From Bacillota bacterium (GTDB lineage Bacteria > Bacillota > SHA-98 > UBA4971), in the NCBI GenBank assembly GCA_024653485.1, contig JANLFY010000007.1, forward strand, positions 62,001 through 126,000: 64,000 nucleotides of DNA. The letters are read 5' to 3'. Each line of letters opens with the position of its first letter. Within the stretch, counting starts at the first letter, position 1. The position numbers and the translations under genes were made by a program. The notes below the pieces were generated by a model. The model saw nothing but the letters and a program-made list of their open reading frames with translations, did no database searches and was not told where the DNA came from. This document shows positions 1 to 64,000 of the stretch, one piece after another.

Positions 1-3000
1 CGTCCACCGGAGGATCTCGTTGCCGATCTCCGAAGAACTGCTCCGCTAATGGAAGAACTCGTGAGGATCGTGAGGGAGTTCTCGAGGAGATACGCAGAGG
101 CAAAACGCGCCCGCGGCCTGGCCGATTTCTCAGACCTCGAGCACCTGTGCCTCCAAGCGTTGGGTGCCTGGGACGAGGCGAAAGGCCGGTTTGAGCCTTC
201 GGACATCGCTCGCGAGCTGGCCGAGAGGTATGAGGAGGTCCTCGTGGACGAATACCAGGACATCAACCCGGTTCAGGACGCCATCATTTCTCTGGTCTCG
301 CGAGGCGACAACACGTTCATGGTCGGTGACGTGAAGCAGAGCATTTACGGGTTCCGCCTTGCGGAGCCGTGTCTGTTCGCGGAGAAGTACCGGGCGTACT
401 CAAGTTCAACTTCGGATTGCGGGCGCAGGATAGATCTCTCGAAGAACTTCCGGAGCAGGAAGGCGATCGTGGATGCAGTGAACTTCGTGTTCCGGCAGGT
501 GTTCTCGGAGGATCTTGCCGGGATCTCTTACGACCGCTCTGCAGAGCTTTCGTACGGTGCGGATTTCCCCGATGACGGTGGCGCGGTCGATGCTCCTGTT
601 GAGCTTCACATCATCGACACGAAGGGCGGCTTCGCTCACGGGACGGACGCCGCCGAAGATTCGAATTCTGAAGAGACGGGCGTGCGGCGCAGTCCGCAAG
701 CCCCTCTGCCGGTTGAAAGCGCCGCAGGCGGAGAGGGGGTGGCGCCGGAGGAAAACGCGGGAGAGGACACTGACACGGGAGAGGCCGATGAGCCCGAAAC
801 TCCATGGAACGAGCGAGGGAGCGAGCGGAGAGGCGAAGGCGAGCCCACGCTGGAGGAAGCCGAAAACCTCGAGCTCGAGGGCCGTCTAATCGCAAACCGG
901 ATCTCGAGGATGGTGCGGGGCGCGCCTGATGCACCGGGACCGGAGTTCAGGGTCTGGGATAGGAGGGCGAAAGCGTACCGACCGGTATCCTATCGGGACA
1001 TCGTCGTGCTCATGAGAGTTACCCGGCATCGCGCCAACCTCCTCCTCGAGGTGTTCAGACAGGCGGGCGTGCCCGCGTACGCGGAGCTTGGCACCGGGTA
1101 TTTCGAGGCGACTGAGGTAGAGGTCATGCTTTCGCTGCTTAGGGTGATAGACAACCCGATGCAGGACATCCCGCTGGCCGCTGTGTTGAGGTCTCCGATA
1201 GGCGGGTTTACCGCTGACGACCTCGCGCGCATCCGGATGTGTAGGCGCGACGAAGACTTCTATTCCGCGCTCAAGGCCGCGAGCGAGCACGGGACCGTCC
1301 AACCCGCTGAAGACGGTGCGAGCCCAGCCGTCTGTCCCGAAGACCTTGTGGAGAGGATCCGCAGGTTCCTTGGAGACCTGGAGCGCTGGCGGACCTTGGC
1401 CAGAAGAGTGCCCTTGTCGACTCTCATCTGGACCCTGTATCGAGAGACCAGGTACCTTGACTTCGTGGGCGGTATGCCCGGGGGGGCGCAGCGTCAGGCG
1501 AACCTCAGAGCACTTCACGAGCGGGCAAGGCAGTTCGACAAGTTCTCGCGGCAAGGGTTGTTCAGATTCCTGAGGTTCGTGGAGAGGCTTCGGGATGCGG
1601 AAGGCGATCTAGGCACCGCGCGGGCGCTTGGTGAAGCGGAGGATGTGGTCAGGATCATGAGCGTCCACAAGAGCAAGGGTCTGGAATTCCCGGTGGTGTT
1701 CGTGGCCGACCTAGGCAAGGAGCTCAATTTGAGGGACACCGTGGGCGACGTGCTTCTTCACGCCGACGCGGGGCTGGGGCCCGTTTTCTACGATGCGGAC
1801 CGCAGGATGAAGTACCCGACCCTCGCTCACCATGCCACCAGAGAGCGGGTGAGGCTGGACGCGCTTGCGGAGGAGATGCGCATCTTGTACGTAGCGATGA
1901 CGCGCGCGAAAGAGAGGCTCATACTGGTGGGATCCGCACAGGACCTGACGAAACAGGCCTCTCGCTGGTGTGAAGGGGTCCAAGAGGTGGGTTGGCTGCT
2001 GTCAGACGACGCGGTCCTTTCCGCCAGGGGTTTTCTGGACTGGATAGCGTCGGCCGTGGCGCGGCACGGTGACGGCGCACCCATTCGAGACTTGGCCGAA
2101 GTGAGCGTAGAGCCGCACGGAGACGTCCGCGACGACCCGGCGAGGTTTAGTGTGAGGATATGGCACAGGAGTGACCTGTCCTGCGCCGTCGGGATACCCA
2201 GAGAGCTGGGAGCGGTGAGAGGCGCCGACATCCTGCGAGAGGTGGCCGCGGCGAGACCGCTTGGGAGGACCATCATGCCTGAGTTCAGACGGGTGGTGCA
2301 GGAACACCTCTGCTGGGAGTATCCGTACGCTCGGCTCGCGGAGCGCGCGGCCAAGGCGACCTGGGCCGAGGTGAAACGAAGGTTCGAAGCGGGTCGCGAC
2401 GACGCCGGCCACAGCCTCGAAAGCGCTGGCGGGGCGCGTCCGACGGCGGCGGCGGTGCCGGCGGCGCTCTTGGAACAGCCCCGTTTCATGCAGGCGTTCA
2501 GAGTGACGCCAACAGAGCGCGGGCAGGCGATGCACCTCGTGCTTCAGCACGTTGACCTTGGCGGCGCTCTGGACGCGCAAGCGATAGGGGCCCGTGTAAA
2601 CGAGATGGTTGAGTGCGATCTCCTCACCACTGACCTGGCGGCGACGATCGATACCAAGGCCATCGAGCGGTTCTTTGCAAGCCCGCTCGGCAGGCGTGTC
2701 GTTGATGCCAGGGATCGCGTGCAGCGAGAGATCCCGTTTTACCTGGGCATCGATGCGAAAGAGGTGTACCCCGAAACCGCCCCGGTCGGTGACGCGGCGG
2801 AGCGCGTGGTGGTTCAGGGAATCATCGACTGTCTCATTGATGAAGGGGACGGCTTCGTTCTCATCGACTTCAAGACGGGCTCCCAGGGCTGGAAGGACCC
2901 GGATGAAGCTGCCAGGGCGTACGCAGGCCAGATCCGGGTGTACGCTGCCGCGGTGGAAGCCGTGCACCGGCGTCCTGTGAAAGAGGCTTACATTTACTTC

Positions 3001-3075
3001 CTAGACGCGGGAAGCGCTGTTCGGGTGGAGCCTCACATGGGGAAGGCGAATCCGGAAGAACAGCGCCGCGCCTGA
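1..3075 (+). CDS. addA: ATP-dependent helicase/nuclease subunit A, 3' part (5' end outside window)
   Basis: The reading frame is open from base 1 with no start, so this is the C-terminal ~1024 residues of AddA, the helicase-nuclease subunit of the AddAB double-strand break repair complex (the Gram-positive RecBCD counterpart). UvrD/Rep-type motifs are seen in order: the DEYQD Walker B motif (about nt 247-262), GDVKQSIYGFR, a K-N-F-R-S motif, the VHKSKGLEFP motif (about nt 1660-1690) and YVAMTRAKE near nt 1890-1910. The C-terminal RecB-family nuclease is recognised by GIIDCLI and VLIDFKTG (about nt 2818-2880). The Walker A end lies upstream of the window. An acidic, low-complexity insert rich in E, G and P lies at about nt 670-870, between helicase motifs. 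addB is presumably just upstream, as is usual, but cannot be seen. Confidence 0.93.
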   Translation, partial: RPPEDLVADLRRTAPLMEELVRIVREFSRRYAEAKRARGLADFSDLEHLCLQALGAWDEAKGRFEPSDIARELAERYEEVLVDEYQDINPVQDAIISLVSRGDNTFMVGDVKQSIYGFRLAEPCLFAEKYRAYSSSTSDCGRRIDLSKNFRSRKAIVDAVNFVFRQVFSEDLAGISYDRSAELSYGADFPDDGGAVDAPVELHIIDTKGGFAHGTDAAEDSNSEETGVRRSPQAPLPVESAAGGEGVAPEENAGEDTDTGEADEPETPWNERGSERRGEGEPTLEEAENLELEGRLIANRISRMVRGAPDAPGPEFRVWDRRAKAYRPVSYRDIVVLMRVTRHRANLLLEVFRQAGVPAYAELGTGYFEATEVEVMLSLLRVIDNPMQDIPLAAVLRSPIGGFTADDLARIRMCRRDEDFYSALKAASEHGTVQPAEDGASPAVCPEDLVERIRRFLGDLERWRTLARRVPLSTLIWTLYRETRYLDFVGGMPGGAQRQANLRALHERARQFDKFSRQGLFRFLRFVERLRDAEGDLGTARALGEAEDVVRIMSVHKSKGLEFPVVFVADLGKELNLRDTVGDVLLHADAGLGPVFYDADRRMKYPTLAHHATRERVRLDALAEEMRILYVAMTRAKERLILVGSAQDLTKQASRWCEGVQEVGWLLSDDAVLSARGFLDWIASAVARHGDGAPIRDLAEVSVEPHGDVRDDPARFSVRIWHRSDLSCAVGIPRELGAVRGADILREVAAARPLGRTIMPEFRRVVQEHLCWEYPYARLAERAAKATWAEVKRRFEAGRDDAGHSLESAGGARPTAAAVPAALLEQPRFMQAFRVTPTERGQAMHLVLQHVDLGGALDAQAIGARVNEMVECDLLTTDLAATIDTKAIERFFASPLGRRVVDARDRVQREIPFYLGIDAKEVYPETAPVGDAAERVVVQGIIDCLIDEGDGFVLIDFKTGSQGWKDPDEAARAYAGQIRVYAAAVEAVHRRPVKEAYIYFLDAGSAVRVEPHMGKANPEEQRRA

Positions 3076-3107
3076 AGGTACGCCGACGATACGACGCGGG
3101 CTCCCGA

Positions 3108-3123
3108 GGCGGAAGGATCCGCC
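3108..3123. terminator. Possible bidirectional hairpin between converging genes
   Basis: A perfect 6-bp stem (GGCGGA / TCCGCC) with an AGGA loop lies in the short gap between the converging addA and RsfA-like genes. There is no T-run on either side, so termination is only a guess from position. Confidence 0.25.
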
Positions 3124-3182
3124 CCGGGGATTTACCCGTGCCAAGAGCGTTCGATAGCGAGGACCTCTCCATCACTCCCCAG

Positions 3183-4094
3183 TCAAGGCACGACGACCGG
3201 CCGTCTTCTGATGACGTTGCCAAACTTGTCGATCACCGTCTCGACTTTGACTGTGAAGTCCCCCAGCACTTTCAGCTTGTCTATGGACGAGAGGTTCATG
3301 AACTGGTGGAGCGTCGTTTCGAGCTGGCTGTAGAGATCGCTGAGTTCTTCCTCTCGCGCGTTGATGCGCTGGATCTTCTTCTGGAGTTCCTCCCTCATCC
3401 GTTGGATCTCACGTTCCTTCCGGGCCAGCTCTTCGAGGAGTTGCTGTTCGCGGTCGAGTTGTCTGTTGATGTCTATGAGCCGGTCCACGAAGCCCTTTAG
3501 GTCCAGCATCCCCGAAAGCCGCTTCTCGATCCGCTCCACCCTGCCGGGGAGGGTCAAGAGCTCTTCCATGGGGTCGCGCGCCGCACGGGGCCAGCTTTCC
3601 TCGATTTGCTGACCTTGAGCCTGGCCGGCCGTCACCGTCTCTTCGGCGCGCTGCGTCACCTCTGTGACTGTGCCGCTCGGCGTCTCTGAGACCCTCCGCT
3701 TGATAACCGTGTAGAACCTGTGACGTAGGGTGAGGTAGGGTACTCCGAAGAGGTCGGCGAGGCGCTCGAGTTCTCTCTTCCGCTCGCCAGATCTCCTGTC
3801 GAGCACCTTCATCAGGAGCTTGTCTTCGTACTCGGTGAAGACGTGACGCTTCCTCCTCTGTCTCGCGATTCTACCGATCCCTTCCTCCTGAGACTCATGG
3901 GCGACTGATGCCTGGACGAAGGCTTGTTCTCCTAAGGAGCGCTGGCCCCCGCCCACCTCAACCTGCGCTCCGGAGTCCCCCGTCGTTCTCGCGTCAGGGG
4001 TCGCCGCCGCACCCGGGAGGGTCGCGCCGACTCCCGCGGCGGTCCCGTTGCCTCGTGCAGTCGGTACAGTCGCTACCTCTCTCACGCTCTCCAT
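3183..4094 (-). CDS. Myb/SANT-like DNA-binding protein with coiled coil, RsfA-like
   Basis: A protein of about 303 residues. Residues ~83-134 form a basic Myb/SANT-like helix-turn-helix segment (RKRHVFTEYEDKLLMKVL followed by a GVPYLTLRHRF helix). Residues ~205-260 are a strongly heptad-like, charged coiled coil, so it is probably a dimer. The first ~80 residues are low-complexity (A, G, T, V). This layout matches the RsfA type of prespore-specific regulators of Bacillus, but I see no long identical stretch, so the family call is tentative. The ATG at 4094 is preferred over the one at 4115 because GGGAGG lies 9 bases upstream of it. A sigma-G-like promoter lies at 4255-4284, which would fit a forespore role. 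The gene converges on addA. Confidence 0.6.
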   Translation of the reverse strand: MESVREVATVPTARGNGTAAGVGATLPGAAATPDARTTGDSGAQVEVGGGQRSLGEQAFVQASVAHESQEEGIGRIARQRRKRHVFTEYEDKLLMKVLDRRSGERKRELERLADLFGVPYLTLRHRFYTVIKRRVSETPSGTVTEVTQRAEETVTAGQAQGQQIEESWPRAARDPMEELLTLPGRVERIEKRLSGMLDLKGFVDRLIDINRQLDREQQLLEELARKEREIQRMREELQKKIQRINAREEELSDLYSQLETTLHQFMNLSSIDKLKVLGDFTVKVETVIDKFGNVIRRRPVVVP

Positions 4095-4254
4095 CACACC
4101 ACGCCTCCCGTTCATTTCTCGTCTTCATTTCTCGTCCTCATGTCTCGTTTTCAGGTCCGAGACACGCACGCCATTACATCCGCTGGACGCCTCGCCAGGC
4201 ATGCCGACACCTGTGTGCCTCCTTGGCGCAGCGGCTTTCGGAAATGGCCGATAT

Positions 4255-4284
4255 CAGTATGCCTTTTCATACTGGTCCTTATGC
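4255..4284 (-). promoter_or_regulatory. Sigma-G-like forespore promoter for the RsfA-like gene
   Basis: Read on the minus strand, GCATA (4280-4284) is followed by an 18-base spacer and CATACTG (4255-4261). The known sigma-G consensus is GHATR, 17-18 bases, CATNHTA, so only the last base of the -10 box differs. The same heptamer forms an inverted repeat, CAGTATG at 4255-4261 and CATACTG at 4268-4274, and recurs at 4297-4303 next to a perfect GTATGCATAC palindrome (4299-4308). These repeats could equally be a repressor operator. The promoter lies about 160 bases upstream of the proposed start. Confidence 0.45.
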
Positions 4285-4308
4285 TCCCCATTTTCACAGT
4301 ATGCATAC

Positions 4309-4548
4309 GGGCTGGTGCTGTAGGATGCCGGCAGGACCATCGCCGGAAAGCCGTGGGCGAGATGTGTAGCGGGTCTCGCCCCTCTCGCCGAGGCCGGTCG
4401 TGGAGGGAGGATGAGCATCTGCCGCAGGCGGGACGAACAGCGGTCAGGAAGTTACGTACGTGCCGGGAGCGTGCTCCGCGAGGGTCTCACCTCGCTCGCG
4501 GAGCACACTCTCGCACACTGCTAGAAGGGCGCGACCTCGGCTGCGCCA
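4309..4548. other. Non-coding stretch between the RsfA-like gene region and thiT
   Basis: Together with 4095-4308 this is a gap of over 400 bases. Apart from the promoter/operator repeats I see no gene; the open frames here lack plausible ribosome sites. Immediately upstream of the RsfA-like start, at about 4106-4140, there are two tandem copies of a 13-base unit GACGAGAAATGAA (minus strand). No T-rich terminator is visible after thiT. Confidence 0.4.
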
Positions 4549-5184
4549 TCACACCTTGCGTGCGTGACCAGGCCGAAGGCGCTTTCGGCCGCGAGCGAAC
4601 CCGACTCCCAAGAGGAGCATGAGGATCATCGCGAGAGCGACCTCTGGTACCATGTATGAGGCGTTGTATGTCAGGGAGTACACCCATACGTTGGAGCCCT
4701 CAGGTGCGTAGCTTGCGAAGAACGCCACGCCGGACAAGACGTGCATGAGGAATCTGGCCGCCCCGCCCACCAGCACTCCCAGTAGCGGTGCTCGGGAGAA
4801 GAACCCGGAGACCCCGAGTGCGGCGAATGCCAACGGATAGTCCATGAGGAACTGGAGCGGATGTACCACGTATGGCCCGAGGGCGAGTTTGACCATGCCA
4901 AGGACGAGGCCCGCAAGGATGCCCGTCGCGCCCCCTCTCCTAAGGGCCACGTAGAAGACTGGCACCATTTCGAGTGAGACAGACCCACCTTGCGGCATCC
5001 TGAAGACCCGGATCAGGCTCAGCACTGCCGCGAGGGCGACGGTCACTCCGACTTCCGTCACGACCTGGGTTGTCCCACGGCGTTGGCCGGCAGCCTGCGC
5101 GGGTCTCGTGAGCCTGATGAGGGCGATGAGCAGAGCGAGCGCAGCCGCGGCCTCGACCACCACCAACCAGTTGACGTTATTCAT
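4549..5184 (-). CDS. thiT: Thiamine ECF transporter substrate-binding component ThiT
   Basis: A 211-residue, very hydrophobic protein with about six membrane segments. It is the S component that captures thiamine for an energy-coupling factor (ECF) transporter in the plasma membrane. Family marks include QGGSVSLEMVP after the first membrane region and HPLQFLMDYPLAF, typical of ThiT/YuaJ. The ATG at 5184 is chosen over 5208 because GGGGAGGGG ends six bases before it. The shared EcfAA'T energizing module is not in this window, as is usual for group II ECF transporters. The TPP riboswitch directly upstream independently supports the thiamine assignment and predicts repression when thiamine pyrophosphate is plentiful. 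Confidence 0.9.
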   Translation of the reverse strand: MNNVNWLVVVEAAAALALLIALIRLTRPAQAAGQRRGTTQVVTEVGVTVALAAVLSLIRVFRMPQGGSVSLEMVPVFYVALRRGGATGILAGLVLGMVKLALGPYVVHPLQFLMDYPLAFAALGVSGFFSRAPLLGVLVGGAARFLMHVLSGVAFFASYAPEGSNVWVYSLTYNASYMVPEVALAMILMLLLGVGFARGRKRLRPGHARKV

Positions 5185-5250
5185 CTGAGTCCCCTCCCCG
5201 TGACGCATCTTGGGCTTCCAGGGAGATGCCGCACAGCCGCGAGAAGCGCG

Positions 5251-5299
5251 AGACGGCCGTGGAACCTGCCCGGAAGTCGTCCGGAGTCCACGGCCGTCT
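5251..5299 (-). promoter_or_regulatory. Expression-platform hairpin between the TPP riboswitch and thiT
   Basis: A perfect 13-bp inverted repeat (AGACGGCCGTGGA at 5251-5263 and TCCACGGCCGTCT at 5287-5299) lies between the riboswitch aptamer and the thiT start. It is probably the regulatory stem. There is no U-run after it, so whether it acts on transcription or on translation cannot be decided by eye. Confidence 0.5.
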
Positions 5300-5319
5300 A
5301 GATGTCGCCTTGCGAGCCG

Positions 5320-5415
5320 CTTCCCTACGCTGGTATTACCCAGACCGAGTCTTCCGATCAGGTTCGAAGGGTAGACGCCGGGACGCGTCTTCTCAGCCGC
5401 TTTCGCAGCACCCCT
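5320..5415 (-). promoter_or_regulatory. TPP riboswitch (THI element)
   Basis: On the minus strand the conserved pieces of the thiamine pyrophosphate aptamer appear in order: GGGGTGC at the start, GCTGAGA, ACCCTTCGAACCTGATC, and GGGTAATACCAGCGTAGGGAA at the end. GGGG/CCCT closing bases form helix P1. It precedes thiT by about 135 bases with a strong hairpin between. It should switch thiT off when TPP is bound. This is the clearest RNA element in the window. Confidence 0.97.
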
Positions 5416-5445
5416 AGCGAGCTCCCGTATTGACTTCTATAGATG

Positions 5446-5475
5446 ATTATGCCACTGCATCGTGAATGAGCGCAA
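5446..5475 (-). promoter_or_regulatory. Candidate promoter for the riboswitch-thiT transcript
   Basis: On the minus strand TTGCGC (5470-5475), an 18-base spacer and CATAAT (5446-5451) would start a transcript about 20 bases ahead of the TPP aptamer, which is the expected distance. It overlaps the leader of the divergent dehydrogenase gene. Confidence 0.45.
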
Positions 5476-5497
5476 GTGGGCGTGGCAAAATAGAGGC

Positions 5498-6496
5498 ATG
5501 AGAGTCGCTTTCTTTGAGGTGGAGAAGTGGGAGAAGGACAGGTTTCGCGCTCGCCTCCGCGATGTCGAGCCGGTTTTCTTCGCCGACACCGTGCAGGAGG
5601 TGGACCGTGGAAGCATTGAAGACGTCGAGGGGATTTGCGTCTTCATATACTCGAGCCTGACGAGAGAGGTGATCGCGGCTCTTCCTCGCCTCCGTCTCAT
5701 CGCGACGAGGTCCACCGGCTTCGACCACATCGATCTCGAGGCCTGCAAGAAACGGAGCGTCACGGTCACGAACGTCCCCTACTACGGGGAGAACACGGTC
5801 GCAGAGCACACCTTTGGGCTGATCCTGTCCCTCTCCCGGAACATCCACAAGGCGCACATGCGCACGGTCCGTCAGGATTTCTCCCTCGAGGACCTGCAGG
5901 GATTCGATCTCAAGGGCAAGACGATCGGAGTCATCGGAGCGGGAAGGATAGGGCTTCACGTCATCCGCATAGCCAGGGGGTTCGGCATGGAAGCCCTGGC
6001 GTACGACGTCAAGCGGGACCGGTTCATCGCTGAGATACTGGGCTTTAGGTACGTCCCCTTGGACGAGCTCCTCGCCTCGTCCGACGTGATCTCGTTGCAT
6101 GCCCCGTACAACGAGTCCACTCACCACATCATCAACAGGGACACATTGTCCAAGGTCAAGCGCGGAGCCTTGCTCGTCAATACCGCGCGCGGCGCCCTCG
6201 TGGACACCGCCGCCCTCTTGTGGGCGCTGGACGAAGGGATCCTGCGCGGAGCGGGCCTGGACGTACTGGAGGGCGAAGAGCTCATGATGGAGGAGGGATA
6301 CGTGCTCCGGAAGGAGTACTCCGCGGACGTGCTGAGGACTTTCGTGCGCAACCAGATGCTCCTGCGTCGCGAGGACGTGGTGGTGACTCCCCACAACGCC
6401 TTCAACAGCAAGGAAGCAGCCATGCGTATCCTCGAGACCACTGTTGAAAACATCGAGAAGTTCATCGAGGGTCGCCCTCAGAATGTGGTGGTCTAG
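5498..6496 (+). CDS. D-isomer specific 2-hydroxyacid dehydrogenase (D-lactate dehydrogenase-like)
   Basis: A 332-residue NAD-dependent dehydrogenase that reversibly reduces a 2-keto acid to a D-2-hydroxy acid in the cytoplasm. The NAD-binding motif GAGRIG is at residues ~147-152, followed by a Rossmann acid in AYDVKRD. The catalytic Arg lies in NTARGALVD, the Glu in GLDVLEGEE and the His in VVTPHNAF. The sequence around TRSTGFDHIDL and VPYYGENTVAEH is that of D-lactate dehydrogenase-like members, but substrate cannot be fixed. The ATG at 5498 gives a normal N-terminus (MRVAFFEVEKW); the longer frame from 5462 adds an unlikely basic leader. Its last 35 bases overlap the end of the converging gmk. 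Confidence 0.85.
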   Translation: MRVAFFEVEKWEKDRFRARLRDVEPVFFADTVQEVDRGSIEDVEGICVFIYSSLTREVIAALPRLRLIATRSTGFDHIDLEACKKRSVTVTNVPYYGENTVAEHTFGLILSLSRNIHKAHMRTVRQDFSLEDLQGFDLKGKTIGVIGAGRIGLHVIRIARGFGMEALAYDVKRDRFIAEILGFRYVPLDELLASSDVISLHAPYNESTHHIINRDTLSKVKRGALLVNTARGALVDTAALLWALDEGILRGAGLDVLEGEELMMEEGYVLRKEYSADVLRTFVRNQMLLRREDVVVTPHNAFNSKEAAMRILETTVENIEKFIEGRPQNVVV

Positions 6497-7058
6497 GCTC
6501 GGGTCCGAGTGTCGCGCGGTATCGGGCTATGATCTCTGCGATCTCAGCGACCGCTTGGTCCACCGACTCGTTCACGACGATATGGTCGTACGAAGGCGCG
6601 AAGGCAAGCTCCTCGTCAATGCGTGAGGCTCGTGCCTCGAGTTCCTCCTGTGGGCAGTCTGTGCGGCCGGCGAGCCTTTCACGCAGGTCGCGCACGTCTG
6701 AGGGCGCGATGAAGATAGACACGCAGGACGGCCACCTTCGCCTGAATTCCTCTCTTCCGTACACGTCGAGGATGATCACGAAATCCGAGGAGGAGCGAAT
6801 CGCCTCCTCCACCGCTGCCTTGGGCACGCCATAATAGTTTCCATACGTCTTCTTCCACTCGACGAGCTCCCCTGAGTGGATCATTCTCACGAAGGCCTGT
6901 TCGGACAGGAAAGTGTAGTCCTTCCCGTCCTCTTCGTCGTCGCGTGGCGCTCTGGTGGTCGCGGTGGTAAGGCGGGCGAGGCCAGGGACGCGCCTTATGA
7001 GTTCCCTCACTATGGTCGTCTTTCCCGCGGCGGACGGCGCGGAGATTATGAAAAGCAC
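6462..7058 (-). CDS. gmk: Guanylate kinase
   Basis: A 198-residue cytoplasmic kinase that converts GMP plus ATP to GDP plus ADP. The P-loop SAPSAAGKTT is at residues ~6-15. The GMP-binding region follows, with TTRAPRDDEEDGKDY and the E-W-K..YGNYYG segment. Length is normal for the family. The GTG start at 7058 is supported by GGAAGGAGG with a six-base spacer. In many Firmicutes gmk sits near rpoZ and priA, but here it stands alone between a dehydrogenase and the divergent decarboxylase genes. The 3' end overlaps the dehydrogenase by 35 bases. Confidence 0.95.
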   Translation of the reverse strand: MLFIISAPSAAGKTTIVRELIRRVPGLARLTTATTRAPRDDEEDGKDYTFLSEQAFVRMIHSGELVEWKKTYGNYYGVPKAAVEEAIRSSSDFVIILDVYGREEFRRRWPSCVSIFIAPSDVRDLRERLAGRTDCPQEELEARASRIDEELAFAPSYDHIVVNESVDQAVAEIAEIIARYRATLGPEPRPPHSEGDPR

Positions 7059-7130
7059 CGGAATCCTCCTTCCGTGTGTTCACGTCCGGCGGTCTTGCGC
7101 GCCGGCTGGATCGAGCAAACCGAGGTGGGC

Positions 7131-7182
7131 CCGGTTCGGGGCGGTCATGCCATGCTATGAGAAGGAGTTTGCCCCAAACCGG
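7131..7182. repeat. Imperfect inverted repeat in the gmk / oadG-like intergenic region
   Basis: CCGGTTCGGGG at 7131-7141 pairs with CCCCAAACCGG at 7172-7182 with one mismatch, around a 30-base loop. It sits just upstream of the OadG-like gene and could be a leader hairpin or operator. Confidence 0.3.
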
Positions 7183-7208
7183 CGAATTTCCTCCAAGGGT
7201 GAAACACC

Positions 7209-7625
7209 ATGAGCGACTTTGCATGGAGCCTGCGCACGACTGCGCTCGGGCAGAGCGTGGTTGTGTCTGGCTTTGTACTGCTTTTCACCATGGCTATGGT
7301 GGCCTGGCTCCTCGGCCGCGCGCCAAGACCCAAAGCACGGCGGCGCGCAGGCGGTTTCGAGGGCGCTCTGCCCGCAACTCGAGATTCTACGAGCCCGGGC
7401 ACGGGTTTGGCGACCGAGGTGGTCGATGACGAGGCTGTCGCGGCTATAGCGGCGTGCCTCGCTTGCGCGATGAACGGCCGCTTCGAGGAAGGAGCCGGAC
7501 CAGTAGGTTTGCCGGCTTCTCTCGTAGCGGCGATCGCCGCGGCGATCATCGCCCGTGGGGAAGCGGACAGTGACGCCCTGTCGGGGCAAATAAGCATCAA
7601 GGTCCGGAAAGGAGCTCTGGCATGA
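7209..7625 (+). CDS. OadG-like gamma subunit of a sodium-pump decarboxylase
   Basis: A 138-residue protein with one N-terminal membrane helix (residues ~13-36), then a basic and low-complexity linker and a C-terminal part rich in A and I. This is the layout of the OadG/MmdD-type gamma subunit, which anchors the biotin-dependent decarboxylase to the membrane beta subunit. Identity is weak by itself, so the call leans on the two genes that follow, with which it overlaps (the biotin-carrier start lies inside its last codons). A start at 7209 has AAGGGTG seven bases upstream. No beta subunit is seen in the window. Confidence 0.65.
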   Translation: MSDFAWSLRTTALGQSVVVSGFVLLFTMAMVAWLLGRAPRPKARRRAGGFEGALPATRDSTSPGTGLATEVVDDEAVAAIAACLACAMNGRFEEGAGPVGLPASLVAAIAAAIIARGEADSDALSGQISIKVRKGALA

Positions 7626-8119
7626 GGAAGTTCAAGGTCGTCGTGAACGGAAGGGAGTACAGTGTCGAGGTCATCGAGGAGTCCGAGGCACAGGCGCCTG
7701 CTCCCGCAGCGGCAGCGGGGGCTGAAGCGGCAGCGGCGCGGACGGCTTCAGCCGCGCCGGAGCAGGCTCGGGCGGGCGGCGGCCCGGGGGCATCCCGCAC
7801 CCCATCGGCGGGAGCGCCCGTTTCGTCCGCGGAGGCGCAAGCTCCGGCCCGACGACAGGACGCGCAGGCTGCGCAGGCTGGAACGGTCAGAGGAGTGGAG
7901 GCCCCCTTGGCAGGCACGATACTTGCCGTCCGGGTCAGGGAAGGAGACCGCGTGAAGGTGGGCGATGTGCTCGTGACCCTGGAGGCCCTCAAGTTGGAGA
8001 ACGAGATAGCCTCGCCGTACTCAGGGGTGGTCCGGTCCGTGCCAGTGAAGCCCGGTGACTCCGTCCGGGCGGGCACGGTGCTGGCGACGGTGGAGGAGAG
8101 CGCTCCACATTCGAATTGA
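7622..8119 (+). CDS. Biotin carboxyl carrier protein of a decarboxylase/carboxylase
   Basis: A 165-residue protein. Residues 1-20 are a conserved short N-terminal strand (MRKFKVVVNGREYSVEV) typical of decarboxylase biotin subunits, residues ~25-95 are an Ala/Pro-rich flexible linker, and the last ~70 residues form a biotinyl domain beginning with APLAGTI. The acceptor lysine is K124 in EALKLENE. The usual motif is A-M-K-M; both Met are Leu here, a conservative change, so biotin attachment is still expected but lipoyl-type modification should not be excluded by motif alone. The ATG overlaps the stop of the OadG-like gene, indicating translational coupling. Confidence 0.88.
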   Translation: MRKFKVVVNGREYSVEVIEESEAQAPAPAAAAGAEAAAARTASAAPEQARAGGGPGASRTPSAGAPVSSAEAQAPARRQDAQAAQAGTVRGVEAPLAGTILAVRVREGDRVKVGDVLVTLEALKLENEIASPYSGVVRSVPVKPGDSVRAGTVLATVEESAPHSN

Positions 8120-8132
8120 GGGGGTGGTTGAC

Positions 8133-9551
8133 GTGCACCGAGCAGCCGGCATGGATGTGTCCGTGGATGTGCCCAGCGTCACCTCGAACTCGCGCCGGGC
8201 GACCGCGACCCGAGTCAGGATCACCGAGACCGCTCTTCGTGACGCCCACCAGTCGCTCCTTGCGACGAGAATGAAGACAGATGACATGCTCCCCATAGCG
8301 GAGAAGCTCGACGACATAGGCTACTTCTCGCTCGAGGTTTGGGGAGGAGCGACATTCGACACCTGCCTACGTTACCTCGATGAAGATCCCTGGGACAGGC
8401 TCCGCGCTCTCAAGGCGAGAGTTAGGAAGACGCCCCTTCAGATGCTCCTCCGGGGGCAGAATCTCGTGGGGTACCATCACTATCCCGACGACGTGGTCGA
8501 CGCCTTCGTCACCCATGCCGTCAAGTGCGGGATAGACGTCATGCGTATCTTCGATGCCCTCAACGACGTGCGAAACATGGAGAAACCCATGGAGGTCGCG
8601 AAACGGGAGGGTGCGCACGTTCAGGCGTGCGTGGTGTACACGCTGAGCCCCGTCCATGATGTCGATCACTACGTCGACACTGCGAGGCGGCTCGAGGAGA
8701 TGGGGGCGGACTCCATATGCGTCAAGGACATGGCCGGCCTCATTTCGCCGCTCGCGGCGTACGAGTTGGTCAGGCGCTTGAAGGAGACTGTCCGTGTGCC
8801 CGTTCAGCTTCACAGCCACTATACGAGTGGCATGGCGTCCATGGCGTACCTCAAGGCAGTCGAAGCCGGCGTGGACTGTCTGGACACGGCCATCTCCGCC
8901 CTGGCCCTGGGGCCGAGCCAGCCTCCGACCGAGTCCATCGTCGCCGCGCTGCAGGGAACAGCGTACGACACGTCGCTCGACCTGGCGGCGCTTGCCGAGG
9001 TCAACGCGCACTTCGTCCGAGTCAGGCCCAATTACCAGAAAACTGCCGCTCCCATCACGGTGAACGCGGAGGCCCTGAGGTGGCAGATCCCCGGCGGCAT
9101 GCTCTCCAACCTCCGAGCTCAGCTCGCGAACCAGGGGATGCTGGACAGGCTCGATGAGGTCTTGGCCGAGGTACCGAGGGTGCGAGAGGAGTTGGGGTAC
9201 CCACCTTTGGTGACACCGATGAGCCAGATAGTGGGCACGCAAGCCGTGTTGAACGTGGCCACGGGCAAGCGCTACAGCGTCAAGTCCCGCGAGATCAAGG
9301 ACTACGTGCGTGGACTCTACGGCAGGCCCCCGGCACCCATTCCGGAGGACGTTCGCAGGATGGTTATAGGGGAAGAGGACCTGGTTACCGTAAGGCCTGC
9401 GGACCTTCTCGAGCCGGAGTTGGAGAAGGCGCGGCAGGCGGTGAAGGATTACATCCAAAAGGACGAAGACGTGCTTACCTACGTCATGTTTCCGGAAGTA
9501 GCCCTTGAGTTCTTCCGCAGGCGCGCTGAGAAGGCCGGGACTGGCGCTTGA
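8133..9551 (+). CDS. Biotin-dependent carboxyltransferase subunit (oxaloacetate decarboxylase alpha / pyruvate carboxylase B type)
   Basis: A ~472-residue TIM-barrel carboxyltransferase that moves CO2 between oxaloacetate (or a related acid) and biotin. Visible marks are TETALRDAHQSLLATR with the metal-binding Asp and the Q, the CVKDMAGL motif with the active-site Lys, LHSHYTSGM with the paired His metal ligands, and the PYC_OADA C-terminal region up to residue 472. No biotinyl domain is fused; it is encoded by the preceding gene. The GTG at 8133 follows GAGGGGG by eight bases. With the OadG-like gene this suggests a sodium-pumping decarboxylase, but pairing with a separate biotin carboxylase to make a two-part pyruvate carboxylase is an alternative. 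Confidence 0.88.
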   Translation: MHRAAGMDVSVDVPSVTSNSRRATATRVRITETALRDAHQSLLATRMKTDDMLPIAEKLDDIGYFSLEVWGGATFDTCLRYLDEDPWDRLRALKARVRKTPLQMLLRGQNLVGYHHYPDDVVDAFVTHAVKCGIDVMRIFDALNDVRNMEKPMEVAKREGAHVQACVVYTLSPVHDVDHYVDTARRLEEMGADSICVKDMAGLISPLAAYELVRRLKETVRVPVQLHSHYTSGMASMAYLKAVEAGVDCLDTAISALALGPSQPPTESIVAALQGTAYDTSLDLAALAEVNAHFVRVRPNYQKTAAPITVNAEALRWQIPGGMLSNLRAQLANQGMLDRLDEVLAEVPRVREELGYPPLVTPMSQIVGTQAVLNVATGKRYSVKSREIKDYVRGLYGRPPAPIPEDVRRMVIGEEDLVTVRPADLLEPELEKARQAVKDYIQKDEDVLTYVMFPEVALEFFRRRAEKAGTGA

Positions 9552-9636
9552 CGTTTGACGCTCATCGTCACGTGGGAATGGGAACCCGCAGGGCGACGGT
9601 CGGGTTTCCTGAAGGCCTGAGAGGCTCAAAAGATAT

Positions 9637-9680
9637 GGGAGTCTCGGGAATCCTGAGAACGCCGGGACACCTGGGATGTG
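9637..9680 (+). repeat. Imperfect G-rich repeats upstream of adenine deaminase
   Basis: Units such as GGGAGTCT, GGGAATCC, GGGACACC and GGGATGTG recur about every 8-25 bases. They resemble the regular octamer array at 19110-19172. No function is known. Confidence 0.35.
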
Positions 9681-9776
9681 TCCCTCGAGCCGGCAGCTCC
9701 GGAGCCGGTCGTGGTATGTTTCGGGCGGCGCCGGGTCATCCAAGAGAGCCCAAGTAGGAGAAAGAGGAGAGAGCGG

Positions 9777-11591
9777 ATGTCAGGGAACATCGGGCAAGTA
9801 CCCTTGAGACGACCCCTTTACGAAGTAGAGAGGACGCTCGTCGCGACCGCCATGGGACGGGAGCCCGCGGACACCGTCATCCGCGGCGGGAAACTCGTCA
9901 ATGTACACACTGCCGAGATCCAAGACCAAGTGGACGTGGCTGTGCGCTCGGGACGCGTGGCCTTGGTGGGAGACGCCTCGCGGTGTATCGGGCATGGCAC
10001 GCGCATTATAGAGGCCCGAGGGTATTACCTGGTCCCCGGGTTCCTGGATGGCCACGTCCACGTGGAGAGCAGCATGATGACCGTAAGCCAGTTCGCCAGG
10101 GCAGTGCTGCCTTCGGGCACCACCGCCATATTCATGGATCCCCATGAGATCGCGAACGTGCTGGGTGTGGAGGGCGTGCGGCTCATGCTGGAGGAAGGAC
10201 GTGGGCTGCCGCTCAAGGTGTACGCCACGATGCCTTCATGCGTTCCGGCGGCGCCGGGCTTCGAGGACGCGGGGGCCGCTATCGACGCGGAAGACATCCG
10301 TGCCGCCATGGGATGGGACGGGATGGTAGGTCTCGGGGAGATGATGAATTTCCCGGGAGTCCTTGAGGGCGAGTCAGGGGTACACGCTGAGATCGAGGAG
10401 ACCCTCAAGGCTGGTAAGGTGGTCACGGGGCACTACTCCATCCCGGACGCGGGGCCCGATCTTTCGGCCTACGTTGCCGCCGGAGTGGCCTCCGACCACG
10501 AGTCCACGCGACCGGAAGACGCCCTCGCCAAGCTGCGCCTCGGCATGTACGCGAAACTGCGAGAGGGGTCGGCCTGGCGCGATGTCAAGGCGACCATAAA
10601 GAGTTACACTGAAACGGGGATAGACCCCAGGCACATCGTTCTCGTGACCGATGACGCGCACCCCGACACCCTGGTCTCTCTCGGGCACGTGAACCACGTG
10701 GTGCGACGGGCGATCGAGGAGGGAGTGCCGCCGGTGAGAGCCATTCAGATGGCGACCATAAACACGGCGGAGTGCTTCCGACTGAGCCAGGATCTTGGGA
10801 GCATCGCGCCGGGCAGAATGGCTGACATTCTCTTCATCAGAGACCTCGCGGATCCTCGTCCCGAGAGGGTAATGGCTGACGGGGAGGTCGTCGCTGAAGA
10901 CGGACGCCTCGTGGTGGACGTGCCCGCGTTTGGATATCCGGACTTCGCGACGCGGTCCGTGCGCCTTGCGAGGCGCCTCGAGCCGGCGGACTTCCGCATC
11001 ACAGCTCCAGCTAGGGCCGGGCGTCGCGTGCGCGCTCGGGTCATCGAAGTGGTGGAAGCGAGCGCGCTCACGAGGCACGTGGAGCTCGAGCTCGGCGTGG
11101 ACGAGCGCGGGGAGGTGCACGCGTCTCGTGAGGGCGACGTGGCAAAGGTCGCCGTCGTGGAACGCCACAGGGCGTCAGGAAGCATGGCGGTGGGCTTTGT
11201 GCGGGGCTTCGGCCTCAGGGACGGAGCAGTGGCGTCCACGGTGGCCCACGACAGTCACAACCTCCTTGTGGTGGGCATGGACGACCGGGACATGGCCGTG
11301 GCCGGCAACGTCGTTGCCGATGCAGGAGGCGGGATGGTCGTGGTGAGGGGCGGCGAACCCCTCGCCGTCTTGCCGTTGCCCATTGCCGGGCTCATGTCCG
11401 ATCGGCCGGTGGAGGAAGTCCGGGTGAAGGTGGACGAGCTCGCCCGGGCGTGGGGTGCGCTCGGCTGCACCATGGCTTCGCCTTTCATGACCATGGCGCT
11501 CCTTGCTCTTCCCGTGATCCCGGAACTCCGCATATCGAACAGGGGTATCGTTGATACGTTGGCCTTCCGGTTCGTGGACCTCTTCGTATGA
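9777..11591 (+). CDS. ade: Adenine deaminase
   Basis: A ~604-residue amidohydrolase that deaminates adenine to hypoxanthine in the purine salvage pathway. The family signature PGFLDGHVHVESSMM (metal-binding His pair) and FMDPHEIANVLG are clear, followed by GEMMNFPGV and a TDDAHPDTL metal motif. The C-terminal half has the usual AdeC end, finishing in VDLFV. Length fits the ~580-600 norm. The ATG at 9777 follows an A/G-rich ribosome site (AGGAGAAAGAGGAGAG); the longer frame from 9678 is not needed. No purine riboswitch was recognised upstream. The gene converges on a membrane protein gene. Confidence 0.95.
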   Translation: MSGNIGQVPLRRPLYEVERTLVATAMGREPADTVIRGGKLVNVHTAEIQDQVDVAVRSGRVALVGDASRCIGHGTRIIEARGYYLVPGFLDGHVHVESSMMTVSQFARAVLPSGTTAIFMDPHEIANVLGVEGVRLMLEEGRGLPLKVYATMPSCVPAAPGFEDAGAAIDAEDIRAAMGWDGMVGLGEMMNFPGVLEGESGVHAEIEETLKAGKVVTGHYSIPDAGPDLSAYVAAGVASDHESTRPEDALAKLRLGMYAKLREGSAWRDVKATIKSYTETGIDPRHIVLVTDDAHPDTLVSLGHVNHVVRRAIEEGVPPVRAIQMATINTAECFRLSQDLGSIAPGRMADILFIRDLADPRPERVMADGEVVAEDGRLVVDVPAFGYPDFATRSVRLARRLEPADFRITAPARAGRRVRARVIEVVEASALTRHVELELGVDERGEVHASREGDVAKVAVVERHRASGSMAVGFVRGFGLRDGAVASTVAHDSHNLLVVGMDDRDMAVAGNVVADAGGGMVVVRGGEPLAVLPLPIAGLMSDRPVEEVRVKVDELARAWGALGCTMASPFMTMALLALPVIPELRISNRGIVDTLAFRFVDLFV

Positions 11592-11712
11592 GCTGTCGCG
11601 CGTGACCTCCAGCTCAGCCGGCGGGTTCGGAAGGATGACTCCAAACTCGTCGCGGTCTCGAAGAAAGGCGGCCGATACCCTGCCGGCGGATGAGGTCGCC
11701 GAGATCGGCAGC

Positions 11713-12399
11713 CTATTGCGGCATCTGGATCATCTCGGACAGCTGCCTTCCGAAGTAGGCGGAACCTGCCGCTACACCCACTACGATGAGCCAGAGGACG
11801 ACGGTCGCCGTCGCTGCCTTCGACGTGTTGACCTTCCACAGCCTGGCGAGGGCCACGGTGCTGAGGACGATGTAGATGAGTCCGAACACGTTCAGAGAGT
11901 TGAGGGCGACTCCCCACGGCGTCGCGGCCTGCTCCGGCGAAAGCAACATCCCGAAGCCGAGCGTCACAGCGCGTCCCGTGGTAGCTACGGCGATGGCTGA
12001 GACCAAGGCGGAAAGCGCTTCCACCACATTGAGATAACCTGACACCGCTAGACTCTGCGAGAAAGTGGCCCTGCTTCCCACAAGCGAGCCCACGGCCATG
12101 AAAACCAGGGCTCGGATTGGCCACCAAACCACTAGGCCGATGACCAGTCCTATCAAGCCCGTTGCTACCGTAAACGCCGGCGGGAGCATGGGGACCCCCT
12201 TGGGTGCCGTCTCCTGGAGTGTGCGGAGGGTGGAGACCATGGGCACCACTGAGAGCGCCCCGGTGATGAGCACGAGAAGCACCGGTCCGACTGCGTCGGG
12301 CCGGTGGACTATGTCTTCGAACGTTGCGCCCGGATCGGTGAGCGCGCCTATGATGCGTGCGACAAGTGTCTTCCTGGGCTTCAAGGTTGCGTCCGTCAT
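11713..12399 (-). CDS. Yip1-family integral membrane protein
   Basis: A ~228-residue protein with a short soluble N-terminus and about five membrane segments. The region after the start (ARIIGALTDPGATFEDIVHRPD) followed by hydrophobic helices is typical of bacterial Yip1-domain proteins, whose function is unknown. The frame can start at a TTG (12408), but the ATG at 12399 is placed eight bases after GGAGAGGAG and is preferred. It is divergent from the MacA-like gene, and similar Yip1 proteins are often found beside ABC exporters, so a link to that exporter is possible but unproven. Confidence 0.7.
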   Translation of the reverse strand: MTDATLKPRKTLVARIIGALTDPGATFEDIVHRPDAVGPVLLVLITGALSVVPMVSTLRTLQETAPKGVPMLPPAFTVATGLIGLVIGLVVWWPIRALVFMAVGSLVGSRATFSQSLAVSGYLNVVEALSALVSAIAVATTGRAVTLGFGMLLSPEQAATPWGVALNSLNVFGLIYIVLSTVALARLWKVNTSKAATATVVLWLIVVGVAAGSAYFGRQLSEMIQMPQ

Positions 12400-12678
12400 T
12401 TCCGACAACTCCTCTCCTGTGCGATTCAGTCGGAACCCGGCGCTCGGAGTCCGGCACTAACAGCACATAAAGTATTTCGCAAACGGCGCGCGGTTTCCTC
12501 CATCTTCAACGCGAGGAGGCCCGCGTTATGCGAGACGTGGCCACACTCACCTGGAGTAAGACGATTCTCGGTGCGACGCGCAGGCTAGGCAGGGAACGCC
12601 TGTGGAACGAATAATTACTAGCGACGCGACGTCAACAATGGTTGGGCACATGGTTCTTGACGAAGGGAGTGTTACGGG

Positions 12679-14166
12679 TTGTTACAGAGACGGCGGACTG
12701 CCCTTGTTGCGGCCGGTCTCCTTGTTATCGTGGCTTTGACGATAGTGGGCAGCAAGATGGCCGGCGAGAAGAAGCCCACGTACACCGTGGACACAGTCAG
12801 GGTCGAACCCGCAGCCTTTCGCGTCACTGTGTCCGCGCAAGGCACGGTGGAGCCCGATTCCACGTTGGAGGTGAGGACACAGACAGCGGGGCGGGTGGCG
12901 GAGGTACTGGTAAAGGAGGGCGACACCGTTCAGGAAGGCCGGGAGATGGTGAGGCTTGACAAATCAGATCTCCTCGCTCAATTGCAGCAGGCGAGAGCGG
13001 CTGTAGCATCCGCCGAGGCGGAAGTAGCGCAACTCGGCGTGGCGTCCCCGAGCGAAGACGGCAAACCTCTCGAAGTGCAACAGGCCGAGGCACAGCTGGC
13101 TATAGCGCGTGCCAGGTTGGCTGAAACGGAGCGCGGTCCGTCCGAGGCGCAGGTGGCGCAGGTTCGCGCACAACTCACCCAAGCAGAGACCGCGTTGAGG
13201 GACGCAGAGAAGAATCTCGGCGTGATGCAGACTCTTTACGAGAAAGGGGCGGTCGCAAGGTCCGCGGTCGACGAGGCGACGACGAGGCTCACCAACGCCA
13301 GGGCCGCGCACGATTCAGCGAGGCAGCAGTTAGACGCCCTCCTGGCGTCTCCCACTTCTGAGCAGCGGGAGATCGCTCGTGCGCAAGTGAAGGAGGCGGA
13401 GATCGCCCTAGCCATGGCGCGAGAGCGAGAGGCCTCCAAGGAGAAGAGCAGGCAGGCCGCGATGGCCCGCCTGGAGCAGGCCAGGGCGAGTCTGGCTCTC
13501 GTCGAGGCACAGCTCGCAATGACTTCCATAACGGCGCCGGGGGATGGCACTGTGATGAGCGTGACGGTCAAGAGAGGCGCGGTGGTAGTCGACGGTACGC
13601 CTGTGGTGACGCTGGCACGTGCGGGCGGCGTAAGGGTGAGGGCACGAGTCGACGAAACGGACATCTCTGCTGTCGCCGTCGGCCAAGAGGCTATCTTCAC
13701 AACGGACGCCCTTGCAGGCATGGAGCTTCGCGGCACGGTGACGGAGATAGCTCCCGCGGCCGTCATGGACGGGACAGTCCCTCGCTTTCCCGTGCTCATA
13801 GACGTGCATGAGGCGCCGTCGGCGCTTCTGCCCGGAATGAGCGCTGAAGTGGAGATAATCACATACTCGAAGCCTGATGCCCTTGTCGTGCCTCTGCAGG
13901 CCATTCTCGAGAAGAACGGGACGAAGACGCTTTTTGTGGTGGATACCGGGCGCTCAACTGCGAAGGAAGTAACAGTGGCAGTCGGACGGGAAAGCCTCAT
14001 GGAGGCTGAGATCATCGAGGGGGTCCACCCGGGTGACGAAGTCGTAGTCGGGGATGCGTCCGTCCTGAGGAAGCTGAAAGACGGCGATCGTGTGAAAAAG
14101 GGGACTCAAGGTAAAGCGGAGGGAAGCGGCTCAGGTTTGAAGGTTCGCGTCGGCGCGTCGCAGTGA
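12679..14166 (+). CDS. MacA/HlyD-type membrane fusion (adaptor) protein
   Basis: A 495-residue protein with one N-terminal membrane anchor (residues ~8-27), then a barrel-sandwich (lipoyl-like) half, a long alpha-helical hairpin rich in A, Q, E and R (about residues 90-270), the returning lipoyl half (ITAPGDGTVMSV) and beta-barrel/membrane-proximal domains. Adaptors of this kind link an inner-membrane ABC exporter to the outside, or to an outer-membrane channel in diderm bacteria. The long hairpin is of the size that reaches a TolC-like channel. Start is a TTG with GGGAG nine bases upstream. It leads an operon with the ABC ATPase and permease below. Confidence 0.88.
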   Translation: MLQRRRTALVAAGLLVIVALTIVGSKMAGEKKPTYTVDTVRVEPAAFRVTVSAQGTVEPDSTLEVRTQTAGRVAEVLVKEGDTVQEGREMVRLDKSDLLAQLQQARAAVASAEAEVAQLGVASPSEDGKPLEVQQAEAQLAIARARLAETERGPSEAQVAQVRAQLTQAETALRDAEKNLGVMQTLYEKGAVARSAVDEATTRLTNARAAHDSARQQLDALLASPTSEQREIARAQVKEAEIALAMAREREASKEKSRQAAMARLEQARASLALVEAQLAMTSITAPGDGTVMSVTVKRGAVVVDGTPVVTLARAGGVRVRARVDETDISAVAVGQEAIFTTDALAGMELRGTVTEIAPAAVMDGTVPRFPVLIDVHEAPSALLPGMSAEVEIITYSKPDALVVPLQAILEKNGTKTLFVVDTGRSTAKEVTVAVGRESLMEAEIIEGVHPGDEVVVGDASVLRKLKDGDRVKKGTQGKAEGSGSGLKVRVGASQ

Positions 14167-14239
14167 AGTCGATGCGGGGCGGAGCGCGGGGCGCCCGGAG
14201 GCAGCGGCGCGACCGGCGACAGAGGTAAGGTGAGGACGC

Positions 14240-14938
14240 GTGATCGCAGTGCAGGACGTCGAGAAAGTATACAGGACCGGCGCGGTCGAGGTGGCGGCGC
14301 TGCGAGGGGTGTCCCTCGAGATCAGGACGGGAGAGTTCGTTTCGATAATGGGACCTTCCGGCTCGGGGAAGTCGACCCTCATGAACATCCTGGGATGCCT
14401 CGATAGGCCCGCCCGGGGCATCTACCGCCTCGATGGCAGGCTTGTGAGCTCGCTTTCAGACGATGAGCTCGCCGAGGTCAGGAACAAGAAGATCGGTTTC
14501 GTGTTCCAAACGTTCAATCTTCTGCCAAGGGCGACAGCTCTCGAGAATGTGGAACTGCCTCTTGTGTACGCGGGAGTACCGACCGGGGAGCGCAGGCGGA
14601 GGGCGTTGGAAGCCCTCGAGGCGGTCGGACTCGGCGAGCGAACGAGGCACCGGCCGAGCGAGCTTTCGGGGGGTCAAGCTCAGAGGGTTGCCATCGCTCG
14701 CGCTCTCGTCTTGAGTCCCGCGATCATTCTCGCAGATGAGCCCACGGGCAACCTTGACAGCAAAGCCGGCGCGGAGATCATCCGCCTTCTCGAGGGTCTG
14801 AACGAACGAGGAATGACGATCGTCGTGGTCACCCACGATCCTGACGTCGCGTCTCACACCGACCGCGTGATCAGAATAAAGGACGGCAGAGTCGTTGATG
14901 GGGACGTGGCCGGGGAAAGCGAGGCGGAGGAGGAATGA
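14240..14938 (+). CDS. ABC transporter ATP-binding protein, MacB/LolD family
   Basis: A 232-residue ATPase. Walker [10 protein letters not shown] is at residues 38-46, a Q-loop in [10 protein letters not shown], the signature [15 protein letters not shown] (one A in place of the usual Q), Walker [12 protein letters not shown], and the switch His in VVVTHDP. This is the MacB/LolD group that powers permeases of the FtsX type without moving substrate through the membrane. The GTG start is weakly supported by GGTGAGG. Its stop overlaps the permease start (ATGA), so the two are translated together. Confidence 0.93.
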
Positions 14939-16131
14939 GCCTGTACGAGTGCATCAAGCTCGCCCTCAGCAGTCTACGCGCGAACAAGATGCGGTCCGCT
15001 CTGACGCTGCTCGGCATCGTCATCGGCATCGCGTCGGTCATTGCAATGATGTCCATGGGCGAGGGCGCGAGGAAGTTGGTGACCGGGGAGTTCGTGGGCA
15101 TGGGCGCGAACCTCGTTTTCGTCCAGCAGGACTACACCCGTCAGGAAGTGATTTGGGGTCACGTGAAGCCTCTCACCATCGAAGACGCAGACCTCATAAG
15201 GAGGGCGTGCCCGGCCGTGGCCGACGTCAGCGTCACCAAGGTAGGGCCAGCCGTGGTGAAGTACGGCACGAAGCGTCAGAACGTCAACGCCACTTTCACC
15301 GACGACGGCCTTTCTTCGACACAGCGCGGGCTGCTTGCCGAGGGAAGGCTCCTCACGGAACTTGATGTCACAGCCCGGCGTCCCGCTGTGGTCCTCGGTG
15401 GAGGATTGGCCCGAGAGTTATTCGAGGGTAAGGAGCCACTGGGTGAAAAGGTCAAGATAAACGGGCTGCCCTTCGTCGTCGTTGGGGTGCAGCAAGAGCA
15501 GGGTCGGACGATCTTCGGGGATAACACCGCTGACATGTCGGTGTACCTACCGATAAGCCATGCCAGGCGCATGACCGGCAGCGGCAACGTTGCCGCGATC
15601 ACCGCGGAAGCCGTGGACGTAGCTCATGTCAAGCAGGCTACGGATCAGATCAAGTCCGTCCTGGCTCGCAAGTATGGCGAGGATCCCCCGTTCATGGTGA
15701 TCAGCAGCTCAACGATACTGAAGTCCGCAGAGACCGTGATGAGCATTTTCACGGTGATCCTCGCGGGAATCGGGAGCATATCCCTGCTCGTCGGGGGGAT
15801 CGGCGTGATGAATATCATGCTCGTATCGGTGACGGAGCGGACTCGTGAGATCGGCATCAGGAAGGCGGTGGGAGCGAAGAGAGGCGACATACTACGGCAA
15901 TTCATAGTCGAGGCCGTCGCACTCTGCCTTGCCGGGGGAGCCATCGGGATCGTCCTTGGGAGCGGCGGAGCGGCTCTCCTGGCGAAGCTGGCGAAGTGGC
16001 CGACGTACGTCTCGCCGCTCGCGGTGTCGGTGGCGTTTCTCTCTGCGACCGCAGTGGGGCTGGTATTCGGCGTGTACCCCGCCTATAAGGCCGCCAACCT
16101 CGACCCGATCGAGGCTCTTCGTTACGAATAG
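14935..16131 (+). CDS. ABC transporter permease, MacB/FtsX type
   Basis: A 398-residue permease with the MacB plan: one N-terminal membrane helix ([18 protein letters not shown]), a large external MacB_PCD domain (about residues 45-250), and three C-terminal helices with the FtsX motif [17 protein letters not shown] between the first two. Substrates of relatives include peptides, macrolides and lipoproteins; nothing here points to one. Start overlaps the ATPase gene by four bases. In Gram-negatives this trio exports through TolC. Confidence 0.92.
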
Positions 16132-16173
16132 AGAGTCTAGGAGGCTCCTGACGCACGTCGCAACCCGTGGCGA

Positions 16174-16218
16174 TTCGTCGCCGGGCATGTCGGTCGATTC
16201 CGGAGGGACAGGTACAAT
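16174..16218 (+). promoter_or_regulatory. Candidate Spo0A-dependent promoter of spoIIE
   Basis: A TACAAT -10 box lies at 16213-16218 without a good -35. Upstream are a reverse 0A-box-like TTCGTCG (16174-16180; six of seven on the other strand against TGNCGAA) and a forward TGTCGGT (16188-16194; weaker). In Bacillus spoIIE is read by sigma-A with phosphorylated Spo0A and has an abnormal -35, so the arrangement is suggestive only. Confidence 0.3.
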
Positions 16219-16307
16219 TTCCGTCAGGTTCTCCCCACGTCCCTGTGGTATCATCCTCGCGGGCATGGAATTGCCGCCGTGTGAGACTCGGGAAGGGGGA
16301 GCGAACC

Positions 16308-18950
16308 ATGGCACCCACGATCCGCCGGACCTTGGGCGATCGCACAAAGCGGGAAGGGGACGAGTGCGAGACCTCCGCCGGACAACGACCGAGCCGACCC
16401 GATGTGAAGAGAGTGTACCTATCGAAGAGGGAGGCCCGCGCTGAGCGGACGCCGCTTGTGCGCGCGGGACAGCGCGAGAGGGTAGCGAGCGGGGGCCGTG
16501 GGGGGCGTCAGACAGTCGGTGGCCGGGCCTTCGAGTTCCTAATGGAGGCATCCTCGCCAGAATCAGCGCTGTCTGGCTTGATCGGCTTCCTACTGGGTAG
16601 AGCGACGGTGCTCGGTGCGACCTCGCCGTTCGGAATTGCGTATCTCGCAAGGGTAGCAGCTTCTCGAAGCCACAGTCTGTTGTTGACCGCCATCGGGGTC
16701 CTACTCGGCATGACCGGACCTGTGCTGAATTGGCGCACCGTTTGGCCTGTGTTCCCCGTCATCCTCGTGGCTGCCGCGGCTCGCTCGATGTCCCGGAAGA
16801 CGAGCGATAACCCCTTCGTGCTGCCTGGTGTGGTACTGGTGCTCGGATTCGTGTCAGCATGGATCGTGAAGATGATCATGCGCATCCCCGTGCCACCCCT
16901 GCCGGTCGCTGCGCTCGAGGCAGTCATCGGGACCGCGGTCGCCGCAGTGTTCACCTGGAGCCTGGGTCAAGGAGCCCTGCACGAGAGCGCCCTGCCAACG
17001 CGCCGTCGCGAGGCTTTGGGCTTGGAGGAGATCGCGTCCTTGGGCCTGATGTGCGCGGGCGTCGTGATGGGGCTCTCAGGGGTAGGGTTCCGCGGGATTG
17101 CGGCCGGCGCCGTGGCGGCGGGCTTTTCGACCATCATCATGGCGTACGGGGGTGGCGGCGCGCTAGGCGCCGCTGCCGGCGGGTTGATGGGCCTCGCGTG
17201 TGCCATGTCCGGGCAAGGCGGTGCGCCCGTTGTGGGAGCCTACGCCATAGGCGGGTTCGTGGCGGGAGCCTTCCGGCAGTACGGCAAGGCAGCCACTGTC
17301 GGAGGGTTCTTGGCCGGCGCGGGTCTCTTGGTGTTTCAGGTGGCGGCTGCGTCCGAAGTCCCGGTGTTCGTGGGTCAACTCGCCGTCTCGGGCATCGCGT
17401 TCATGTGTGTCCCCCGTCGTCACCTCTACAGGATGAGAGCGCTCTTGCCCGCTCCCGCGCACGATTCCCCCCGCGGGGATGCCCGGCGTGTACAAGATCT
17501 CCTTTCGAAGAAGCTGCAGGATTTCTCGAGAGTGTTCGAGGACCTATCCTCTATGCTGAAACAAGCGCCCCATGACCCCGATCTGGCCGAGCGTGCTGAC
17601 GTCGCTTACGTCCTCCACAGAGTCGCGCAGATCGCTTGCAGCCGCTGCCGCTCTTACCTGTTCTGCTGGCAAGACGCGTTCCACAGGACGTTCCGCGATG
17701 TGCTGGACTTGGCGGCGCTCGCGGAGCTCAAGGGGAGGGTGGATCCGAGTGAAGTCAAAGGCCAGTTGCGGCGGAGATGCATCGACATAGCCGGGCTCGT
17801 AGCGGCGGTGAATGGCACTACGGGGGCATTCAGGCAGAACCTGACATCCACCAGGCGCCTCGTGGAGGGACGTCAGATGCTGGCCGGCCAGCTGCAGGGC
17901 GTGGCGGCCATCCTGAGAGGGCTGGGCGAGGACGTCTGGCGACGCATAGAGTTCGAGACCTGGGCCGAGGAGCGGATCTACAGAGAGCTGTCGAGGTTCG
18001 GGCTTGGAGTGTCTGAAGTCAGCGTCGTGGCTAGGAACAAAGGTCGACTCGACGTGACCCTGAAGAAGGGGGCTTGCTGTGGGGATGAGGAGTGTAAGAA
18101 GGCCTTGGCACCTCTCGTCTCGCGGCTGCTGGGCCACCAAATGGAGGCGTCGAAGGTCCGGTGCGGGGCGAGGGGAGGCCTCCCTACGTGTGAGGTGTTC
18201 CTCTCGCAAGCGCGCGTTTTCGGAATCGCGACCGCGGCGAGCGTGCTCGCCAGGGGTGGCGGTGCCGTTTCGGGAGATACTCACTCTGTGATCGAGCTCG
18301 CGGATGGACGGATGGTCTTCGTGCTCAGCGACGGAATGGGGGCGGGCGAGGCCGCTGCGGTCGAGAGCTCCACGGCTGTGTGCATGCTGGAGCGATTGCT
18401 GGAAGCGGGCTTCGACGATGAGTTCGCGGTGAAGACGGTGAATCTCATACTCCTCCTGCGTTCGTCGGGCGAAACCTTTGCGACGCTCGACGTGGTCACG
18501 GTGGACCTTGGGACGGGCGATGCGGAGTTCATAAAGGTCGGGTCGCCTCCCAGTTTCGTGAGGACCGCGCGCGGAGTGAGGGTGGTGGAGTCGGCTACAT
18601 TGCCCGCAGGGGTGTTCGACGCTATAGACGTGGAAAGGACCCGAGTGAAGCTCAGCGACGGTGATGTTCTCGTCATGGTGAGCGACGGCGTGCTCACCTC
18701 CACGGATCACTCCGAAGAGAGAGGTGAATGGGTTGCGTCGGCTCTCTCGCGACTGTCGTCGGATCAGCCCGAGGACGTTGCGCGCCTCATCCTCGACAAA
18801 GCCCGCCAGCATTGCAAGGGGAAGGAGCCTGACGACATGACGGTCGTGGTCGGTCGGGTGTACCGCCGGCTTCCGGAGCGCAGGTTCGTGCGGAACCATG
18901 CTGTGTTGGGGCGCGACCGTGCGTCCATGTCGACAGTGGCGAATGCGTAG
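16308..18950 (+). CDS. spoIIE: Stage II sporulation protein E (serine phosphatase)
   Basis: An ~880-residue protein with a soluble N-terminal stretch (~100 residues), about ten membrane helices (residues ~100-400), a central regulatory region and a C-terminal PP2C phosphatase. Phosphatase metal motifs are seen as VLSDGMGAGEAA (Asp at ~675), VTVDLGTGDAEF, LVMVSDGVL and DDMTVVVGR. SpoIIE dephosphorylates SpoIIAA at the polar septum, which releases sigma-F in the forespore. Length is close to the ~830 of Bacillus. The ATG at 16308 follows GGGGGAG by seven bases. It is followed by tilS and ftsH, the conserved order in spore formers. Confidence 0.96.
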   Translation: MAPTIRRTLGDRTKREGDECETSAGQRPSRPDVKRVYLSKREARAERTPLVRAGQRERVASGGRGGRQTVGGRAFEFLMEASSPESALSGLIGFLLGRATVLGATSPFGIAYLARVAASRSHSLLLTAIGVLLGMTGPVLNWRTVWPVFPVILVAAAARSMSRKTSDNPFVLPGVVLVLGFVSAWIVKMIMRIPVPPLPVAALEAVIGTAVAAVFTWSLGQGALHESALPTRRREALGLEEIASLGLMCAGVVMGLSGVGFRGIAAGAVAAGFSTIIMAYGGGGALGAAAGGLMGLACAMSGQGGAPVVGAYAIGGFVAGAFRQYGKAATVGGFLAGAGLLVFQVAAASEVPVFVGQLAVSGIAFMCVPRRHLYRMRALLPAPAHDSPRGDARRVQDLLSKKLQDFSRVFEDLSSMLKQAPHDPDLAERADVAYVLHRVAQIACSRCRSYLFCWQDAFHRTFRDVLDLAALAELKGRVDPSEVKGQLRRRCIDIAGLVAAVNGTTGAFRQNLTSTRRLVEGRQMLAGQLQGVAAILRGLGEDVWRRIEFETWAEERIYRELSRFGLGVSEVSVVARNKGRLDVTLKKGACCGDEECKKALAPLVSRLLGHQMEASKVRCGARGGLPTCEVFLSQARVFGIATAASVLARGGGAVSGDTHSVIELADGRMVFVLSDGMGAGEAAAVESSTAVCMLERLLEAGFDDEFAVKTVNLILLLRSSGETFATLDVVTVDLGTGDAEFIKVGSPPSFVRTARGVRVVESATLPAGVFDAIDVERTRVKLSDGDVLVMVSDGVLTSTDHSEERGEWVASALSRLSSDQPEDVARLILDKARQHCKGKEPDDMTVVVGRVYRRLPERRFVRNHAVLGRDRASMSTVANA

Positions 18951-18976
18951 TTGGGCGCGACAGCGCGGTCAGGGCA

Positions 18977-18985
18977 TGATATAAT
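18977..18985 (+). promoter_or_regulatory. Extended -10 promoter upstream of tilS
   Basis: TGATATAAT gives a perfect TATAAT (18980-18985) with the TGN extension. No good -35 is placed 17 bases upstream. It starts about 290 bases ahead of tilS and just after spoIIE. Confidence 0.5.
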
Positions 18986-19109
18986 CGCTTCGAAAGGAGA
19001 GCCCCTTTCGCGAGGTGAGGGGACGTCAGTTCGAGGACGCTTCTGGGTGCCGGGCGTGCGGCCGGCGAGCGCGTCTCCCGAAAGCCCGTCAGTCCGTAAG
19101 CAGAAAACG

Positions 19110-19172
19110 GGGAAACCGGGAATCCGGGAATCCGGGAGATAGGGAGACTGGGAGACTGGGAGCCTGGGAGCG
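19110..19172 (+). repeat. Tandem octamer array with regular GGG runs
   Basis: Seven successive 8-base units (GGGAAACC, GGGAATCC twice, GGGAGATA, GGGAGACT twice, GGGAGCCT) plus a partial eighth. GGG recurs every eight bases, so the strand could form G-quadruplexes. It sits in the spoIIE-tilS gap of about 320 bases, which holds no gene that I can see. Confidence 0.8.
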
Positions 19173-19271
19173 TTCCTGCGTCCCGCCTCGATGATTGGAA
19201 TGGCTGCCATGGCTGGGAAGAGGGGGCGCGAGCGGTGACGCACGGCGCTCTCCGCCCTTTGTCGGCGGCCG

Positions 19272-20966
19272 GTGGTTCCCGGGGCGGCTAGCGCTACAGT
19301 GGGCCGGACAGAGCTCATCAACAAAGTGAGGTCCACCATAAGACGGTACGAGATGACGAAGCCGGGAGACCTCGTGCTCGTTGGAGTGTCGGGCGGTCCT
19401 GACTCCGTCGCGCTACTACATGTCCTCTGGGTCCTTTCCAAGGAGCTCGAGATCCTGTTGCACGTGGGACACCTGAACCACATGCTTCGCGGTGAGGCTG
19501 CCTGCGAGGACGCCGCGTACGTGCGGGATCTGGCGGGACGCCTGGGCGTGCCGGTCACCATCGAATCGAGAGACGTTGCGTCCGTCGCTCGCAGGGATCG
19601 GGTTTCGCTGGAGCTTGCCGCGCGGAAGGTGCGATACGATTTCTACCGCAGGACAGCGGGTATCGTGGGCGCATCAAGGGTAGCCTTGGGTCATCACGCC
19701 GGGGACCAGGCTGAGACGGTGCTACTTAGGCTCGTCCGCGGGACCGGCACGACAGGGCTTGCAGGCATCCCGCCGGTCCGCCGCCTGGTGGACGGATCGG
19801 ACGCAGGCGTCATCGACGACGGGACAGTCGACTCGGCTGACACCGTCGAGCGTGCCGGTCATGTGGCGCGGCACGTCCCAACCGTCATCCGCCCTCTCAT
19901 AGAAGTCCCTCGCGAAGAGATCGAGGCCTACTGCCGGGAACACGAACTTGGGCCGAGGGTGGACGCGTCGAACCTCGCGCCGGTGTTCACGCGCAACAGC
20001 GTCAGGCATGAGCTTATCCCCTTTCTGGAGCGCCGCTACAATCCGCACGTTGTCCGGAGCATAGCGAGGACAGCCGAGCTCGTGAGGGAGGACGACTCTT
20101 TCATATCTTGCGAGGTGCGGCGGAGGATGGAGCTCGTCGTGCTGAGCGAGTCAGAAACGCGCGTCGTCCTGAGGATCGAGCGTCTTCTCGCAGAGCACCC
20201 CGCGATCCGACGCCGACTCGTTCGGGAGGCCCTGGCGCTGGTTGGACGGGGCGCAGACGGCATCGAATTCGAGCACGTGGAAATGGTGCTGGACCTTGCG
20301 CGAAGCGGCTCTCTCGGTGCGAGCGCGAGCCTGCCGCGGGGAATCCGGGCAAGGAAGGCCCGGGGCGGGCCAGAGGCGAGAGCCGGGTTCGAAGGCCGAC
20401 TGGGGATCTCCAAGCTCATACCACGCGGAGAACTTGTCTTGGAGATTGAAGCCCGGCTCGGACAGGGTCGGGACGGTGAAGGGAGGCCGGTGGTCCACGG
20501 CGCTTGCGACACCGCGACGGCCGAGCGCGTCGAGCCGTTCGAGCGCAGGCTGAACGTGCCCGGCGTGACGTTCATTCCAGAGCTTGAGCTGGTATTCGAG
20601 GCGGAAGTCCTGGAGACCGGGTCGGGGTTAGACGCGCGAGGCGGTGTTCTCAAACCCGCCGCGAGCGGCCGCCCTGAAGGCTTCGAAGAGCGTTTCGACC
20701 TCGACGAACTGGGGACTGATCTTGTTGTGAGGACGAGGCGAGCGGGGGATAGGATCGTCCCATTCGGCATGGAAGGCCACAAGAAGCTGAAGGAGCTCTT
20801 TATCGATGAGAAGGTGCCGAGGAACATTCGGGACCGCGTACCCGTTATAGTGGCCGGGGGAGAGATCATCTGGGTCGTTGGGATCAGGCGAAGCAACATC
20901 GCCAAGGTGGGGCCGTCCACCCGGAAAACGCTTCGGCTTGTGGCGCGTTTCGGCCTGCTAGGATGA
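19272..20966 (+). CDS. tilS: tRNA(Ile)-lysidine synthase
   Basis: A ~564-residue enzyme that attaches lysine to C34 of the CAU-anticodon tRNA(Ile) using ATP, which changes decoding from AUG to AUA. The PP-loop SGGPDS is at residues 40-45, followed by GHLNHMLRGEA and ALGHHAGDQAETVLLRL. The C-terminal TilS domain is seen in VRTRRAGDRIVPFGM and GIRRSNIAKV. It is about 90-100 residues longer than Bacillus TilS; the extra length is in a loop near residues 178-205 and in a G/E/R-rich stretch around residues 350-470. GTG at 19272 or at 19299 could be the start; neither has a strong ribosome site. hpt, usually between tilS and ftsH, is absent. Confidence 0.93.
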   Translation: MVPGAASATVGRTELINKVRSTIRRYEMTKPGDLVLVGVSGGPDSVALLHVLWVLSKELEILLHVGHLNHMLRGEAACEDAAYVRDLAGRLGVPVTIESRDVASVARRDRVSLELAARKVRYDFYRRTAGIVGASRVALGHHAGDQAETVLLRLVRGTGTTGLAGIPPVRRLVDGSDAGVIDDGTVDSADTVERAGHVARHVPTVIRPLIEVPREEIEAYCREHELGPRVDASNLAPVFTRNSVRHELIPFLERRYNPHVVRSIARTAELVREDDSFISCEVRRRMELVVLSESETRVVLRIERLLAEHPAIRRRLVREALALVGRGADGIEFEHVEMVLDLARSGSLGASASLPRGIRARKARGGPEARAGFEGRLGISKLIPRGELVLEIEARLGQGRDGEGRPVVHGACDTATAERVEPFERRLNVPGVTFIPELELVFEAEVLETGSGLDARGGVLKPAASGRPEGFEERFDLDELGTDLVVRTRRAGDRIVPFGMEGHKKLKELFIDEKVPRNIRDRVPVIVAGGEIIWVVGIRRSNIAKVGPSTRKTLRLVARFGLLG

Positions 20967-20974
20967 GGGCCACG

Positions 20975-21044
20975 CCGGACGGCACCGGACTGCACCGGGC
21001 CGCACCGGACCGGAGCAGGCCGGACCAGGCCGGACCGGGCGGGG
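20975..21044 (+). repeat. Ten-base GC-rich tandem repeat before ftsH
   Basis: About seven imperfect 10-base units beginning CCGGAC, CCGGGC or CAGGCC run directly after tilS. Period is exact at ten bases. It may be a replication-slippage array or act as a transcription barrier; no function is known. Confidence 0.7.
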
Positions 21045-21062
21045 AGGGGAGGCCCCGGTCGG

Positions 21063-21091
21063 TTGTGATCGAGGTCTCCCTATGCTATAAT
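21063..21091 (+). promoter_or_regulatory. Sigma-A promoter of ftsH
   Basis: TTGTGA (21063-21068), a 17-base spacer and TATAAT (21086-21091), with TGC directly before the -10, form a strong consensus promoter. Transcription would begin about 110 bases ahead of the ftsH start. Confidence 0.8.
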
Positions 21092-21208
21092 GTGCTTGCA
21101 TATCATGGGATTTCAGAATCCTAGATCTTCATGACGCGAATGAATGGGACCGGTGCTCGCGGCGGAGGAGCCCCGGCCGCGTGGTGATGATCGGTGGGAG
21201 GAGATCAA

Positions 21209-23176
21209 TTGAACAAAGCGCTACGAACGCTCGGCCTGTGGCTCTTGCTCGGCCTCATGACCGTGTCGATCGCGAGCAGCTTCTACGGTCAGAGGGAGCA
21301 GCCGAAGCAGGTCAGTTTGAGCACGTTCATGGAGAAGCTGGACGCAGGCAATGTGTCACAGCTTCACATTATAGGCGACGACAAAGTCGAGGGACGGTTC
21401 ACAGACGGCACGGAGTTCCAAACTTACGTGCCTGATATCAGCCTCGTTACTGACAAGCTGAAAGACGCTCGGGGGCCACTCGCCCGGGTCGAGGTGATCG
21501 CTGAACCCAAGCCTGCGGCGCCCTGGTGGTATACGATCCTGCCGCAGATAATATCGATTCTCTTCTTCGTGGGCCTGTGGTTGTTCATCCTCAATCAGAT
21601 GCAGGGAGGCGGGAACAAGGCCCTGTCCTTCGGCAGGAGCCGAGCGCGGCTCCACGTTGAGGAGCGAGGCAAGACCACTTTCGCCGACGTGGCTGGCGTT
21701 GACGAGGCCAAAGAGGAGCTCGCGGAGATAGTCGAGTTCCTGAAGCACCCGAAGAAGTTTGTCGAGCTGGGGGCGAAGATACCCAGGGGCGTGTTGCTCG
21801 TGGGCCCTCCGGGAACGGGCAAGACTCTTCTTGGTCGGGCAATCGCGGGCGAGGCTGGCGTGCCTTTCTTCATCATAAGTGGCTCCGACTTCGTGGAAAT
21901 GTTTGTGGGCGTAGGAGCGGCGAGGGTGAGGGACCTCTTCGATCAGGCGAAGAAGAACGCGCCGTGCATCGTGTTCATCGATGAGATAGACGCGGTGGGT
22001 AGGCAGCGTGGCGCGGGCCTTGGTGGCGGGCACGACGAGCGAGAGCAGACGTTGAACCAGCTCCTCGTGGAGATGGATGGGTTCGAGCCGAACGCTGGCA
22101 TAATCCTGCTGGCGGCCACCAACAGGCCTGACGTGCTCGACCCGGCGCTCCTGAGACCGGGCAGGTTCGACAGGCAAGTGGTCGTGGACATGCCCGACCT
22201 TTCGGGTAGGGAAGCCATCCTGAAGGTGCACGCGAGGAACAAGCCGCTGGCGTCCGACGTCAACCTGAGGGTGCTGGCCCAAAGAACGCCCGGATTCACA
22301 GGCGCGGACCTCGAGAACCTCCTGAACGAGGCCGCCATTCTGGCGGCGCGCCGGGGCAAGCGGAAGATAACGATGGCGGAGTGCGACGAGGCCATTGACC
22401 GAGTGGTGGCGGGCCCGCAAAAGAAAGGGCGCGTCATTAGCGAACGAGAGAAGAACCTCGTTGCGTTCCACGAAGCGGGGCACGCGCTTGCCGCGAAGCT
22501 GCTGCCGCACGCAAACCCGGTCCAAAAGGTGTCGATAATACCGCGTGGAAGGATGGGTGGGTACACCCTCATGCTTCCCGAAGAGGACCGGCACTTCCTG
22601 ACCAAGTCGGAGATCCTCGACGAGGTCGTTGTGGGGCTTGCGGGGCGTGTCGCAGAAGAGATCGTGTTGGGAGAGGTATCCACGGGTGCGGAGAACGACC
22701 TGAACGGGGTCACTAAGGCGGTTCGCAGGATGGTGACGGAGTACGGCATGAGCGAGGAGCTCGGCCCTCTCACGTTCGGGAGGAGGCGCGAGGAGACCGT
22801 GTTCCTCGGTCGGGACCTTGCGCACGACCGCGACTACAGCGAGGAAGTCGCTGCGGCGATCGACCGCGAGGTGCGGAGGATCATAGACGAATGCTACACG
22901 AGAGCGAAAGAGCTCATTGCGGGAAACAAAGGCAAGCTCGAGAGGCTCGCTAACGCTCTCAAGGAACGAGAGACGATCGAAGGAGCAGAGCTGGATGCCA
23001 TTCTGCTGGATGCGGCTCCGTCCGGGGAGGACGGCGCGGCCGAGCAGATGCCTGCCGCCGCGGCTGCCGCCACGAGGAACGACCAAGAGGGCAGCGCATC
23101 TGAGCAGACAGGCGCGGTTAAGGGGCGTGTTCCATCAAGGCCTCCGAAACTTGCGGAGAGTCCGGGCAGGGCTTAA
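21209..23176 (+). CDS. ftsH: ATP-dependent zinc metalloprotease FtsH
   Basis: A ~655-residue membrane-bound AAA+ protease that degrades misfolded membrane proteins and short-lived regulators. Two membrane helices (about residues 7-25 and 105-125) flank an external domain. Walker A GPPGTGKT is at residues 199-206, Walker [12 protein letters not shown], the second region of homology [19 protein letters not shown], and the zinc site HEAGH at 421-425 with the third ligand in the TGAENDL region. The C-terminal tail is Ala-rich and variable. The TTG at 21209 is chosen because GGGAGGAG lies five bases before it; the GTG of the longer frame is inside that ribosome site. Confidence 0.97.
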
Positions 23177-23185
23177 GCGACGAAT

Positions 23186-23237
23186 CGGGCCAGGTGCTAC
23201 CGCGGGAGATGCGGAAGAATGAGGACCTGGCCCGTTT
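23186..23237 (+). terminator. Terminator-like stem after ftsH
   Basis: A perfect 10-bp stem (CGGGCCAGGT at 23186-23195, ACCTGGCCCG at 23225-23234) encloses a 29-base loop with a small inner hairpin, followed by TTT. The U-run is short, so it may be weak. Confidence 0.55.
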
Positions 23238-23267
23238 GGATCTTTCATCTTGGGGGGATGGAGGCGT

Positions 23268-24929
23268 ATGGCAGATAGTGTCCGTGCCCCGAGAGGGCGA
23301 GGGCTGTCATGCAAAGGATGGCAGCAAGAAGCGGCCATGCGTATGCTCATGAACAACCTCGACCCGGAGGTGGCAGAAAGGCCTGAGGAACTCGTGGTGT
23401 ACGGCGGGCGAGGGAAGGCCGCCCGAGACTGGGACGCGTTCCACGCCATAGTTGAGTCCCTGACGAACCTCGAGGACGATGAAACCCTCCTCGTCCAGTC
23501 AGGGAAGCCAGTGGGCGTTTTCAGGACCCACCGGCTTGCTCCGAGGGTGCTCATCTCCAATTCGATGCTCGTGCCGGCGTGGGCGACGTGGGAGAAGTTC
23601 TGGGAGCTCGAGGCGAAGGGACTCACCATGTATGGACAGATGACCGCCGGAAGCTGGATATACATAGGGACGCAAGGGATCCTGCAAGGAACGTACGAGA
23701 CGTTCGCAGAGGCTGCGCGTCAGCACTTCGGAGGCAGCCTCACTGGGAGGTTGGCTCTGACCGCGGGCCTTGGAGGCATGGGCGGCGCCCAGCCGCTCGC
23801 GGTCACCATGAACGGCGGGGTGATCATCGCCGTGGAGGTCGACGAGGAACGCATCAAGCGGCGTCTCGCAACAAGGTACTGCGACGTCATGGCGCGTGGC
23901 ATTGACGAGGCGGTCGGCCTCGCCCGTAGGGCCCTCGAGAGGCAAGAGGCGCTCTCAATAGCCCTTCTGGGGAACGCCGCGGAAACCCACCCGGAGTTCG
24001 TGCGTCGGGGCGTGATCCCCGATATAGTGACCGATCAGACCTCCGCTCACGACCCGTTGGGCGGATACATCCCCGCAGGCCTTTCCGTGGCGGAAGCCGC
24101 GGAGCTGCGCAAGGCCGATCCCAAGCAGTACATCGACCGGGCCATGAAGTCCATGTCAACTCAAGTTGAAGCCATGCTCGAGATGAAGCGCCGCGGGGCG
24201 GTGGTATTCGACTACGGCAATAACCTGCGCCAGCAGGCCTTCGATGCAGGGGTCAAGGAAGCTTTCAGCTATCCGGGTTTCGTGCCGGCCTACATCCGGC
24301 CGCTCTTCTGCGAGGGCAAGGGCCCGTTCCGCTGGGTGGCTCTGTCGGGCGACCCCGAGGACATCTACAAGACGGACGAGGTCGTGTTGCGGGAGTTCCC
24401 CGAGAACGAGAGGCTTACCCGGTGGATCAGAATGGCCCGAGAGAGGGTCCAGTTCCAGGGGCTGCCGGCCAGGATATGCTGGCTGGGCTACGGCGAGAGG
24501 GCAAGGTTCGGCAAGGCCATAAACGAGCTCGTCCGTCGGGGAGAGATCTCCGCCCCAATTGTGATCGGTCGGGATCACCTAGACACCGGGTCAGTGGCCT
24601 CGCCCAACCGTGAGACGGAAGGAATGAAGGACGGCAGCGACGCCATCGCGGACTGGCCCATCCTGAACGCTCTTCTCAACGCCGTTTCAGGCGCGTCGTG
24701 GGTGTCCGTTCATCACGGCGGCGGAGTGGGCATCGGCTATTCGATTCACGCCGGGATGGTAGTGGTGGCCGATGGCACGGACGACGCTGCCTGGCGGCTT
24801 GAGCGAGTGCTCACGACGGATCCGGGCTCAGGCGTGATCCGCCACGCCGACGCAGGTTACGAGAAGGCAATAGAGACCGCGCGCAAGCATGGCATCAAGA
24901 TACCGATGCTGCGAGAGGCAAGGTCTTGA
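23268..24929 (+). CDS. hutU: Urocanate hydratase
   Basis: A ~553-residue cytoplasmic enzyme that adds water to urocanate to give imidazolone propionate in histidine breakdown, using a tightly bound NAD. Urocanase marks include [16 protein letters not shown] near the N-terminus, the [16 protein letters not shown]-binding loop, [13 protein letters not shown], and [16 protein letters not shown]. Length is normal. The ATG at 23268 has GGAGG close upstream (short spacing); a TTG at 23250 is the upstream alternative. No hutH, hutI or folate-linked partner is beside it, so the rest of the histidine pathway must be elsewhere or missing. Confidence 0.95.
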
Positions 24930-25061
24930 GATAGAAGGGGCGCGGTCGGCTCCGGGTCGGCGTCCTCGACGACACGGCAGTCGCGCTCCCCACTTGCTGT
25001 GGCAGTGACTGGTGATCGTGCCAGGATGCGTCATCTTGGGCGATCGTAGCGATCATTGGCA

Positions 25062-25090
25062 TTGCTTTCCTCAATGTGCTGTGGTACAAT
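25062..25090 (+). promoter_or_regulatory. Sigma-A promoter upstream of the diguanylate cyclase
   Basis: TTGCTT (25062-25067), a 17-base spacer and TACAAT (25085-25090). It lies in a gap of about 385 bases after hutU, which otherwise holds nothing recognisable. The leader to the proposed start would be over 200 bases long. Confidence 0.65.
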
Positions 25091-25314
25091 TTGATAGTGT
25101 GGGGGAGCCGGGGGTGCCGCCGGCGCAGTCTTGAAGGGGACACAAGAGCACACACGACACTCCGATCACGGGCCGCCAACGAGCCACTTGACGCAGGCTC
25201 CAGCGTAGGTTCCAGCGCAAGTGCCGCCGCAACGTAGGTCATCCCCTGGTGTCTCTGTATGCTTCTCGGTCAGGGGCGGGCTCTCAAGAGCCAGAGCAGG
25301 GCGAGGTCGTAAGC

Positions 25315-26424
25315 GTGACCCCGGAAAGCTTTAAGCCAGAAAGAGTTCTCACGAGTCTCTGCACGCCTGTCATCGATAGGCTGTGGGTATCCGCAGTCGT
25401 AGCCGGCGTGCTGCTGGGCGCGGCGTTTTTCGACGAGATCGAGTGGAAGCCGGGTTCGTTTCCCCCGGTGCTCGCCGTGGGTGGACTCGCGTATGCGTGG
25501 GCGAGACACGCCGTTGCGACCGCTGCGCTCAGCAAGCGGGTTTGGCTGGGGCTCCTCGTCACCGGCGCTGATATCGCGTTCGTCGGGGCAGCGATATACG
25601 TGTCGGGCGGGCCGTCAAGCCCTTTCTGGGCCATGTTCGTTCTACCGGTGCTCACGGCGACCATGAGGTTCGGGCTCAAGATTGGGCTGGTCACAACGTG
25701 CGCAGCCAGCGTTCTCTCCTTTGCCGTCCTGACTGTGGGAGGGTTCTCGGACGGACTGCTCGGCCTGAACCTCTCGAGGCCGGTGTTCATGATCGCAATA
25801 TCTCTGATAGCCAGCTTCTTCCTTGGCACCCTTGTGGAAGAGGAGAAGAAGCTAAGGCAGGAGATCCTGACGCTTTCGAGGACCGATCCGCTCACCGGGC
25901 TCTACAACCATCGCTATCTGCTCGAGCTTCTCGGAGGCGAACTCAAGAGGGCGGCACGCTACGGCGAGCCTATCGCGGTCAGCATGATAGACCTCGATCT
26001 CTTCAAGAGCGTTAACGACACTTTTGGTCATCTTGTAGGCGATAGGATTCTCACTCAGCTCGTGGACACGCTCAAAGGGACGTTCAGAGCCACCGATTGC
26101 CTTGCCCGGTACGGCGGGGACGAGATCGCCGTGGTGATGCCCAAGGCCGGACATCGTGAAGCTCTCTCTGCGCTCGAAAGGGCGAGGGACGCAGCTGCGA
26201 AGGCCCGCTTCTCCGGTCCGAGCGGCCAAAGCTTGCAGGTCACCATAAGCGCGGGGGTAGCCGTGTTTCCCGATCACGGTGATAACGCGTTGAGCCTCCT
26301 TGACAAAGCCGACCGGGCCATGTACTCGGCGAAGAACTCCGGCGGCAATCGCGTACAGCTGTACCACCCATCTCTCGAAGAAGCCACTCTAGAAGCAGCT
26401 CCAACCGTTGCTCCACACTCGTGA
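25315..26424 (+). CDS. Membrane-bound diguanylate cyclase (GGDEF domain)
   Basis: A ~369-residue protein with about six N-terminal membrane helices (an MASE-like sensor region, residues ~20-185) and a C-terminal GGDEF domain beginning at TDPLTGLYNHRYLLE. The active-site loop reads RYGGDEI (G267-I271); Ile in place of Phe is a common active variant. The metal Asp is in MIDLDLFKSVNDTFGH. No RxxD-type inhibitory site was recognised five residues before the loop. It would make cyclic di-GMP in response to a membrane signal. GTG at 25315 follows GGGCGAGG; the frame could start at 25249. Confidence 0.88.
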   Translation: MTPESFKPERVLTSLCTPVIDRLWVSAVVAGVLLGAAFFDEIEWKPGSFPPVLAVGGLAYAWARHAVATAALSKRVWLGLLVTGADIAFVGAAIYVSGGPSSPFWAMFVLPVLTATMRFGLKIGLVTTCAASVLSFAVLTVGGFSDGLLGLNLSRPVFMIAISLIASFFLGTLVEEEKKLRQEILTLSRTDPLTGLYNHRYLLELLGGELKRAARYGEPIAVSMIDLDLFKSVNDTFGHLVGDRILTQLVDTLKGTFRATDCLARYGGDEIAVVMPKAGHREALSALERARDAAAKARFSGPSGQSLQVTISAGVAVFPDHGDNALSLLDKADRAMYSAKNSGGNRVQLYHPSLEEATLEAAPTVAPHS

Positions 26425-26449
26425 CCGGTGTCCGTGACCAGAGAGGATT

Positions 26450-26477
26450 TTGACCTGACTTGAAGAAACTGCATAAT
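26450..26477 (+). promoter_or_regulatory. Promoter of the aldehyde oxidoreductase operon
   Basis: TTGACC (26450-26455), a 16-base spacer and CATAAT (26472-26477) lie just ahead of the polyferredoxin gene, giving a leader of about 20 bases. Confidence 0.65.
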
Positions 26478-26504
26478 CGACTAAGAAGAAGGAGGGGAGG
26501 TTCC

Positions 26505-26987
26505 TTGGAGAAGGTCCTGCTAGTAGAGCATGACAAGTGTACAGCTTGTCGTATCTGCGAACTTGTGTGTTCGGCGAAGCATGCGGGGTCGTTCAACCCC
26601 GCGAAGGCCAGGATCACGGTTGCGACGTTTCTCGAGGACAACTTCTTCTTTCCGCTCACGTGCCAGCAGTGCGAGGATCCCCTTTGCCAGGATGTCTGCC
26701 CCGCCGGTGCCATATCGCGGGACGCGCAGACAGGTGCGGTAGTCATAGATGACCAGAAGTGCATAGGGTGCAGAATGTGTCAAGCTGCCTGTCCCTTCGG
26801 AGCGATAGCATACTCCTCCTCGGAACAGAAGGTCGTCAAGTGCGACCTGTGCGGCGGCGACCCTGAATGCGTTCTGTTCTGTCCATGGGACGCGATCAAG
26901 TACGTCCAGGCTGACGATGCGGCTCTCCGCAGGCGCAAGGCTGTCGGCGAGAAGCTCAAGAAAGCTTTGCAGGAGGTGAGACTGTGA
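26505..26987 (+). CDS. Four-cluster ferredoxin subunit (AorA/HycB-like)
   Basis: A ~160-residue iron-sulfur protein with 16 cysteines in four groups: [11 protein letters not shown] from residue 12, [24 protein letters not shown] and [14 protein letters not shown]. This is the DmsB/HycB-type fold binding four [4Fe-4S] clusters. It would carry electrons from the aldehyde oxidoreductase encoded directly after it (one-base overlap, TGATG). TTG at 26505 is chosen because AAGGAGGGGAGG lies four bases upstream; the longer frame from 26460 adds a basic leader inside the promoter region. Same order and size as AorA in NAD-linked AOR systems. Confidence 0.9.
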
Positions 26988-28792
26988 TGTACGGGTGGAC
27001 GGGGAAGCTCCTTCGGGTCGACCTCAGTGCAGGCTCGGTCACAGTGGAAGACCTGTGTCCTGAGTTGGCAGAGAATTACCTCGGGGCGAGAGGCTTGGGT
27101 ACCAAGATCCTCTATGACGAGCTCAAGCCCGGAACGGATCCGCTCGGCCCTGACAACAAGATCATCTTCGCCACAGGCCCCCTGACGGGTACGGCAGCCA
27201 CCTCCGCCGGCCGCTACAACGTCGTCACGAAGTCACCGCTCACGGGGTTCATCGCAGCCTCTAACTCCGGTGGTTACTTCCCAGCAGAGATGAAGTACGC
27301 CGGTTTCGACGCCATCATCGTCGAAGGCGTCGCGCAAGAACCTGTGTATCTTTGGGTGCGCAATGGTAAAGCCGAGATACGCTCCGCTAAACACGTTTGG
27401 GGGAAGAACACGGCCGACACCACGGATATCCTTGTCTCGGAGACGGACCCGGACGCCAAGGTAGCGTGCATCGGTCCGGCCGGCGAGAAACTCGTGCTCT
27501 TTGCTTGCGTCGTGAACGACAAGGGAAGGGCCGCGGGACGCTCGGGCGTCGGTGCGGTAATGGGCTCGAAGAATCTGAAAGCGATCGTAGTGAGGGGCAC
27601 TGGAGACGTCAAGGTTGCAGACCCGGTGAGATTCAGGGAGGCCGTGCTTGCGGCCTTTGAGAAGATCAAGGCGTCTCCAGTCACGTCGCAGGGTCTTCCC
27701 ACATACGGTACACCCGTTCTCGTGAACGTCATCAACCAGCACGGCGCGTTCCCGACCCGCAACTTCCAAACAGGCGTGTTCGAAGGGGCGGAGAAGATAT
27801 CGGGTGAAACGCTCGCGGCAACGCTTCTTGTGAGAAAGCGCGCGTGCTTCGGGTGTCCGATCGCGTGCGGGCGTCCTACCGTGATCAAGAGCGGGAAACA
27901 CAGCGGGCGGGGAGAGGGGCCTGAGTACGAGTCCATCTGGGCGCTGGGAGCCGCTTGCGGCGTCGACAACCTTGAAGCTGTGACCAAGGCGAACTACATT
28001 TGCAACGAACTCGGGCTTGACCCGATAACGATGGGTTCGACGATCGCGTGTGCTATGGAGCTCTACGAAAAGGGGTACCTCCCGAAGAGCGCGACGGACA
28101 TATCTCTCGAGTTTGGCAACGCCGACTCAATGGTTGAGGCCACGCGGAAAACAGGGAACCGGGAGGGCATAGGCGACCTGCTTGCACGGGGCTCGTACCG
28201 CCTTGCCGCAGAGTTCGGCCACCCCGAGCTCTCGATGAGCGCAAAGAAGCAAGAGTACCCGGCGTACGACCCGCGGGGTGTAAAGGGCATCGGACTGAAC
28301 TACGCCACTTCGAACAGAGGTGGTTGCCACGTGAGGGGGTACACGATCTCCCCAGAGGTGCTCGGTGTCCCTGAGAAGATAGACCCGCTGTCCAAGGAGG
28401 GGAAGGCTGCTTGGGTAAAGGCATTCCAGGACGTGACCGCGCTAGTTGACTCGGTCGGGATGTGCCTCTTCACCACATTCGCCCTGGGTGCCCAAGATGT
28501 GGCGAGCATGCTCGAGCCTGCAACGGGCGTCGCGTTCTCCACCGAGAAGGCCGTCCTCGCCGGGGAGCGCATTTGGAACCTGGAACGCCTCTTCAACCTG
28601 AGGGAGGGGTTGACCAAGGAGGACGATTCCTTGGCGCCAAGGCTCCTCACCGAGCCCATGCCGGAAGGTCCCGCGGCCGGACAAGTCGTGGAGCTCGCCG
28701 ACATGCTTGCCGACTACTATGCCGAGAGAGGATGGAGTGAGGACGGAAGGCCTTCAGCAAAGACCCTTGAGAGGCTGGGGCTCGCCGGCTGA
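26987..28792 (+). CDS. Tungsten-type aldehyde:ferredoxin oxidoreductase
   Basis: A ~601-residue enzyme of the AOR family that oxidises aldehydes to acids (or reduces acids) with a W- or Mo-bis-pyranopterin and one [4Fe-4S] cluster. The N-terminus ([14 protein letters not shown]...[12 protein letters not shown]) and the pterin-binding regions are typical. Cluster ligands are C287, C290 and C294 in CFGCPIAC and C493 in VGMCLF. ATG at 26987 follows AGGAGGTGAG by six bases. Metal and substrate cannot be read from sequence; AOR, tungsten benzoyl-CoA reductase-like and formaldehyde types share this fold, but the neighbours favour the AorB type. Confidence 0.92.
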
Positions 28793-29014
28793 CGGCGGCA
28801 CAAGGGTTTTTCGGAGTCGTTGAGAGCTTGGGTCATTCGCGGTTGCCGGCGCTCCTACGCGGGGACGGCGGGCGAAGCAAGGCACTCGGTGTGCCGATCC
28901 TCCTCCTTGGGTGATCGCCGGCAACCCGTGACCCTCCGTGGAGCGGCTTTGGGCCGGCGGGCTCGCAGCGGGCCCGCGGGTCAACGCACAGTCGTTTGGG
29001 CGAGGGGACTTGCT

Positions 29015-29293
29015 TTGCGAGTTCGACTGTTCTTCTTTCTGAGAGATGCCGCGGGTCAGGACGAGGTGACGATACCCGCGGACGCAGCTCCGTGCCTCCG
29101 TGAGCTCGTCCGGGTCCTCTCGGAGCGTTTCGGTGAGCGGTTCTCGAGGCAGCTCGTCACGGAGACTGGAGAGATCCGGAACGACGTCAACATCCTTGTG
29201 AACGGCCGGAACGTGCAGTTCCTGTCGGGAGCGGACACCCAACTCAAGGACGAGGATACCGTGAGCTTCCTTTCTGCGGTCGCTGGCGGGTGA
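29015..29293 (+). CDS. MoaD/ThiS-family sulfur carrier protein
   Basis: A ~92-residue ubiquitin-like protein starting LRVRLFFFLRDAAG and ending in SAVAGG, with the C-terminal Gly-Gly that is adenylated and turned into a thiocarboxylate. MoaD donates sulfur for the pterin dithiolene of the Mo/W cofactor. Its place inside the AOR operon suggests a dedicated copy for that enzyme. TTG at 29015 is chosen (GAGGGG six bases upstream); the longer frame from 28820 adds an unlikely Arg-rich leader. The gap of ~220 bases after the AOR gene holds nothing else I recognise. Confidence 0.87.
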   Translation: MRVRLFFFLRDAAGQDEVTIPADAAPCLRELVRVLSERFGERFSRQLVTETGEIRNDVNILVNGRNVQFLSGADTQLKDEDTVSFLSAVAGG

Positions 29294-29370
29294 TGGGGGA
29301 CGAATCCAGGCGTAGAAGCGTGCGCCGCGCGTCTGGTGTGTCTGGTGTCTGGTATGGGGGGATGTGCCCG

Positions 29371-30639
29371 ATGAAGTACGTGATCCTTGGAAACGGTCCT
29401 GCGGGAGTGAGCGCGCTCAAGGCGATCCTGGAGGAAGACCCCGCGGGAGACATCACGATAGTTGCGCCAGAGACTTGGCGGTGCTATTCAAAGGTCCTCC
29501 TGACCCACTGGATAGCTGGGAAAGTGAGGTTCCCGAATCTTTTCCTTGTCGACGAGGATTTCTACAAGTCGAACGGCGTCAAGACGGTTTTTGGTGCGGC
29601 GGCGACCCGCATCGACCCGGAGGGGAAGGTCGTAGAGCTATCCAACAGGCAGAGGCTTGGATACGACAGGCTCCTGCTTGCCATGGGAAGCTCCCCGCAG
29701 GTGCCGGAGGTGCGCGGTATAAGGCTTCCTGGAGTCCATTACCTTAGGACTCTCGATGACGCGGAGAGGATAACCCAGGCGGTGTCCTCGGCCCGCCGGG
29801 CGGCTGTAATCGGAGGCGGGCTTGTGAGCCTCAAGGCGGCAGAGAGCTTTCTCGCCAGAGGTCTCGAGGTATGGGTGGTCGTATCCTCAGGGAGGCTGTT
29901 GTCCCAGATAACCGCGCCCGAGGACGCTCGGCCCGTTCTCAGGGCGTTCGAAGGGGTTCCGGGACTTCACATCGTTCTTGATTGCGATGTTGCCGGCATA
30001 GAAGGTGCGGGGCGGGTCGAGGAGGTGATCCTAAGCACAGGCCAGCGTATCGCGTGCGACTTGGTCGTGGTCGGAAAGGGTGTCACGCCGAACCTCATCT
30101 GCACGCGCGGCTCGGGAATCGCCACGGGGCAAGGGGTTCTCGTCAACGACAGGATGGAGACGAGCATTCCAGGGATATTCGCAGCAGGCGACATAGCGGA
30201 GGGCTTCGACATTGCCCGTGGGAGGGCCGCGGTGAATGCCCTGTGGTCGAGCGCCGTATGGCAGGGCAGAATCGCAGGCTACAATATGGCGGGCCGGGAC
30301 GTCGTGTACGCGGGTGACGTGGCCATGAACTCCGTCACGTTTCGAGGCGCATGTATCGTAGCTCTAGGGAAGACCAGACCGACAGGCGACGACGAGGTGT
30401 ACGTATTGTCTCGAACCGGTGAGGACGGGGACGACTACGCGCGATTTGTCTTCAGCGGAGACCGCATGGTAAGCGCGGTCCTGATTGGCAGCGCGGTGCG
30501 GACGGCGGGCGTGCTCCGCAGCCTCATCGCGTGTCGATGCGACGTTTCGCGGATCAAAGCGAGGCTGTCCTGGGGAGGCGTATCCTACCCAAGCATCCTG
30601 AAGGACATAGCGGGTTTGCGCGCGGTTGCGGCTTCGTGA
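29371..30639 (+). CDS. FAD/NAD(P)-dependent oxidoreductase of the AOR operon (AorC-like)
   Basis: A ~422-residue pyridine nucleotide-disulfide oxidoreductase-fold protein. The FAD site GNGPAGVSAL is at residues ~7-16, the NAD(P)-binding motif is in AAVIGGGLVSLKAAE (~residues 145-160), and the C-terminal FAD motif is TSIPGIFAAGDIAEG. There is no redox CxxC of the disulfide-reductase type. It would pass electrons between the ferredoxin subunit and NAD(P). ATG at 29371 has GGGGGG nine bases upstream. It is about 80 bases after the MoaD gene. Confidence 0.85.
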   Translation: MKYVILGNGPAGVSALKAILEEDPAGDITIVAPETWRCYSKVLLTHWIAGKVRFPNLFLVDEDFYKSNGVKTVFGAAATRIDPEGKVVELSNRQRLGYDRLLLAMGSSPQVPEVRGIRLPGVHYLRTLDDAERITQAVSSARRAAVIGGGLVSLKAAESFLARGLEVWVVVSSGRLLSQITAPEDARPVLRAFEGVPGLHIVLDCDVAGIEGAGRVEEVILSTGQRIACDLVVVGKGVTPNLICTRGSGIATGQGVLVNDRMETSIPGIFAAGDIAEGFDIARGRAAVNALWSSAVWQGRIAGYNMAGRDVVYAGDVAMNSVTFRGACIVALGKTRPTGDDEVYVLSRTGEDGDDYARFVFSGDRMVSAVLIGSAVRTAGVLRSLIACRCDVSRIKARLSWGGVSYPSILKDIAGLRAVAAS

Positions 30640-30893
30640 GGTGAGGGGGGCGCGACCGTGCCGGGACGTTTTCGTTGTGCAGGCGTCGCGCGAAACAGGG
30701 ACGCTCAGTTGCAGAACACGCGGCCATGGTACATGCGGCGAAGCCTCGAGCGCCCACGAGACATGGGCACGAGACATGGGCGGGGGCACGCTCCGAACGG
30801 ACGGTGCGAAGCGTGCCCTACCTTGCGCGCCTGAGCGTCAAGTCCTTCCACGCCGCCGGCTGCTCGCCCAGTTGCGGCGACTCGAGGTTACAC
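30640..30893. other. Non-coding gap with a 13-base direct repeat
   Basis: No gene is seen between the AOR operon and the converging NifU-like gene. Two adjacent copies of CACGAGACATGGG lie at 30755-30767 and 30768-30780; each also contains a GCCCA...TGGGC mini-hairpin with its flanks. No U-run terminator is obvious. Confidence 0.4.
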
Positions 30894-31112
30894 CTACACC
30901 GCCTCCACGCGCTTGACCTCCGGCACTTCCTCTTTCAGCGCTCTCTCCACGCCATTTCTCAAGGTCATTGCCGACATCGGACACCCGACGCATGCACCGG
31001 TGAGCCTGACCTTCACCACTCCGTCATCCACGCTGACGAGCTCGACATCGCCGCCGTGTGCCCGGAGAGCGAACCTAATCTTCTCTAGGGCCTTTTCGAT
31101 CCGTTCTTGCAC
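30894..31112 (-). CDS. NifU C-terminal domain protein (NfuA-like iron-sulfur carrier)
   Basis: A 72-residue stand-alone NifU C-terminal domain. The CVGCPMS motif (CxxC) is the cluster-bridging site, used to hold and deliver a [4Fe-4S] cluster to target proteins. The sequence (ALRAHGGDVELVSVDDGVV) is highly typical. GTG start at 31112 follows GGGAGG. Its position beside the iron-sulfur-rich AOR operon may be functional but it is transcribed the other way. Confidence 0.92.
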   Translation of the reverse strand: MQERIEKALEKIRFALRAHGGDVELVSVDDGVVKVRLTGACVGCPMSAMTLRNGVERALKEEVPEVKRVEAV

Positions 31113-31159
31113 CCCTCGCGCCTCCCTGGTCGAAATTGCAGGAGCGTACCATCGGACAG

Positions 31160-31189
31160 ATTATACACCCTAAGTATGGCGGGAGTCGA
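31160..31189 (-). promoter_or_regulatory. Promoter of the NifU-like gene
   Basis: On the minus strand TCGACT (31184-31189), an 18-base spacer and a perfect TATAAT (31160-31165). Confidence 0.55.
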
Positions 31190-31207
31190 GCGGGCCGATT
31201 CAAAGCG

Positions 31208-32107
31208 TCACGTTATCGTGATTTGAAGACTCAGCCTGACGCCGGTCCCGGTGTTGACCGCGGTCACGGTGTACACGCCGGGCGGCACAGGCACCCCCTC
31301 GTTCGTAGTCTGGTTCCAGACCTGCGGGAAGATCAAGTTCTCGCCGGGTGGCAGGCTGATTCTCTCAATTGCGAACGTGAAGAACCGCCCCGCCGACCAG
31401 CGCCATATCTCCCTCGTGTCGCGGGTTACGATGAAATCAAATCTCTGGCTGGACCTGTAAGTGATCGTCACGGGGCTCGTCGTGACGTTGGTCTTGCTGA
31501 GGCTCAAGCGCACTGGTTCGCCCCGGGCGTAGGTCACCCTGTTGGTCCTGAACGTGTGCCGCAACCCACCTTGCACCACGGACACCTGGTTCACCCCGGT
31601 CACCGGTGGCGGCGTCGGGGGCGGACCAGGAGGAACCGGGGGTCCCGGAGGCGTTGGGGGTGCCGGAGGAGTGGGCGGCGCAGGAGGCGTAACAGGCGGT
31701 CCAGGCGGCACGGTCGGCGGCGCAGGCGGCAGTGGACTTGGGATCACCGTCGTCGGCCTCGTCGGCACGAGCAGCACCTGCCCCACGATAATGAGGTCAG
31801 GGTTCGGTATACGGTTTATCGCCGCGAGCACGGCCACCGTGGTACCGAACCTCGCGGCGATCTCGGCTAGAGTGTCCCCGGGCTGAACGATGTACAGGCG
31901 AAATCCAACCGGCACCGTGACGGGAGGTTGGGGGGCGGGGGCGGGCGCCGGCGGTGCCCCGGGCACTGGTATCTGGAGCACCTGTCCGACGAAGATGACA
32001 TCGGGGTTGGCGATGTTGTTCGCTTGGACTATGGCCGCCACTGTTGTCCCGAACCTTCCCGCGATGAGGGTAAGGGTGTCGCCAGGCTGGACGACATACG
32101 TGATCAT
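31208..32107 (-). CDS. LysM-LysM-BsuPI protein (peptidoglycan-binding protease inhibitor-like)
   Basis: A ~299-residue protein. LysM 1 covers residues ~2-47 (YVVQPGDTLTLIAGRFG), LysM 2 ~70-115 (YIVQPGDTLAEIAARFG), a Pro-rich linker ~118-170, and a C-terminal domain ~172-299 matching the BsuPI intracellular proteinase inhibitor family (RLSLSKTN, a W-rich RWSAGRFF segment and FPQVWNQTTNEG). LysM binds glycan of peptidoglycan. There is no signal peptide: LysM begins at the Met, as in some spore coat or cortex proteins that reach the wall by engulfment or mother-cell assembly. ATG at 32107 follows GGGAGG. Divergent from the AMMECR1/alpha-2-macroglobulin pair. Confidence 0.85.
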   Translation of the reverse strand: MITYVVQPGDTLTLIAGRFGTTVAAIVQANNIANPDVIFVGQVLQIPVPGAPPAPAPAPQPPVTVPVGFRLYIVQPGDTLAEIAARFGTTVAVLAAINRIPNPDLIIVGQVLLVPTRPTTVIPSPLPPAPPTVPPGPPVTPPAPPTPPAPPTPPGPPVPPGPPPTPPPVTGVNQVSVVQGGLRHTFRTNRVTYARGEPVRLSLSKTNVTTSPVTITYRSSQRFDFIVTRDTREIWRWSAGRFFTFAIERISLPPGENLIFPQVWNQTTNEGVPVPPGVYTVTAVNTGTGVRLSLQITIT

Positions 32108-32332
32108 AGTAGTTCCCTCCCGGCGTCGTGGACCCCGAGCTGGGTCAAAGCCGCTCTGGGGCCGACAGTATCTCACAACATGTTATTCCACGCGGTGCGC
32201 GGTGTTACTTCTTCCTCTGCCATGGAACGGGCGTGCGCCCTGGCGTATCCATAAAGGAGTACACGTGAGGGAAGTCGAAGAACCAAGCTGGAGATCGCGG
32301 GTCCGACGCCTCGAGAGGGAGGACGGTGGACT

Positions 32333-33178
32333 TTGCTCAGGAGACTTCGAAACCTGCCGCGGGTCGCATGGGTCGCCGCCCTGGTCGCGGCGGCGAGCGC
32401 AGGCGGCTTTGTGTTCATGGTTTCGGGCGGTGCCCGAGGGGACGTTGCGGCCATCGGTCGAGTCCTGCATTTGATGCCGCGAGCGACCACGCCGCTGGCG
32501 ACGGTGACGGCGTCAGCCCGGTCGGCACAGCCGCCGACCGCGGCTAGCCACGGAGACATCCTCGACCGCCTCCGCGCCGCGCACACGCCAGCACTCGAAA
32601 GAGTGATCCTCGAGACAGCCCGAGCTGCCGTGGAGAGCGCGGCTGCGCAAGAGGAGGGGGCGAGCCACGGTGGAATCACCGCCTCAGGTAAGCGAGGGGA
32701 ATCCAGCGACCTCGGCGACTTGGATGGAGCGGTAGATGAGTCAGTCCTCCGTGCACCGGCGGGCGTGTTCGTTGCGCTCATACTCAACGGCAGCGTGAGG
32801 GGGTGTATGGGGACGGCTTACCCCATGGAGGCATCGCTGCTCGAGGAGGTCGCGAGCGCGGCCCGCATGGCGGCGACGTGCGACCCGCGGCGACCCCCGG
32901 TACGACCGGAGGAGGTGTCGCGTCTCGGCTACTGTGTGTCCGTAGTGGGAAGGTTGAGGAGGCACGACCCTCGAGAGGCGCTCGATCCGAGTACCCAGGG
33001 CGTCATAGTGAGGGCAGACGGCGGCCGAACGGGAGTCGTGCTGCCTGGCGAAGCCAGGACGGCCGCGTACGAGACAGCCTGGGCAATGAGAGAAGCGGGC
33101 GTTCTACCCGGCGACCACTTCGATATGCTGATCTTTGAGACGGAAAGATTCGGTGAAGCCTTGCCGTTAAGGCGATAG
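32333..33178 (+). CDS. AMMECR1-domain protein with N-terminal membrane anchor
   Basis: A 281-residue protein. Residues ~10-30 form a signal peptide or membrane anchor, ~35-130 a low-complexity linker, and ~135-281 an AMMECR1 domain with the hallmark SVRGCMG (R156-G160; usually LRGCIG). AMMECR1 proteins are normally cytoplasmic and of unclear function, often with MEMO1 and a radical SAM partner; neither is seen here. The anchor would put the domain outside the membrane. TTG start fits GGGAGGACGGTGG upstream. It ends about 20 bases before the alpha-2-macroglobulin gene, so the two are probably co-transcribed. Confidence 0.82.
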   Translation: MLRRLRNLPRVAWVAALVAAASAGGFVFMVSGGARGDVAAIGRVLHLMPRATTPLATVTASARSAQPPTAASHGDILDRLRAAHTPALERVILETARAAVESAAAQEEGASHGGITASGKRGESSDLGDLDGAVDESVLRAPAGVFVALILNGSVRGCMGTAYPMEASLLEEVASAARMAATCDPRRPPVRPEEVSRLGYCVSVVGRLRRHDPREALDPSTQGVIVRADGGRTGVVLPGEARTAAYETAWAMREAGVLPGDHFDMLIFETERFGEALPLRR

Positions 33179-33197
33179 GCCAAGGAGGTATGCCGCG

Positions 33198-36100
33198 ATG
33201 AGAGCCAGTTTTCCGCGCTCGACACGTTACGCGGCGGCTCTGACAATCCTGGCTGCGGTGCTTCTGGCGGTAGTTGCAAGACCACTTTCAGCCGACAGCG
33301 CCGATACGGGGTACCTTCACGTATACGTAGAGGAACGAGTCTGGGCGCCTTCCGAGCACCCATCGGTGATAGTACGTGGAAAGGGCTCGAGCAGGGTGGA
33401 CCTTGAGGTCTGGAAGTTCGACCCCGCGAAGCAGTATGAGGAGCACGGGTCGCTCAGCTCTGTCGCGGAGACTCTGCCTCGGGGCGAGGCCGTGCTCGTG
33501 AAGGAGATCACCCAGTATCCACGGCCGGAGAAGCAGGGCGAGGACTTCACGCTCGAGGTGCCGATTGCCACCGAGGGAATCGCGGGCTACGTTGTAAGAG
33601 TCAGCGACAACAAGGGTCGCGAGGACGCCACGTGGATCCTCGTGACCGACTTGGGTCTAGTTACTAAACAAGCCGATGACAAGCTCGTGGTATACTCCCA
33701 TACCTTTACCAGCGACGTTCCCTGCGAGCGTGCGCAGGTGACCGTGTTCAGCGAGGGCCGGGAAGTAGGGCGTGGCACCACAGGACATGACGGCGTATGG
33801 GTCCTGAGCACACCGGACCTTCCGAGGAATCTTACGGTAGTTGGAACGTTCGGCACAAGCTTTGCGCAGGTGACATCGTCGTACTACTGGGAAGACTCGA
33901 GGTACAAAGCATACATCTACACAGACAGACCTGTGTATCGTCCAGGCCAGAGAGTGTTCTTCAAGGGCATCCTCAGAAAGGAAATGGACGGCGAGTACGA
34001 GGTCCTCCGCGAGGAGCCGGTGACCGTGGAGGTCCGCGACGCGGTAGATGCGTGCATTTACAAGTTCGAGACCACGACGAACGGTTATGGCTCTTTCGTC
34101 GGAGAGGTGGTGCTGGGAGACGAGCCGTCCCTTGGAACCTACCGAGTGCTCGCGACGGTGAGAGGAAGCACGCACTCGGGCATGTTCAAAGTGGCGGCTT
34201 ATCGCAAGCCTGAGTACCAGGTACAGGTGAAAACGTCAAAGACCACGTATGTGGCGGGAGACGAGATCGAGGCCAAAGTGAAGGCGACTTACTATTTCGG
34301 CGCGCCGGTCCCCGGAGCGAAGGTTCGGTACGCGGTCTACTCGCAACCTCACGAGCTTCCGTACTACTTGCCGGAGGATCTAGGCTACTATCCAGAGGGT
34401 GACACGGATCTCGGTTACTACGGAGAGCTGGTGGCGTCAGGTGAGACCGTCACCGACGCGCGCGGGTCGGCGACGTTCGACGTGAAAACGGGTCCTGCGG
34501 ATACGACGCGCAGAATGTTCATCGAGGCGGTCGTGACAGATGAGAGCAGACGTGAGGTCACGGGCAGAGCCTCGGTGATAGTGGCACGGGGGTTGTTCGA
34601 CCTGAGCGTGCAGCCGGTTGCGTACGTGTTTGAGCCAGGACAGCCCGTCAGCGTGAAAGTGAGAGCCGAGACGATGGAAGGCAGGCCGCTCGCAACGCTC
34701 CTCAAGTGGCAGGCCATGCGCGAAACGTGGGAGGGCAGGAAGGCGAAGAGGTGGAAAGAAGCCTCGGGCGAGCTCCGCACAGCGGCGGACGGGAGAGGGA
34801 GTCTTGAATTCAAGCCTCGCGACGAAGGAGCGTACGTGGTTGAGGTCGTCGGCAGGGATGCTCGTGGTAACCGAATAGCGTCTGAAGCGTACGTATGGGT
34901 TGCGAGCGGGGCGGGTCGCTGGCCAAGTTACGGCGGCCCTGAGATTGAGATCGTCACCGACAAGGATGTGTATAACGTAGGCGACACGGCAAGAGTCCTT
35001 GTGAACACTGTGTTCGATGACGCGTGGGCGCTCGTGGCCGTCGAAGGGCGCGACATCACTTGGCACGAGGTGGCGCACATCGAGGGGCACACCAAGCTGT
35101 TCGAAGTGCCGGTGACGCGGCAGCACATGCCGAACGCGTTCTTCACCGTCACGGTGGTCCGCGGCAAGAGGCTTTTCTCCAACGAGAAGCCCATCTACGT
35201 GTCGACCAAGGACAACTATCTAAACGTGGTCATCATGCCCAACAAGGAGACGTACGAGCCCGGTGAGAAAGCAACGTACGTGGTCAAGACTTGCGACGCG
35301 ACGGGACGCCCTGTGCAGTCCGAGGTGTCGCTCGGAGTCGTCGATGCATCCATATATGCGATCTCGCCGGAAATCGCGCCCGACATCAAGAAGGTGTTCT
35401 ATGGATCCATCTGGAACAGGGTCGTCACGAACTACTCGTTTCCCGAATGGTACTATGGAGGCGCGGACAAGGACGGGGGATCCGCTGAGATTCGGAAGGA
35501 CTTCGAGGACACGGCGTTCTGGAACCCCACCATCATAACGGACAGGAACGGCACCGCGAAGATAGAGTTCACGATGCCCGACAATCTCACCACGTGGCGC
35601 GCGACCGCCAAGGCGCACACGATGAAGACTCAGGTGGGTTCGGCAACCCGCGACGTGGTGGCCACGAAGGACATGATCGTGAGGATCGCCACGCCCAGGT
35701 TCTTCACGTTGGGAGACAAGACGGCGGTCACGACCGTGGTACACAACTACACTGGGCGCAAGAGTGTCGCGAAAGTCGCCATGCGAGCAAAGGGGATCGC
35801 GCTCGTGGACGCCGGAGAGCGCGTGGTCGAGTTGGCTCCGATGAGCCAGAAGTCCATCGACTGGCGGGTTGAGTGCGAAGAGGTGGGAGACGCAAGCTTC
35901 GTAGCGTCCCTCCTGGACGATGACGGCCGAGTGAGGGACTCCATGGAGCAGACCGTGCCCGTGCTCGCCTTCGGAGTTCGCCACGAAGTTCACGAAGCAG
36001 GTGAGAGCGGCGACGAGAGGGTCGTGCGGTTCGACGTGCCTGAGAACGCCCTTGCGGGCACGGTGAAAGCCAAGCTGAGGCTCGCGCCCTCCATCGCGGC

Positions 36101-38345
36101 CACGGCTCTCGGGGCGCTTGAGTATCTGGCGTCCTTCCCATATGGGTGCGTGGAGCAAACCATGAACTCCTTCCTTCCCGACGTGGTCGTGTCACGCGTC
36201 ATTCGCGAGCTCGGGGCGAAAGCGTCAGGGGTGGAAAAGGACCTTCCGAAGATGGTCTCTGCGGGTCTCGCCAGGCTCTACCGCTACCAACACTTCGACG
36301 GCGGTTGGGGTTGGTGGGAATACGACGAGACGGATCCGAGGATGACGGCGTACGTGGTGTACGGCCTCGACCTTGCGCGAAAGGCCGGGTTCGACGTGGA
36401 CGAACGGGTTCTGGCTAGGGGGAAGGCTGCCCTCGCTGAGCTGATCAATGAGCCCCGCAACGTCGATGACCTGGTATACGAGCTCTTCGTCATGTCCGAG
36501 GTCGGTGCGAGAACCCTGCCCAGGCTGAATGAGATGGTCTCGAGGAGACGCGAGCTGTCCGAGTACTCGCTCGCACTCCTCGCGTTGACCCTGCGCAAAC
36601 AGGGCAGGGTGAGCGACGCCCGGCTCGTGCTGAAGGATCTGCTGGCAGCGGCGCGCGGCGACGGTCTGCGGACGTACTGGGACGCCCCGGACGGGGAAAG
36701 GCGCTGGGCGGACAACCGCGTGGAAACGACGGCTCACGCTCTGATGGCGCTGCTCGCGGTGGATCCCAAGAACGAGAGGATACCTAGCGTCGTGCGATGG
36801 CTTGCGGATGCGCGACAGGGTGTGGCGTGGTTTTCCACCAAGGATACCGCAGCAGCGGTGTTCGCACTGGCCGAGTACATCAAGCTGCGCGACGAAGTGT
36901 CGCCCGACTATACAGCGGTGGTTCGCATGAATGGAAAGGACATCGGCAGGGTGCGTTTCACCGCGAAGGACGTTTTCGAGAAAGAGGTTGAAATCGTGGT
37001 GCGCCCCACAGAGATCGTGCGCGGCGCGAACGTGCTCACGATCTCCAAGGATGAAGGGAGAGGCAGGCTATACTATGCTTTCTCGTGCGAATACCACACC
37101 GCTGCGGAGACCGTTTCGCCAGTTGCCAATGGCGTGGCGGTTGTCCGAGGCTACTACAGGCGGTTTCCCGCCCGACAGGCCGCAGGCGGGACAACAGGAG
37201 CAGTGGGCGGGGGGCTCATAGGAGGTGGCGGCGCGTCGCGGGCGCACGCCGACCACAGGGGAACAGACGTCGGCCTTGGGGACAAGACAAGTCACGTGTA
37301 TGAGCCCGTAACCGGACCCGTGAAACCCGGCGAGGAAATATACGTTCGCATAACCATCAGGGCGGACAGTCCATACACCTATGTGATCGTGGAGGATCCG
37401 CTACCGTCGGGATTCGAGGCATCAGACGAACCTGTAGATGCGTACAGCTGGGACTTTTGGTACGGCAGGAAGGAAGTGCGCGACGAAAAAGTGGCCTTCT
37501 TCAGCGGGTACCTGAGGAAAGGCGAGAACGAGATAGTGTATCCCATACGGGCGGAACGGCCCGGGACGTACAGGGTAATGCCGACTCGGGTCTGGGCGAT
37601 GTACTCCCCTGAGGTCTTTGGACAATCAGCAAGCTCGACGATATCTTGCGTTGAACCTGTCCTCGCAAGCTTCTCTACGCTTCTCAAGGATCCCGAGCGC
37701 AGCCGGAACCATAACATCACCCTGGCTGCGGCGGCGGTCGATGGTGTTGTGCTCCAGCCGGGCGAGGAGTTTTCGTTCGACCGCGTCGTGGGTCCGAGGC
37801 TCGCGGAGACAGGGTACAAGGAGGCCCGTGTAATCTCCGGAGGCCGGAGCGAACCGGGGATCGGCGGCGGGGTGTGCCAGGTGTCGACGACCCTCTACAA
37901 TCTGGCGCTGTTGGCGGGGCTGGAGATAGTGGAGCGGCATCCACACTCCAGGCCGGTGGATTACGTCCCGCCAGGGCTCGACGCGACAGTGGCGCAAGGC
38001 CAGTGCGATCTCAAGTTCCGTAACACGCTTGGCGTGCCAATCACCTTCTCGGCGCAAGTGGACGGGGGCAGGCTGGTCATGGAGGCGAGCGGGCGGCTCC
38101 TGAAGCCGCCTGAAGTCAGTGTGACCACGGAGATCCTCAAGACCGAGAGACCGAGGCTGATCGGTAGCCCGAGCGGAGCGGCTCCGGGAGGAGCGGAGGG
38201 GCCCGCGGCTTCCGTGAATGGAGGGGAAGACGGAATCCGTGTAGCCGTGTGGAGGAGTTTCAGGCTTGATGGCGAAACCACAAGAGAGCTGGTATCAGAG
38301 GACTACTACAGACCGGTGCATGCGGTGGCTTCGGCCCTGCATTAG
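33198..38345 (+). CDS. Bacterial alpha-2-macroglobulin fused to a C-terminal VanW domain
   Basis: A 1715-residue secreted protein with a signal peptide (residues ~1-33). It has a chain of macroglobulin beta domains (TDRPVYRPGQRVFFKG near residue 245; bait region toward the middle; FWNPTIITDRNGTAKIEFTMPDNLTTWR as the A2M domain), then the thioester site YGCVEQ with C984 and Q987, and the alpha/alpha barrel (FDGGWGWWEYDE). A late beta domain (VEDPLPSGFEA, ~1400) follows. Residues ~1490-1635 are a VanW domain (LQPGEEFSFDRVVGPR, GGGVCQVSTTLYNLAL). Such proteins trap proteases by covalent thioester attack. No lipobox is seen. Fusion to VanW, a cell-wall associated domain of unknown activity, is unusual. 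The usual PBP1C partner is not adjacent. Confidence 0.92.
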   Translation: MRASFPRSTRYAAALTILAAVLLAVVARPLSADSADTGYLHVYVEERVWAPSEHPSVIVRGKGSSRVDLEVWKFDPAKQYEEHGSLSSVAETLPRGEAVLVKEITQYPRPEKQGEDFTLEVPIATEGIAGYVVRVSDNKGREDATWILVTDLGLVTKQADDKLVVYSHTFTSDVPCERAQVTVFSEGREVGRGTTGHDGVWVLSTPDLPRNLTVVGTFGTSFAQVTSSYYWEDSRYKAYIYTDRPVYRPGQRVFFKGILRKEMDGEYEVLREEPVTVEVRDAVDACIYKFETTTNGYGSFVGEVVLGDEPSLGTYRVLATVRGSTHSGMFKVAAYRKPEYQVQVKTSKTTYVAGDEIEAKVKATYYFGAPVPGAKVRYAVYSQPHELPYYLPEDLGYYPEGDTDLGYYGELVASGETVTDARGSATFDVKTGPADTTRRMFIEAVVTDESRREVTGRASVIVARGLFDLSVQPVAYVFEPGQPVSVKVRAETMEGRPLATLLKWQAMRETWEGRKAKRWKEASGELRTAADGRGSLEFKPRDEGAYVVEVVGRDARGNRIASEAYVWVASGAGRWPSYGGPEIEIVTDKDVYNVGDTARVLVNTVFDDAWALVAVEGRDITWHEVAHIEGHTKLFEVPVTRQHMPNAFFTVTVVRGKRLFSNEKPIYVSTKDNYLNVVIMPNKETYEPGEKATYVVKTCDATGRPVQSEVSLGVVDASIYAISPEIAPDIKKVFYGSIWNRVVTNYSFPEWYYGGADKDGGSAEIRKDFEDTAFWNPTIITDRNGTAKIEFTMPDNLTTWRATAKAHTMKTQVGSATRDVVATKDMIVRIATPRFFTLGDKTAVTTVVHNYTGRKSVAKVAMRAKGIALVDAGERVVELAPMSQKSIDWRVECEEVGDASFVASLLDDDGRVRDSMEQTVPVLAFGVRHEVHEAGESGDERVVRFDVPENALAGTVKAKLRLAPSIAATALGALEYLASFPYGCVEQTMNSFLPDVVVSRVIRELGAKASGVEKDLPKMVSAGLARLYRYQHFDGGWGWWEYDETDPRMTAYVVYGLDLARKAGFDVDERVLARGKAALAELINEPRNVDDLVYELFVMSEVGARTLPRLNEMVSRRRELSEYSLALLALTLRKQGRVSDARLVLKDLLAAARGDGLRTYWDAPDGERRWADNRVETTAHALMALLAVDPKNERIPSVVRWLADARQGVAWFSTKDTAAAVFALAEYIKLRDEVSPDYTAVVRMNGKDIGRVRFTAKDVFEKEVEIVVRPTEIVRGANVLTISKDEGRGRLYYAFSCEYHTAAETVSPVANGVAVVRGYYRRFPARQAAGGTTGAVGGGLIGGGGASRAHADHRGTDVGLGDKTSHVYEPVTGPVKPGEEIYVRITIRADSPYTYVIVEDPLPSGFEASDEPVDAYSWDFWYGRKEVRDEKVAFFSGYLRKGENEIVYPIRAERPGTYRVMPTRVWAMYSPEVFGQSASSTISCVEPVLASFSTLLKDPERSRNHNITLAAAAVDGVVLQPGEEFSFDRVVGPRLAETGYKEARVISGGRSEPGIGGGVCQVSTTLYNLALLAGLEIVERHPHSRPVDYVPPGLDATVAQGQCDLKFRNTLGVPITFSAQVDGGRLVMEASGRLLKPPEVSVTTEILKTERPRLIGSPSGAAPGGAEGPAASVNGGEDGIRVAVWRSFRLDGETTRELVSEDYYRPVHAVASALH

Positions 38346-38595
38346 GAGCCGTTGGTGCCAGGGGCGCGTTCGTCACCAGATGAGGCTTGGATGAGGCTTG
38401 ATCGCCACGTGTCTCCGGCAGCTCCGCGTTTGAGAGCCGAGAGCGCGCTCTGGACGCAGGGCGGTCGGCGGCGGTGAGCGACGCACGGACCGGCGGAAGC
38501 CTGTCTTGTGCGGCGGGTTGCGCGGGTTGAGGAGAAGGCCGGGGCGGAGCGGCCGTTGGGCTTGAAACGACGTACAGCAAGGTGGAGGGAGTTGT

Positions 38596-40005
38596 TTGGC
38601 TGGGCGAGCGACCAGCGTGGAGCTGCGTAAGACTCCCCCGACGCCGGATGCGGCGGCGGGGGATGTTCTTGCTATGAGACGGAGGGTCATTCAGCTGTCG
38701 GCCCCGGTGTTCGCCGAGGTCGTCCTCCAGACCTTGACTCAGGTAGTGGACATGGCGATGGTGGGGCGGCTCGGGGCGAGCGCCATCGCAGCAGTGGGCT
38801 TGAGCATGCAGCCTCTGTTTCTCGGGCAGGGCGTGTTCATGGGGCTGTCCGTAGGCACGACCGCTCTGGTGGCGCGGTTCACAGGGGCTCAGGACCGCCG
38901 GATGGCTGCCAGGACCAATCACCAGTCCTTCTTGGTGTCGATGATTCTTGCGATCGGCATGTCGGCCGGGGTGTACGCGTACGCGCGAGACATCGTGGGT
39001 CTCATGGGCGCGGAGCCGGACGTGATCGCCCTTGGCACGTCATATCTCAGGCGCCTCGCGCCGGGGTTCGGCGCTCTCCTCGGCACAATGACCGTCGGTG
39101 GAGCTCTGCGCGGCGCGGGAGACACGACCACCCCCATGAAGATCAACGTGCTGGTGAACTTCGTCAACGTCGTGGGAAACTACGCGCTCATCTTCGGGCA
39201 TCTCGGCTGCCCAGCGTTGGGAGTGGAGGGGGCAGCGTTGGCTACGACAGCGTCGAGGATCGTTGGCGGGGCGCTGTTCGTTTGGGCATCGTGGCGACCT
39301 GGATCGCCCGTAGCGCCTACGAGGCGTCAGCGTCTCGAGGAATACCTCAAGGTCGATGTCGCGCTGGTCGGACGGGTGCTCAGGGTGGGAGTGCCTGCAA
39401 TCCTCGAGAGGCTGGTCATAAGCTCCGGGATGCTTGTTTACATAAGGGAAGTGGCCGGCCTGGGAACGGTCGTGTATGCCGCGCACAACGTGGCCAACAA
39501 CGCGGAGTCGCTGTCCTTCATGCCAGGTCTCGCGTTCGCAACAGCCGCGACCGCTCTCGTGGGACAGGGTTTGGGCGCTGGGAAGCCCGACGCCGCGGAA
39601 CGGAGCGCCCAAGAAGCGCTGAGGCTCGGCCTCACCGTCATGGGCGCGATGGCGTTGGTTTTCCTCGCAGCGCCTCAGTACCTTATGATGATCTTCACGT
39701 CCGATCCGGAGATAATCAGGCTCGGGTCAATGGCGCTGCGCGTGATATCCTTCGCGCAGATCCCGATGGGTGTGGCGTTCATTTACTCTGGAGCTTTACG
39801 CGGGGCGGGGGACACTCGATCCGTTCTCTACGTGACGGTATTCGCGGTGTGGGTTGTGAGGCTCAGCGCGACTTACATTCTGGTAAGCGTGGGCGGGCTT
39901 GGCCTCGTCGGCGCCTGGCTCGCGATGGTAGCGGACTGGCTCGTCCGCGGAGTGTACGTGTGGCGCAAGTTCAGGTCGGGCCGATGGAAACCGCTTCAGG
40001 TGTGA
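38596..40005 (+). CDS. MATE-family multidrug/Na+ antiporter 1
   Basis: A 469-residue membrane protein with about twelve helices in two internally similar halves, each showing the MATE pattern (VDMAMVGRLGASAIAAVGL; LRGAGDTTTPM in the first half and LRGAGDTRSVL in the second). MATE carriers export cationic drugs or metabolites in exchange for Na+ or H+. TTG at 38596 follows GGAGGGAG. A second MATE gene follows within about 50 bases; the two proteins are related but clearly different, so this is an old duplication. Confidence 0.92.
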   Translation: MAGRATSVELRKTPPTPDAAAGDVLAMRRRVIQLSAPVFAEVVLQTLTQVVDMAMVGRLGASAIAAVGLSMQPLFLGQGVFMGLSVGTTALVARFTGAQDRRMAARTNHQSFLVSMILAIGMSAGVYAYARDIVGLMGAEPDVIALGTSYLRRLAPGFGALLGTMTVGGALRGAGDTTTPMKINVLVNFVNVVGNYALIFGHLGCPALGVEGAALATTASRIVGGALFVWASWRPGSPVAPTRRQRLEEYLKVDVALVGRVLRVGVPAILERLVISSGMLVYIREVAGLGTVVYAAHNVANNAESLSFMPGLAFATAATALVGQGLGAGKPDAAERSAQEALRLGLTVMGAMALVFLAAPQYLMMIFTSDPEIIRLGSMALRVISFAQIPMGVAFIYSGALRGAGDTRSVLYVTVFAVWVVRLSATYILVSVGGLGLVGAWLAMVADWLVRGVYVWRKFRSGRWKPLQV

Positions 40006-40056
40006 TCAGTAGCATACTGCGCGGTTTCTCAGGATGCCCCGCTGGAAGGGACGGAA

Positions 40057-41427
40057 ATGGTGACATCGATCGAGAGCTTGGACCTGGCAGCCCAGAAGCG
40101 CGGAATCGATCGTGAGATCAGGAGACTTGCTTGGCCAGCCATATCCGAAATGATCCTCCATATGTTCGTCTGGATCGTCGACACGGCCATGGTCGGCCGC
40201 CTCGGAGCTCAGGCCCTGAGCGCGGTGGGTCTCGGCGGGAACGTCTATTGGACGTGCACGTGGATCTGCGGAGCCATCGGGATAGGCGTCCAGGCCATGG
40301 TGGCGCGCGCGGTCGGGGCGGGAGACACGCGAAGAGCGGCGTTTTCCGCGGGCCAAGGACTTCTCGCTGGGTTCGGGCTGGGCGCCGTGCTGGCCGGGGG
40401 CGCGATGGGGGCTGCTCCTTGGGTCTACCGGTTAGCCGGCTTCGCGCAAGACGTGAGCGTTCCTGGCATCGAGTACATGCGGATCGTAGGCGCGGGAGCG
40501 CTCCTCTTCATACCCTTGCAGGTTGGGGCGGCCATTCTCCGCGGGTCGGGCGACACGCGTACCCCGTTGTACGTAACGCTGGTGACAAACTCCGCAAATC
40601 TCGTCGGGGACTACGTTCTCATCTTCGGCGTCTTCGGTCTCCCCAAGCTCGGTGTGAGGGGTGCGGCGCTCGCCACGCTAATCGCCCATGTGATCGGCGG
40701 CCTGCTGACCCTCGGAGCGGTTTTCCGAAGGAACGGACGGGTGCGTCTGCGAGCGAGGGACGTCCTTCGTGTGGACGCATGCACGCTCAGAACGCTGGTC
40801 AGACTGAGCGTGCCCGCAGGCGTCGAAGAGGCGCTCATGAACGGTTCGCGCCTTCTATCATCGTTCATCATCGCGACCCTCGGGACCGCAGCGTTTGCCG
40901 CGAATCAAGTGACTGTGGCCGCGGAAGCGCTTTCTTTCATGCCAGGCTACGGTTTCGCGATGGCAGCGGGCATTCTGGTGGGACAGAGCCTCGGAGCCAG
41001 GAGGCCGGACCTTGCGATGCAAGTGGGCTACAGGTCGCTGCGGCACTCGGTGGCGGTGATGGGAAGCGTGGCCGTGGCGTTCCTTGCAGCGCCGCGTTTC
41101 ATAATCGGAGTGTTTACGGACGACCCGGAGGTCATTTACACGGCCTCCGTCTGTCTGCGCATAGCCGCTTTCGAGCAGATCTTCATCGGGATCACCGACA
41201 CGCTCTGCGGCTCCCTCCGTGGAGCCGGCGACACGCGCACGGCGCTTCGCATCACCGCCGCCGGCACGTGGCTTGTCCGTGTGCCGCTCGTAGTGGTTGC
41301 CGTGTACCTTCTGCACCTCGGCCTCCCCGCAGTGTGGGCCATAACCTGCCTCGACTGGGCCGTCCGCGCCGTCCTGGCCGCGAGGCATTTTCGCGCCGGA
41401 AGGTGGCAAGAGGCGCGAGTGCATTGA
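40057..41427 (+). CDS. MATE-family multidrug/Na+ antiporter 2
   Basis: A 456-residue, twelve-helix MATE protein with the same landmarks as its upstream neighbour (VDTAMVGRLGAQALSAVGL, LRGSGDTRTPL, LRGAGDTRTAL, EALSFMPGYGFAMAAG). ATG at 40057. The closeness of the two genes suggests one transcript; whether they form a heterodimer or act separately is unknown. Confidence 0.92.
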   Translation: MVTSIESLDLAAQKRGIDREIRRLAWPAISEMILHMFVWIVDTAMVGRLGAQALSAVGLGGNVYWTCTWICGAIGIGVQAMVARAVGAGDTRRAAFSAGQGLLAGFGLGAVLAGGAMGAAPWVYRLAGFAQDVSVPGIEYMRIVGAGALLFIPLQVGAAILRGSGDTRTPLYVTLVTNSANLVGDYVLIFGVFGLPKLGVRGAALATLIAHVIGGLLTLGAVFRRNGRVRLRARDVLRVDACTLRTLVRLSVPAGVEEALMNGSRLLSSFIIATLGTAAFAANQVTVAAEALSFMPGYGFAMAAGILVGQSLGARRPDLAMQVGYRSLRHSVAVMGSVAVAFLAAPRFIIGVFTDDPEVIYTASVCLRIAAFEQIFIGITDTLCGSLRGAGDTRTALRITAAGTWLVRVPLVVVAVYLLHLGLPAVWAITCLDWAVRAVLAARHFRAGRWQEARVH

Positions 41428-41475
41428 AGTCTCCAGGGGCCCCGGTCAAGAATATGAGTTTTCCACAAGGAAACC

Positions 41476-41516
41476 CACATCTTGTGTGGAATGCTATATC
41501 CATCCACTATATGTGG
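41476..41516 (+). promoter_or_regulatory. nrdJ promoter with two NrdR-box-like palindromes
   Basis: A promoter TTGTGT (41482-41487), 17 bases, CACTAT (41505-41510) is overlapped by two palindromes: CACATCTTGTG (41476-41486) over the -35, and CCACTATATGTGG (41504-41516) over the -10. Their centres are 29 bases apart. The known NrdR box is ACACWATATATWGTGT-like, in pairs about three helical turns apart, in ribonucleotide reductase promoters. This predicts repression of nrdJ by NrdR. nrdR itself is not in the window. Confidence 0.6.
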
Positions 41517-41635
41517 AGCGATTGCCAGCAACTGGCTGGTGCTGCCGACGTTTTCGGCGACTTCCTCGGCAGCATCTTCTGCAGGACCGTCCACGATCCG
41601 GCCGTTTGTCGGCCTGCTCTCCGGGAGGGGTTGGC

Positions 41636-44260
41636 GTGAGCTTGTGTCTCTCTTTGAAAGAGCCGCGGATATCCAGCAACGCCATGGCTGTGCTGGAAAG
41701 CCGGTACCTGAGAAAGGACGAAACGGGAAAGGTGGTTGAGACCCCAGGGGAGATGTTCTGGCGAGTGGCCAGGAACATCGCGCTGATGGACGCTTTGTAC
41801 GATCCGCGGGTGTACAGAGCGCCAGGCGGCGAACTTGGCGAGACGGTCGAGCCTGCGACCAGGCCGCCTCACTCCACCGACATCGACGCGGCGGCTTTCG
41901 TGTCGGATCTCACGCGGTGGGATTGGGCTGCGCTGAGACACGCATTCGAGGACATGGTCGCACGAGGCCTCGTCACAGCGACATGGGAAGAGGTCGAGCA
42001 GGTGGTGGAGCAGTCCTCGGGATCGCTGGCTCTAGCGGCTGTAGAGTTCTACAACCTCATGGTTGAGGGGGTGTTCATGCCTAACTCGCCGGCGCTCAGC
42101 AACGCCGGCAGGGAGCTGCAGCAGCTCTCCGCGTGCTTTGTGCTTCCCATCGAGGATTCGATGGTGAGCATTTTCGACACGCTCAAGCACGCCGCGCTCA
42201 TCCACCAGTCAGGCGGCGGCACAGGCTTTGCTTTCAGCAGGCTGCGTCCAAAGAACGATGTCGTAAGGACCACGGGTGGGGTCGCGTCGGGACCCGTGTC
42301 GTTCATGAAGGTCTTCAACGCCGCCACCGAGGCGGTGAAGCAAGGAGGCGTGAGGCGCGGTGCCAACATGGGCATCCTTCGGGTCGACCACCCCGATATC
42401 CTGGAGTTCATCACAGTCAAGAACGAGCCCGGTCAGGTAACGAACTTCAACATCTCAGTCGCGCTCACGGGGAAGTTCATGGAGGCCGTCGACAGCGACG
42501 GCGAATACGAGCTCGTGAACCCGCGGAGCGGCGAGGTCACCGGGCATCTTAGAGCCCGGCAGGTCTTCGACCTCATTGTGGAGTCGGCGTGGCGCACGGG
42601 GGAGCCGGGCGTCATATTCATCGATCGCCTGAACGAGTTCAACCCCACACCGAACGTGGGAGTGTATGAGGCTACCAATCCTTGCGGGGAGCAGATGCTG
42701 CTTCCTTACGAGGCGTGTAACCTTGGCTCAATAAACTTGGCGAAGTTTGCCATAGGGACGGGATGGGGCTCCCGAGACCCGGGCTCGTCCGTGAATTGGG
42801 AGGCGCTGCGCGACACGGTCCACGTCGCGATGCACTTCCTCGACAACATGATAGACGCGAGCCGCTACCCCCTGCCGGAGATCCAGGCCATGCACAAGGG
42901 CAATCGCAAGGTCGGCCTGGGCGTTATGGGGTGGGCGGACCTCCTGGCTGAACTGGGGGTCCCGTACGACTCCGAGGAGGCTGTCGCCCTAGCTGAGAGG
43001 GTGATGAGCTTCATTCTCGAGGAAAGCAGGAAGGCATCCGCCGAGCTCGCGCGGCGGAGGGGAGTCTTCCCGAACTGGAAAGGAAGCAAGCGCGAGGAGC
43101 AGGGCCTCAGGGTGCGGAACGCCACCACCACGACGGTCGCGCCGACGGGGACCATCAGCATCATCGCGGGGGCCTCGTCGGGCATAGAACCCTTCTTCAG
43201 CCTCGCGTTTACCAGACACGTCCTTGACCGCAAGGAGCTCGCCGAGGTAAACCCGCTGCTCGAAAGGCGGGCGAAGGAGCTTGGGATATACACGCCGGAG
43301 CTCATGGAGGTCATAGGTTCGCGCGGAACGCTGGCGGGCGTCGCCGGCATCCCTGAAGATTTCCGGCGGGCATTCGTGACCGCACACGAGATCGAGCCAG
43401 AGTGGCATGTGAGGATGCAGGCAGCTTTCCAGAAATTCACGGACAATGCCGTGTCCAAGACGGTGAATTTCCCGCACGACGCTGAGCCCGCAGACGTGGA
43501 GAAAGTCTTCCGTCTTGCGTACGAGCTGGGCTGCAAGGGAGTGACCGTGTACAGGGACGGGAGCCGCGAAGAGCAGGTCCTGACGGTCGGAGCGCGGTCG
43601 GGAAGCTGTCCAGACGGAGGCCGCGAGGGCAGCGCCGGAGGCTCGCGGAAGGATTTCGCGGACGGGGGAACGGCACGGGCGACTGGCACCGAGAAGGACG
43701 GCGCAGCGGGAGGCCAGCGCATCAACGGCGTGTGGGGGAAGATTCGCCCGATAGAAAGGCCCGACAGGCTGGAAGGGTTCACCGACGTCAGGGCGACGCC
43801 CCTTGGCAAGCTCTTCCTCACGCTCAATACGGTGAATCGCCACCCCATCGAGCTGTTTGCACAGATCGGAAAGGCGGGAAGCGATGTCTCGGCTTTCACC
43901 GAGGCGATAGCGAGGCTCGTGTCGATCGCCCTTCGGTCGGGTGTGGACCCTCAGGAGGTCGCCGACCAGCTCGTAGGCATCGGTGGTTCGCGGAGCATCG
44001 GGTTCGGTCCAAACAGGGTGCGGTCGGTTCCTGACGCCATCGGACGGTTCCTGGACGGTTACCTCCGAGAGCTGCGCGGCGAGACATCCGTGAACGTGCT
44101 CGAAGCCCGCACGGCGGGTGGCGGCGAGGCCGAGGCGTTCGCGAGCGACGAGGCCGCCTCGTCCAAGCTCTTCAGTCTCTGTCCGTCTTGCGGCACCTGG
44201 AACCTGGTCCACACGGAAGGGTGCCTCAAGTGCATGGCGTGCGGGTACAGCGAATGCTGA
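41636..44260 (+). CDS. nrdJ: Adenosylcobalamin-dependent (class II) ribonucleoside-diphosphate reductase
   Basis: An ~874-residue enzyme that makes deoxyribonucleotides using a thiyl radical generated from coenzyme B12, independent of oxygen. The finger-loop Cys is C350 in NPCGEQ; the first redox Cys lies in LQQLSACFVLP; VAPTGTISIIAGASSGIEP is also typical. A Gly-rich linker (~residues 655-700) leads to a TSCPD-like domain, here without its Cys (GIGGSRSIGFG, RSVPDAIG), and a C-terminal zinc-like tail with CPSC and CMAC. GTG at 41636 follows GGGAGGGG by five bases; the longer frame from 41486 runs through the promoter and is rejected. Confidence 0.95.
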   Translation: MSLCLSLKEPRISSNAMAVLESRYLRKDETGKVVETPGEMFWRVARNIALMDALYDPRVYRAPGGELGETVEPATRPPHSTDIDAAAFVSDLTRWDWAALRHAFEDMVARGLVTATWEEVEQVVEQSSGSLALAAVEFYNLMVEGVFMPNSPALSNAGRELQQLSACFVLPIEDSMVSIFDTLKHAALIHQSGGGTGFAFSRLRPKNDVVRTTGGVASGPVSFMKVFNAATEAVKQGGVRRGANMGILRVDHPDILEFITVKNEPGQVTNFNISVALTGKFMEAVDSDGEYELVNPRSGEVTGHLRARQVFDLIVESAWRTGEPGVIFIDRLNEFNPTPNVGVYEATNPCGEQMLLPYEACNLGSINLAKFAIGTGWGSRDPGSSVNWEALRDTVHVAMHFLDNMIDASRYPLPEIQAMHKGNRKVGLGVMGWADLLAELGVPYDSEEAVALAERVMSFILEESRKASAELARRRGVFPNWKGSKREEQGLRVRNATTTTVAPTGTISIIAGASSGIEPFFSLAFTRHVLDRKELAEVNPLLERRAKELGIYTPELMEVIGSRGTLAGVAGIPEDFRRAFVTAHEIEPEWHVRMQAAFQKFTDNAVSKTVNFPHDAEPADVEKVFRLAYELGCKGVTVYRDGSREEQVLTVGARSGSCPDGGREGSAGGSRKDFADGGTARATGTEKDGAAGGQRINGVWGKIRPIERPDRLEGFTDVRATPLGKLFLTLNTVNRHPIELFAQIGKAGSDVSAFTEAIARLVSIALRSGVDPQEVADQLVGIGGSRSIGFGPNRVRSVPDAIGRFLDGYLRELRGETSVNVLEARTAGGGEAEAFASDEAASSKLFSLCPSCGTWNLVHTEGCLKCMACGYSEC

Positions 44261-44372
44261 GCGTAATCCCTTGCCGCCAGGCTTCGCCGAGCCATGGCCG
44301 AGCCATGACAGACTGCAGCCGCCGGCAAGCTACGCCGGCCGGGAGGTGGCGGTGCACATCGCACGACCGGAC

Positions 44373-46046
44373 TTAGCCTGTGATTCCCATCCTGTCGAAC
44401 ACCACGTCGCCCCCTAGAACCGTGGCTAGCACTCGGGTATTGATGATGTCGTCGGGTCTAGCAGCGAAGAGGTCCTGGGAGAGCACTACGAAGTCGGCGA
44501 GTTTGCCGGGGGCAATCGATCCCTTCAGGTGCTCCTCGCCGGAGGCGAATGCCGCGCCCAGTGTGTAGCCGTGGACGGCCTGTTCTACCGTAAGGCATTC
44601 CTCCGTGCGCCAGCCGGGCAGCCGAACTTCATCTGCGCGCTTTCGCGTCACGGCCGCGAAGATTCCCTCTATAGGGTCTGGGGCTTCCACAGGCGCGTCC
44701 GAGCCGAACGCAAGGCGTGCGCCGGCCGCGGCGAGGGACCTGTAGGCGTAGGCCAGAGACTCCCGCTTACCCCAATGCAAGTCGGCCATGTACCGGTCCG
44801 AGGTGGCGTGGACGGGTTGGACTGAAGCGATGACGTCCAAAGCCGCGAACCTGTCCAGGTCGTCAGGATGCACCAGCTGGGCATGCTCTATCCGGTGTCT
44901 GAGTCCCCTTCCCTGTGTCGCGCCGGCCTTGCCGGGATCTTCTGCGCCCGCGCCGGCCCGCGAAGGCACGCAAGCAGGCGCCTGAGCCGCTCGCGCGGCC
45001 GCCTCGAAGGCATCCAGAACCATCCTGTTCGCCTTGTCGCCGATGGCGTGGACTGCGACCGCTATGCCCGCCCCTGACGCTCGTGAGATCACGTCGACGA
45101 GCTCCTCGGGAGTCGTGGTGAGGATGCCCGTGCTTTCGGGGTTGGTCGAGTACGGCTCGAGGAGCACCGCGCTCTGAGACCCGAGTGCGCCGTCGGCGAA
45201 CACCTTCAGAGGACCGACGCGCAGGTGCGAGTTCCCGAATCCCGTAGTGAGTCCCAGTTCGATGGCGTGATGAAGATTGGAATGTGGGATCATCATGTAC
45301 ACTCGCAACCCCAGCTCACGCCCGCTCGCCATGCTCTGGAACGTCCTGAAGGCGAGGTCGTCCTCGCAGTCGTGGATGCCGACCACGCCTAGCTCATGCA
45401 GGTGCGGTATGGCGGCGGCGACCGCCTCCACGCACTCGGCCAGGCTGGGGGCAGGGATGACCCTTTCCACCAAGGCTTGGGCGCTTTCGCGCAGGATGCC
45501 CGTGGGCTCACCGGTGCTCGCGTCGCGTTCTATCTTGCCCCCTTCGGGGTCTTGGGTTCGCCCGCTCACCCCCCCTGCCGCGAGGGCTGCGGAGTTCACC
45601 CACATGCTGTGACCGTCCTTGCTCGTGAGCGCCACGGGACGGCCGAGAGACGCCGCGTCGAGGTGGGCGCGTGTTGGGACGCCGCCGTCCTTCCAGATGC
45701 TCCTGTTCCACCCGTGGCCGAGGATCCATTCACCGGGTTTCGTGCGAGCTGCCCTCTCGGCTACCATCCGGACTATCTCGTCGATGGACGTGACTTGGTC
45801 GAGGTTCAGGCGCCGCGCGCCGAGGGCGTACCACACAAAGTGGATGTGGCAGTCGATGAATCCGGGGACGACAGTGGAGCCTCGGAGATCGATCCGCTGG
45901 TAGCGCCCGCACAATGCGGCCTCTGCTTCCTCGCGCGTTCCGACCGCAACGATCCTGCCGCCGGCCACGGCAATGGCTGATGCCTTGGGGCACCGTGGAT
46001 CCATGGTATGGACGCACGCATTGTGGTAAAGAGCTCTGTCGTACAT
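44373..46046 (-). CDS. Amidohydrolase family protein, YtcJ-like
   Basis: A ~557-residue metal-dependent hydrolase of amidohydrolase family 3. Marks are VVPGFIDCHIHF (metal His pair), SKDGHSMWVNSAAL, HAIGDKANRMVLDAF, RIEHAQLVHPDD and FGSDAPVEAPDPI with the catalytic Asp. Members act on formamides, N-acyl or similar amide bonds; the substrate here is unknown. ATG at 46046 is chosen, but its ribosome site (GGGAGG) is rather far (11-12 bases). There is an R/A-rich loop around residues 355-385 that lengthens it. Divergent from the MarR-arsM genes. Confidence 0.85.
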   Translation of the reverse strand: MYDRALYHNACVHTMDPRCPKASAIAVAGGRIVAVGTREEAEAALCGRYQRIDLRGSTVVPGFIDCHIHFVWYALGARRLNLDQVTSIDEIVRMVAERAARTKPGEWILGHGWNRSIWKDGGVPTRAHLDAASLGRPVALTSKDGHSMWVNSAALAAGGVSGRTQDPEGGKIERDASTGEPTGILRESAQALVERVIPAPSLAECVEAVAAAIPHLHELGVVGIHDCEDDLAFRTFQSMASGRELGLRVYMMIPHSNLHHAIELGLTTGFGNSHLRVGPLKVFADGALGSQSAVLLEPYSTNPESTGILTTTPEELVDVISRASGAGIAVAVHAIGDKANRMVLDAFEAAARAAQAPACVPSRAGAGAEDPGKAGATQGRGLRHRIEHAQLVHPDDLDRFAALDVIASVQPVHATSDRYMADLHWGKRESLAYAYRSLAAAGARLAFGSDAPVEAPDPIEGIFAAVTRKRADEVRLPGWRTEECLTVEQAVHGYTLGAAFASGEEHLKGSIAPGKLADFVVLSQDLFAARPDDIINTRVLATVLGGDVVFDRMGITG

Positions 46047-46257
46047 GACGGTCTCGGTCCTCCCACCCTCGTTGCCTCGGGCCAAACGCGCGATGCATCT
46101 CGTGGCGTCGCGAAACTCACTGCCCGCTTGGGCCCCTTACAAGAGGAGTATACTGGCAAGAGGGTGTTGGCGCAATGGGCAGCGGGGACGGTGCGAAAAG
46201 AGCGTCCCGCCTTCCCCGCGTCCAATGCCGACCGAGAACGCCCGGCCATGAATATAG

Positions 46258-46286
46258 TTGACATTATCAATAATTGCGCGTATCAT
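46258..46286 (+). promoter_or_regulatory. Promoter of the MarR-ArsM operon with palindromic operator
   Basis: TTGACA (46258-46263), a 17-base spacer and TATCAT (46281-46286), the best consensus promoter in the window. Within the spacer ATTAT-CA-ATAAT (46263-46274) is a perfect palindrome and a likely site for the MarR protein, placed where binding would block RNA polymerase. Confidence 0.75.
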
Positions 46287-46313
46287 AGATTCTGGATTGC
46301 GGGAGGTGCGCTC

Positions 46314-46862
46314 ATGGATGACCTGGATTACGCGGTGCAGATGCGGGAGCTACTGAGGAAGCTCGTTCGGGGGATCGGGCTGCTCGACCGCGAAGACGCC
46401 GAGTGTTGCGGGATGACATTATCCCAGTGTCACGCGCTTGGTGAAATCGCGGCTGACGAAGGATTGACCGTTGGCGAGCTCGCCGGGCGGCTGTGCGTGG
46501 ATCCAAGCGCGGTGACGAGGATAACCGATGCCCTCGTCCAAAGCGGGCTTCTGAAAAGAGCGGGAGACCCAGAGGATCGCAGGCAAGTGAGGCTACACCT
46601 TACAGCCGAGGGAAAGGCGCTCTGGGAGGATACGCAGAGGGTGATGGCTGAAAGGGCAGGCGCTCTGGCGAGACGGATCCCCGTAACGGAGCGCGAATCG
46701 GTACTCACGGCGCTCGAACGTCTCGTGGAAGCGCTGGGCGATGAGGGTTATCTGCTTAGGTCGTGGGCGAAAGGAGGATGTCAGGGTGGAGGAGAGCGAA
46801 AAGGAGCGGAAGCTGGAAAGGGAGATCCTTGCTCGATACGAAGCCGTGGCGAAGAGGTTTGA
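46314..46862 (+). CDS. MarR-family transcriptional regulator with N-terminal cysteines
   Basis: A ~182-residue winged-helix repressor. The recognition region reads LTVGELAGRLCVDPSAVTRITDALVQSGLL and the wing is RAGDPEDRRQVRLHLT, both classical MarR. Before the DNA-binding domain lies DAECCGMTLSQCHAL with C31, C32 and C39, which could bind a thiophilic metalloid or sense oxidants. ATG at 46314 follows GGGAGGTG by five bases; the longer frame from 46008 covers the promoter. It overlaps the following arsM-like gene by 77 bases in another frame, and a palindrome sits in its own promoter, so autoregulation is likely. Confidence 0.88.
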   Translation: MDDLDYAVQMRELLRKLVRGIGLLDREDAECCGMTLSQCHALGEIAADEGLTVGELAGRLCVDPSAVTRITDALVQSGLLKRAGDPEDRRQVRLHLTAEGKALWEDTQRVMAERAGALARRIPVTERESVLTALERLVEALGDEGYLLRSWAKGGCQGGGERKGAEAGKGDPCSIRSRGEEV

Positions 46863-48186
46863 GGAAGACGCGGCGAGTGGTTGCGGATGCGGTGCGTCGG
46901 CGGGCGGACCGGAGGAGTCCGGCGGGGCTGCGAGGTGCTGCTCGAGCGGGCCCAAGGTCACGGGCAGTTGCTGCGACGGGCGCGGTGCACGAGAAGGATC
47001 GGGCAGCGGACTGAGGGGCGCGACGCGTGATGCGACGCGCTTGGATACTAGGGAAAGCGGCTTGGGATGCGCGCGTCTCGATTCGTTGATTGAGCTTTAC
47101 CCCGGGGAGGTTCTCCTGGACATCGGGAGTGGACCGGGACTCGAAACCTCGAAACTCGCGCGGCGAGTGGATCCGGCTTGGGCTTTCGGCCTGGACCCTG
47201 TCGCCCGCATGGTCAAGGTGGCATCGGAGAACGCGCGGAGGATGGGCGTAAGGAACGTGTCATTCCTGAAAGGATCGGTGGAGGACATCCCCTTGGCCGA
47301 CGAGAGCGTGGACGTTGTCGTGTCAAACTGCGTCATCAACTTGGCCATGGATAAGGAACGCGCCATGCGAGAGGTGTTGAGAGTCCTTCGCCCCGGCGGG
47401 CGTTTGACGGTGGCGGACACTGTTTGGCTGGGTGCCCCTTCCGCAAGCGTCAGGGAGAGCGCCCAGGCATGGGCATCGTGCATAGGTGGGGCGCTCGAGG
47501 CGGATGAGTACCCCGGCATTCTCGCAAGGGTCGGGTTCGAACACCCGAGGCTGAAGGTCTTGCATGCAGCAGACGCCTCGGCCTCTTCGGGGTGTTGTGA
47601 GCCAGGGTATTGCGGGTCGGCCGCAGGGCAAGACGATGACGAAGGTCGCGCGGAAGGCGGCACAAGGAGCGTTTGCGGTTGCACCCTCCCGCCTGAAGCG
47701 CCCGCGCTCGCGAGCGCTCTCGTGACCGCGGAAAAGGGCGGTTTCCCCGACGGGGCCGTCAAGATACGAAGGGCAGAGCCAGGGGACCTCGGCATCGTCG
47801 TCCGCATCCTTGAAGCGGCCGGGCTGCCCGTGGCGGGCGTCCAAGAGCATTTCGGCGAGTTCATGGTTGCCCAGGCGCCGGACGGCACGATCACGGGAGC
47901 AGCTGGCCTCGAAGCACACTCGTCCTCGGCTCTGCTGAGGTCCGTGGCCGTGCTTCCTCGCTGGCGCGGTACGGGAGTGGGCCGACGCCTGGTGTCTACG
48001 CAGCTCTCGAGGTTGGCCAGCGGAACTCACGTGTACCTGCTCACGACGACTGCGGAGGCGTACTTCCGTTCGTTTGGGTTTGAGAGGATCTCAGCGGAGG
48101 ACGTTCCGGAGGAACTAAGACAGTCTCGTGAGTTCCAGGGGGCGTGCCCACAGTCCGCCGCGGTGATGCGCCTCGTTCTGTCGTAA
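46786..48186 (+). CDS. ArsM-like arsenite methyltransferase fused to a GNAT acetyltransferase
   Basis: A ~466-residue fusion. Residues ~105-250 are a SAM-dependent methyltransferase (LLDIGSGPG at ~110-118, PLADESVDVVVSNCVINL). The SNCVINL motif (C182) and CIGGALEADEYPGILARVGF (C232) match the As(III)-binding cysteines of ArsM. The N-terminal part and the mid-linker (~260-305) are rich in Cys (GCGCG, CC, CGC). Residues ~325-466 are a GNAT domain with the acetyl-CoA loop RGTGVGRRL, resembling ArsN-type acetyltransferases. Predicted role: methylation and further modification of arsenicals. GTG at 46786 follows AAGGAGG by eight bases, inside the end of the MarR gene. Confidence 0.85.
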   Translation: MEESEKERKLEREILARYEAVAKRFEEDAASGCGCGASAGGPEESGGAARCCSSGPKVTGSCCDGRGAREGSGSGLRGATRDATRLDTRESGLGCARLDSLIELYPGEVLLDIGSGPGLETSKLARRVDPAWAFGLDPVARMVKVASENARRMGVRNVSFLKGSVEDIPLADESVDVVVSNCVINLAMDKERAMREVLRVLRPGGRLTVADTVWLGAPSASVRESAQAWASCIGGALEADEYPGILARVGFEHPRLKVLHAADASASSGCCEPGYCGSAAGQDDDEGRAEGGTRSVCGCTLPPEAPALASALVTAEKGGFPDGAVKIRRAEPGDLGIVVRILEAAGLPVAGVQEHFGEFMVAQAPDGTITGAAGLEAHSSSALLRSVAVLPRWRGTGVGRRLVSTQLSRLASGTHVYLLTTTAEAYFRSFGFERISAEDVPEELRQSREFQGACPQSAAVMRLVLS

Positions 48187-48577
48187 GCGTGGACTCGCTC
48201 GAGACAGGCGGTCCCGCGCTGGTGTGGGAGTGCCAAGCATCGGGATCCGGAGGTTCCTGCGATCATTTACTGGCGACGCGGGCACGGATGACCACGGACG
48301 CAGGGAGAACCGCGCGGACGGAAGTCCCTTCATGTGCAGTCCCGGGAGCCATGTGGTATTCTTGAGCTGCGTGTCTCTGGCGCGGGCGTGCACAGCGGGC
48401 TTGCACCACGGTTGGCTGTACCGTAGGATCTGAGACGGCGGGGCACGCGAGAGGGCATGCGGTCGCAATCTCGAGAGGCACGGCGTTCCGGAACCGAGGT
48501 AGTCATCGGCTGGGGGGCCAAGGAGCCGCGTCGCCGCGGGATCGGGGAGCGGAGCGTTCGGAGGGAGAACGGATCCG
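48187..48577. other. Gap of about 390 bases before the ABC-F gene
   Basis: No gene is recognised. A possible extended -10 (TGGTATTCT, 48354-48362) lacks a good -35. It could be the ABC-F promoter with a leader of about 200 bases. No short leader peptide or riboswitch was recognised. Confidence 0.35.
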
Positions 48578-50545
48578 GTGGTCGTCATTCAGGCAACCCA
48601 GATATCCAAGTCGTTCGGGACAAACCAGGTGATCTCGGCAGGATCGTTCAGGATCAGGGCCGGCGAGAAGGTCGGGTTGGTCGGGCGGAACGGCGCCGGG
48701 AAAACTACCCTCCTAAGACTGATCGCGGGGTTGGAAGCGCCTGACTCCGGCGAGATCGTGGTGGCGCCGGACGTGCGGCTAGGGATCGTTGAACAGGATC
48801 CATCTTTCGACCCGGGGGCATCCCTGATAGAGGTGGTGTACGACGGCCTTCGCGAGCTCACCGAGATGGAGAAGGACATCGCGCGACTGTCTCGCGAGAT
48901 GAGCTCGCCCGAAGTCGCGTCGTCCCCCAGACGGTTGGACAGGGTGATGCGCGAGTTCGCTGCCGTCACGGAGGAGTTCGAGAGGCGGGATGGATACTCC
49001 ACGGACAGCAGGGTGGCCGGGGTGCTGGCAGGCCTGGGGTTTTCCCGCGAAGACCGTTCCCGCCCCGTCGGCAGCTTCAGCGGAGGCGAGAGGACGAGGA
49101 TCGCGCTGGCGAGGGCGCTCATAGCCCGACCCGATGTGCTTCTGTTGGACGAGCCCACCAACCACTTGGACATCCCGTCCACGTCATGGCTCGAGGATTT
49201 CCTCGCGGAGTACGAAGGCGCAGTCGTGGTCATCTCTCATGACAGGCAATTCTTGGATTCCGTCGTTACGAGGCTCCTAGAGGTGGAGGACCACAAGATC
49301 ATCGAATACGCGGGGAACTACTCGTGGTATGTCGAGGAGAAGGGGCAGAGGCTCGCGCAGCAAGAAACTGCATATGAGCTCCAGCAGAAGGAGGTCGCGA
49401 GGCTGGAGGGCGCGCTCAAGCACTACACAGCCCTCTCGGCCAGGAACAACAAGTTCGCGAGACGTGCGGAGGACATCCGAAAGAGACTCGCGCGCATGGA
49501 GCGCGTAGAGAGGCCGATCCTGAAGCGGAGGAGCATGGGCTTCTCCGTGTCGAGCTCGGGGCAGAGCGGAGAGTGGGTCCTGAAGGCCAAAGGGCTTACC
49601 ATGACGTTCGGCGACCGCGTCCTGTTCAAAGACGCAGACATTGTGGTGAAGCGAGGCGAGCGCGTCGGGATCGTCGGCAGGAACGGTGTTGGGAAGTCCA
49701 CCCTCCTGCACCTCATCACCGGCCGCAAGGAACCGTCGGCTGGAACCGTGCGCATCGGGACGGGCGTTTCGGTGGGGTACTACGATCAGCAACACGCTGA
49801 CCTTGCGCTCGAAAGGACCGTGCTCGAGGAGATGATCGGGTCGACCGGGCTCGCGCCGCAGCAGGCACGCGACCTCCTAGGACGCGTCCTCTTCAGGGGC
49901 GACGACGTGTTCAAGCGAGTCGGCGACCTGTCGGGGGGCGAACGGAGCCGGGTCGAGCTCGCGAGGATAATGGCGCTGGGATGCAACCTGCTCGTCATGG
50001 ACGAGCCCACGAACCACTTGGACATCGATTCCATAGAGGTCCTTGAGAGGGCGCTCGCGGCATACGAGGGCACGCTTCTAGTGGTATCGCACGATAGGTA
50101 CTTCCTCGAGAGGACGGTCGATAGGATCATCGAGATCGAGGAAGGCCGGATCGTGGACTACCCTGGAGGGTACGCATACTATGTCGAGAAGAAGGTCGCT
50201 CGCGAGACGAGCGCCAGTGACGTGCCCGAGATTTCGCGTGGGAGGGATGGCGCGGCGGAGAGGACGAGGACGTCGAACAAACAACGCGCAACCTCGCGCC
50301 AGCCGAAGGACTCGCGGGATCGCCCAGATGCGGGAAGCGCCGATCACGACCAAGAGGCTGCAGCCATTGAGAAGCGCATCATGGAGCTGGAGGATGTCAT
50401 CAAGCAGCTCAACGCGGAGCTCGCGGACCTCGAGATATACCTCCATCCCGAGCGAATGGCCGAGAGGGCCAAGGCGCTGCGAGACGCGGAAAAGGAGCTC
50501 TCCACGTATTATAGGAGGTGGGAGGAACTAGTGTTCACCCGGTAG
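48578..50545 (+). CDS. ABC-F family ATPase (Uup/YdiF-like)
   Basis: A 655-residue soluble protein with two ABC domains and no membrane part. Domain 1: Walker A GRNGAGKTT (~residues 36-44), FSGGERTRIALARAL, LLDEPTNHLDIP. Linker: charged helical P-site interaction motif around residues 250-310. Domain 2: GRNGVGKST, LSGGERSRVELARIM, MDEPTNHLDID. The C-terminal ~80 residues form a coiled coil after a basic, low-complexity linker (~560-590). ABC-F proteins act at the ribosome exit site in translation quality control, or give antibiotic resistance. GTG start; spacing from GGAGGGAG is about ten bases. Its last 18 bases overlap the end of the converging barrel gene. Confidence 0.9.
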   Translation: MVVIQATQISKSFGTNQVISAGSFRIRAGEKVGLVGRNGAGKTTLLRLIAGLEAPDSGEIVVAPDVRLGIVEQDPSFDPGASLIEVVYDGLRELTEMEKDIARLSREMSSPEVASSPRRLDRVMREFAAVTEEFERRDGYSTDSRVAGVLAGLGFSREDRSRPVGSFSGGERTRIALARALIARPDVLLLDEPTNHLDIPSTSWLEDFLAEYEGAVVVISHDRQFLDSVVTRLLEVEDHKIIEYAGNYSWYVEEKGQRLAQQETAYELQQKEVARLEGALKHYTALSARNNKFARRAEDIRKRLARMERVERPILKRRSMGFSVSSSGQSGEWVLKAKGLTMTFGDRVLFKDADIVVKRGERVGIVGRNGVGKSTLLHLITGRKEPSAGTVRIGTGVSVGYYDQQHADLALERTVLEEMIGSTGLAPQQARDLLGRVLFRGDDVFKRVGDLSGGERSRVELARIMALGCNLLVMDEPTNHLDIDSIEVLERALAAYEGTLLVVSHDRYFLERTVDRIIEIEEGRIVDYPGGYAYYVEKKVARETSASDVPEISRGRDGAAERTRTSNKQRATSRQPKDSRDRPDAGSADHDQEAAAIEKRIMELEDVIKQLNAELADLEIYLHPERMAERAKALRDAEKELSTYYRRWEELVFTR

Positions 50546-53464
50546 ACCGGGTACCGCCCGATCCCATCCAGACACCAGAAGCAGCGTGAGATATGGTCCC
50601 GGCTGCCAAAGGCCTCCGACAGCAGCAGGATGCGACCCCGCCAGAGGCACGCGATAGCCTAGCACCAGTCGCGCGTGAGGGGAGATGTCGCACGCAGCTC
50701 GGGCCTCCAGTGCCGCTACGGATAGGTCTCCAGGACGTAGGTGCGTCCAGGACACTCCCGCGCCGAGGGATAGTCCTGGTGCCACCCGGCGTTCGAGGTG
50801 CGCCGCTGCCGACTGAGTCACGGTGGAGGCAGGCACGGGCGGAGAATGGTCGTCGATCCGCTTGAGCGAGAAGGTCCCTGACGCGGACGTCGCCTGGTCG
50901 AGCGCCACTGAGCAAGAGAGGGATAGGGAGAGCTTTCTCTTCGTATGCAAGTGCTCGGGGCGGCTCACCTCGCTTTGGCAGGTGAGCCTAGCCACCGGCT
51001 CAAGGCGTCCCGGAAGGGCGATGCCAGCCTGCATCGAGACAGATGAAGCGCTGGGCTCGAAGGAGGCGTCAAGATCCGCGTGCCACGAACCACCGCCCAG
51101 GGCATCTCCCCCGACGAGCATCGAACCTGTGAATCTCCGGTTCGCTGTGTCGTACTGGCCGACCATGGAGAGGCGAGCCTTTCCACTAGCCAGGTACCGC
51201 ACTTGGAGAGTCGACTCTGCCGCGCTGTCGGTCGGTCCTCCTTGCGTAGCGGAGGTACCGATGTGCCGACGGTGGGTCAATGAAAGGCTGAGACCGCCGC
51301 CGAGAGGAAGGGAGAACGCAAACTCGGCTGCGGGGTGCGAGGCCCCCCGCAGGGACAGTCGCCCCGCGACCCCCGATTGCATCGCGAGGGTGGCGCTCAC
51401 CGTGGGATGGACGAGTATGGCCTCACCGCTCTTGGCGATGTCCACGCCCGTTGCGATGGTCAGCCCATCGGCAATGGGCGCTTCCCAGACCCCGGACAGC
51501 TGAGGCAACCCCTGGGTCGTATCGTAGCTTGCCCCCAAGGTGAGACCCCGCACAGGTGTGGCATCCATCCCCACGCGAAGGGCGGGGAGCCCGGAGCTTG
51601 CCCCGGATGCCAAGGATAGCCCCGCGGTGAACCTGACGTGCCGTGCTATGGGGGTGACCAGGGTCGCGAGCCCGGAGAATGCGGATTCTTGCTGCGGCGC
51701 TACAAGCCGGTCCATCATCTCACTGCTCGTTGCGGCCCAGCTCATGCGGCCTTCGCTGCTCAGGCTCAGCTCAAGGCCGGTTTTGGCACGGGCAGCGACA
51801 CTGCCCTCCGCATGCAATGAGGTGTATTGCAGACCCATCTCCAAGGTGACGGACTCCGCTCCAGCTAACACCCAACTCGGCGACGCGGTGGCAGCGTCTG
51901 CCTCAGACTGGTCGGAGGGTTGCAGCGGAATGTCAAGCCGCACGGTCTCACCCGGGGCGATGCTCACCACAATCATGGTCGTCCGCGGCTCCCAGCCTGG
52001 CGGGAGAGTCCGCTCGTCCACCCGAAGGACGTGGTTTCCGGGGGACAAGCCCCCCAGCACGACTAGTCCTCCGGCGTCGGACCTTGTAGACTTCGCGCCG
52101 CCCGCCCATACGAGCACTCCTTGTGCGGGCTCATCCGTCCGCGTCATCCTGCCGTCCCGATCGCGATCGATGAAGACCCGGCCGACGACGGCTCCTCGGG
52201 CGGATTCAGCCGCGGCGTCGATGCCCAGTCGAACGACGGCCTCCTCCGATCTCAGGATGAACTTGCCAAGTGCAGCCGATGCACGCGCGCGCAGCACGCG
52301 GTCGCCAGAGAGCGCGTCCGGCCCAACTATGGCCTTGAAGGAGAAGTTGACGGAGTCCCCTCCCGGTATGGCCCCGAGATCCCATGAAACGCCGGTCGTC
52401 GTGGGGATAGTCAAGGGGACCGTAGCCGTTCGCCCGCCCTTGCCATCATCGAAGGCACAGGTCTCATTGACTGAGCGGACCCCCTGGGGGAGTTCGAACT
52501 CGACTCGTGAGTGCGCCAATTCGGACGTGCCGGCGTTCCGCAGGCGAGCTGACACGGTCACGATGTCGCCGACGGTGGCTGATTGTGGATGGGAGCTCAC
52601 GGAGAGCTGCAGCATCGTTCCCAAGTCGTAACGCGGGCCCGCTTCTCCCGTCGGCCGTTGAGGGCTGCGCGCGCCTCGCCGCACGTTGATGTAACCTCCG
52701 GCTATTATATATAGCGAGCTCGTGATTGAGTACGAGTACACGCCGTCAGGGACGGGCACGCCAGCCATGTCCCTCCCGTCCCACGTCTCTTCGTACCAAC
52801 CATCAGGCGGTCGCGGAAAGGATCGCGTGAGCACCACTCTGCCAGTGGAATCGAATACCTGGACCGTGACGTATGGGTACGACACGCGCGAGTAGTAGTA
52901 CCGCACCGTGGCGACCTGATGAACGTCTGGGTCGAAAGGGTTTGGATCCACGTACGACGTCGCGAGCGTTCCGAAGCTGGTTGTGTACACGAGATCACTC
53001 CGGTACTCCGCTTCGCCGGCTAGAGCCGGGGCATCGTAGCCTACGCTCAGCCGGTAGTCCATGGCTACGATGCCACCGTTCACCGGGCCGTCGGTGACCA
53101 ACGTCACCGGGGCAGTGGCGCATTTCTGAAACGGTGCGGGTTGCCCGTTCAAGCGGGCGGCGAGCTCGAGGCTGCCGATGGGGAAGGTGGGACCACCTTC
53201 CCCGGCCCTGAAGTCTCCGGTAGCGGCGACGCTCAGGTTCCAAGATCCCGCCCTTTGCGTCTTCACCGCGATGTACACTGCGTCAGAGACCGTGCGAGGC
53301 GGCGACTCTGGGCTCACCTCACCGAAATGGATCCCGCCTTCTTCCATTGTCATCTCGAGGGTAGGTTGAATAGCCTGAGTCGCCGCTTGCGGCTGTAGCA
53401 TCATCGCCGCTGCCATGCACAGGATGGATCCCGCGAGTGCGATACGCTTCGACCCGGTGGCCAT
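50528..53464 (-). CDS. Putative secreted multidomain beta-barrel (usher-like) protein
   Basis: A ~978-residue protein, not recognised as a known family. Residues ~1-30 form a signal peptide. ~35-165 is a beta-sandwich resembling the small secreted protein two genes upstream. ~185-255 is FlgD-like (VFDSTGRVV, WDGRDMAGVPVPDGVY). ~285-400 resembles DUF11. ~425-512 is a CarboxypepD_reg/SdrD-like domain with DRDRDGR. From ~535 to the end there are many alternating polar/hydrophobic strands (LTLGASYDT, LSLSLTHRRHIG, ARLVLGYRVPL) as in outer-membrane barrels. C-terminus is not a simple aromatic. ATG at 53464 is eight bases after the preceding stop. A pilus usher analog or an adhesin are both possible. 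Confidence 0.6.
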   Translation of the reverse strand: MATGSKRIALAGSILCMAAAMMLQPQAATQAIQPTLEMTMEEGGIHFGEVSPESPPRTVSDAVYIAVKTQRAGSWNLSVAATGDFRAGEGGPTFPIGSLELAARLNGQPAPFQKCATAPVTLVTDGPVNGGIVAMDYRLSVGYDAPALAGEAEYRSDLVYTTSFGTLATSYVDPNPFDPDVHQVATVRYYYSRVSYPYVTVQVFDSTGRVVLTRSFPRPPDGWYEETWDGRDMAGVPVPDGVYSYSITSSLYIIAGGYINVRRGARSPQRPTGEAGPRYDLGTMLQLSVSSHPQSATVGDIVTVSARLRNAGTSELAHSRVEFELPQGVRSVNETCAFDDGKGGRTATVPLTIPTTTGVSWDLGAIPGGDSVNFSFKAIVGPDALSGDRVLRARASAALGKFILRSEEAVVRLGIDAAAESARGAVVGRVFIDRDRDGRMTRTDEPAQGVLVWAGGAKSTRSDAGGLVVLGGLSPGNHVLRVDERTLPPGWEPRTTMIVVSIAPGETVRLDIPLQPSDQSEADAATASPSWVLAGAESVTLEMGLQYTSLHAEGSVAARAKTGLELSLSSEGRMSWAATSSEMMDRLVAPQQESAFSGLATLVTPIARHVRFTAGLSLASGASSGLPALRVGMDATPVRGLTLGASYDTTQGLPQLSGVWEAPIADGLTIATGVDIAKSGEAILVHPTVSATLAMQSGVAGRLSLRGASHPAAEFAFSLPLGGGLSLSLTHRRHIGTSATQGGPTDSAAESTLQVRYLASGKARLSMVGQYDTANRRFTGSMLVGGDALGGGSWHADLDASFEPSASSVSMQAGIALPGRLEPVARLTCQSEVSRPEHLHTKRKLSLSLSCSVALDQATSASGTFSLKRIDDHSPPVPASTVTQSAAAHLERRVAPGLSLGAGVSWTHLRPGDLSVAALEARAACDISPHARLVLGYRVPLAGSHPAAVGGLWQPGPYLTLLLVSGWDRAVPGLPGEH

Positions 53465-53472
53465 TCGCACCG

Positions 53473-54732
53473 TCACCCCTTGACCTGGACTCGGATGCCG
53501 CTGCCGACCACGAAAGCAGTGGAAGCCGAGACCCCTTCGCCCTCCCACTGCAATGTCGCCCTGGCCATATAGTACCCGGGGGACAGTGTCCCTGGCCAAG
53601 TAACGCGGACGACTGTGTGGCACCCTTGCGCGGGACTCGCACCCTGAAGCGCGACCACTCCCACCCGCTTCATCTGGTAGTCCCAGATCTCCACGTAGCC
53701 CAGGGGATCGAGGAGCGCGTCGGGGAGCGCGCCGGAGGGGACTTCGAGCACGACCTCCATCGGAAGGCCGTGCCCTTCACTTACGACCGGCACGCCCAGG
53801 CGAGCTATCCTAGGTGTGTCCAAGCGTTCGCCCCCGCTTGAGGCAGCCGGGCTTCCCCTCAGCTCGACGTGGGTGGAGGCCACCGCCACGCCTCGCTCGA
53901 CCTTGAACGCGATGAGCGCGGAGTCCGCCGGTCTACCAGCCGTTGAGAGACGGACCTCCGCTATGTAGGTGCCTGTTCGGAGGCGCTCTGCGTCGATGAG
54001 GCCCGTCAGAGCACGCGTATATCCAGGTAGACACGTGGCTGACGCCAGAGCGCCTTGGGCAGCGACTCTCCCACCACCGTCTCTGAGGAGAAGCAACCCG
54101 GACAGACTCGCGTGAATCGCGCCCGTGTTCTCGCACTCGGCTGTGACCCGGATGCGGCCTCCTCCGGTATCTCCTTCCACTGTCAGAGACTTGAGCACGG
54201 CCTCGGCTTGCGGAGGGGCCGTCGCGCCGCTGGGAGACACGGTGAGAAACGTGAGCACCGCCACTTGGGAGGCGGCGGCAACTATGCTCCCATGCTCGAG
54301 GTTGTCGGCGCGCCTCGCCCGGAACAGGACGACGGGGTACGCGCCGCCGGTGAAACCGCTCCTCGAGTGGACGCGGGCGTACACTGGTCTAGAGCCACCA
54401 GGCGGCAGCAGGAACTCCACAGGATCGAGAGTCAGGTAAGCGTCAGCGGAAGCCGGATCCGTCACCTCGCGGTGCAATGGCACTCCAGCCTTGTCATGCG
54501 CGCCCAGCCCACACGTTCCACGCACCTCAACAGGGAACGTTCCTCGATTGGTGACGAGCAGCGGACCGATGGTGTCGCCGTCCCTCACGGTCGCCGTTAT
54601 GCTCGCTGGACTGACGCGAATCGAAATCCCCTGTGATTCGGCCCGCGCAGCCACGGTGGAGACGATGCTCGCGCAAGCAAGTGCAACAAGCGCCGACTTT
54701 GCGTTTCTCGCACGTGTCATCAGGGTGCGCAC
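53473..54732 (-). CDS. Putative periplasmic chaperone-like beta-sandwich protein
   Basis: A ~419-residue secreted protein of unknown family. Signal peptide covers residues ~1-33 (hydrophobic AKSALVALACASIVSTVAARA). The mature start GISIRVSPASITATVRDGD followed by GPLLVTNRGTFPVEVR looks like the first strand pair of PapD-type or DUF916-type chaperones. A second part has repeated Ig-like strands (EYENTG-like VTAECENTGAIHASLSGLLLL; GTYIAEVRLSTAG; GYYMARATLQW). GTG at 54732 has GGAGTGATC upstream. It lies between the pilin-like gene (84 bases before) and the barrel gene (8 bases after), so all three are probably one operon. Confidence 0.6.
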   Translation of the reverse strand: MRTLMTRARNAKSALVALACASIVSTVAARAESQGISIRVSPASITATVRDGDTIGPLLVTNRGTFPVEVRGTCGLGAHDKAGVPLHREVTDPASADAYLTLDPVEFLLPPGGSRPVYARVHSRSGFTGGAYPVVLFRARRADNLEHGSIVAAASQVAVLTFLTVSPSGATAPPQAEAVLKSLTVEGDTGGGRIRVTAECENTGAIHASLSGLLLLRDGGGRVAAQGALASATCLPGYTRALTGLIDAERLRTGTYIAEVRLSTAGRPADSALIAFKVERGVAVASTHVELRGSPAASSGGERLDTPRIARLGVPVVSEGHGLPMEVVLEVPSGALPDALLDPLGYVEIWDYQMKRVGVVALQGASPAQGCHTVVRVTWPGTLSPGYYMARATLQWEGEGVSASTAFVVGSGIRVQVKG

Positions 54733-54816
54733 GTGGATCACTCCTTCACCCACAGTAGCTCATCTGCGTCGATCATCAGTTCATCGCGTCCACCACGCGC
54801 TGTACGCGCGCTGCGC

Positions 54817-55383
54817 TCAGTATGTCTGAGCCGCGAGGTACGTCACCTCGATTCTGTACGAGTGAGCCGGGTCAGAGAGAGCTTGGTCGTCGTAGCTCAC
54901 CTTCTGCCGGAAGATCACGGACACGCTCGTGCCTGCGGAACCCGTCGGCGGCATGCCCGACGCGACCACCGCATCGTTTCCGGAGATCGGCGCGAAGTCA
55001 GCTCCGTCACTCCGCTTCCATTCGAGCGGCGCGGCGAGGGTGTGGGGGGAGGGCGAAGCGTAGCCTGTTCCCGTCCACTGCTTCATGCGTCCGTCCTGAG
55101 CGTCCGAGCGGATCTTGAGCGCCCACGGCGCGTTCGAGCGCACGGTCACGACTTGCGGTGCGGACAGCGCAGGAGGCGCGGCCACGTCGAGGTTCCCAAG
55201 GCTGACCGGACCCGGGAAGGACGCCTCGAGAGCTGGCACTACCTTGCATGTAACGGGAACGGTCGCTTGGTTAGAGGCCCCGGCGTTCGCCGGGACGCTG
55301 AGCTTTGCCGTAGTTGTTGCGGCGATGGTGAGCGAGACCGTGGCGACGACTGTCACTCGTCTGACACGAGAGCGGAAGTCCAT
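54817..55383 (-). CDS. Secreted pilin-like / coat-protein-like beta-sandwich protein
   Basis: A ~188-residue exported protein with a signal peptide ending near VPANAGA (~residue 36). The mature part is a single beta-sandwich: FPGPVSLGNLDV, VTVRSNAPWALKIRS, LEWKRSDGADF, SVSVIFRQKVSYDD and a last strand YRIEVTYLAAQTY. This pattern (paired V-x-V strands, W in the middle, and a YxIxVxY end) is that of spore coat protein U/CsuA-type pilins or WxL proteins; no WxL motif was found. ATG at 55383 follows GGTGAT. First gene of the three-gene minus-strand operon; it resembles the N-terminal domain of the barrel protein. Confidence 0.6.
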   Translation of the reverse strand: MDFRSRVRRVTVVATVSLTIAATTTAKLSVPANAGASNQATVPVTCKVVPALEASFPGPVSLGNLDVAAPPALSAPQVVTVRSNAPWALKIRSDAQDGRMKQWTGTGYASPSPHTLAAPLEWKRSDGADFAPISGNDAVVASGMPPTGSAGTSVSVIFRQKVSYDDQALSDPAHSYRIEVTYLAAQTY

Positions 55384-55606
55384 GATATCACCGGCCTTTC
55401 CGACCATAGAGTTCTGTCGCCCGGCTCCCCTTCGGGCTCGTGGGCGCGCGGGATGGTTCTTCGGGAGAGTCCAGGCGTCCTTCCGGCCTATGGGTGATCA
55501 AAAGGGGTGATTCCGGCGGGGTCTTGGTGATCGGACCGCCTGCAGGAGATCGGGAGGGCGCGTAGAAAGCGCGTAGAGAGGTTTTTGCGTTGGAGGAGGT
55601 GGTCTA
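55384..55606. promoter_or_regulatory. Divergent control region between the pilin-like operon and the dipeptide epimerase
   Basis: No clean promoter was found for either side. Three GGTGAT(C) copies occur in the middle (within about 55490-55540). GCCCG/CGGGC hairpin arms sit near 55420-55440. No cyclic di-GMP or other riboswitch core was recognised. Confidence 0.3.
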
Positions 55607-56623
55607 GTGGAATTACGCGCGCGCATAGTCGAGATGCCGCTTTCCGTGCCCTTTACGATTGCAAGAGGCACGCAGACTGTGGCTCGAAACGTCATAGTTG
55701 AGATAAGTCATCGCGGAGTGACAGGTCTCGGCGCGGCAGCGCCGTCCCTGTTTTACGGAGAGTCAGCCGAACACGTGATGGCCGCCCTGCCGCGCCTGGC
55801 AGAGTGTCTCGGCGATGATCCTTTCGCGATCGAGCGGGTGTTCGACGGGATGAACCGAGCGATGCGGTTCAACGCGGCCGCAAAGGCCGCCGTCGACATG
55901 GCCATGTGGGACCTTGCAGGCAAGCTCTGCTCGCTGCCGGTCCATCGGATGCTCGGGCTGGCCGGCCTAGCGTTGCCAAAGACGTCGTTCACGATCGGCA
56001 TCGATAGCCCTGAGGTCATGGCGGAGCGTGCCGTAGAGGCCGCGCGCAGGTTCTCGGCACTGAAAATCAAGATGGGGGCTCCCGACTCCCTCAAGGCCTT
56101 GGAAGCGGTGAGGCGTTCAACGGACGCCACGATAAGGGTGGATGCGAACGCTGCGTGGACGGCGAAAGATGCCGCGGCGCTCGCCCATGAGATCCGCGGG
56201 TTCGGGGTGGAACTCCTGGAACAGCCGGTGCCTCCTGGCGACATCGACGGCCTGAGGTTTGTCCGGGAACGGGCTCGCATGCCGGTAGTGGCGGATGAGA
56301 GTGCAGTGAGCGCCGAAGATGTGCCTCGCCTTGCGGGCACGGTGGACGGCATCAACATCAAGCTCATGAAATGTGGGGGAATCACCGGCGCTTTGCGCAT
56401 GATCAGGGCAGCTCGGGCCTGTGGCCTCCGGATCATGCTGGGCTGCATGGTGGAGACGTCGATAAGCATCACCGCCGCTGCCCAGATAGCGGGGCTCGTC
56501 GACTGGGCCGATCTCGACGGAAGCCTCCTGTTGGCGCGGGATCCCTGGAAGGGCGTGACGGTTCGAGATGGAGGCGACCTCATGCTCCCAGAAGCTCCGG
56601 GTCTCGGGGTCTCGCCCTCGTAA
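55607..56623 (+). CDS. Dipeptide epimerase (L-Ala-D/L-Glu epimerase type, enolase superfamily)
   Basis: A 338-residue enzyme. Catalytic residues are visible: K153 and K155 in LKIKMG, metal ligands D179 (RVDANAAW), E205 (LLEQPV) and D230 (VVADESA), and K252 in INIKLMKCGG. These match the YcjG/YkfB group that epimerises L-Ala-D-Glu from peptidoglycan, but other dipeptide specificities exist. GTG at 55607 follows GGAGGAGGTGG. It is followed by a DD-carboxypeptidase gene, which agrees with a role in wall peptide turnover. Confidence 0.9.
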   Translation: MELRARIVEMPLSVPFTIARGTQTVARNVIVEISHRGVTGLGAAAPSLFYGESAEHVMAALPRLAECLGDDPFAIERVFDGMNRAMRFNAAAKAAVDMAMWDLAGKLCSLPVHRMLGLAGLALPKTSFTIGIDSPEVMAERAVEAARRFSALKIKMGAPDSLKALEAVRRSTDATIRVDANAAWTAKDAAALAHEIRGFGVELLEQPVPPGDIDGLRFVRERARMPVVADESAVSAEDVPRLAGTVDGINIKLMKCGGITGALRMIRAARACGLRIMLGCMVETSISITAAAQIAGLVDWADLDGSLLLARDPWKGVTVRDGGDLMLPEAPGLGVSPS

Positions 56624-56763
56624 CGGACGGGGCCGACCCGGAGTGCGCCGCCTGCCTGGGCGAGGCGCGGGGAGAGACCCAGTTATCGTCGGATGTCCTC
56701 CCGCATAGGGATAGTGCAGGGCCGGTCGACGAAGCCCGACTGCCCGAAGCGGGTGGCGAGAAG

Positions 56764-58029
56764 GTGTTCGTGCCCAAGAAAGCCCTTTATTGCTGGGTCC
56801 TGGGATTCGCCGCGTTGCTCGCGGGCGCAGCAGCCTTCGGCCGCGCTTACATCCTTCCGACCACGGCGAGGGTCTATACCAGGACGCGCGGATACCCCGA
56901 GGTAGTGTACGCGCCTTACTACACTGAGGGGCCGCGGATAACGGCGGCATCCGCGGTCCTCATCGAGAGCACTACAGGCACGGTTCTCTACGGCAAGAAC
57001 GAGAACGTGCGGATGCACCCGGCGAGCACCACGAAGATAATGACGGCGATACTCGCGATCGAGCTCGGTGACATGGACTCCGAGGTAGTGGTGAGCGCCA
57101 ATGCCGCTGGTGTTCCAGGGTCGTCGCTGTGGCTGCGCAGAGGCCAGAGGCTTAGGCTCGATGACCTGGTCCGTGGGACGATGCTGAGGTCGGGAAACGA
57201 CGGCTGCGTGGCCATCGCCGAGCACATCGCGGGCTCCGTGCCGAGGTTCGTGCGGATGATGAACGTCAAAGCCCAGAAGATCGGGGCCTTACGCACGAGG
57301 TTCGCGAATCCCCATGGTCTGACCGAGCCGAACCATTATTCCACGGCATTTGACCTGGCGCTCATGGCGCGATACGGGTTGCAGTACCCGCTGTTCGCTG
57401 ACATCGTGAGCACGCGTGAGGCCGACATCGAGGTTGCCCAGGGCGACGAGTCAGAGCGCCGACGGCTTGCGAATACCAACGCCCTACTGTGGTCGTTTGA
57501 GGGCGCCGACGGAGTGAAGACCGGCACGACCGCGGCAGCTGGGTACTGTCTGGTCGCCTCGGCCACAAGAGGCGGAGTACAGCTCATCTCGGTGGTGCTA
57601 GACTCAGCGTCGAGGTGGACGGATTCGGCGAAGCTGCTGGACTACGGCTTCAGCCACCACAACGTAATGACCTTCGCCCGCAGGGGGCAGGTCGTCACGG
57701 CGACGCGCGTCGAGGGGGGGTTGGACCGGGAGATCCATCTCGCAGCCGCGCAGGACCTACGCGTCGTGGTTCGTAAGGACTTGGCTCACCTCGTCGAGGA
57801 GAGGATATTCATCGACGGGGTGCCCAGGGCACCGATAAAGAGTGGCGAACCCCTCGGGAGGCTCGTCGTTCTCTTCGATAAAGACGAGATGGCATCGGTG
57901 GATCTCGTGGCGTCCGAAGCGGTTCCTCGACCATCCGTCCCGCGCGCATTCCTGAGGAATCTTGAAGAAATCCTTCGGAAGGGAAGAGCGGCTCTCCGTT
58001 CAGGTGGCGCCAAGACGAAGCAGCGTTAG
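56764..58029 (+). CDS. D-alanyl-D-alanine carboxypeptidase (DacF/PBP5 type)
   Basis: A ~421-residue serine peptidase that removes the last D-Ala of peptidoglycan stems outside the cell. Motifs are complete: S88-T-T-K91 (HPASTTK), S143-G-N145 and K252-T-G254, in the order and spacing of the PBP5/DacF family. An N-terminal hydrophobic segment (YCWVLGFAALLAGAAAFG) is a signal or anchor. A C-terminal beta domain follows, ending in a basic tail. GTG at 56764 or 56770 is the probable start; the longer frame runs back into the epimerase gene. Position between epimerase and thioredoxin reductase suggests co-transcription. Confidence 0.9.
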   Translation: MFVPKKALYCWVLGFAALLAGAAAFGRAYILPTTARVYTRTRGYPEVVYAPYYTEGPRITAASAVLIESTTGTVLYGKNENVRMHPASTTKIMTAILAIELGDMDSEVVVSANAAGVPGSSLWLRRGQRLRLDDLVRGTMLRSGNDGCVAIAEHIAGSVPRFVRMMNVKAQKIGALRTRFANPHGLTEPNHYSTAFDLALMARYGLQYPLFADIVSTREADIEVAQGDESERRRLANTNALLWSFEGADGVKTGTTAAAGYCLVASATRGGVQLISVVLDSASRWTDSAKLLDYGFSHHNVMTFARRGQVVTATRVEGGLDREIHLAAAQDLRVVVRKDLAHLVEERIFIDGVPRAPIKSGEPLGRLVVLFDKDEMASVDLVASEAVPRPSVPRAFLRNLEEILRKGRAALRSGGAKTKQR

Positions 58030-58044
58030 AGGAGTGAGATCGCA

Positions 58045-58983
58045 GTGTCTGAAGGAACACCAAAGGACTTTGAAGTCATAGTGATAGGAGCGGGCCCGGC
58101 CGGCCTCGCGGCAGCGCTGTACGCGGGTCGTGCGAGGCTTGCCACGGTCGTGGTGGAACGAGCGATTGTCGGTGGACAGGCTTCCACAACACACCTCATA
58201 GAGAACTACCCTGGGTTCCCGGACGGGATCTCCGGACCAGACCTAATGGAGAGGATGGAACGGCAAGCGCGCAAGTTCGGCGCCGAGTGGCGCGCGGCGG
58301 ACGTTCGCGCGGTCGTCGCGAGCCAGGATACACGAGGATTCGTTGTCCACACGAGCGAAGGCGAGTTACGCGCAGCTGCCGTCATCGTCGCAACAGGAAC
58401 AGAACCGGTGAGGCTCGGTGTCCCGGGTGAGGACCGGCTGCGTGGTTCCGGCGTTTCGTACTGCGCGACGTGTGACGGTGCCTTCTTCCGAGACAGGCGA
58501 GTGTTGGTAGTGGGCGGTGGTGATTCGGCGATAGTCGAGGCTCTCTTCTTGACCAGGTTCGCTTCACGGGTGACCGTCGTTCACAGGCGCGGCGAGCTTC
58601 GGGCCACGAAGGTCGTGCAGGAAGACGCGTTCAAGAACCCGAGGATCGACTTCGCCTGGTATTCAGTGGTCGATGAGATACTCGGCGAGGACAAGGTGGA
58701 AGGCGTGATCGTCAAGGACGTCCGGACGGGCGAGAGGCGGCGGCTCGAAGCGGACGGGGTCTTCGTGGCCGTCGGCAGCCGGCCGGATACCGGCTTCATC
58801 GCTCCGCTCGCGGATCTTGACCCCCAGGGCTACATACTTACTGATGACAGGATGAGAACGCGGACCCCGGGCGTTTTCGCGGCCGGAGACGCGCGTGCGA
58901 AGGCCGTGCGGCAGATCGTTACGGCGGTGGCGGACGGGGCGATCGCCGCGATAGAGGCGGAAAGGCACATATCCGGGCATTGA
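58045..58983 (+). CDS. trxB: Thioredoxin reductase
   Basis: A 312-residue flavoenzyme that reduces thioredoxin with NADPH. FAD motif GAGPAGLAAALYAGR at residues ~15-29; the redox pair C140-A-T-C143 (SYCATCDGAFF); NADPH-binding GGGDSAIVEA (one residue differs from the usual GGGDSA-x-E); C-terminal TPGVFAAGD. Length is standard. GTG at 58045 follows GGAGTGAG. It starts about 15 bases after the carboxypeptidase stop, so likely the last gene of that operon. Confidence 0.94.
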   Translation: MSEGTPKDFEVIVIGAGPAGLAAALYAGRARLATVVVERAIVGGQASTTHLIENYPGFPDGISGPDLMERMERQARKFGAEWRAADVRAVVASQDTRGFVVHTSEGELRAAAVIVATGTEPVRLGVPGEDRLRGSGVSYCATCDGAFFRDRRVLVVGGGDSAIVEALFLTRFASRVTVVHRRGELRATKVVQEDAFKNPRIDFAWYSVVDEILGEDKVEGVIVKDVRTGERRRLEADGVFVAVGSRPDTGFIAPLADLDPQGYILTDDRMRTRTPGVFAAGDARAKAVRQIVTAVADGAIAAIEAERHISGH

Positions 58984-59119
58984 CTGGCGGGACGACCTGA
59001 ACTCACTCAAGGGGCGCGCGGGTCACCCGGGGGCGTGTGCGCGCTCCTGGCGTCTGCGAGGCGTTCTGCGAGGGTGTCCGGCGCGTTCCAAGAGGGCATC
59101 ACGGGATACACAGCGAGAA

Positions 59120-59157
59120 CCGCCGGCGGGCCCAGGTTCGGAGAAGGCCCGCGGCGG
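59120..59157 (+). terminator. Strong hairpin downstream of trxB
   Basis: CCGCCGGCGGGCC pairs with GGCCCGCGGCGG with one bulge around a 12-base loop. The nearest T-run (GGGTTTTGG) is about ten bases beyond, so it is not a classical intrinsic terminator. Confidence 0.35.
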
Positions 59158-59600
59158 CTCTCGCCGGGTTTTGGGTGGTCTATTGGCGTGGGTCGGTTGT
59201 CGTCGTTGTCGCTACTTGAGTCGTCGCCACTTGGGTCGTTGTCGCCTGCGAGAAGGCGCACGACTCTCTGGTTGCTCATCGCCTACCCGCTCTTGCGGGA
59301 CCCGAGGTGTATGTGAAAGGGCGCGCGCCTCGAATGCCCTGATACCTTGAGCTTTCGTCCGGCGTTCGTCAGGCCGTCGTCCTCGCACCCGACTCCCCGC
59401 CCGACTCCCGCCGGTCCTCTCGCCTTTCTCCTTGCCTATCTTCCAATAAGTCATAACGCAGACCGCGTTCCTCGGTTCCCAAACAAGACACGATCTCGTC
59501 CACTTCTTTTTGATCTCATTTGTCGCCTTTCAGTGGAGGAACTCTCTCATGCGTCGCGAAGAAAACATTGCATAGACCTTCAATTCGGGCCTCGTAAGAG

Positions 59601-59627
59601 CCCTGGTCAGAGCGCTGCCAGGGTTTT
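59601..59627 (+). terminator. Terminator-like hairpin in the V-ATPase leader
   Basis: CCCTGG (59601-59606) pairs with CCAGGG (59618-59623) and is followed directly by TTTT. The stem is only six base pairs. It precedes the V-ATPase promoter by about 16 bases and could end an upstream small transcript. Confidence 0.4.
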
Positions 59628-59642
59628 GGCCTGCTTGAGGGG

Positions 59643-59672
59643 TTGTTGTGCTTTGCGTTCTTGTAGTAGAAT
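59643..59672 (+). promoter_or_regulatory. Candidate promoter of the V/A-ATPase operon
   Basis: TTGTTG (59643-59648), an 18-base spacer and TAGAAT (59667-59672), about 25 bases ahead of the first subunit start. Confidence 0.5.
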
Positions 59673-59697
59673 AGGTGATGGTCGGGAGGTGGGGTGC

Positions 59698-60024
59698 TTG
59701 GCTTACGAGGCCCTCAGGCAGTTGGAGGCGGCCGAGGCACGAGGGGACGAGATCCTCAGAGAGGCTCAGACGCGCGCGAGGTCGATTGTCCAGGATGCCC
59801 GTACCACAGCACGGATGATCATAGAGAACGCGATCGCGGAGGCGGCCGCCCAGGCCGCAGCGAGCGCCAGGGCCCAGGAGGCCGAGGCCAAGGCGGCTTG
59901 TGCCGTCGTAGCGGAAAGGGCGGCTAGCGTCTGCCGCGACCTGGCAAGCCAGGCCCGGGCCAGGATGTCACTGGCAGTCGATCTAGTGGTGGAGAGGATC
60001 GTGACGGCAAGTGGCAGTCGCTAG
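59698..60024 (+). CDS. V/A-type ATP synthase subunit H (peripheral stalk, G/H-like)
   Basis: A ~108-residue, Ala-, Glu- and Arg-rich, wholly helical protein (EALRQLEAAEARGDEILREA onward), the pattern of the peripheral stalk subunit that pairs with subunit E. TTG at 59698 follows GGGAGG by eight bases; the longer frame from 59347 is rejected. It overlaps the subunit I gene by 14 bases. First gene of the operon H-I-K-E-C. Such low-complexity helices cannot be named from sequence alone; the order decides it. Confidence 0.75.
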   Translation: MAYEALRQLEAAEARGDEILREAQTRARSIVQDARTTARMIIENAIAEAAAQAAASARAQEAEAKAACAVVAERAASVCRDLASQARARMSLAVDLVVERIVTASGSR

Positions 60025-62029
60025 AATGAAGAAGGTCGTCCTGGTTGCACCGGTCTCGGAGGCTCGCGGGATCGCCGAGACCCTCCAGGAATTGGGCGTT
60101 CTCGAGCTCGTGAGGGAAGATTTGCAGGTCGATGGCGTGATGCCTAACGATGGCGCCGGCGCCTCCAGGGCTTCTGTCGGAGGTATTCAGGGTGACCGCG
60201 CAGGCCAGGCCGACGACGCCCGGGGCTTGGAGGAGATCGACCAACGCCTTAGTGAGCTAAAGTTCTGCATAGAGTTCCTTGACAGGTTCGAGAAGGTCAA
60301 GAAGAACCTCATTCAGCAATTCGCCGGCGGGAAAGTGCCCCTTTCCGAGTCAGCGTTCGAGGAATACGGCGGGCTATACGAAGAAGGCCACGAGGTGTAC
60401 GAACGCTGCCGACAGCTGGACGAGGAGCTCACCAGGCTTCGCAACGAGGAGAGTCGCGTTCACTCCACGCTCAGCCAGCTCGAGCCGTGGTCGTGGCTCG
60501 ACGTCCCGCTTGCTAGGATCTCGGGGACGCATTTCCACTCGCTCATCTTGTGCGAGGTCCCCAAGAGGGCGCTCGACTCTGTCATAGATCGGCTCGAGGA
60601 ATCCTGCTACGCCGTGCACATCGAGCGCGGACCTGAGAACAAGAGGACAGTGCCGGTTGCGGTGATATGCCCTGCCACCGATAGGCAGAGCGTGCTCGAC
60701 GTGCTTGCGGAGAGAGGACTCGCTCCCGCCCAGTTGCCCGCGGCCGACGGCGCGCCAGCCGAGGAGATCCGAGCGTGCGGCGAGGAGCTCGCCCGCATCG
60801 CGCGCGAAACGGAGCGGGTAATGGGTGAGGTGAGACGCGTCCTCCCTGAACGCGTCAAGATACTATCACTGTACGATAGCCTGTCTCTGGAGCGGGATAG
60901 GCGAGCGCTTGAGCGCGGCTGTCCAACGACGCGGACGGCCTTTGCCCTGGAGGGATGGGTGCGCGCTTCCGATCTCCCTGAGCTTGAGAAAGCGCTCGCG
61001 CCGCAGTCGGGGCTGGTATATGTTGAGACGCGGGACCCAATCGAGGGCGAGATCCCGCCTGTTGCGCTGGAGAACCCAGGGGCTGTGACTCCTTTTGAGG
61101 CCGTGACAGAGATCTACAGTATGCCTCAGGGCGGATCGGTGGACCCCACAACTGCGTTGGCACCGTTCTTCCTGGTATTCTTCGGCATAGCCCTCGGTGA
61201 CGTTGGCTACGGGCTCGGCCTCACTGCGCTTTCCCTCCTACTCATGAAAAAGGTCAAGATGGCTGGTCTCGCAAAGAAGCTCTTCACTCTCCTAGCCATG
61301 TGCGGGGTATCGTCAGCGGTCGTGGGGGTCCTGACAGGAGGCTGGTTGGGCAATCTCGTCAAGATCCCGCCACTCTGGTTCAACCCGATGGACAACCCCA
61401 TGCTCATGCTGGGGGTGTCGTTCGCCCTGGGCATAGTCCACATCTACGTGGGTCTTGGAATCAAGTTCTACTCCAACGTAAAGCGCGGGAGGCCTCTTGA
61501 CGCTGTCTTCGACCAAGGGCTCTGGTACGTATTCCTCACGGGCCTTCTCCTCCTTCTGGGAGGCACGAGTTTGAGGAACGAAGGGCTTGCGGCCGCAGGC
61601 CGGTGGGCTTCTCTTGCCGGGGCGGCTGGGCTCATCCTTACCCAGGGGCGCGCGCACAAGAACCCTCTCAAGCGTCTTGGATCGGGAGTCCTCAGCCTCT
61701 ACGGGGTGACAGGGTATCTCAGCGACGTGCTGTCGTATTCCAGGCTTCTCGCGCTCGGGCTCGCCTCATCGGTGATCGCGGTGGTGATCGACGACATGGC
61801 CTTGCGGATGGCCGGAGTGCCGTTCGTGGGGTGGATTCCCATGCTCCTTTTGCTCCTGGTGGGACACGGGTTCAACCTCGCGATCAACGTGGTGGGCTCG
61901 TACGTGCATTCGAGCAGGTTGCAATACGTGGAGTTTTTCAGCAAGTTCTTCGAAGGGGGCGGGCGAAGGTTCCTGCCCTTCAGAAAGAGGACGAAGTACA
62001 TCGAAGTCATGGAGGAAGGGGAGGCATAA
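60011..62029 (+). CDS. V/A-type ATP synthase subunit I (a subunit)
   Basis: A 672-residue protein that forms the stator half of the ion channel. The N-terminal ~370 residues are cytoplasmic, with coiled coil (residues ~75-150). The C-terminal half has about seven or eight membrane helices starting at LAPFFLVFFGIALGDVGYGL. The essential Arg is R578 in SYSRLLALGLA, which faces the K-ring. GTG start at 60011 gives the usual MAVARMKKV opening; overlap with the H gene suggests coupling. Confidence 0.94.
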   Translation: MAVARMKKVVLVAPVSEARGIAETLQELGVLELVREDLQVDGVMPNDGAGASRASVGGIQGDRAGQADDARGLEEIDQRLSELKFCIEFLDRFEKVKKNLIQQFAGGKVPLSESAFEEYGGLYEEGHEVYERCRQLDEELTRLRNEESRVHSTLSQLEPWSWLDVPLARISGTHFHSLILCEVPKRALDSVIDRLEESCYAVHIERGPENKRTVPVAVICPATDRQSVLDVLAERGLAPAQLPAADGAPAEEIRACGEELARIARETERVMGEVRRVLPERVKILSLYDSLSLERDRRALERGCPTTRTAFALEGWVRASDLPELEKALAPQSGLVYVETRDPIEGEIPPVALENPGAVTPFEAVTEIYSMPQGGSVDPTTALAPFFLVFFGIALGDVGYGLGLTALSLLLMKKVKMAGLAKKLFTLLAMCGVSSAVVGVLTGGWLGNLVKIPPLWFNPMDNPMLMLGVSFALGIVHIYVGLGIKFYSNVKRGRPLDAVFDQGLWYVFLTGLLLLLGGTSLRNEGLAAAGRWASLAGAAGLILTQGRAHKNPLKRLGSGVLSLYGVTGYLSDVLSYSRLLALGLASSVIAVVIDDMALRMAGVPFVGWIPMLLLLLVGHGFNLAINVVGSYVHSSRLQYVEFFSKFFEGGGRRFLPFRKRTKYIEVMEEGEA

Positions 62030-62035
62030 CACACG

Positions 62036-62530
62036 ATGGACGTCACACTAGGCATGATCCTGGGATTTCTCGGCATAGCCCTGGCGGTGGCCCTGCCAGG
62101 CGTCGGATCGGCCATGGGGGTAGGGCTAGTGGGCTCGGCGGGGTCGGGGGTCGTCACGGAGGACCCGGACAAGTTCGGACAGATACTGCTCTTGCAGGTC
62201 ATTCCCGGAACGCAGGGCATATACGGGCTCCTCACTGGGTTCGTCCTCATGATGAAGCTCGGGGTGTTCAGCGGGAGCGTGCTCAGACTGACAACGTCCG
62301 AAGGGCTGCTCGTCATAATGGCTGTGCTCCCCATCGCCGTGGTCGGCTGGCTTTCCGCAATTCACCAGGGAAAGGTCGCGGCGGCTGGCGTTGGGGTCGT
62401 GGCGAAGAGGCCTGAGGAGCTGGGTAAGCCCGTTACCTTCGCGGCCATGGTGGAAACGTACGCGGTGCTTGCGTTCCTCGCGTCGCTGCTTCTCATCATG
62501 TTCGGCCTGCCTCTCAAAGGAGTGGCGTGA
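62036..62530 (+). CDS. V/A-type ATP synthase subunit K (rotor ring, Na+-type)
   Basis: A 164-residue proteolipid with four membrane helices (two fused c-type hairpins). The first hairpin has IPGTQGIYG with T59 and Q60; the second has HQGK with Q111 and MVETYAV with the ion-binding E140. These match T64, Q65, Q110 and E139 of the sodium-binding NtpK of Enterococcus hirae, so Na+ rather than H+ is the predicted coupling ion. Only one carboxylate per four helices is present, as usual for V-type rings. ATG follows the subunit I stop closely. Confidence 0.95.
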   Translation: MDVTLGMILGFLGIALAVALPGVGSAMGVGLVGSAGSGVVTEDPDKFGQILLLQVIPGTQGIYGLLTGFVLMMKLGVFSGSVLRLTTSEGLLVIMAVLPIAVVGWLSAIHQGKVAAAGVGVVAKRPEELGKPVTFAAMVETYAVLAFLASLLLIMFGLPLKGVA

Positions 62531-63130
62531 ATGTCGGCTCTCGAGAAGATGCAGGAGAAGATCCTGCAAGATGCGAAGGCCAAGGCTGACGAGATCGTGG
62601 CTGCGGCCACGGCGGAGGCTCAGGCGATAGTGGCCGAGGCCAGGGAAGAAGCTACGAGAAAGCGAGATGAGGTGCTGGCGCGGGGCAAGGAGAACGCCGA
62701 CGAAGAGATGAGGCGTGCCCTAACACTCGCGGAGCTTGATGCCCGCAAACAACTGCTTGCAACGAAGGCTGCCCTCATCGACGAGGTATTCCAGGAAGCT
62801 CGGAAGCGGCTCACTTCGCTGGAACCGGGCCGGTACAGGGCTTACTTGAAACGGGCGATTCTCGAGGCCGTGGAAAGCGGCGAGGAAGAGGTCGTCCTGT
62901 CGGCACGGGATCTCGAGAGCGTCGGACCTGAAGTCGTGTCGGAGGTGAACGCGGAGCTGGCGAAGCAAGGTCGTAAGGGCGCGCTTCGACTTTCCGGCGT
63001 TCCCGGCGGATTCACCGGAGGCTTCGTCTTGCGGACGGGAAGAACGGAAGTGAACTCCACGTTCGATGCCCTCCTCGCGCGAGAGCGCGAAGCGTTGGTA
63101 GTTGAGGTAGCAAAGGTCCTGTTCGGCTGA
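62531..63130 (+). CDS. V/A-type ATP synthase subunit E
   Basis: A 199-residue peripheral stalk subunit: N-terminal half is a long Ala/Glu/Lys coiled coil (residues ~1-100), C-terminal half the globular vATP-synt_E domain ending in GGFVLRTGRTEVNSTFDALL, which is the family signature. The ATG follows the TGA of subunit K with no gap. Confidence 0.93.
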   Translation: MSALEKMQEKILQDAKAKADEIVAAATAEAQAIVAEAREEATRKRDEVLARGKENADEEMRRALTLAELDARKQLLATKAALIDEVFQEARKRLTSLEPGRYRAYLKRAILEAVESGEEEVVLSARDLESVGPEVVSEVNAELAKQGRKGALRLSGVPGGFTGGFVLRTGRTEVNSTFDALLAREREALVVEVAKVLFG

Positions 63131-63160
63131 GGCTCAGCACCCGAAGGGGCATCCCGGGAG

Positions 63161-64000
63161 GTGACGGACGGCGAGATGCTAGGGCTTGAATCCAGGTACG
63201 CATATGCTACCGGGCGCGTGAGGGTGCTCGAGACGAGGCTCCTCGACCGGGGTCGCATAGACCGGATGATCGAGGCCCCCGACCTCGAGGGGGCGCTGAA
63301 AGTATTGGCCGAGGCGGGCTATGCCCGCGCTCAGGTTTCGGGCAGATCCCTCATGACCGTTGACGAGATAACGTCGAGTGAGGAAGCCAGGCTTGCTCGT
63401 CTGATTCAGGAGACGGCTCCGGAGCCAGGGCTCGTGGAGTTGGTCACGGCGAGATGGGACTTCCACAACCTGAAGGCGATGATGAAGGCGAAGCTGCACC
63501 GAGTTCCTCCGGAGAAGGCTGTGGCGAGGCATGGCGCCTGCGACCTGGCTTTGATCGAACGTGCGGTGGAAGGTGACGGAAGGGGCCTGCCAGCTCAACT
63601 CGCTGAGGCGCTCAGCGTGGCCAGGGCTGCCCACGAACTGCGCCCCACTCCTGAGACCATCGACATCGCGGTGGACCGCGAGATGTATCGCTACCTTCTG
63701 GCGAAGGCGAACTCGCTCCGCATTCGGTACCTTGTGGACCTCATTCAAACGGAGATAGACCTCTTTAACCTCGCGGTTTACTTCAGGTCGAGGAGGATGG
63801 GGAGGGACAGACGGCTTGCGGAGCAAGCGATGGCGCCTGGCGGAAAGCTGAGCCCGCTCATGCTCATGGCGTCGTACGACCAGCCTCTTGAAGCCGTGGC
63901 AACGAGCGTGGCGGGCACCGGATACGAGGCCTTGGCGGGTCGGGCAGCGGGCGCGCTCGCAGAAGGAAGGCCCATCGCCGAGTTGGAGAGGATGTCGGAG
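63161..64000 (+). CDS. V/A-type ATP synthase subunit C, 5' part (runs off the window)
   Basis: The reading frame is open to the last base (about 280 residues seen; full length about 340-360). The start region LGLESRYAYATGRVRVLETRLLDRG is typical of AhaC/NtpC, the socket that joins the central stalk to the K ring; ATARWDFHN-like (VTARWDFHNLKAMMKAKL) and DREMYRYLL are further marks. GTG at 63161 or ATG at 63176 could be the start; both have imperfect ribosome spacing. Subunits F, A, B and D should follow downstream. Confidence 0.9.
   Translation, partial: MTDGEMLGLESRYAYATGRVRVLETRLLDRGRIDRMIEAPDLEGALKVLAEAGYARAQVSGRSLMTVDEITSSEEARLARLIQETAPEPGLVELVTARWDFHNLKAMMKAKLHRVPPEKAVARHGACDLALIERAVEGDGRGLPAQLAEALSVARAAHELRPTPETIDIAVDREMYRYLLAKANSLRIRYLVDLIQTEIDLFNLAVYFRSRRMGRDRRLAEQAMAPGGKLSPLMLMASYDQPLEAVATSVAGTGYEALAGRAAGALAEGRPIAELERMSE

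Follow-up and report, generated by a model that had tools for sequence, protein, structure and literature searches.

Known A2M and VanW systems

In bacterial alpha-2-macroglobulin (A2M), cleavage of the bait releases the thioester domain (TED) from the C-terminal macroglobulin (MG) domain, so that the thioester becomes accessible (PMC4498604). The gene pair yfhM-pbpC gave rise to the hypothesis that A2M and PBP1C act together in defence and repair (PMC4498604, PMC5764988). The Type I A2Ms of this arrangement, ECAM/YfhM and Salmonella A2M, combine bait-region, A2M, TED (with CxEQ motif) and bMG10 domains, have a peptidoglycan transpeptidase as neighbouring partner, and belong to an outer-membrane setting. 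In 2024, LdtCd4 and LdtCd5 of C. difficile revealed VanW to be a second L,D-transpeptidase family (PMC12729407, PMC11986978, PMC12274547). The catalytic triad of VanW consists of Cys, His and a small residue (PMC12729407, PMC11986978). Transpeptidase activity is on record for only two VanW proteins, some others show none, and the peptidoglycan binding of LdtCd4/5 is attributed to PG_binding_4 (PMC12729407).

These Type I domains recur at the present locus, together with a putative transpeptidase partner and a probable outer membrane, but here the partner is VanW, it resides in the same chain as the A2M, and an AMMECR1 gene lies upstream.

Gene and domain organization

The fusion gene is situated at 33198-38345 (+) of the window, which is the whole stretch of 64,000 nucleotides that was analysed, and encodes 1715 residues in one frame without interruption. 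AAGGAGGT is found upstream of its ATG at normal spacing. The N-terminus (33198-33293, +) is a hydrophobic Sec signal or signal anchor that lacks the lipobox Cys; the lipobox regular expression was negative in the fusion proteins of f1, the family of uncultured bacteria to which the host belongs, in agreement with the first-pass annotation, which had taken the A2M to be without a lipid anchor.

The domains that follow, all on the + strand, were assigned with Pfam. bMG3 (residues 149-206) is below the cut-off, and is followed by the macroglobulin domains MG2 (237-332) and bMG5 (342-458) at 33906-34571, the bait-region domain A2M_BRD (583-721) at 34944-35360 and the A2M domain PF00207 (772-861) at 35511-35780. 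The TED match (971-1071; E 3e-23) at 36108-36410 is also seen by Foldseek, in which the best matches of the A2M part are the bacterial A2M structures 4u4j, 4ziu and 4u48. Its motif reads SFPYGCVEQT, with GCVEQ at 983-987; the thioester motif CVEQ (984-987), which begins with Cys984, is encoded at 36147-36158. The C-terminal macroglobulin domain bMG10 (1364-1472) at 37287-37613, with a conserved W-x-M-Y, is supported by alignment as well. An intact thioester and intact A2M domains, as first proposed, are thus borne out. We also note a Gly-rich segment between a CUB-like part and bMG10 (residues 1322-1365, ~37161-37292) that is almost unconserved in f1, and a second Gly-rich insertion ahead of the TED in two loci (L004 and L006).

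With CXEQ in the TED and with MG, bait-region and bMG10 domains, the protein falls within Type I A2M. It lacks the lipoprotein anchor and the N-terminal anchoring MG domains, which are typical of ECAM rather than defining; in contrast to PBP1C-type A2M, where bMG3 starts at residue 490, it starts at about residue 149 in the fusion, and there is no N-terminal Big_5/bMG2 region.

A short linker (37614-37703, +) connects bMG10 to VanW, which starts ~30 residues past the last macroglobulin domain. Sequence comparison reveals that this linker is missing in unfused relatives, which have at this position a stop and then a separate VanW with its signal anchor. The VanW domain PF04294 (1503-1629; 37704-38084, +), a putative L,D-transpeptidase domain by Pfam and tree, is matched at profile positions 2-128 of 130 with an E value of 7e-51 and 171.5 bits against a cut-off of 27. 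Its motif GGGVCQVSTTLYN contains Cys1560 (37875-37877, +), the putative nucleophile. Within the host genome, 3.0 Mb in 41 contigs, A2M is encoded once and VanW domains occur three times; the two stand-alone VanW proteins have the architecture PG_binding_4-VanW-G5.

The fusion in related genomes

Among the 17 genomes of the class, the fusion was found in 13 of 13 f1 genomes from two genera; in one of them (G007) the N-terminal part is lost at a contig end. Three aligned full-length fused relatives, from other MAGs, share 61-77% protein identity. Purifying selection acts on both parts, with a pairwise dN/dS of ~0.1-0.2 for A2M and for VanW alike. The single ORF, the Pfam matches and the 13 f1 genomes establish that A2M and VanW are fused in one chain, as the first-pass annotation had read. 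It had named the reads near 37,600-37,700 as the place where an error could have joined two genes; since all 13 genomes and the aligned relatives carry the same fusion, a sequencing error at the junction is excluded. An artefact that merged two adjacent genes has practically no chance of being the explanation, for although A2M and VanW do occur as separate adjoining genes in related families, the fusion stands in one open frame throughout both genera, and four fused proteins from independent assemblies align over their full length. No description of the A2M-VanW architecture was found in the open PMC papers searched, and our survey for the pair covered Bacillota.

Omp85 (PF01103) is present in 16 of the 17 genomes of the class, the exception being G007 (320 contigs, 91% complete), and in all tested genomes of f63 and f73, two families that carry the unfused pair. 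Diderm lineages known in Bacillota include Negativicutes, Halanaerobiia and Limnochordia (PMC11448272). The fusion carriers are probably diderm Bacillota too, Omp85 being a proxy for the outer membrane rather than proof of it, and the Gram-positive setting that had been implied at first is probably wrong. The fusion protein would then probably be periplasmic.

Neighbouring genes

Upstream of the fusion lies the gene of an extracytoplasmic AMMECR1-domain protein (PF01871, E 3e-24) at 32333-33178 (+). Only 20 bases separate its stop from the A2M ATG, and the two genes probably form one operon. Wherever an f1, f3, f63 or f73 locus extends far enough, the gene immediately before A2M encodes an AMMECR1 protein with a hydrophobic N-terminus, and AMMECR1 > A2M > VanW recurs as a conserved unit (relatives L004, L005, L006, L055-L060 and L063-L071). 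A divergent LysM-LysM-BsuPI (protease-inhibitor-like) protein is encoded at 31208-32176 (-). Every f1 locus examined retains this gene next to the fusion, and none was found beside the unfused A2M/VanW pairs. No pbpC was found beside the fusion, where the neighbours are AMMECR1 and MATE genes; the pbpC operon is frequent in Type I, not universal. An operon of A2M with exported partners is also known for Type II A2M (MagD) in the mag operon of P. aeruginosa, but MagD lacks the thioester and the six genes of that operon include no VanW.

Unfused gene pairs and the origin of the fusion

In f3 (two genomes), f63 and f73, a VanW gene is located downstream of A2M on the same strand on all contigs covering the junction. 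VanW is thus adjoining or fused in 23 of 23 genomes with VanW-type A2M, counted on junction-spanning contigs (f1, 13; f3, 2; f63, 7; f73, 1); the contig of G257 stops short of the junction. CxEQ is present in every A2M of this type examined. The two genes overlap in f3 (L073). The separate VanW genes of all three families encode a hydrophobic N-terminus of their own, with an uncertain start in f73, whose assembly contains runs of N; a number of start codons in the relatives were assigned to the first Met in frame and could be misplaced. Where the start of an f63 A2M could be assessed, a lipobox is generally absent, with one possible AAAC in L055. Three frames of ~1760-1800 residues (G160, G234, G127) resembled fusions and were rejected, since in the DNA itself A2M and VanW are encoded by two distinct ORFs. 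The f2 family encodes stand-alone VanW but lacks A2M.

A tree of 49 VanW domains, 21 A2M-linked and 28 stand-alone, places all A2M-linked domains on one side of a 99/94 branch, apart from the sampled stand-alone VanW. The 12 f1 domains form their own 99/93 clade nested among the A2M-linked ones. This topology fits a single recruitment of VanW to A2M and a single fusion in f1, the order of events being read from an unrooted tree. Because AMMECR1, A2M and VanW are separate and adjacent in the three other families, the fusion appears to have joined a pre-existing pair. The data fit one fusion event in the f1 ancestor from two adjacent genes, a direction that we infer.

Partners of A2M in Bacillota

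Of 398 genomes sampled from the phylum, 67 contain PF00207, and partner types were taken from the loci examined. In 13 of 13 loci with an A2M of ~1820 residues, A2M is directly followed by a co-directional PBP1C gene, whose identity rests on Transgly, Transpeptidase and BiPBP_C matches by Pfam in four loci and on similarity in the rest. CxEQ is present in all five PBP1C-type A2Ms whose motif was read out, and the three PBP1C-type genomes tested (G337, G377, G250) have Omp85 matches. In L062 (G337), a stop codon splits the A2M gene beside PBP1C, with an 879-residue ORF just upstream; this is possibly a two-gene A2M or a sequencing error.

Nine further loci encode an A2M of ~1612-1684 residues without CxEQ, and seven of them are followed by a Memo-family gene; one genome, G277, has no adjoining Memo gene. 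The Memo-family genes beside thioester-less A2M in these other Bacillota families (L122, L124, L126, L127, L128, L130, L131) have an N-terminal extension. No Omp85 match was obtained in G277, G062 and G215, the three tested of the nine genomes. The presence of AMMECR1 with one type of A2M and Memo with another is striking, because Memo-Ammecr1 systems are mentioned in a paper on conflict systems (PMC7159879).

The 13 PBP1C loci and the VanW-type loci together indicate that thioester A2M always neighbours a peptidoglycan transpeptidase, PBP1C or VanW, in these samples. BiPBP_C was found in none of the 17 genomes of the fusion's class, where class A PBPs are present. The best reading is that a VanW L,D-transpeptidase took over the place of PBP1C as the partner of A2M in defence and repair and was fused later. 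The parallel to A2M/PBP1C drawn in the first-pass annotation holds, although it is better put as a replacement of partners, the D,D-transpeptidase PBP1C in one case and VanW in the other.

Active site of the VanW domain

Ten residues are invariant in all 49 aligned VanW domains: Cys1560, Gln1561, Thr1565, Tyr1567, His1583 (37944-37946, +), Tyr1589, Gly1593, Asp1595, Asp1604 and Asn1609. His1583 is a candidate member of the triad on the basis of this alignment. The invariant Cys/His core gives no indication that A2M-linked VanW has lost its active site. Like LdtCd4/LdtCd5, the fusion has a VanW domain that is complete and retains the invariant Cys and His. In contrast to these enzymes, the fused VanW, a putative enzyme, has no membrane anchor of its own and no PG_binding_4, which Pfam found neither in the fusion nor in the scanned unfused VanW partners; it is present in both stand-alone VanW paralogues of the host genome. 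Each genome has two to five YkuD matches, and most encode one or more additional VanW proteins, which suggests that L,D cross-linking is not exclusive to A2M-linked VanW. No solved structure is related by sequence to the VanW part. AlphaFold models of bMG10-VanW and CUB-TED-bMG10-VanW, for six sequences, gave usable A2M parts and a VanW pLDDT of ~25-60.

Proposed function

The reading that we favour, and consider reasonably probable, is a protease trap paired with a VanW L,D-transpeptidase that replaces PBP1C as the repair partner, the two having been fused once in f1. The exported Type I A2M, probably periplasmic, would be cleaved in its bait region by an invading protease, whereupon the C-terminal macroglobulin domain would let go of the thioester domain and the thioester would bind the protease covalently. 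VanW, as an L,D-transpeptidase, would cross-link existing stem peptides of the peptidoglycan close to the breach and so stand in for the repair role of PBP1C, the D,D-transpeptidase found with Type I A2M in Proteobacteria and in further diderm Bacillota. Protease trapping, transpeptidase activity, periplasmic location and joint function are each predicted here from domain content and gene context. L,D cross-links are frequently formed in the mature wall, under repair and stress, and this, together with the standing of VanW as an L,D-transpeptidase family, makes catalysis likelier than passive anchoring. The fusion suggests that trapping of an attacking protease is physically coupled to wall mending in f1.

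VanW may instead act on the peptidoglycan stems by another reaction, such as L,D-carboxypeptidase or endopeptidase activity, D-amino-acid exchange, or YkuD-like attachment of protein to the wall. The reactions of L,D-transpeptidases are varied and extend to protein attachment, and VanW proteins that are not L,D-transpeptidases exist (PMC12729407); on the other hand, no candidate substrate for attachment was identified, and the fused protein lacks a C-terminal Lys. We regard such a reaction as rather unlikely, if the least unlikely of the alternatives.

Nearly the same doubt applies to VanW as a non-catalytic peptidoglycan-binding module that merely anchors A2M to the wall. The first-pass annotation took VanW for a wall anchor in place of the lipid. 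The wall location is plausible: the fused A2M has neither the lipobox nor the N-terminal Big_5/bMG2-type anchoring domains of PBP1C-type A2M, and certain VanW proteins are without transpeptidase activity (PMC12729407). The anchor itself is less well supported than a catalytic L,D-transpeptidase, because the Cys/His core is fully conserved and PG_binding_4, the binding domain of LdtCd4/5, is missing. Moreover, the separately encoded VanW partners carry signal anchors of their own and cannot tether A2M covalently, and f63 A2M generally lacks a lipobox even though its VanW is separate, which implies that fusion to VanW is unnecessary for replacing the lipid.

Rather than trapping proteases, the A2M half might cooperate with AMMECR1 and serve the wall enzymes as a scaffold in the envelope or as a sensor of stress. 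AMMECR1 is linked as tightly as VanW, and in several other Bacillota families the loci of thioester-less A2M have a Memo gene instead. The bait segment is fairly conserved inside f1 (0.74-0.83 identity), which is unusual for a bait of broad range and counts against the trap model. Nevertheless, the fusion retains bait-region and TED domains, and the thioester is intact in all VanW-type A2Ms while it has been lost in Memo-linked A2M; a scaffold or sensor is accordingly judged improbable.

Within the favoured pairing of trap and transpeptidase, the position of VanW ~30 residues behind the C-terminal MG domain means that it adjoins the moving part of A2M. Bait cleavage could conceivably shift this domain and thereby activate or free VanW, so that the wall is reinforced at the site of protease entry. 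We put this forward as a speculative and quite unlikely refinement.

Significance

An unrelated transpeptidase family fills the partner slot of PBP1C in other lineages and is fused to the trap in f1. Such a swap for an enzyme of the same kind, followed by fusion, is strong comparative evidence that the trap and the transpeptidase belong together, and the single protein offers a testable case of coupling between a trap and a wall enzyme. The role of VanW would thereby reach past wall synthesis in C. difficile and the vancomycin-resistance clusters.

Follow-up and report, generated by a model that had tools for sequence, protein, structure and literature searches.

Background

In monoderm Firmicutes, WxL gene clusters encode a small WxL protein, a large WxL protein and a WxLIP protein (DUF916-DUF3324), and AlphaFold predicts for these clusters a WxL sandwich that is completed by a strand from WxLIP (PMC10599100). 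For archaic chaperone-usher systems the published range comprises Proteobacteria, Cyanobacteria and Deinococcus-Thermus (PMC4654587). In the Bacillus subtilis TasA/TapA fibre, TapA is reported to act as a strand-complementing chaperone (PMC10151520).

We report on three genes, here referred to as P1, P2 and P3 in transcription order, in a stretch of 64,000 nucleotides (the window) from a member of the Bacillota. Our data suggest that they probably encode a chaperone-assisted donor-strand surface fibre, which is anchored or exported by a barrel protein other than an usher.

The locus shares with WxL clusters the three-gene make-up, the similarity of P2 to WxLIP over two Ig domains and a W-x-L/I motif, carried by P1 as well as by the first P3 domain. 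Unlike WxLIP, however, P2 is without a C-terminal membrane helix, P1 is not detectably a WxL protein by profile (two W-x-L motifs and a PF13731-type domain were not found), P3 has its subunit-like domain at the N-terminus together with a putative barrel, and the host is diderm. Likeness to the Csu, CupE and ECP chaperone-usher systems consists in the order subunit, chaperone and (putative) barrel, in the donor-strand-type fold predicted for P1, and in the homology that connects P2 with the chaperones of usher operons and, by way of these, with EcpB; in contrast, P3 has no usher homology and, in this genus, no plug, and SCPU, PapD_N and Usher gave no Pfam match here. Among solved structures TasA comes closest to the P1 model, but the TasA/TapA fibre has no outer-membrane component, P1 has no Pfam match to TasA (camelysin family) and the locus neighbours are not SipW/TapA. 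Finally, usher-like four-gene operons of other diderm Bacillota, described below, have a chaperone homologous to P2, subunits related to P1 and a prealbumin-type domain as in P3, whereas their 930-1020-aa proteins are distant ushers with a plug and P3 is not.

Gene order and conservation

The three open reading frames proposed in the first-pass annotation are all present, with the coordinates, strand and sizes given in Table 1. Each predicted protein has a signal-peptide-like N-terminus, and the 8-base gap between the P2 stop and the P3 start fits translational coupling. In all five other members of the genus P2 is located between P1 and P3, with identities of 70-74% for P1 and 46-56% for P3; because of this same-genus identity and the kept order we consider the three to be genes and not chance frames.

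Table 1. Features of the P1-P2-P3 locus and of related loci. Positions without a locus name refer to the window.
Feature	Position	Strand	Description
P1	54817-55383	minus	188 aa, secreted, fibre-subunit-like
P1 residues 42-52	55228-55260	minus	candidate donor strand, unpaired in monomer model
P2	53473-54732	minus	419 aa, GTG start, secreted, chaperone/WxLIP-like, Ig-type domains
P3	50528-53464	minus	978 aa, modular, putative C-terminal outer-membrane barrel
P3 residues 31-168	52961-53374	minus	P1-like (subunit-like) domain; hhalign with P1 family
P3 residues 199-250	52715-52870	minus	FlgD Ig-like; Pfam FlgD_ig E 1.3e-9, above cut-off
P3 residues 285-384	52313-52612	minus	DUF11-like Ig; Pfam DUF11 E 1.3e-4, just below cut-off
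P3 residues 443-515	51920-52138	minus	prealbumin-type (CarboxypepD_reg/SdrD_B-like); Pfam and profile match
P3 residues 526-978	50531-51889	minus	putative beta barrel; low-confidence AF2 model
P3 residues 956-961	50582-50599	minus	GPYLTL, last-strand motif; resembles BamA-recognised beta-signal
P1-like/P2-like pairs of Omp85-less genomes G039 and G222	L146:2234-3760 and L120:7758-9821		
Long P3 relatives with GPY...GSE.I.VE.RD segment	L048:6604-10791, L049:945-5099, L165:2950-6129		
Usher-like operons	L147:5421-10849, L153:4410-8810, L154:274-5657, L157:5374-11159		
Further usher-like operons	L158, L159, L163, L166, L168		

The same gene order, which the first-pass annotation had proposed to look for elsewhere, recurs in other genomes. 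Neighbourhood comparison revealed it in G007, G013, G015, G016 and G031 as well as in G225, which belongs to another family, and G014 has a compatible order with the genes on two contigs; the arrangement thus spans the genus, two more families of the class and two more distant families (G031, G225). P3 is longer in the class-level relatives, roughly 1380-1830 aa. In five sister genomes (G006, G008-G011) P1 and P2 are adjacent and P3 is not beside them, which implies that P3 either is no absolute requirement or has its gene at another site. Genes for D-Ala-D-Ala carboxypeptidase-like and thioredoxin-reductase-like proteins are neighbours common to the relatives, as are V-ATPase-like genes within the family, and this shared neighbourhood suggests vertical inheritance at one locus. 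Other neighbours in the window are ABC-F and enolase-superfamily genes.

Host envelope

The host genome encodes Omp85 (PF01103, E 9e-55), as do nearly all members of the class, and with BamA/Omp85 present the host is a diderm; the outer membrane assumed in the first-pass annotation is thereby borne out. SpoIIE is encoded in the window, which supports that the host is a spore former. Of 250 Bacillota genomes sampled evenly across the phylum, 64 had Omp85 over the cut-off, among them 21 of the 22 carriers of P1 (Fisher p 4e-13) and 31 of the 32 carriers of P2 (Fisher p 1e-20), noting that the genomes are related and the trials not independent. Single-membrane strains carrying the genes had been named as an argument against the proposed system; the strains carry an outer membrane. 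G222 is the sole Omp85-less exception for both P1 and P2, and its P2-like protein has a transmembrane helix.

As a separate observation, the Omp85-less genomes G039 and G222 both have a P1-like gene next to a P2-like gene whose product has a transmembrane helix at its C-terminus, and P3 is not nearby.

P1, a subunit-like protein

P1 matches nothing above cut-off in Pfam or NCBIfam and the PDB sequence search returned nothing useful; the same applies to P2, for which DUF916/DUF3324 stay below the Pfam cut-off. Pfam has no family for P1 or P2; in P3, FlgD_ig, DUF11 and CarboxypepD_reg/prealbumin-type domains appear.

The AF2 model of mature P1 (pLDDT 78, pTM 0.70) is an Ig-like sandwich in which mature residues 1-18 are unpaired and without structure in the monomer. 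The candidate donor strand shows alternating hydrophobic residues (V42, V44, C46, V48, (P50), L52), and the alternating N-terminal pattern is conserved as judged from column hydrophobicity in 17 sequences; in the model this free strand looks as expected of a donor strand. Using Foldseek, the nearest PDB structures were TasA and its relatives (best E 8e-4), followed by Caf1, FimG, FimI, Csu and CupE subunits, and with TM-scores of ~0.5 or below the resemblance is at the level of fold class. The predicted fold, similar to donor-strand fibre subunits, agrees with the earlier description of P1 as pilin-like.

Profile-profile comparison links P1 to the subunits of the usher-like operons (prob 76, E 2e-5). 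No direct profile match to FimA-type pilins was obtained, the WxL domain gave prob 0.4 (hhalign, mature chains), SCPU had no match for P1 and none in the host genome, and there was no Pfam match to the TasA family among 17 P1 proteins. By sequence, P1 and the first P3 domain contain a W-x-L/I motif, corresponding to only the first of two W-x-L motifs. A signal between P1 and WxLIP was rejected as spurious: it arose with signal peptides left on, and the comparison was redone on mature domains.

P2, a WxLIP- and chaperone-like protein

P2 had been described as PapD/DUF916-like, and profile comparison indeed groups it with DUF916/WxLIP proteins and fimbrial chaperones. Against WxLIP (DUF916-DUF3324) the mature chains gave prob 80-93 and E 4e-7 to 1.5e-5 over ~200 columns (hhalign; prob 95 when signal peptides were included), and the homology spans both domains. 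Against the chaperones of the usher-like operons the values were prob 99.8 and E 1e-29, compared to prob 8 and E 0.004 for FimC-type chaperones (hhalign). Given these profile matches to both sides, P2 appears to belong to a superfamily holding both WxLIP and fimbrial chaperones.

A survey of membrane segments showed that the C-terminal membrane helix is absent from P2 and its diderm relatives and present in all P2 homologues examined from Omp85-less genomes (9/9). On the sequence evidence P2 is a distant homologue of WxLIP without a membrane anchor.

Usher-like operons in diderm Bacillota

By following weak PF06030 matches we reached operons with one or two subunit-like genes, a ~260-aa chaperone and a 930-1020-aa protein in G022, G035, G068, G106, G140, G169, G179, G251 and others (Table 1). 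Their chaperones reach prob 96 against WxLIP and prob 87 against E. coli EcpB (hhalign), and for one of them the NCBIfam pilus chaperone model gives E 0.0012. The long proteins match E. coli ushers with prob 88 over 299 columns including the plug, and PF00577 misses them in the genomes covered by both searches. Many matches in the usher-profile search are single shared domains; counting near-full-length ones only, usher-like proteins are present in 10 of the 250 genomes, all with Omp85. Judged from sequence comparison, these operons apparently represent archaic-like chaperone-usher systems outside the reported range. SdrD-like domains, which the first-pass annotation had held to be absent from ushers, do occur in related diderm Bacillota within usher-like proteins.

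P3, a modular protein with a putative barrel

The first domain of P3 is homologous to P1 (hhalign prob 98.9, E 1e-17, 132 columns), and the P1 profile picks up a P1-like domain in most P3 proteins. The same domain matches WxL with prob 39 and E 3e-4 over 121 columns (hhalign). It is followed by the FlgD Ig-like domain, the DUF11-like domain (AF2 pLDDT mostly 60-80) and the prealbumin-type domain, which matches the C-terminal domain of the usher-like family (profile prob 97.6). The PDB sequence search with P3 gave only FlgD, and Foldseek on the P3 model mainly SdrD/pilin-type modules.

For the C-terminal ~450 residues AF2 predicts ~20-23 antiparallel strands of 7-15 residues each, with pLDDT mostly <50; this model, made with six sequences, is too poor for a barrel claim. 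Hydrophobicity alternates strongly in this part, as in strands, with z 4 to 8 in homologues (up to 7.7), compared to z 3 for the Ig part and 2.7 for FimD, and since FimD itself scores low the amphipathicity test is weak evidence for a barrel. Most P3-type proteins have a GPYVRL-like last strand of the GxxPhixPhi type near the C-terminus. These model-based features are consistent with, and not proof of, a putative membrane barrel. Of the barrel proposed in the first-pass annotation the barrel-like traits therefore stand, with the barrel itself not proven by the poor AF2 model; a soluble fold, the alternative considered there, is not predicted either, the model being too poor to decide.

P3 has no Pfam match to ushers and reaches prob 5 or less against them (hhalign), PF00577 is absent from the host genome, and a plug-like segment was found neither in the window's P3 nor in the genus. 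Within the putative barrel of long P3 relatives lies a conserved segment, GPY...GSE.I.VE.RD...Y.IDY, which is absent from the window's P3 and has a weak likeness to the FimD plug (prob 13).

Proposed model and alternatives

In the reading that we favour, P1 would be a subunit whose Ig-like sandwich is completed by a partner's strand. P2 would act as a soluble periplasmic chaperone of WxLIP/PapD type, completing P1 until polymerisation, and the strand insertion predicted for WxLIP provides a precedent for strand donation by a P2-type protein. Subunits would then join via their N-terminal strands. P3, held in the outer membrane by its C-terminal barrel, would provide the base of the fibre through its P1-like domain, and strand exchange with this domain would attach the first P1. 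The barrel would anchor and possibly export the fibre. Our data hence support a system that works like a chaperone-usher pathway; the more specific assignment to Csu-type chaperone-usher systems is not supported, given that P3 is without usher match (Pfam, profile-profile), has a subunit-like N-terminal domain and lacks a plug in the genus. The kinship that the first-pass annotation had passed over is the one with the WxL/WxLIP system.

The locus could instead encode a WxL-type surface complex of a diderm and not a polymer, which we consider unlikely. P2 would bind the WxL-like P1 and the first P3 domain and hold them on peptidoglycan, and P3 would display the complex at the outer membrane or tether it there, perhaps as a link between this membrane and the wall. 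This would suit the homology of P2 to WxLIP over both domains, a gene content that mirrors the WxL cluster (PMC10599100), the WxL match of the P3 domain and the W-x-L/I motif in P1 and this domain, but not the score of P1 against WxL, the missing second W-x-L motif, the C-terminal position of the WxL domain in large WxL proteins as opposed to the N-terminal one in P3, or the match of P1 to subunits of usher operons.

That P3 is a true usher of a very divergent archaic chaperone-usher system, with eroded barrel similarity, strikes us as quite improbable in view of its scores against ushers, the lack of a plug-like segment in the window's P3 and a P1-like N-terminal domain, which is not a known usher feature. 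Homology of P2 to the chaperones of usher operons and the weakly plug-like segment of the long P3 relatives argue for it, as does L113 in G096, where a P2 homologue is paired with a 1044-aa protein that matches the usher-like family (prob 98.5, 246 columns), mostly in prealbumin-type domains and the preceding segment; the match that P3 shares with usher-like proteins is, however, the prealbumin-type domain, a common module. The five sister genomes without an adjacent P3 and the Omp85-less G222 and G039, where P2 is anchored, would also fit an autonomous P1-P2 pair with which P3, as an unrelated outer-membrane protein (adhesin or porin), is only co-transcribed; considering the P1-like domain in P3 and the recurrence of the three-gene order in several families, we give this very little credence.

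Implications

Under the favoured fibre model it is possible, and we suggest it tentatively, that the locus stands for a class of its own among outer-membrane fibre assembly systems, relying on a chaperone related to WxLIP and on a barrel without a plug, whose own subunit domain serves as the base. Such a system would be an evolutionary link from WxL clusters to chaperone-usher pili, with the chaperone's anchor absent where an outer membrane is present. We found no description of the P1-P2-P3 arrangement, or of ushers in diderm Firmicutes, in the open-access literature, and export by a non-usher barrel, if shown, would define a new class. How the chaperone-usher pathway arose is unclear. One chaperone superfamily would comprise anchored WxLIP proteins in genomes without Omp85 and, in diderm Bacillota, both soluble P2 proteins with a barrel partner and the chaperones of unrecognised ushers; this span makes a common strand-complementing ancestor of Gram-negative pili and Gram-positive WxL complexes testable. 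The change of surface fibres upon gain or loss of an outer membrane likewise becomes testable.

Other gene clusters and genes

The host genome has a second cluster with a P2-like protein (L110:5830-13393; G000:C4 about 75.8-83.4 kb), which encodes two secreted proteins, one of 623 aa and one small, together with a ~670-aa tandem P2-like protein, a secretin (PF00263, E 4e-44) and what may be an outer-membrane protein. The tandem P2-like and secretin-like core recurs in G027, G055, G092, G128, G154, G187, G201, G211, G225 and G235, and the cluster may represent a secretin-dependent relative of the P2 chaperone family.

Elsewhere in the window, positions 33198-38345 (+) encode an alpha-2-macroglobulin-like protein of 1715 aa that has a VanW domain close to its C-terminus, and a 481-aa open reading frame at 46741-48186 (+) combines, as judged by eye, a cysteine-rich methyltransferase (arsenite methyltransferase-like) with a GNAT acetyltransferase domain.

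Follow-up and report, generated by a model that had tools for sequence, protein, structure and literature searches.

Which ion is carried by the rotary ATPase whose genes lie at the end of a 64,000-nucleotide stretch of a Bacillota genome (the window), and does the enzyme mainly export that ion or make ATP? We approached the question through the rotor subunit K, which holds the ion site, and then through the rest of the genome and its relatives.

Subunit K and the V-type operon

The gene for subunit K is an open reading frame for 164 aa on the forward strand, with an ATG start and a purine-rich stretch immediately 5' of it. Its best solved relative is NtpK of Enterococcus hirae (2bl2), detected by phmmer with an E value of 2.9e-35 and 124.8 bits (query residues 6-155 on 11-154) and with 48.6% identity (70 of 144 aligned residues). 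A degraded gene was ruled out, as the frame is intact and has high-identity counterparts within the genus. The gene and the codons of its predicted site are as follows.

62036..62530, + strand: subunit K of the V/A-type ATPase, NtpK-like, with two hairpins and a single carboxylate; NCBIfam NF005124, 202 bits against a cut-off of 127, and phmmer
62210-62212 and 62213-62215, + strand: codons of T59 and Q60 (NtpK T64 and Q65); sequence and alignment
62222..62224, + strand: codon of Y63 (NtpK Y68); sequence and alignment
62366..62368, + strand: codon of Q111 (NtpK Q110); sequence and alignment
62453..62455, + strand: codon of E140 (NtpK E139, the ion-binding carboxylate); sequence and alignment

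A sequence-only reading of the window had equated T59, Q60, Q111 and E140 with the Na+ ligands T64, Q65, Q110 and E139 of NtpK, and the alignment reproduced these four pairs exactly. It also paired Y63 with Y68, a fifth site residue that was absent from the earlier list and is described as stabilizing the glutamate (PMC2359735). NtpK L61, reported to contact the ion through its backbone only (PMC2359735), is replaced by I56. The first hairpin of K carries no carboxylate at the site, where G58 is found as in NtpK; each two-hairpin subunit is therefore expected to bind a single ion, like that of E. hirae. An AlphaFold model of the single K sequence, made without an alignment, had a pLDDT of 50.1 and was uninformative on site geometry.

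K belongs to a complete V-type operon, in the order stalk-I-K-E-C-F-A-B-D, in which one stalk gene is weakly supported. The genes for F, A, B and D follow C beyond the window; those around K are listed here.

59347..60024, + strand: probable peripheral-stalk subunit (NtpF position), preceding I; residues 121-190 weakly match F0 b
60011..62029, + strand: V-type ATPase subunit I (stator a subunit); 8wci_P, E 1.2e-59
62531..63130, + strand: V-type subunit E; NF003049, 81 bits, under the cut-off of 225
63161..64000, + strand: V-type subunit C, running past the window end

Only the C-terminal part of the stalk-like product looks homologous, and the true start of this gene is uncertain. In subunit I, an SYSRL motif aligns with SYTRL of E. 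hirae NtpI, so that the pattern SY-S/T-RL is kept. K adjoins I and E, as in the E. hirae operon. The two operons differ in that the gene after D in this genome encodes an ABC transporter on the opposite strand.

Comparison with known rings and conservation of the site

K shares with NtpK the two-hairpin architecture, the sole carboxylate in hairpin 2 and all five side-chain residues of the site (T64, Q65, Y68, Q110 and E139), in an operon with a full V-type subunit set and an NtpI-like stator, the first stalk gene being the weak member. It differs in a six-residue longer link between the hairpins and in the isoleucine at position 56, and its use of Na+ is a prediction.

The ring of the Thermus thermophilus V/A-ATPase (6qum, 5gar), which translocates protons, served as the comparison. 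Its hairpin is homologous, and both proteins have the threonine, the TM1 glutamine and the glutamate. However, the Thermus subunit is a single hairpin with its own carboxylate, an arrangement not found in K, and it has Glu in place of G58, Leu in place of Q60 and Phe in place of Y63. Since T59, Q111 and E140 also have equivalents in the Thermus ring, Q60 and Y63 are the residues that discriminate between the two types. The correspondence of Q111 and E140 to Thermus positions rests on a MAFFT alignment; a BLAST comparison of K hairpin 2 with the Thermus hairpin gave no match.

A published sequence rule (PMC11738941) assigns Na+ specificity to K subunits with a complete Na+ motif. The K of the window satisfies this rule, and we found no difference from the Na+-specific bacterial A-ATPases predicted in the ProAD resource as described there. 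The earlier reading had predicted a sodium-driven rotary ATPase. Its assignment to the Na+ type stands under the published rule, with Q60 and Y63 as the only discriminators; "sodium-driven" stays a prediction, because enzymes with a Na+ site can use H+ when Na+ is absent.

To see how common the residue set is, we searched 61 genomes, including the source genome, at an E value of 0.001 or lower. This search gave 41 K matches in 37 of the 61 genomes. Conservation was counted in the best 30 of the 41, again with the source protein included; these were selected by similarity to the query, and the 11 weaker matches lie outside the count. The five residues T, Q, Y, Q and E were all kept in 30/30 of these best matches, in which 28 of the 164 columns were invariant. 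All five ligand columns fall among the invariant 28 (hypergeometric p about 1e-4, with columns taken as independent and sequences chosen by similarity). Conservation of this extent rules out a chance match of the ligands. It also indicates that the five-residue set is the family default among the homologues examined and no special feature of this protein. The 2025 ProAD census lists 9,167 A-type enzymes, of which 4,927 are predicted to use Na+ (PMC11738941). With 30 of 30 homologues sharing the residues and thousands of such A/V-type enzymes in the census, the V-ATPase of the window represents a sound Na+ prediction, but an ordinary one.

Coupling ion and direction of the V-type enzyme

Other genes of the genome bear on the coupling ion to different degrees. 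The sequence-only reading had cited a carboxylase cluster and two MATE antiporters, all within the window, as fitting a Na+ enzyme.

7209..7625, + strand: OadG-like small membrane protein; PF04277, 23.1 bits, E 1.2e-4, under the cut-off of 27
7622..8119, + strand: biotin carrier protein; PF00364, 60.6 bits
8055..9551, + strand: carboxyltransferase (PYC/OadA type); PF02436, 179.9 bits
38596..40005, + strand: MATE transporter; PF01554, 220.8 bits
40057..41427, + strand: MATE transporter; PF01554, 192.8 bits
Contig C1:191664-192713: OadB, ion-translocating

The window contains alpha-type, biotin and gamma-like parts of a putative Na+-pumping oxaloacetate decarboxylase. These carboxylase genes support a Na+ enzyme only in part, because the beta subunit, OadB, sits on another contig. 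Both MATE genes were confirmed by PF01554, but we rejected them as evidence for Na+, because MATE transporters can be coupled to either Na+ or H+. Elsewhere, the genome holds an Rnf-like cluster (two Rnf-Nqr Pfam matches with neighboring open reading frames) and two membrane pyrophosphatases with the GNTTAA motif, which marks K+ dependence. OadB, the Rnf-like cluster and the two pyrophosphatases are counted as predicted Na+ context for the V-type enzyme. As a separate observation, positions 33198-38345 of the window encode a bacterial alpha-2-macroglobulin of 1715 aa, which carries a VanW domain at the C terminus.

In the complete V/A-type ATPase, K is very probably a rotor subunit like E. hirae NtpK, and we propose that the enzyme would carry Na+, one ion per K, coupled to ATP. 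We infer that K assembles into a ring in which each subunit would bind one Na+ between its two hairpins, with T59, Q60 and Y63 contributed by hairpin 1 and Q111 and E140 by hairpin 2. Rotation of this ring against subunit I would move Na+ through the membrane and couple that transport to ATP in V1.

The proposal has to be weighed against a ring that retains its Na+ site yet uses mainly H+ in vivo, as could happen in a habitat of low Na+ or low pH. Na+-dependent ATPases are described as able to move H+ in the absence of Na+, and some Na+ ligands as persisting in H+ enzymes (PMC2359735); weak H+ selectivity is described even for the enzyme of E. hirae (PMC3692424). Pure H+ use, however, would make the full ligand set seen throughout the best 30 of 41 homologues needless, and further Na+-type genes are present in the same genome. 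We consider main use of H+ improbable.

The direction of Na+ transport calls for a separate judgment. The enzyme might work mainly as a Na+-driven ATP synthase and not as a Na+ exporter, a reading favored by the sister genus g2, where K was found in 7/7 genomes and F-type gamma and F-type c matches in 0/7 each, leaving the V-type enzyme as the only rotary ATPase detected. Moreover, the E. hirae enzyme is reported to make ATP under a sodium motive force in liposomes (PMC12018189). Against this, the genus of the window has two F-type sets in 6/6 genomes, which could do the synthesis, and we regard a mainly synthetic role as somewhat unlikely. A Na+-carrying V-type enzyme is thus most likely mainly an ATP-driven Na+ exporter in its own genus; in the sister genus, it may also act as a synthase.

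The F-type ATPases and an orphan delta domain

The genome encodes three rotary ATPases, one V-type and two F-type, which is invisible from the window; each of the six genomes of the genus has two F-type gamma genes. The first F-type enzyme, on contig C5, has by its residues a Na+ signature and an Acetobacterium woodii-like rotor of fused c1 and single c. Its fused c of 195 aa (L008:5702-6289) has E in hairpin 1 and Q in hairpin 2, with c1 of A. woodii as its nearest match (4bem, E 1e-57), and its single c (L009:3659-4024) is closest to 4bem c1/c2. In this operon, c1 and c are about 15 kb apart, and the genes between them look by eye like xanthine-type catabolic ones; in another genome (G002, L082), the two are adjacent. 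The fused form occurs in 6/6 genomes of the genus. It is not rare: among the matches listed by a scan designed to find fused c1, it was present in 79/79 kept loci, hence in at least 79. A motif scan counted two hairpins in 63 of these 79 listed matches. The other 16 (of L088-L166) are fusions of three or more hairpins, mostly with E first and then Q (e.g., L105, L112, L132, L134 and L155).

The second F-type enzyme, on contig C6, has a c subunit (L010:7525-7779) in which the Na+ motif lacks its Gln, Ser/Thr and Tyr; by the simple rule, it would use H+. This assignment is not certain, as Asp stands at the Gln position. With Ala-Thr-Pro after the Glu as well, the ring may be a two-carboxylate one. 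Its alpha subunit of 616 aa (L010:5037-6887) carries at its N terminus a delta C-terminal domain (PF00213, positions 103-172, 42.8 bits), and no separate delta lies beside the gene. The fusion was present in 8/8 operons read (this one and L171-L177), and uninterrupted delta-alpha frames also occur in other families of the phylum. A literature search found no description of it among the papers listed, which is weak evidence of absence.

Although g2 yielded no F-type gamma or c match, a delta N-terminal domain (profile 6-97) was detected in 6/7 of its genomes, with one in-frame stop counted in 2/6. In the four loci read, the open reading frame was intact in all.

L209:5204-5587: orphan delta N-terminal domain, g2
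L210:2664-2978: orphan delta N-terminal domain, g2
L211:5349-5663: orphan delta N-terminal domain, g2
L212:5778-6092: orphan delta N-terminal domain, g2

Three of these four loci share neighbors with the flanks of the F-type operon of genus g1 (a kinase-like frame in 3/3, a HAD-like frame in 2/3). Among the four frames, dN/dS was low, about 0.06-0.08, for the five pairs whose dS was finite; dS was saturated in the sixth pair.

We put forward, as a speculation that we ourselves think quite unlikely to hold in full, that the lineage splits ion coupling over three machines: the V-type enzyme with Na+, the Na+-signature F-type enzyme with its mixed rotor, and the second F-type enzyme, in which alpha brings its own delta domain, so that there would be three stalk-docking domains per enzyme and perhaps several peripheral stalks. 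The orphan delta domain of g2 would have been retained in a new role, whether with the V-type enzyme or in another setting.

By itself, K adds one predicted Na+ V-ATPase to thousands and has little significance. The F-type and orphan-delta findings are of more interest: three rotary ATPases in one genome, next to a sister genus with apparently the V-type only, would allow one to ask what each machine is for.
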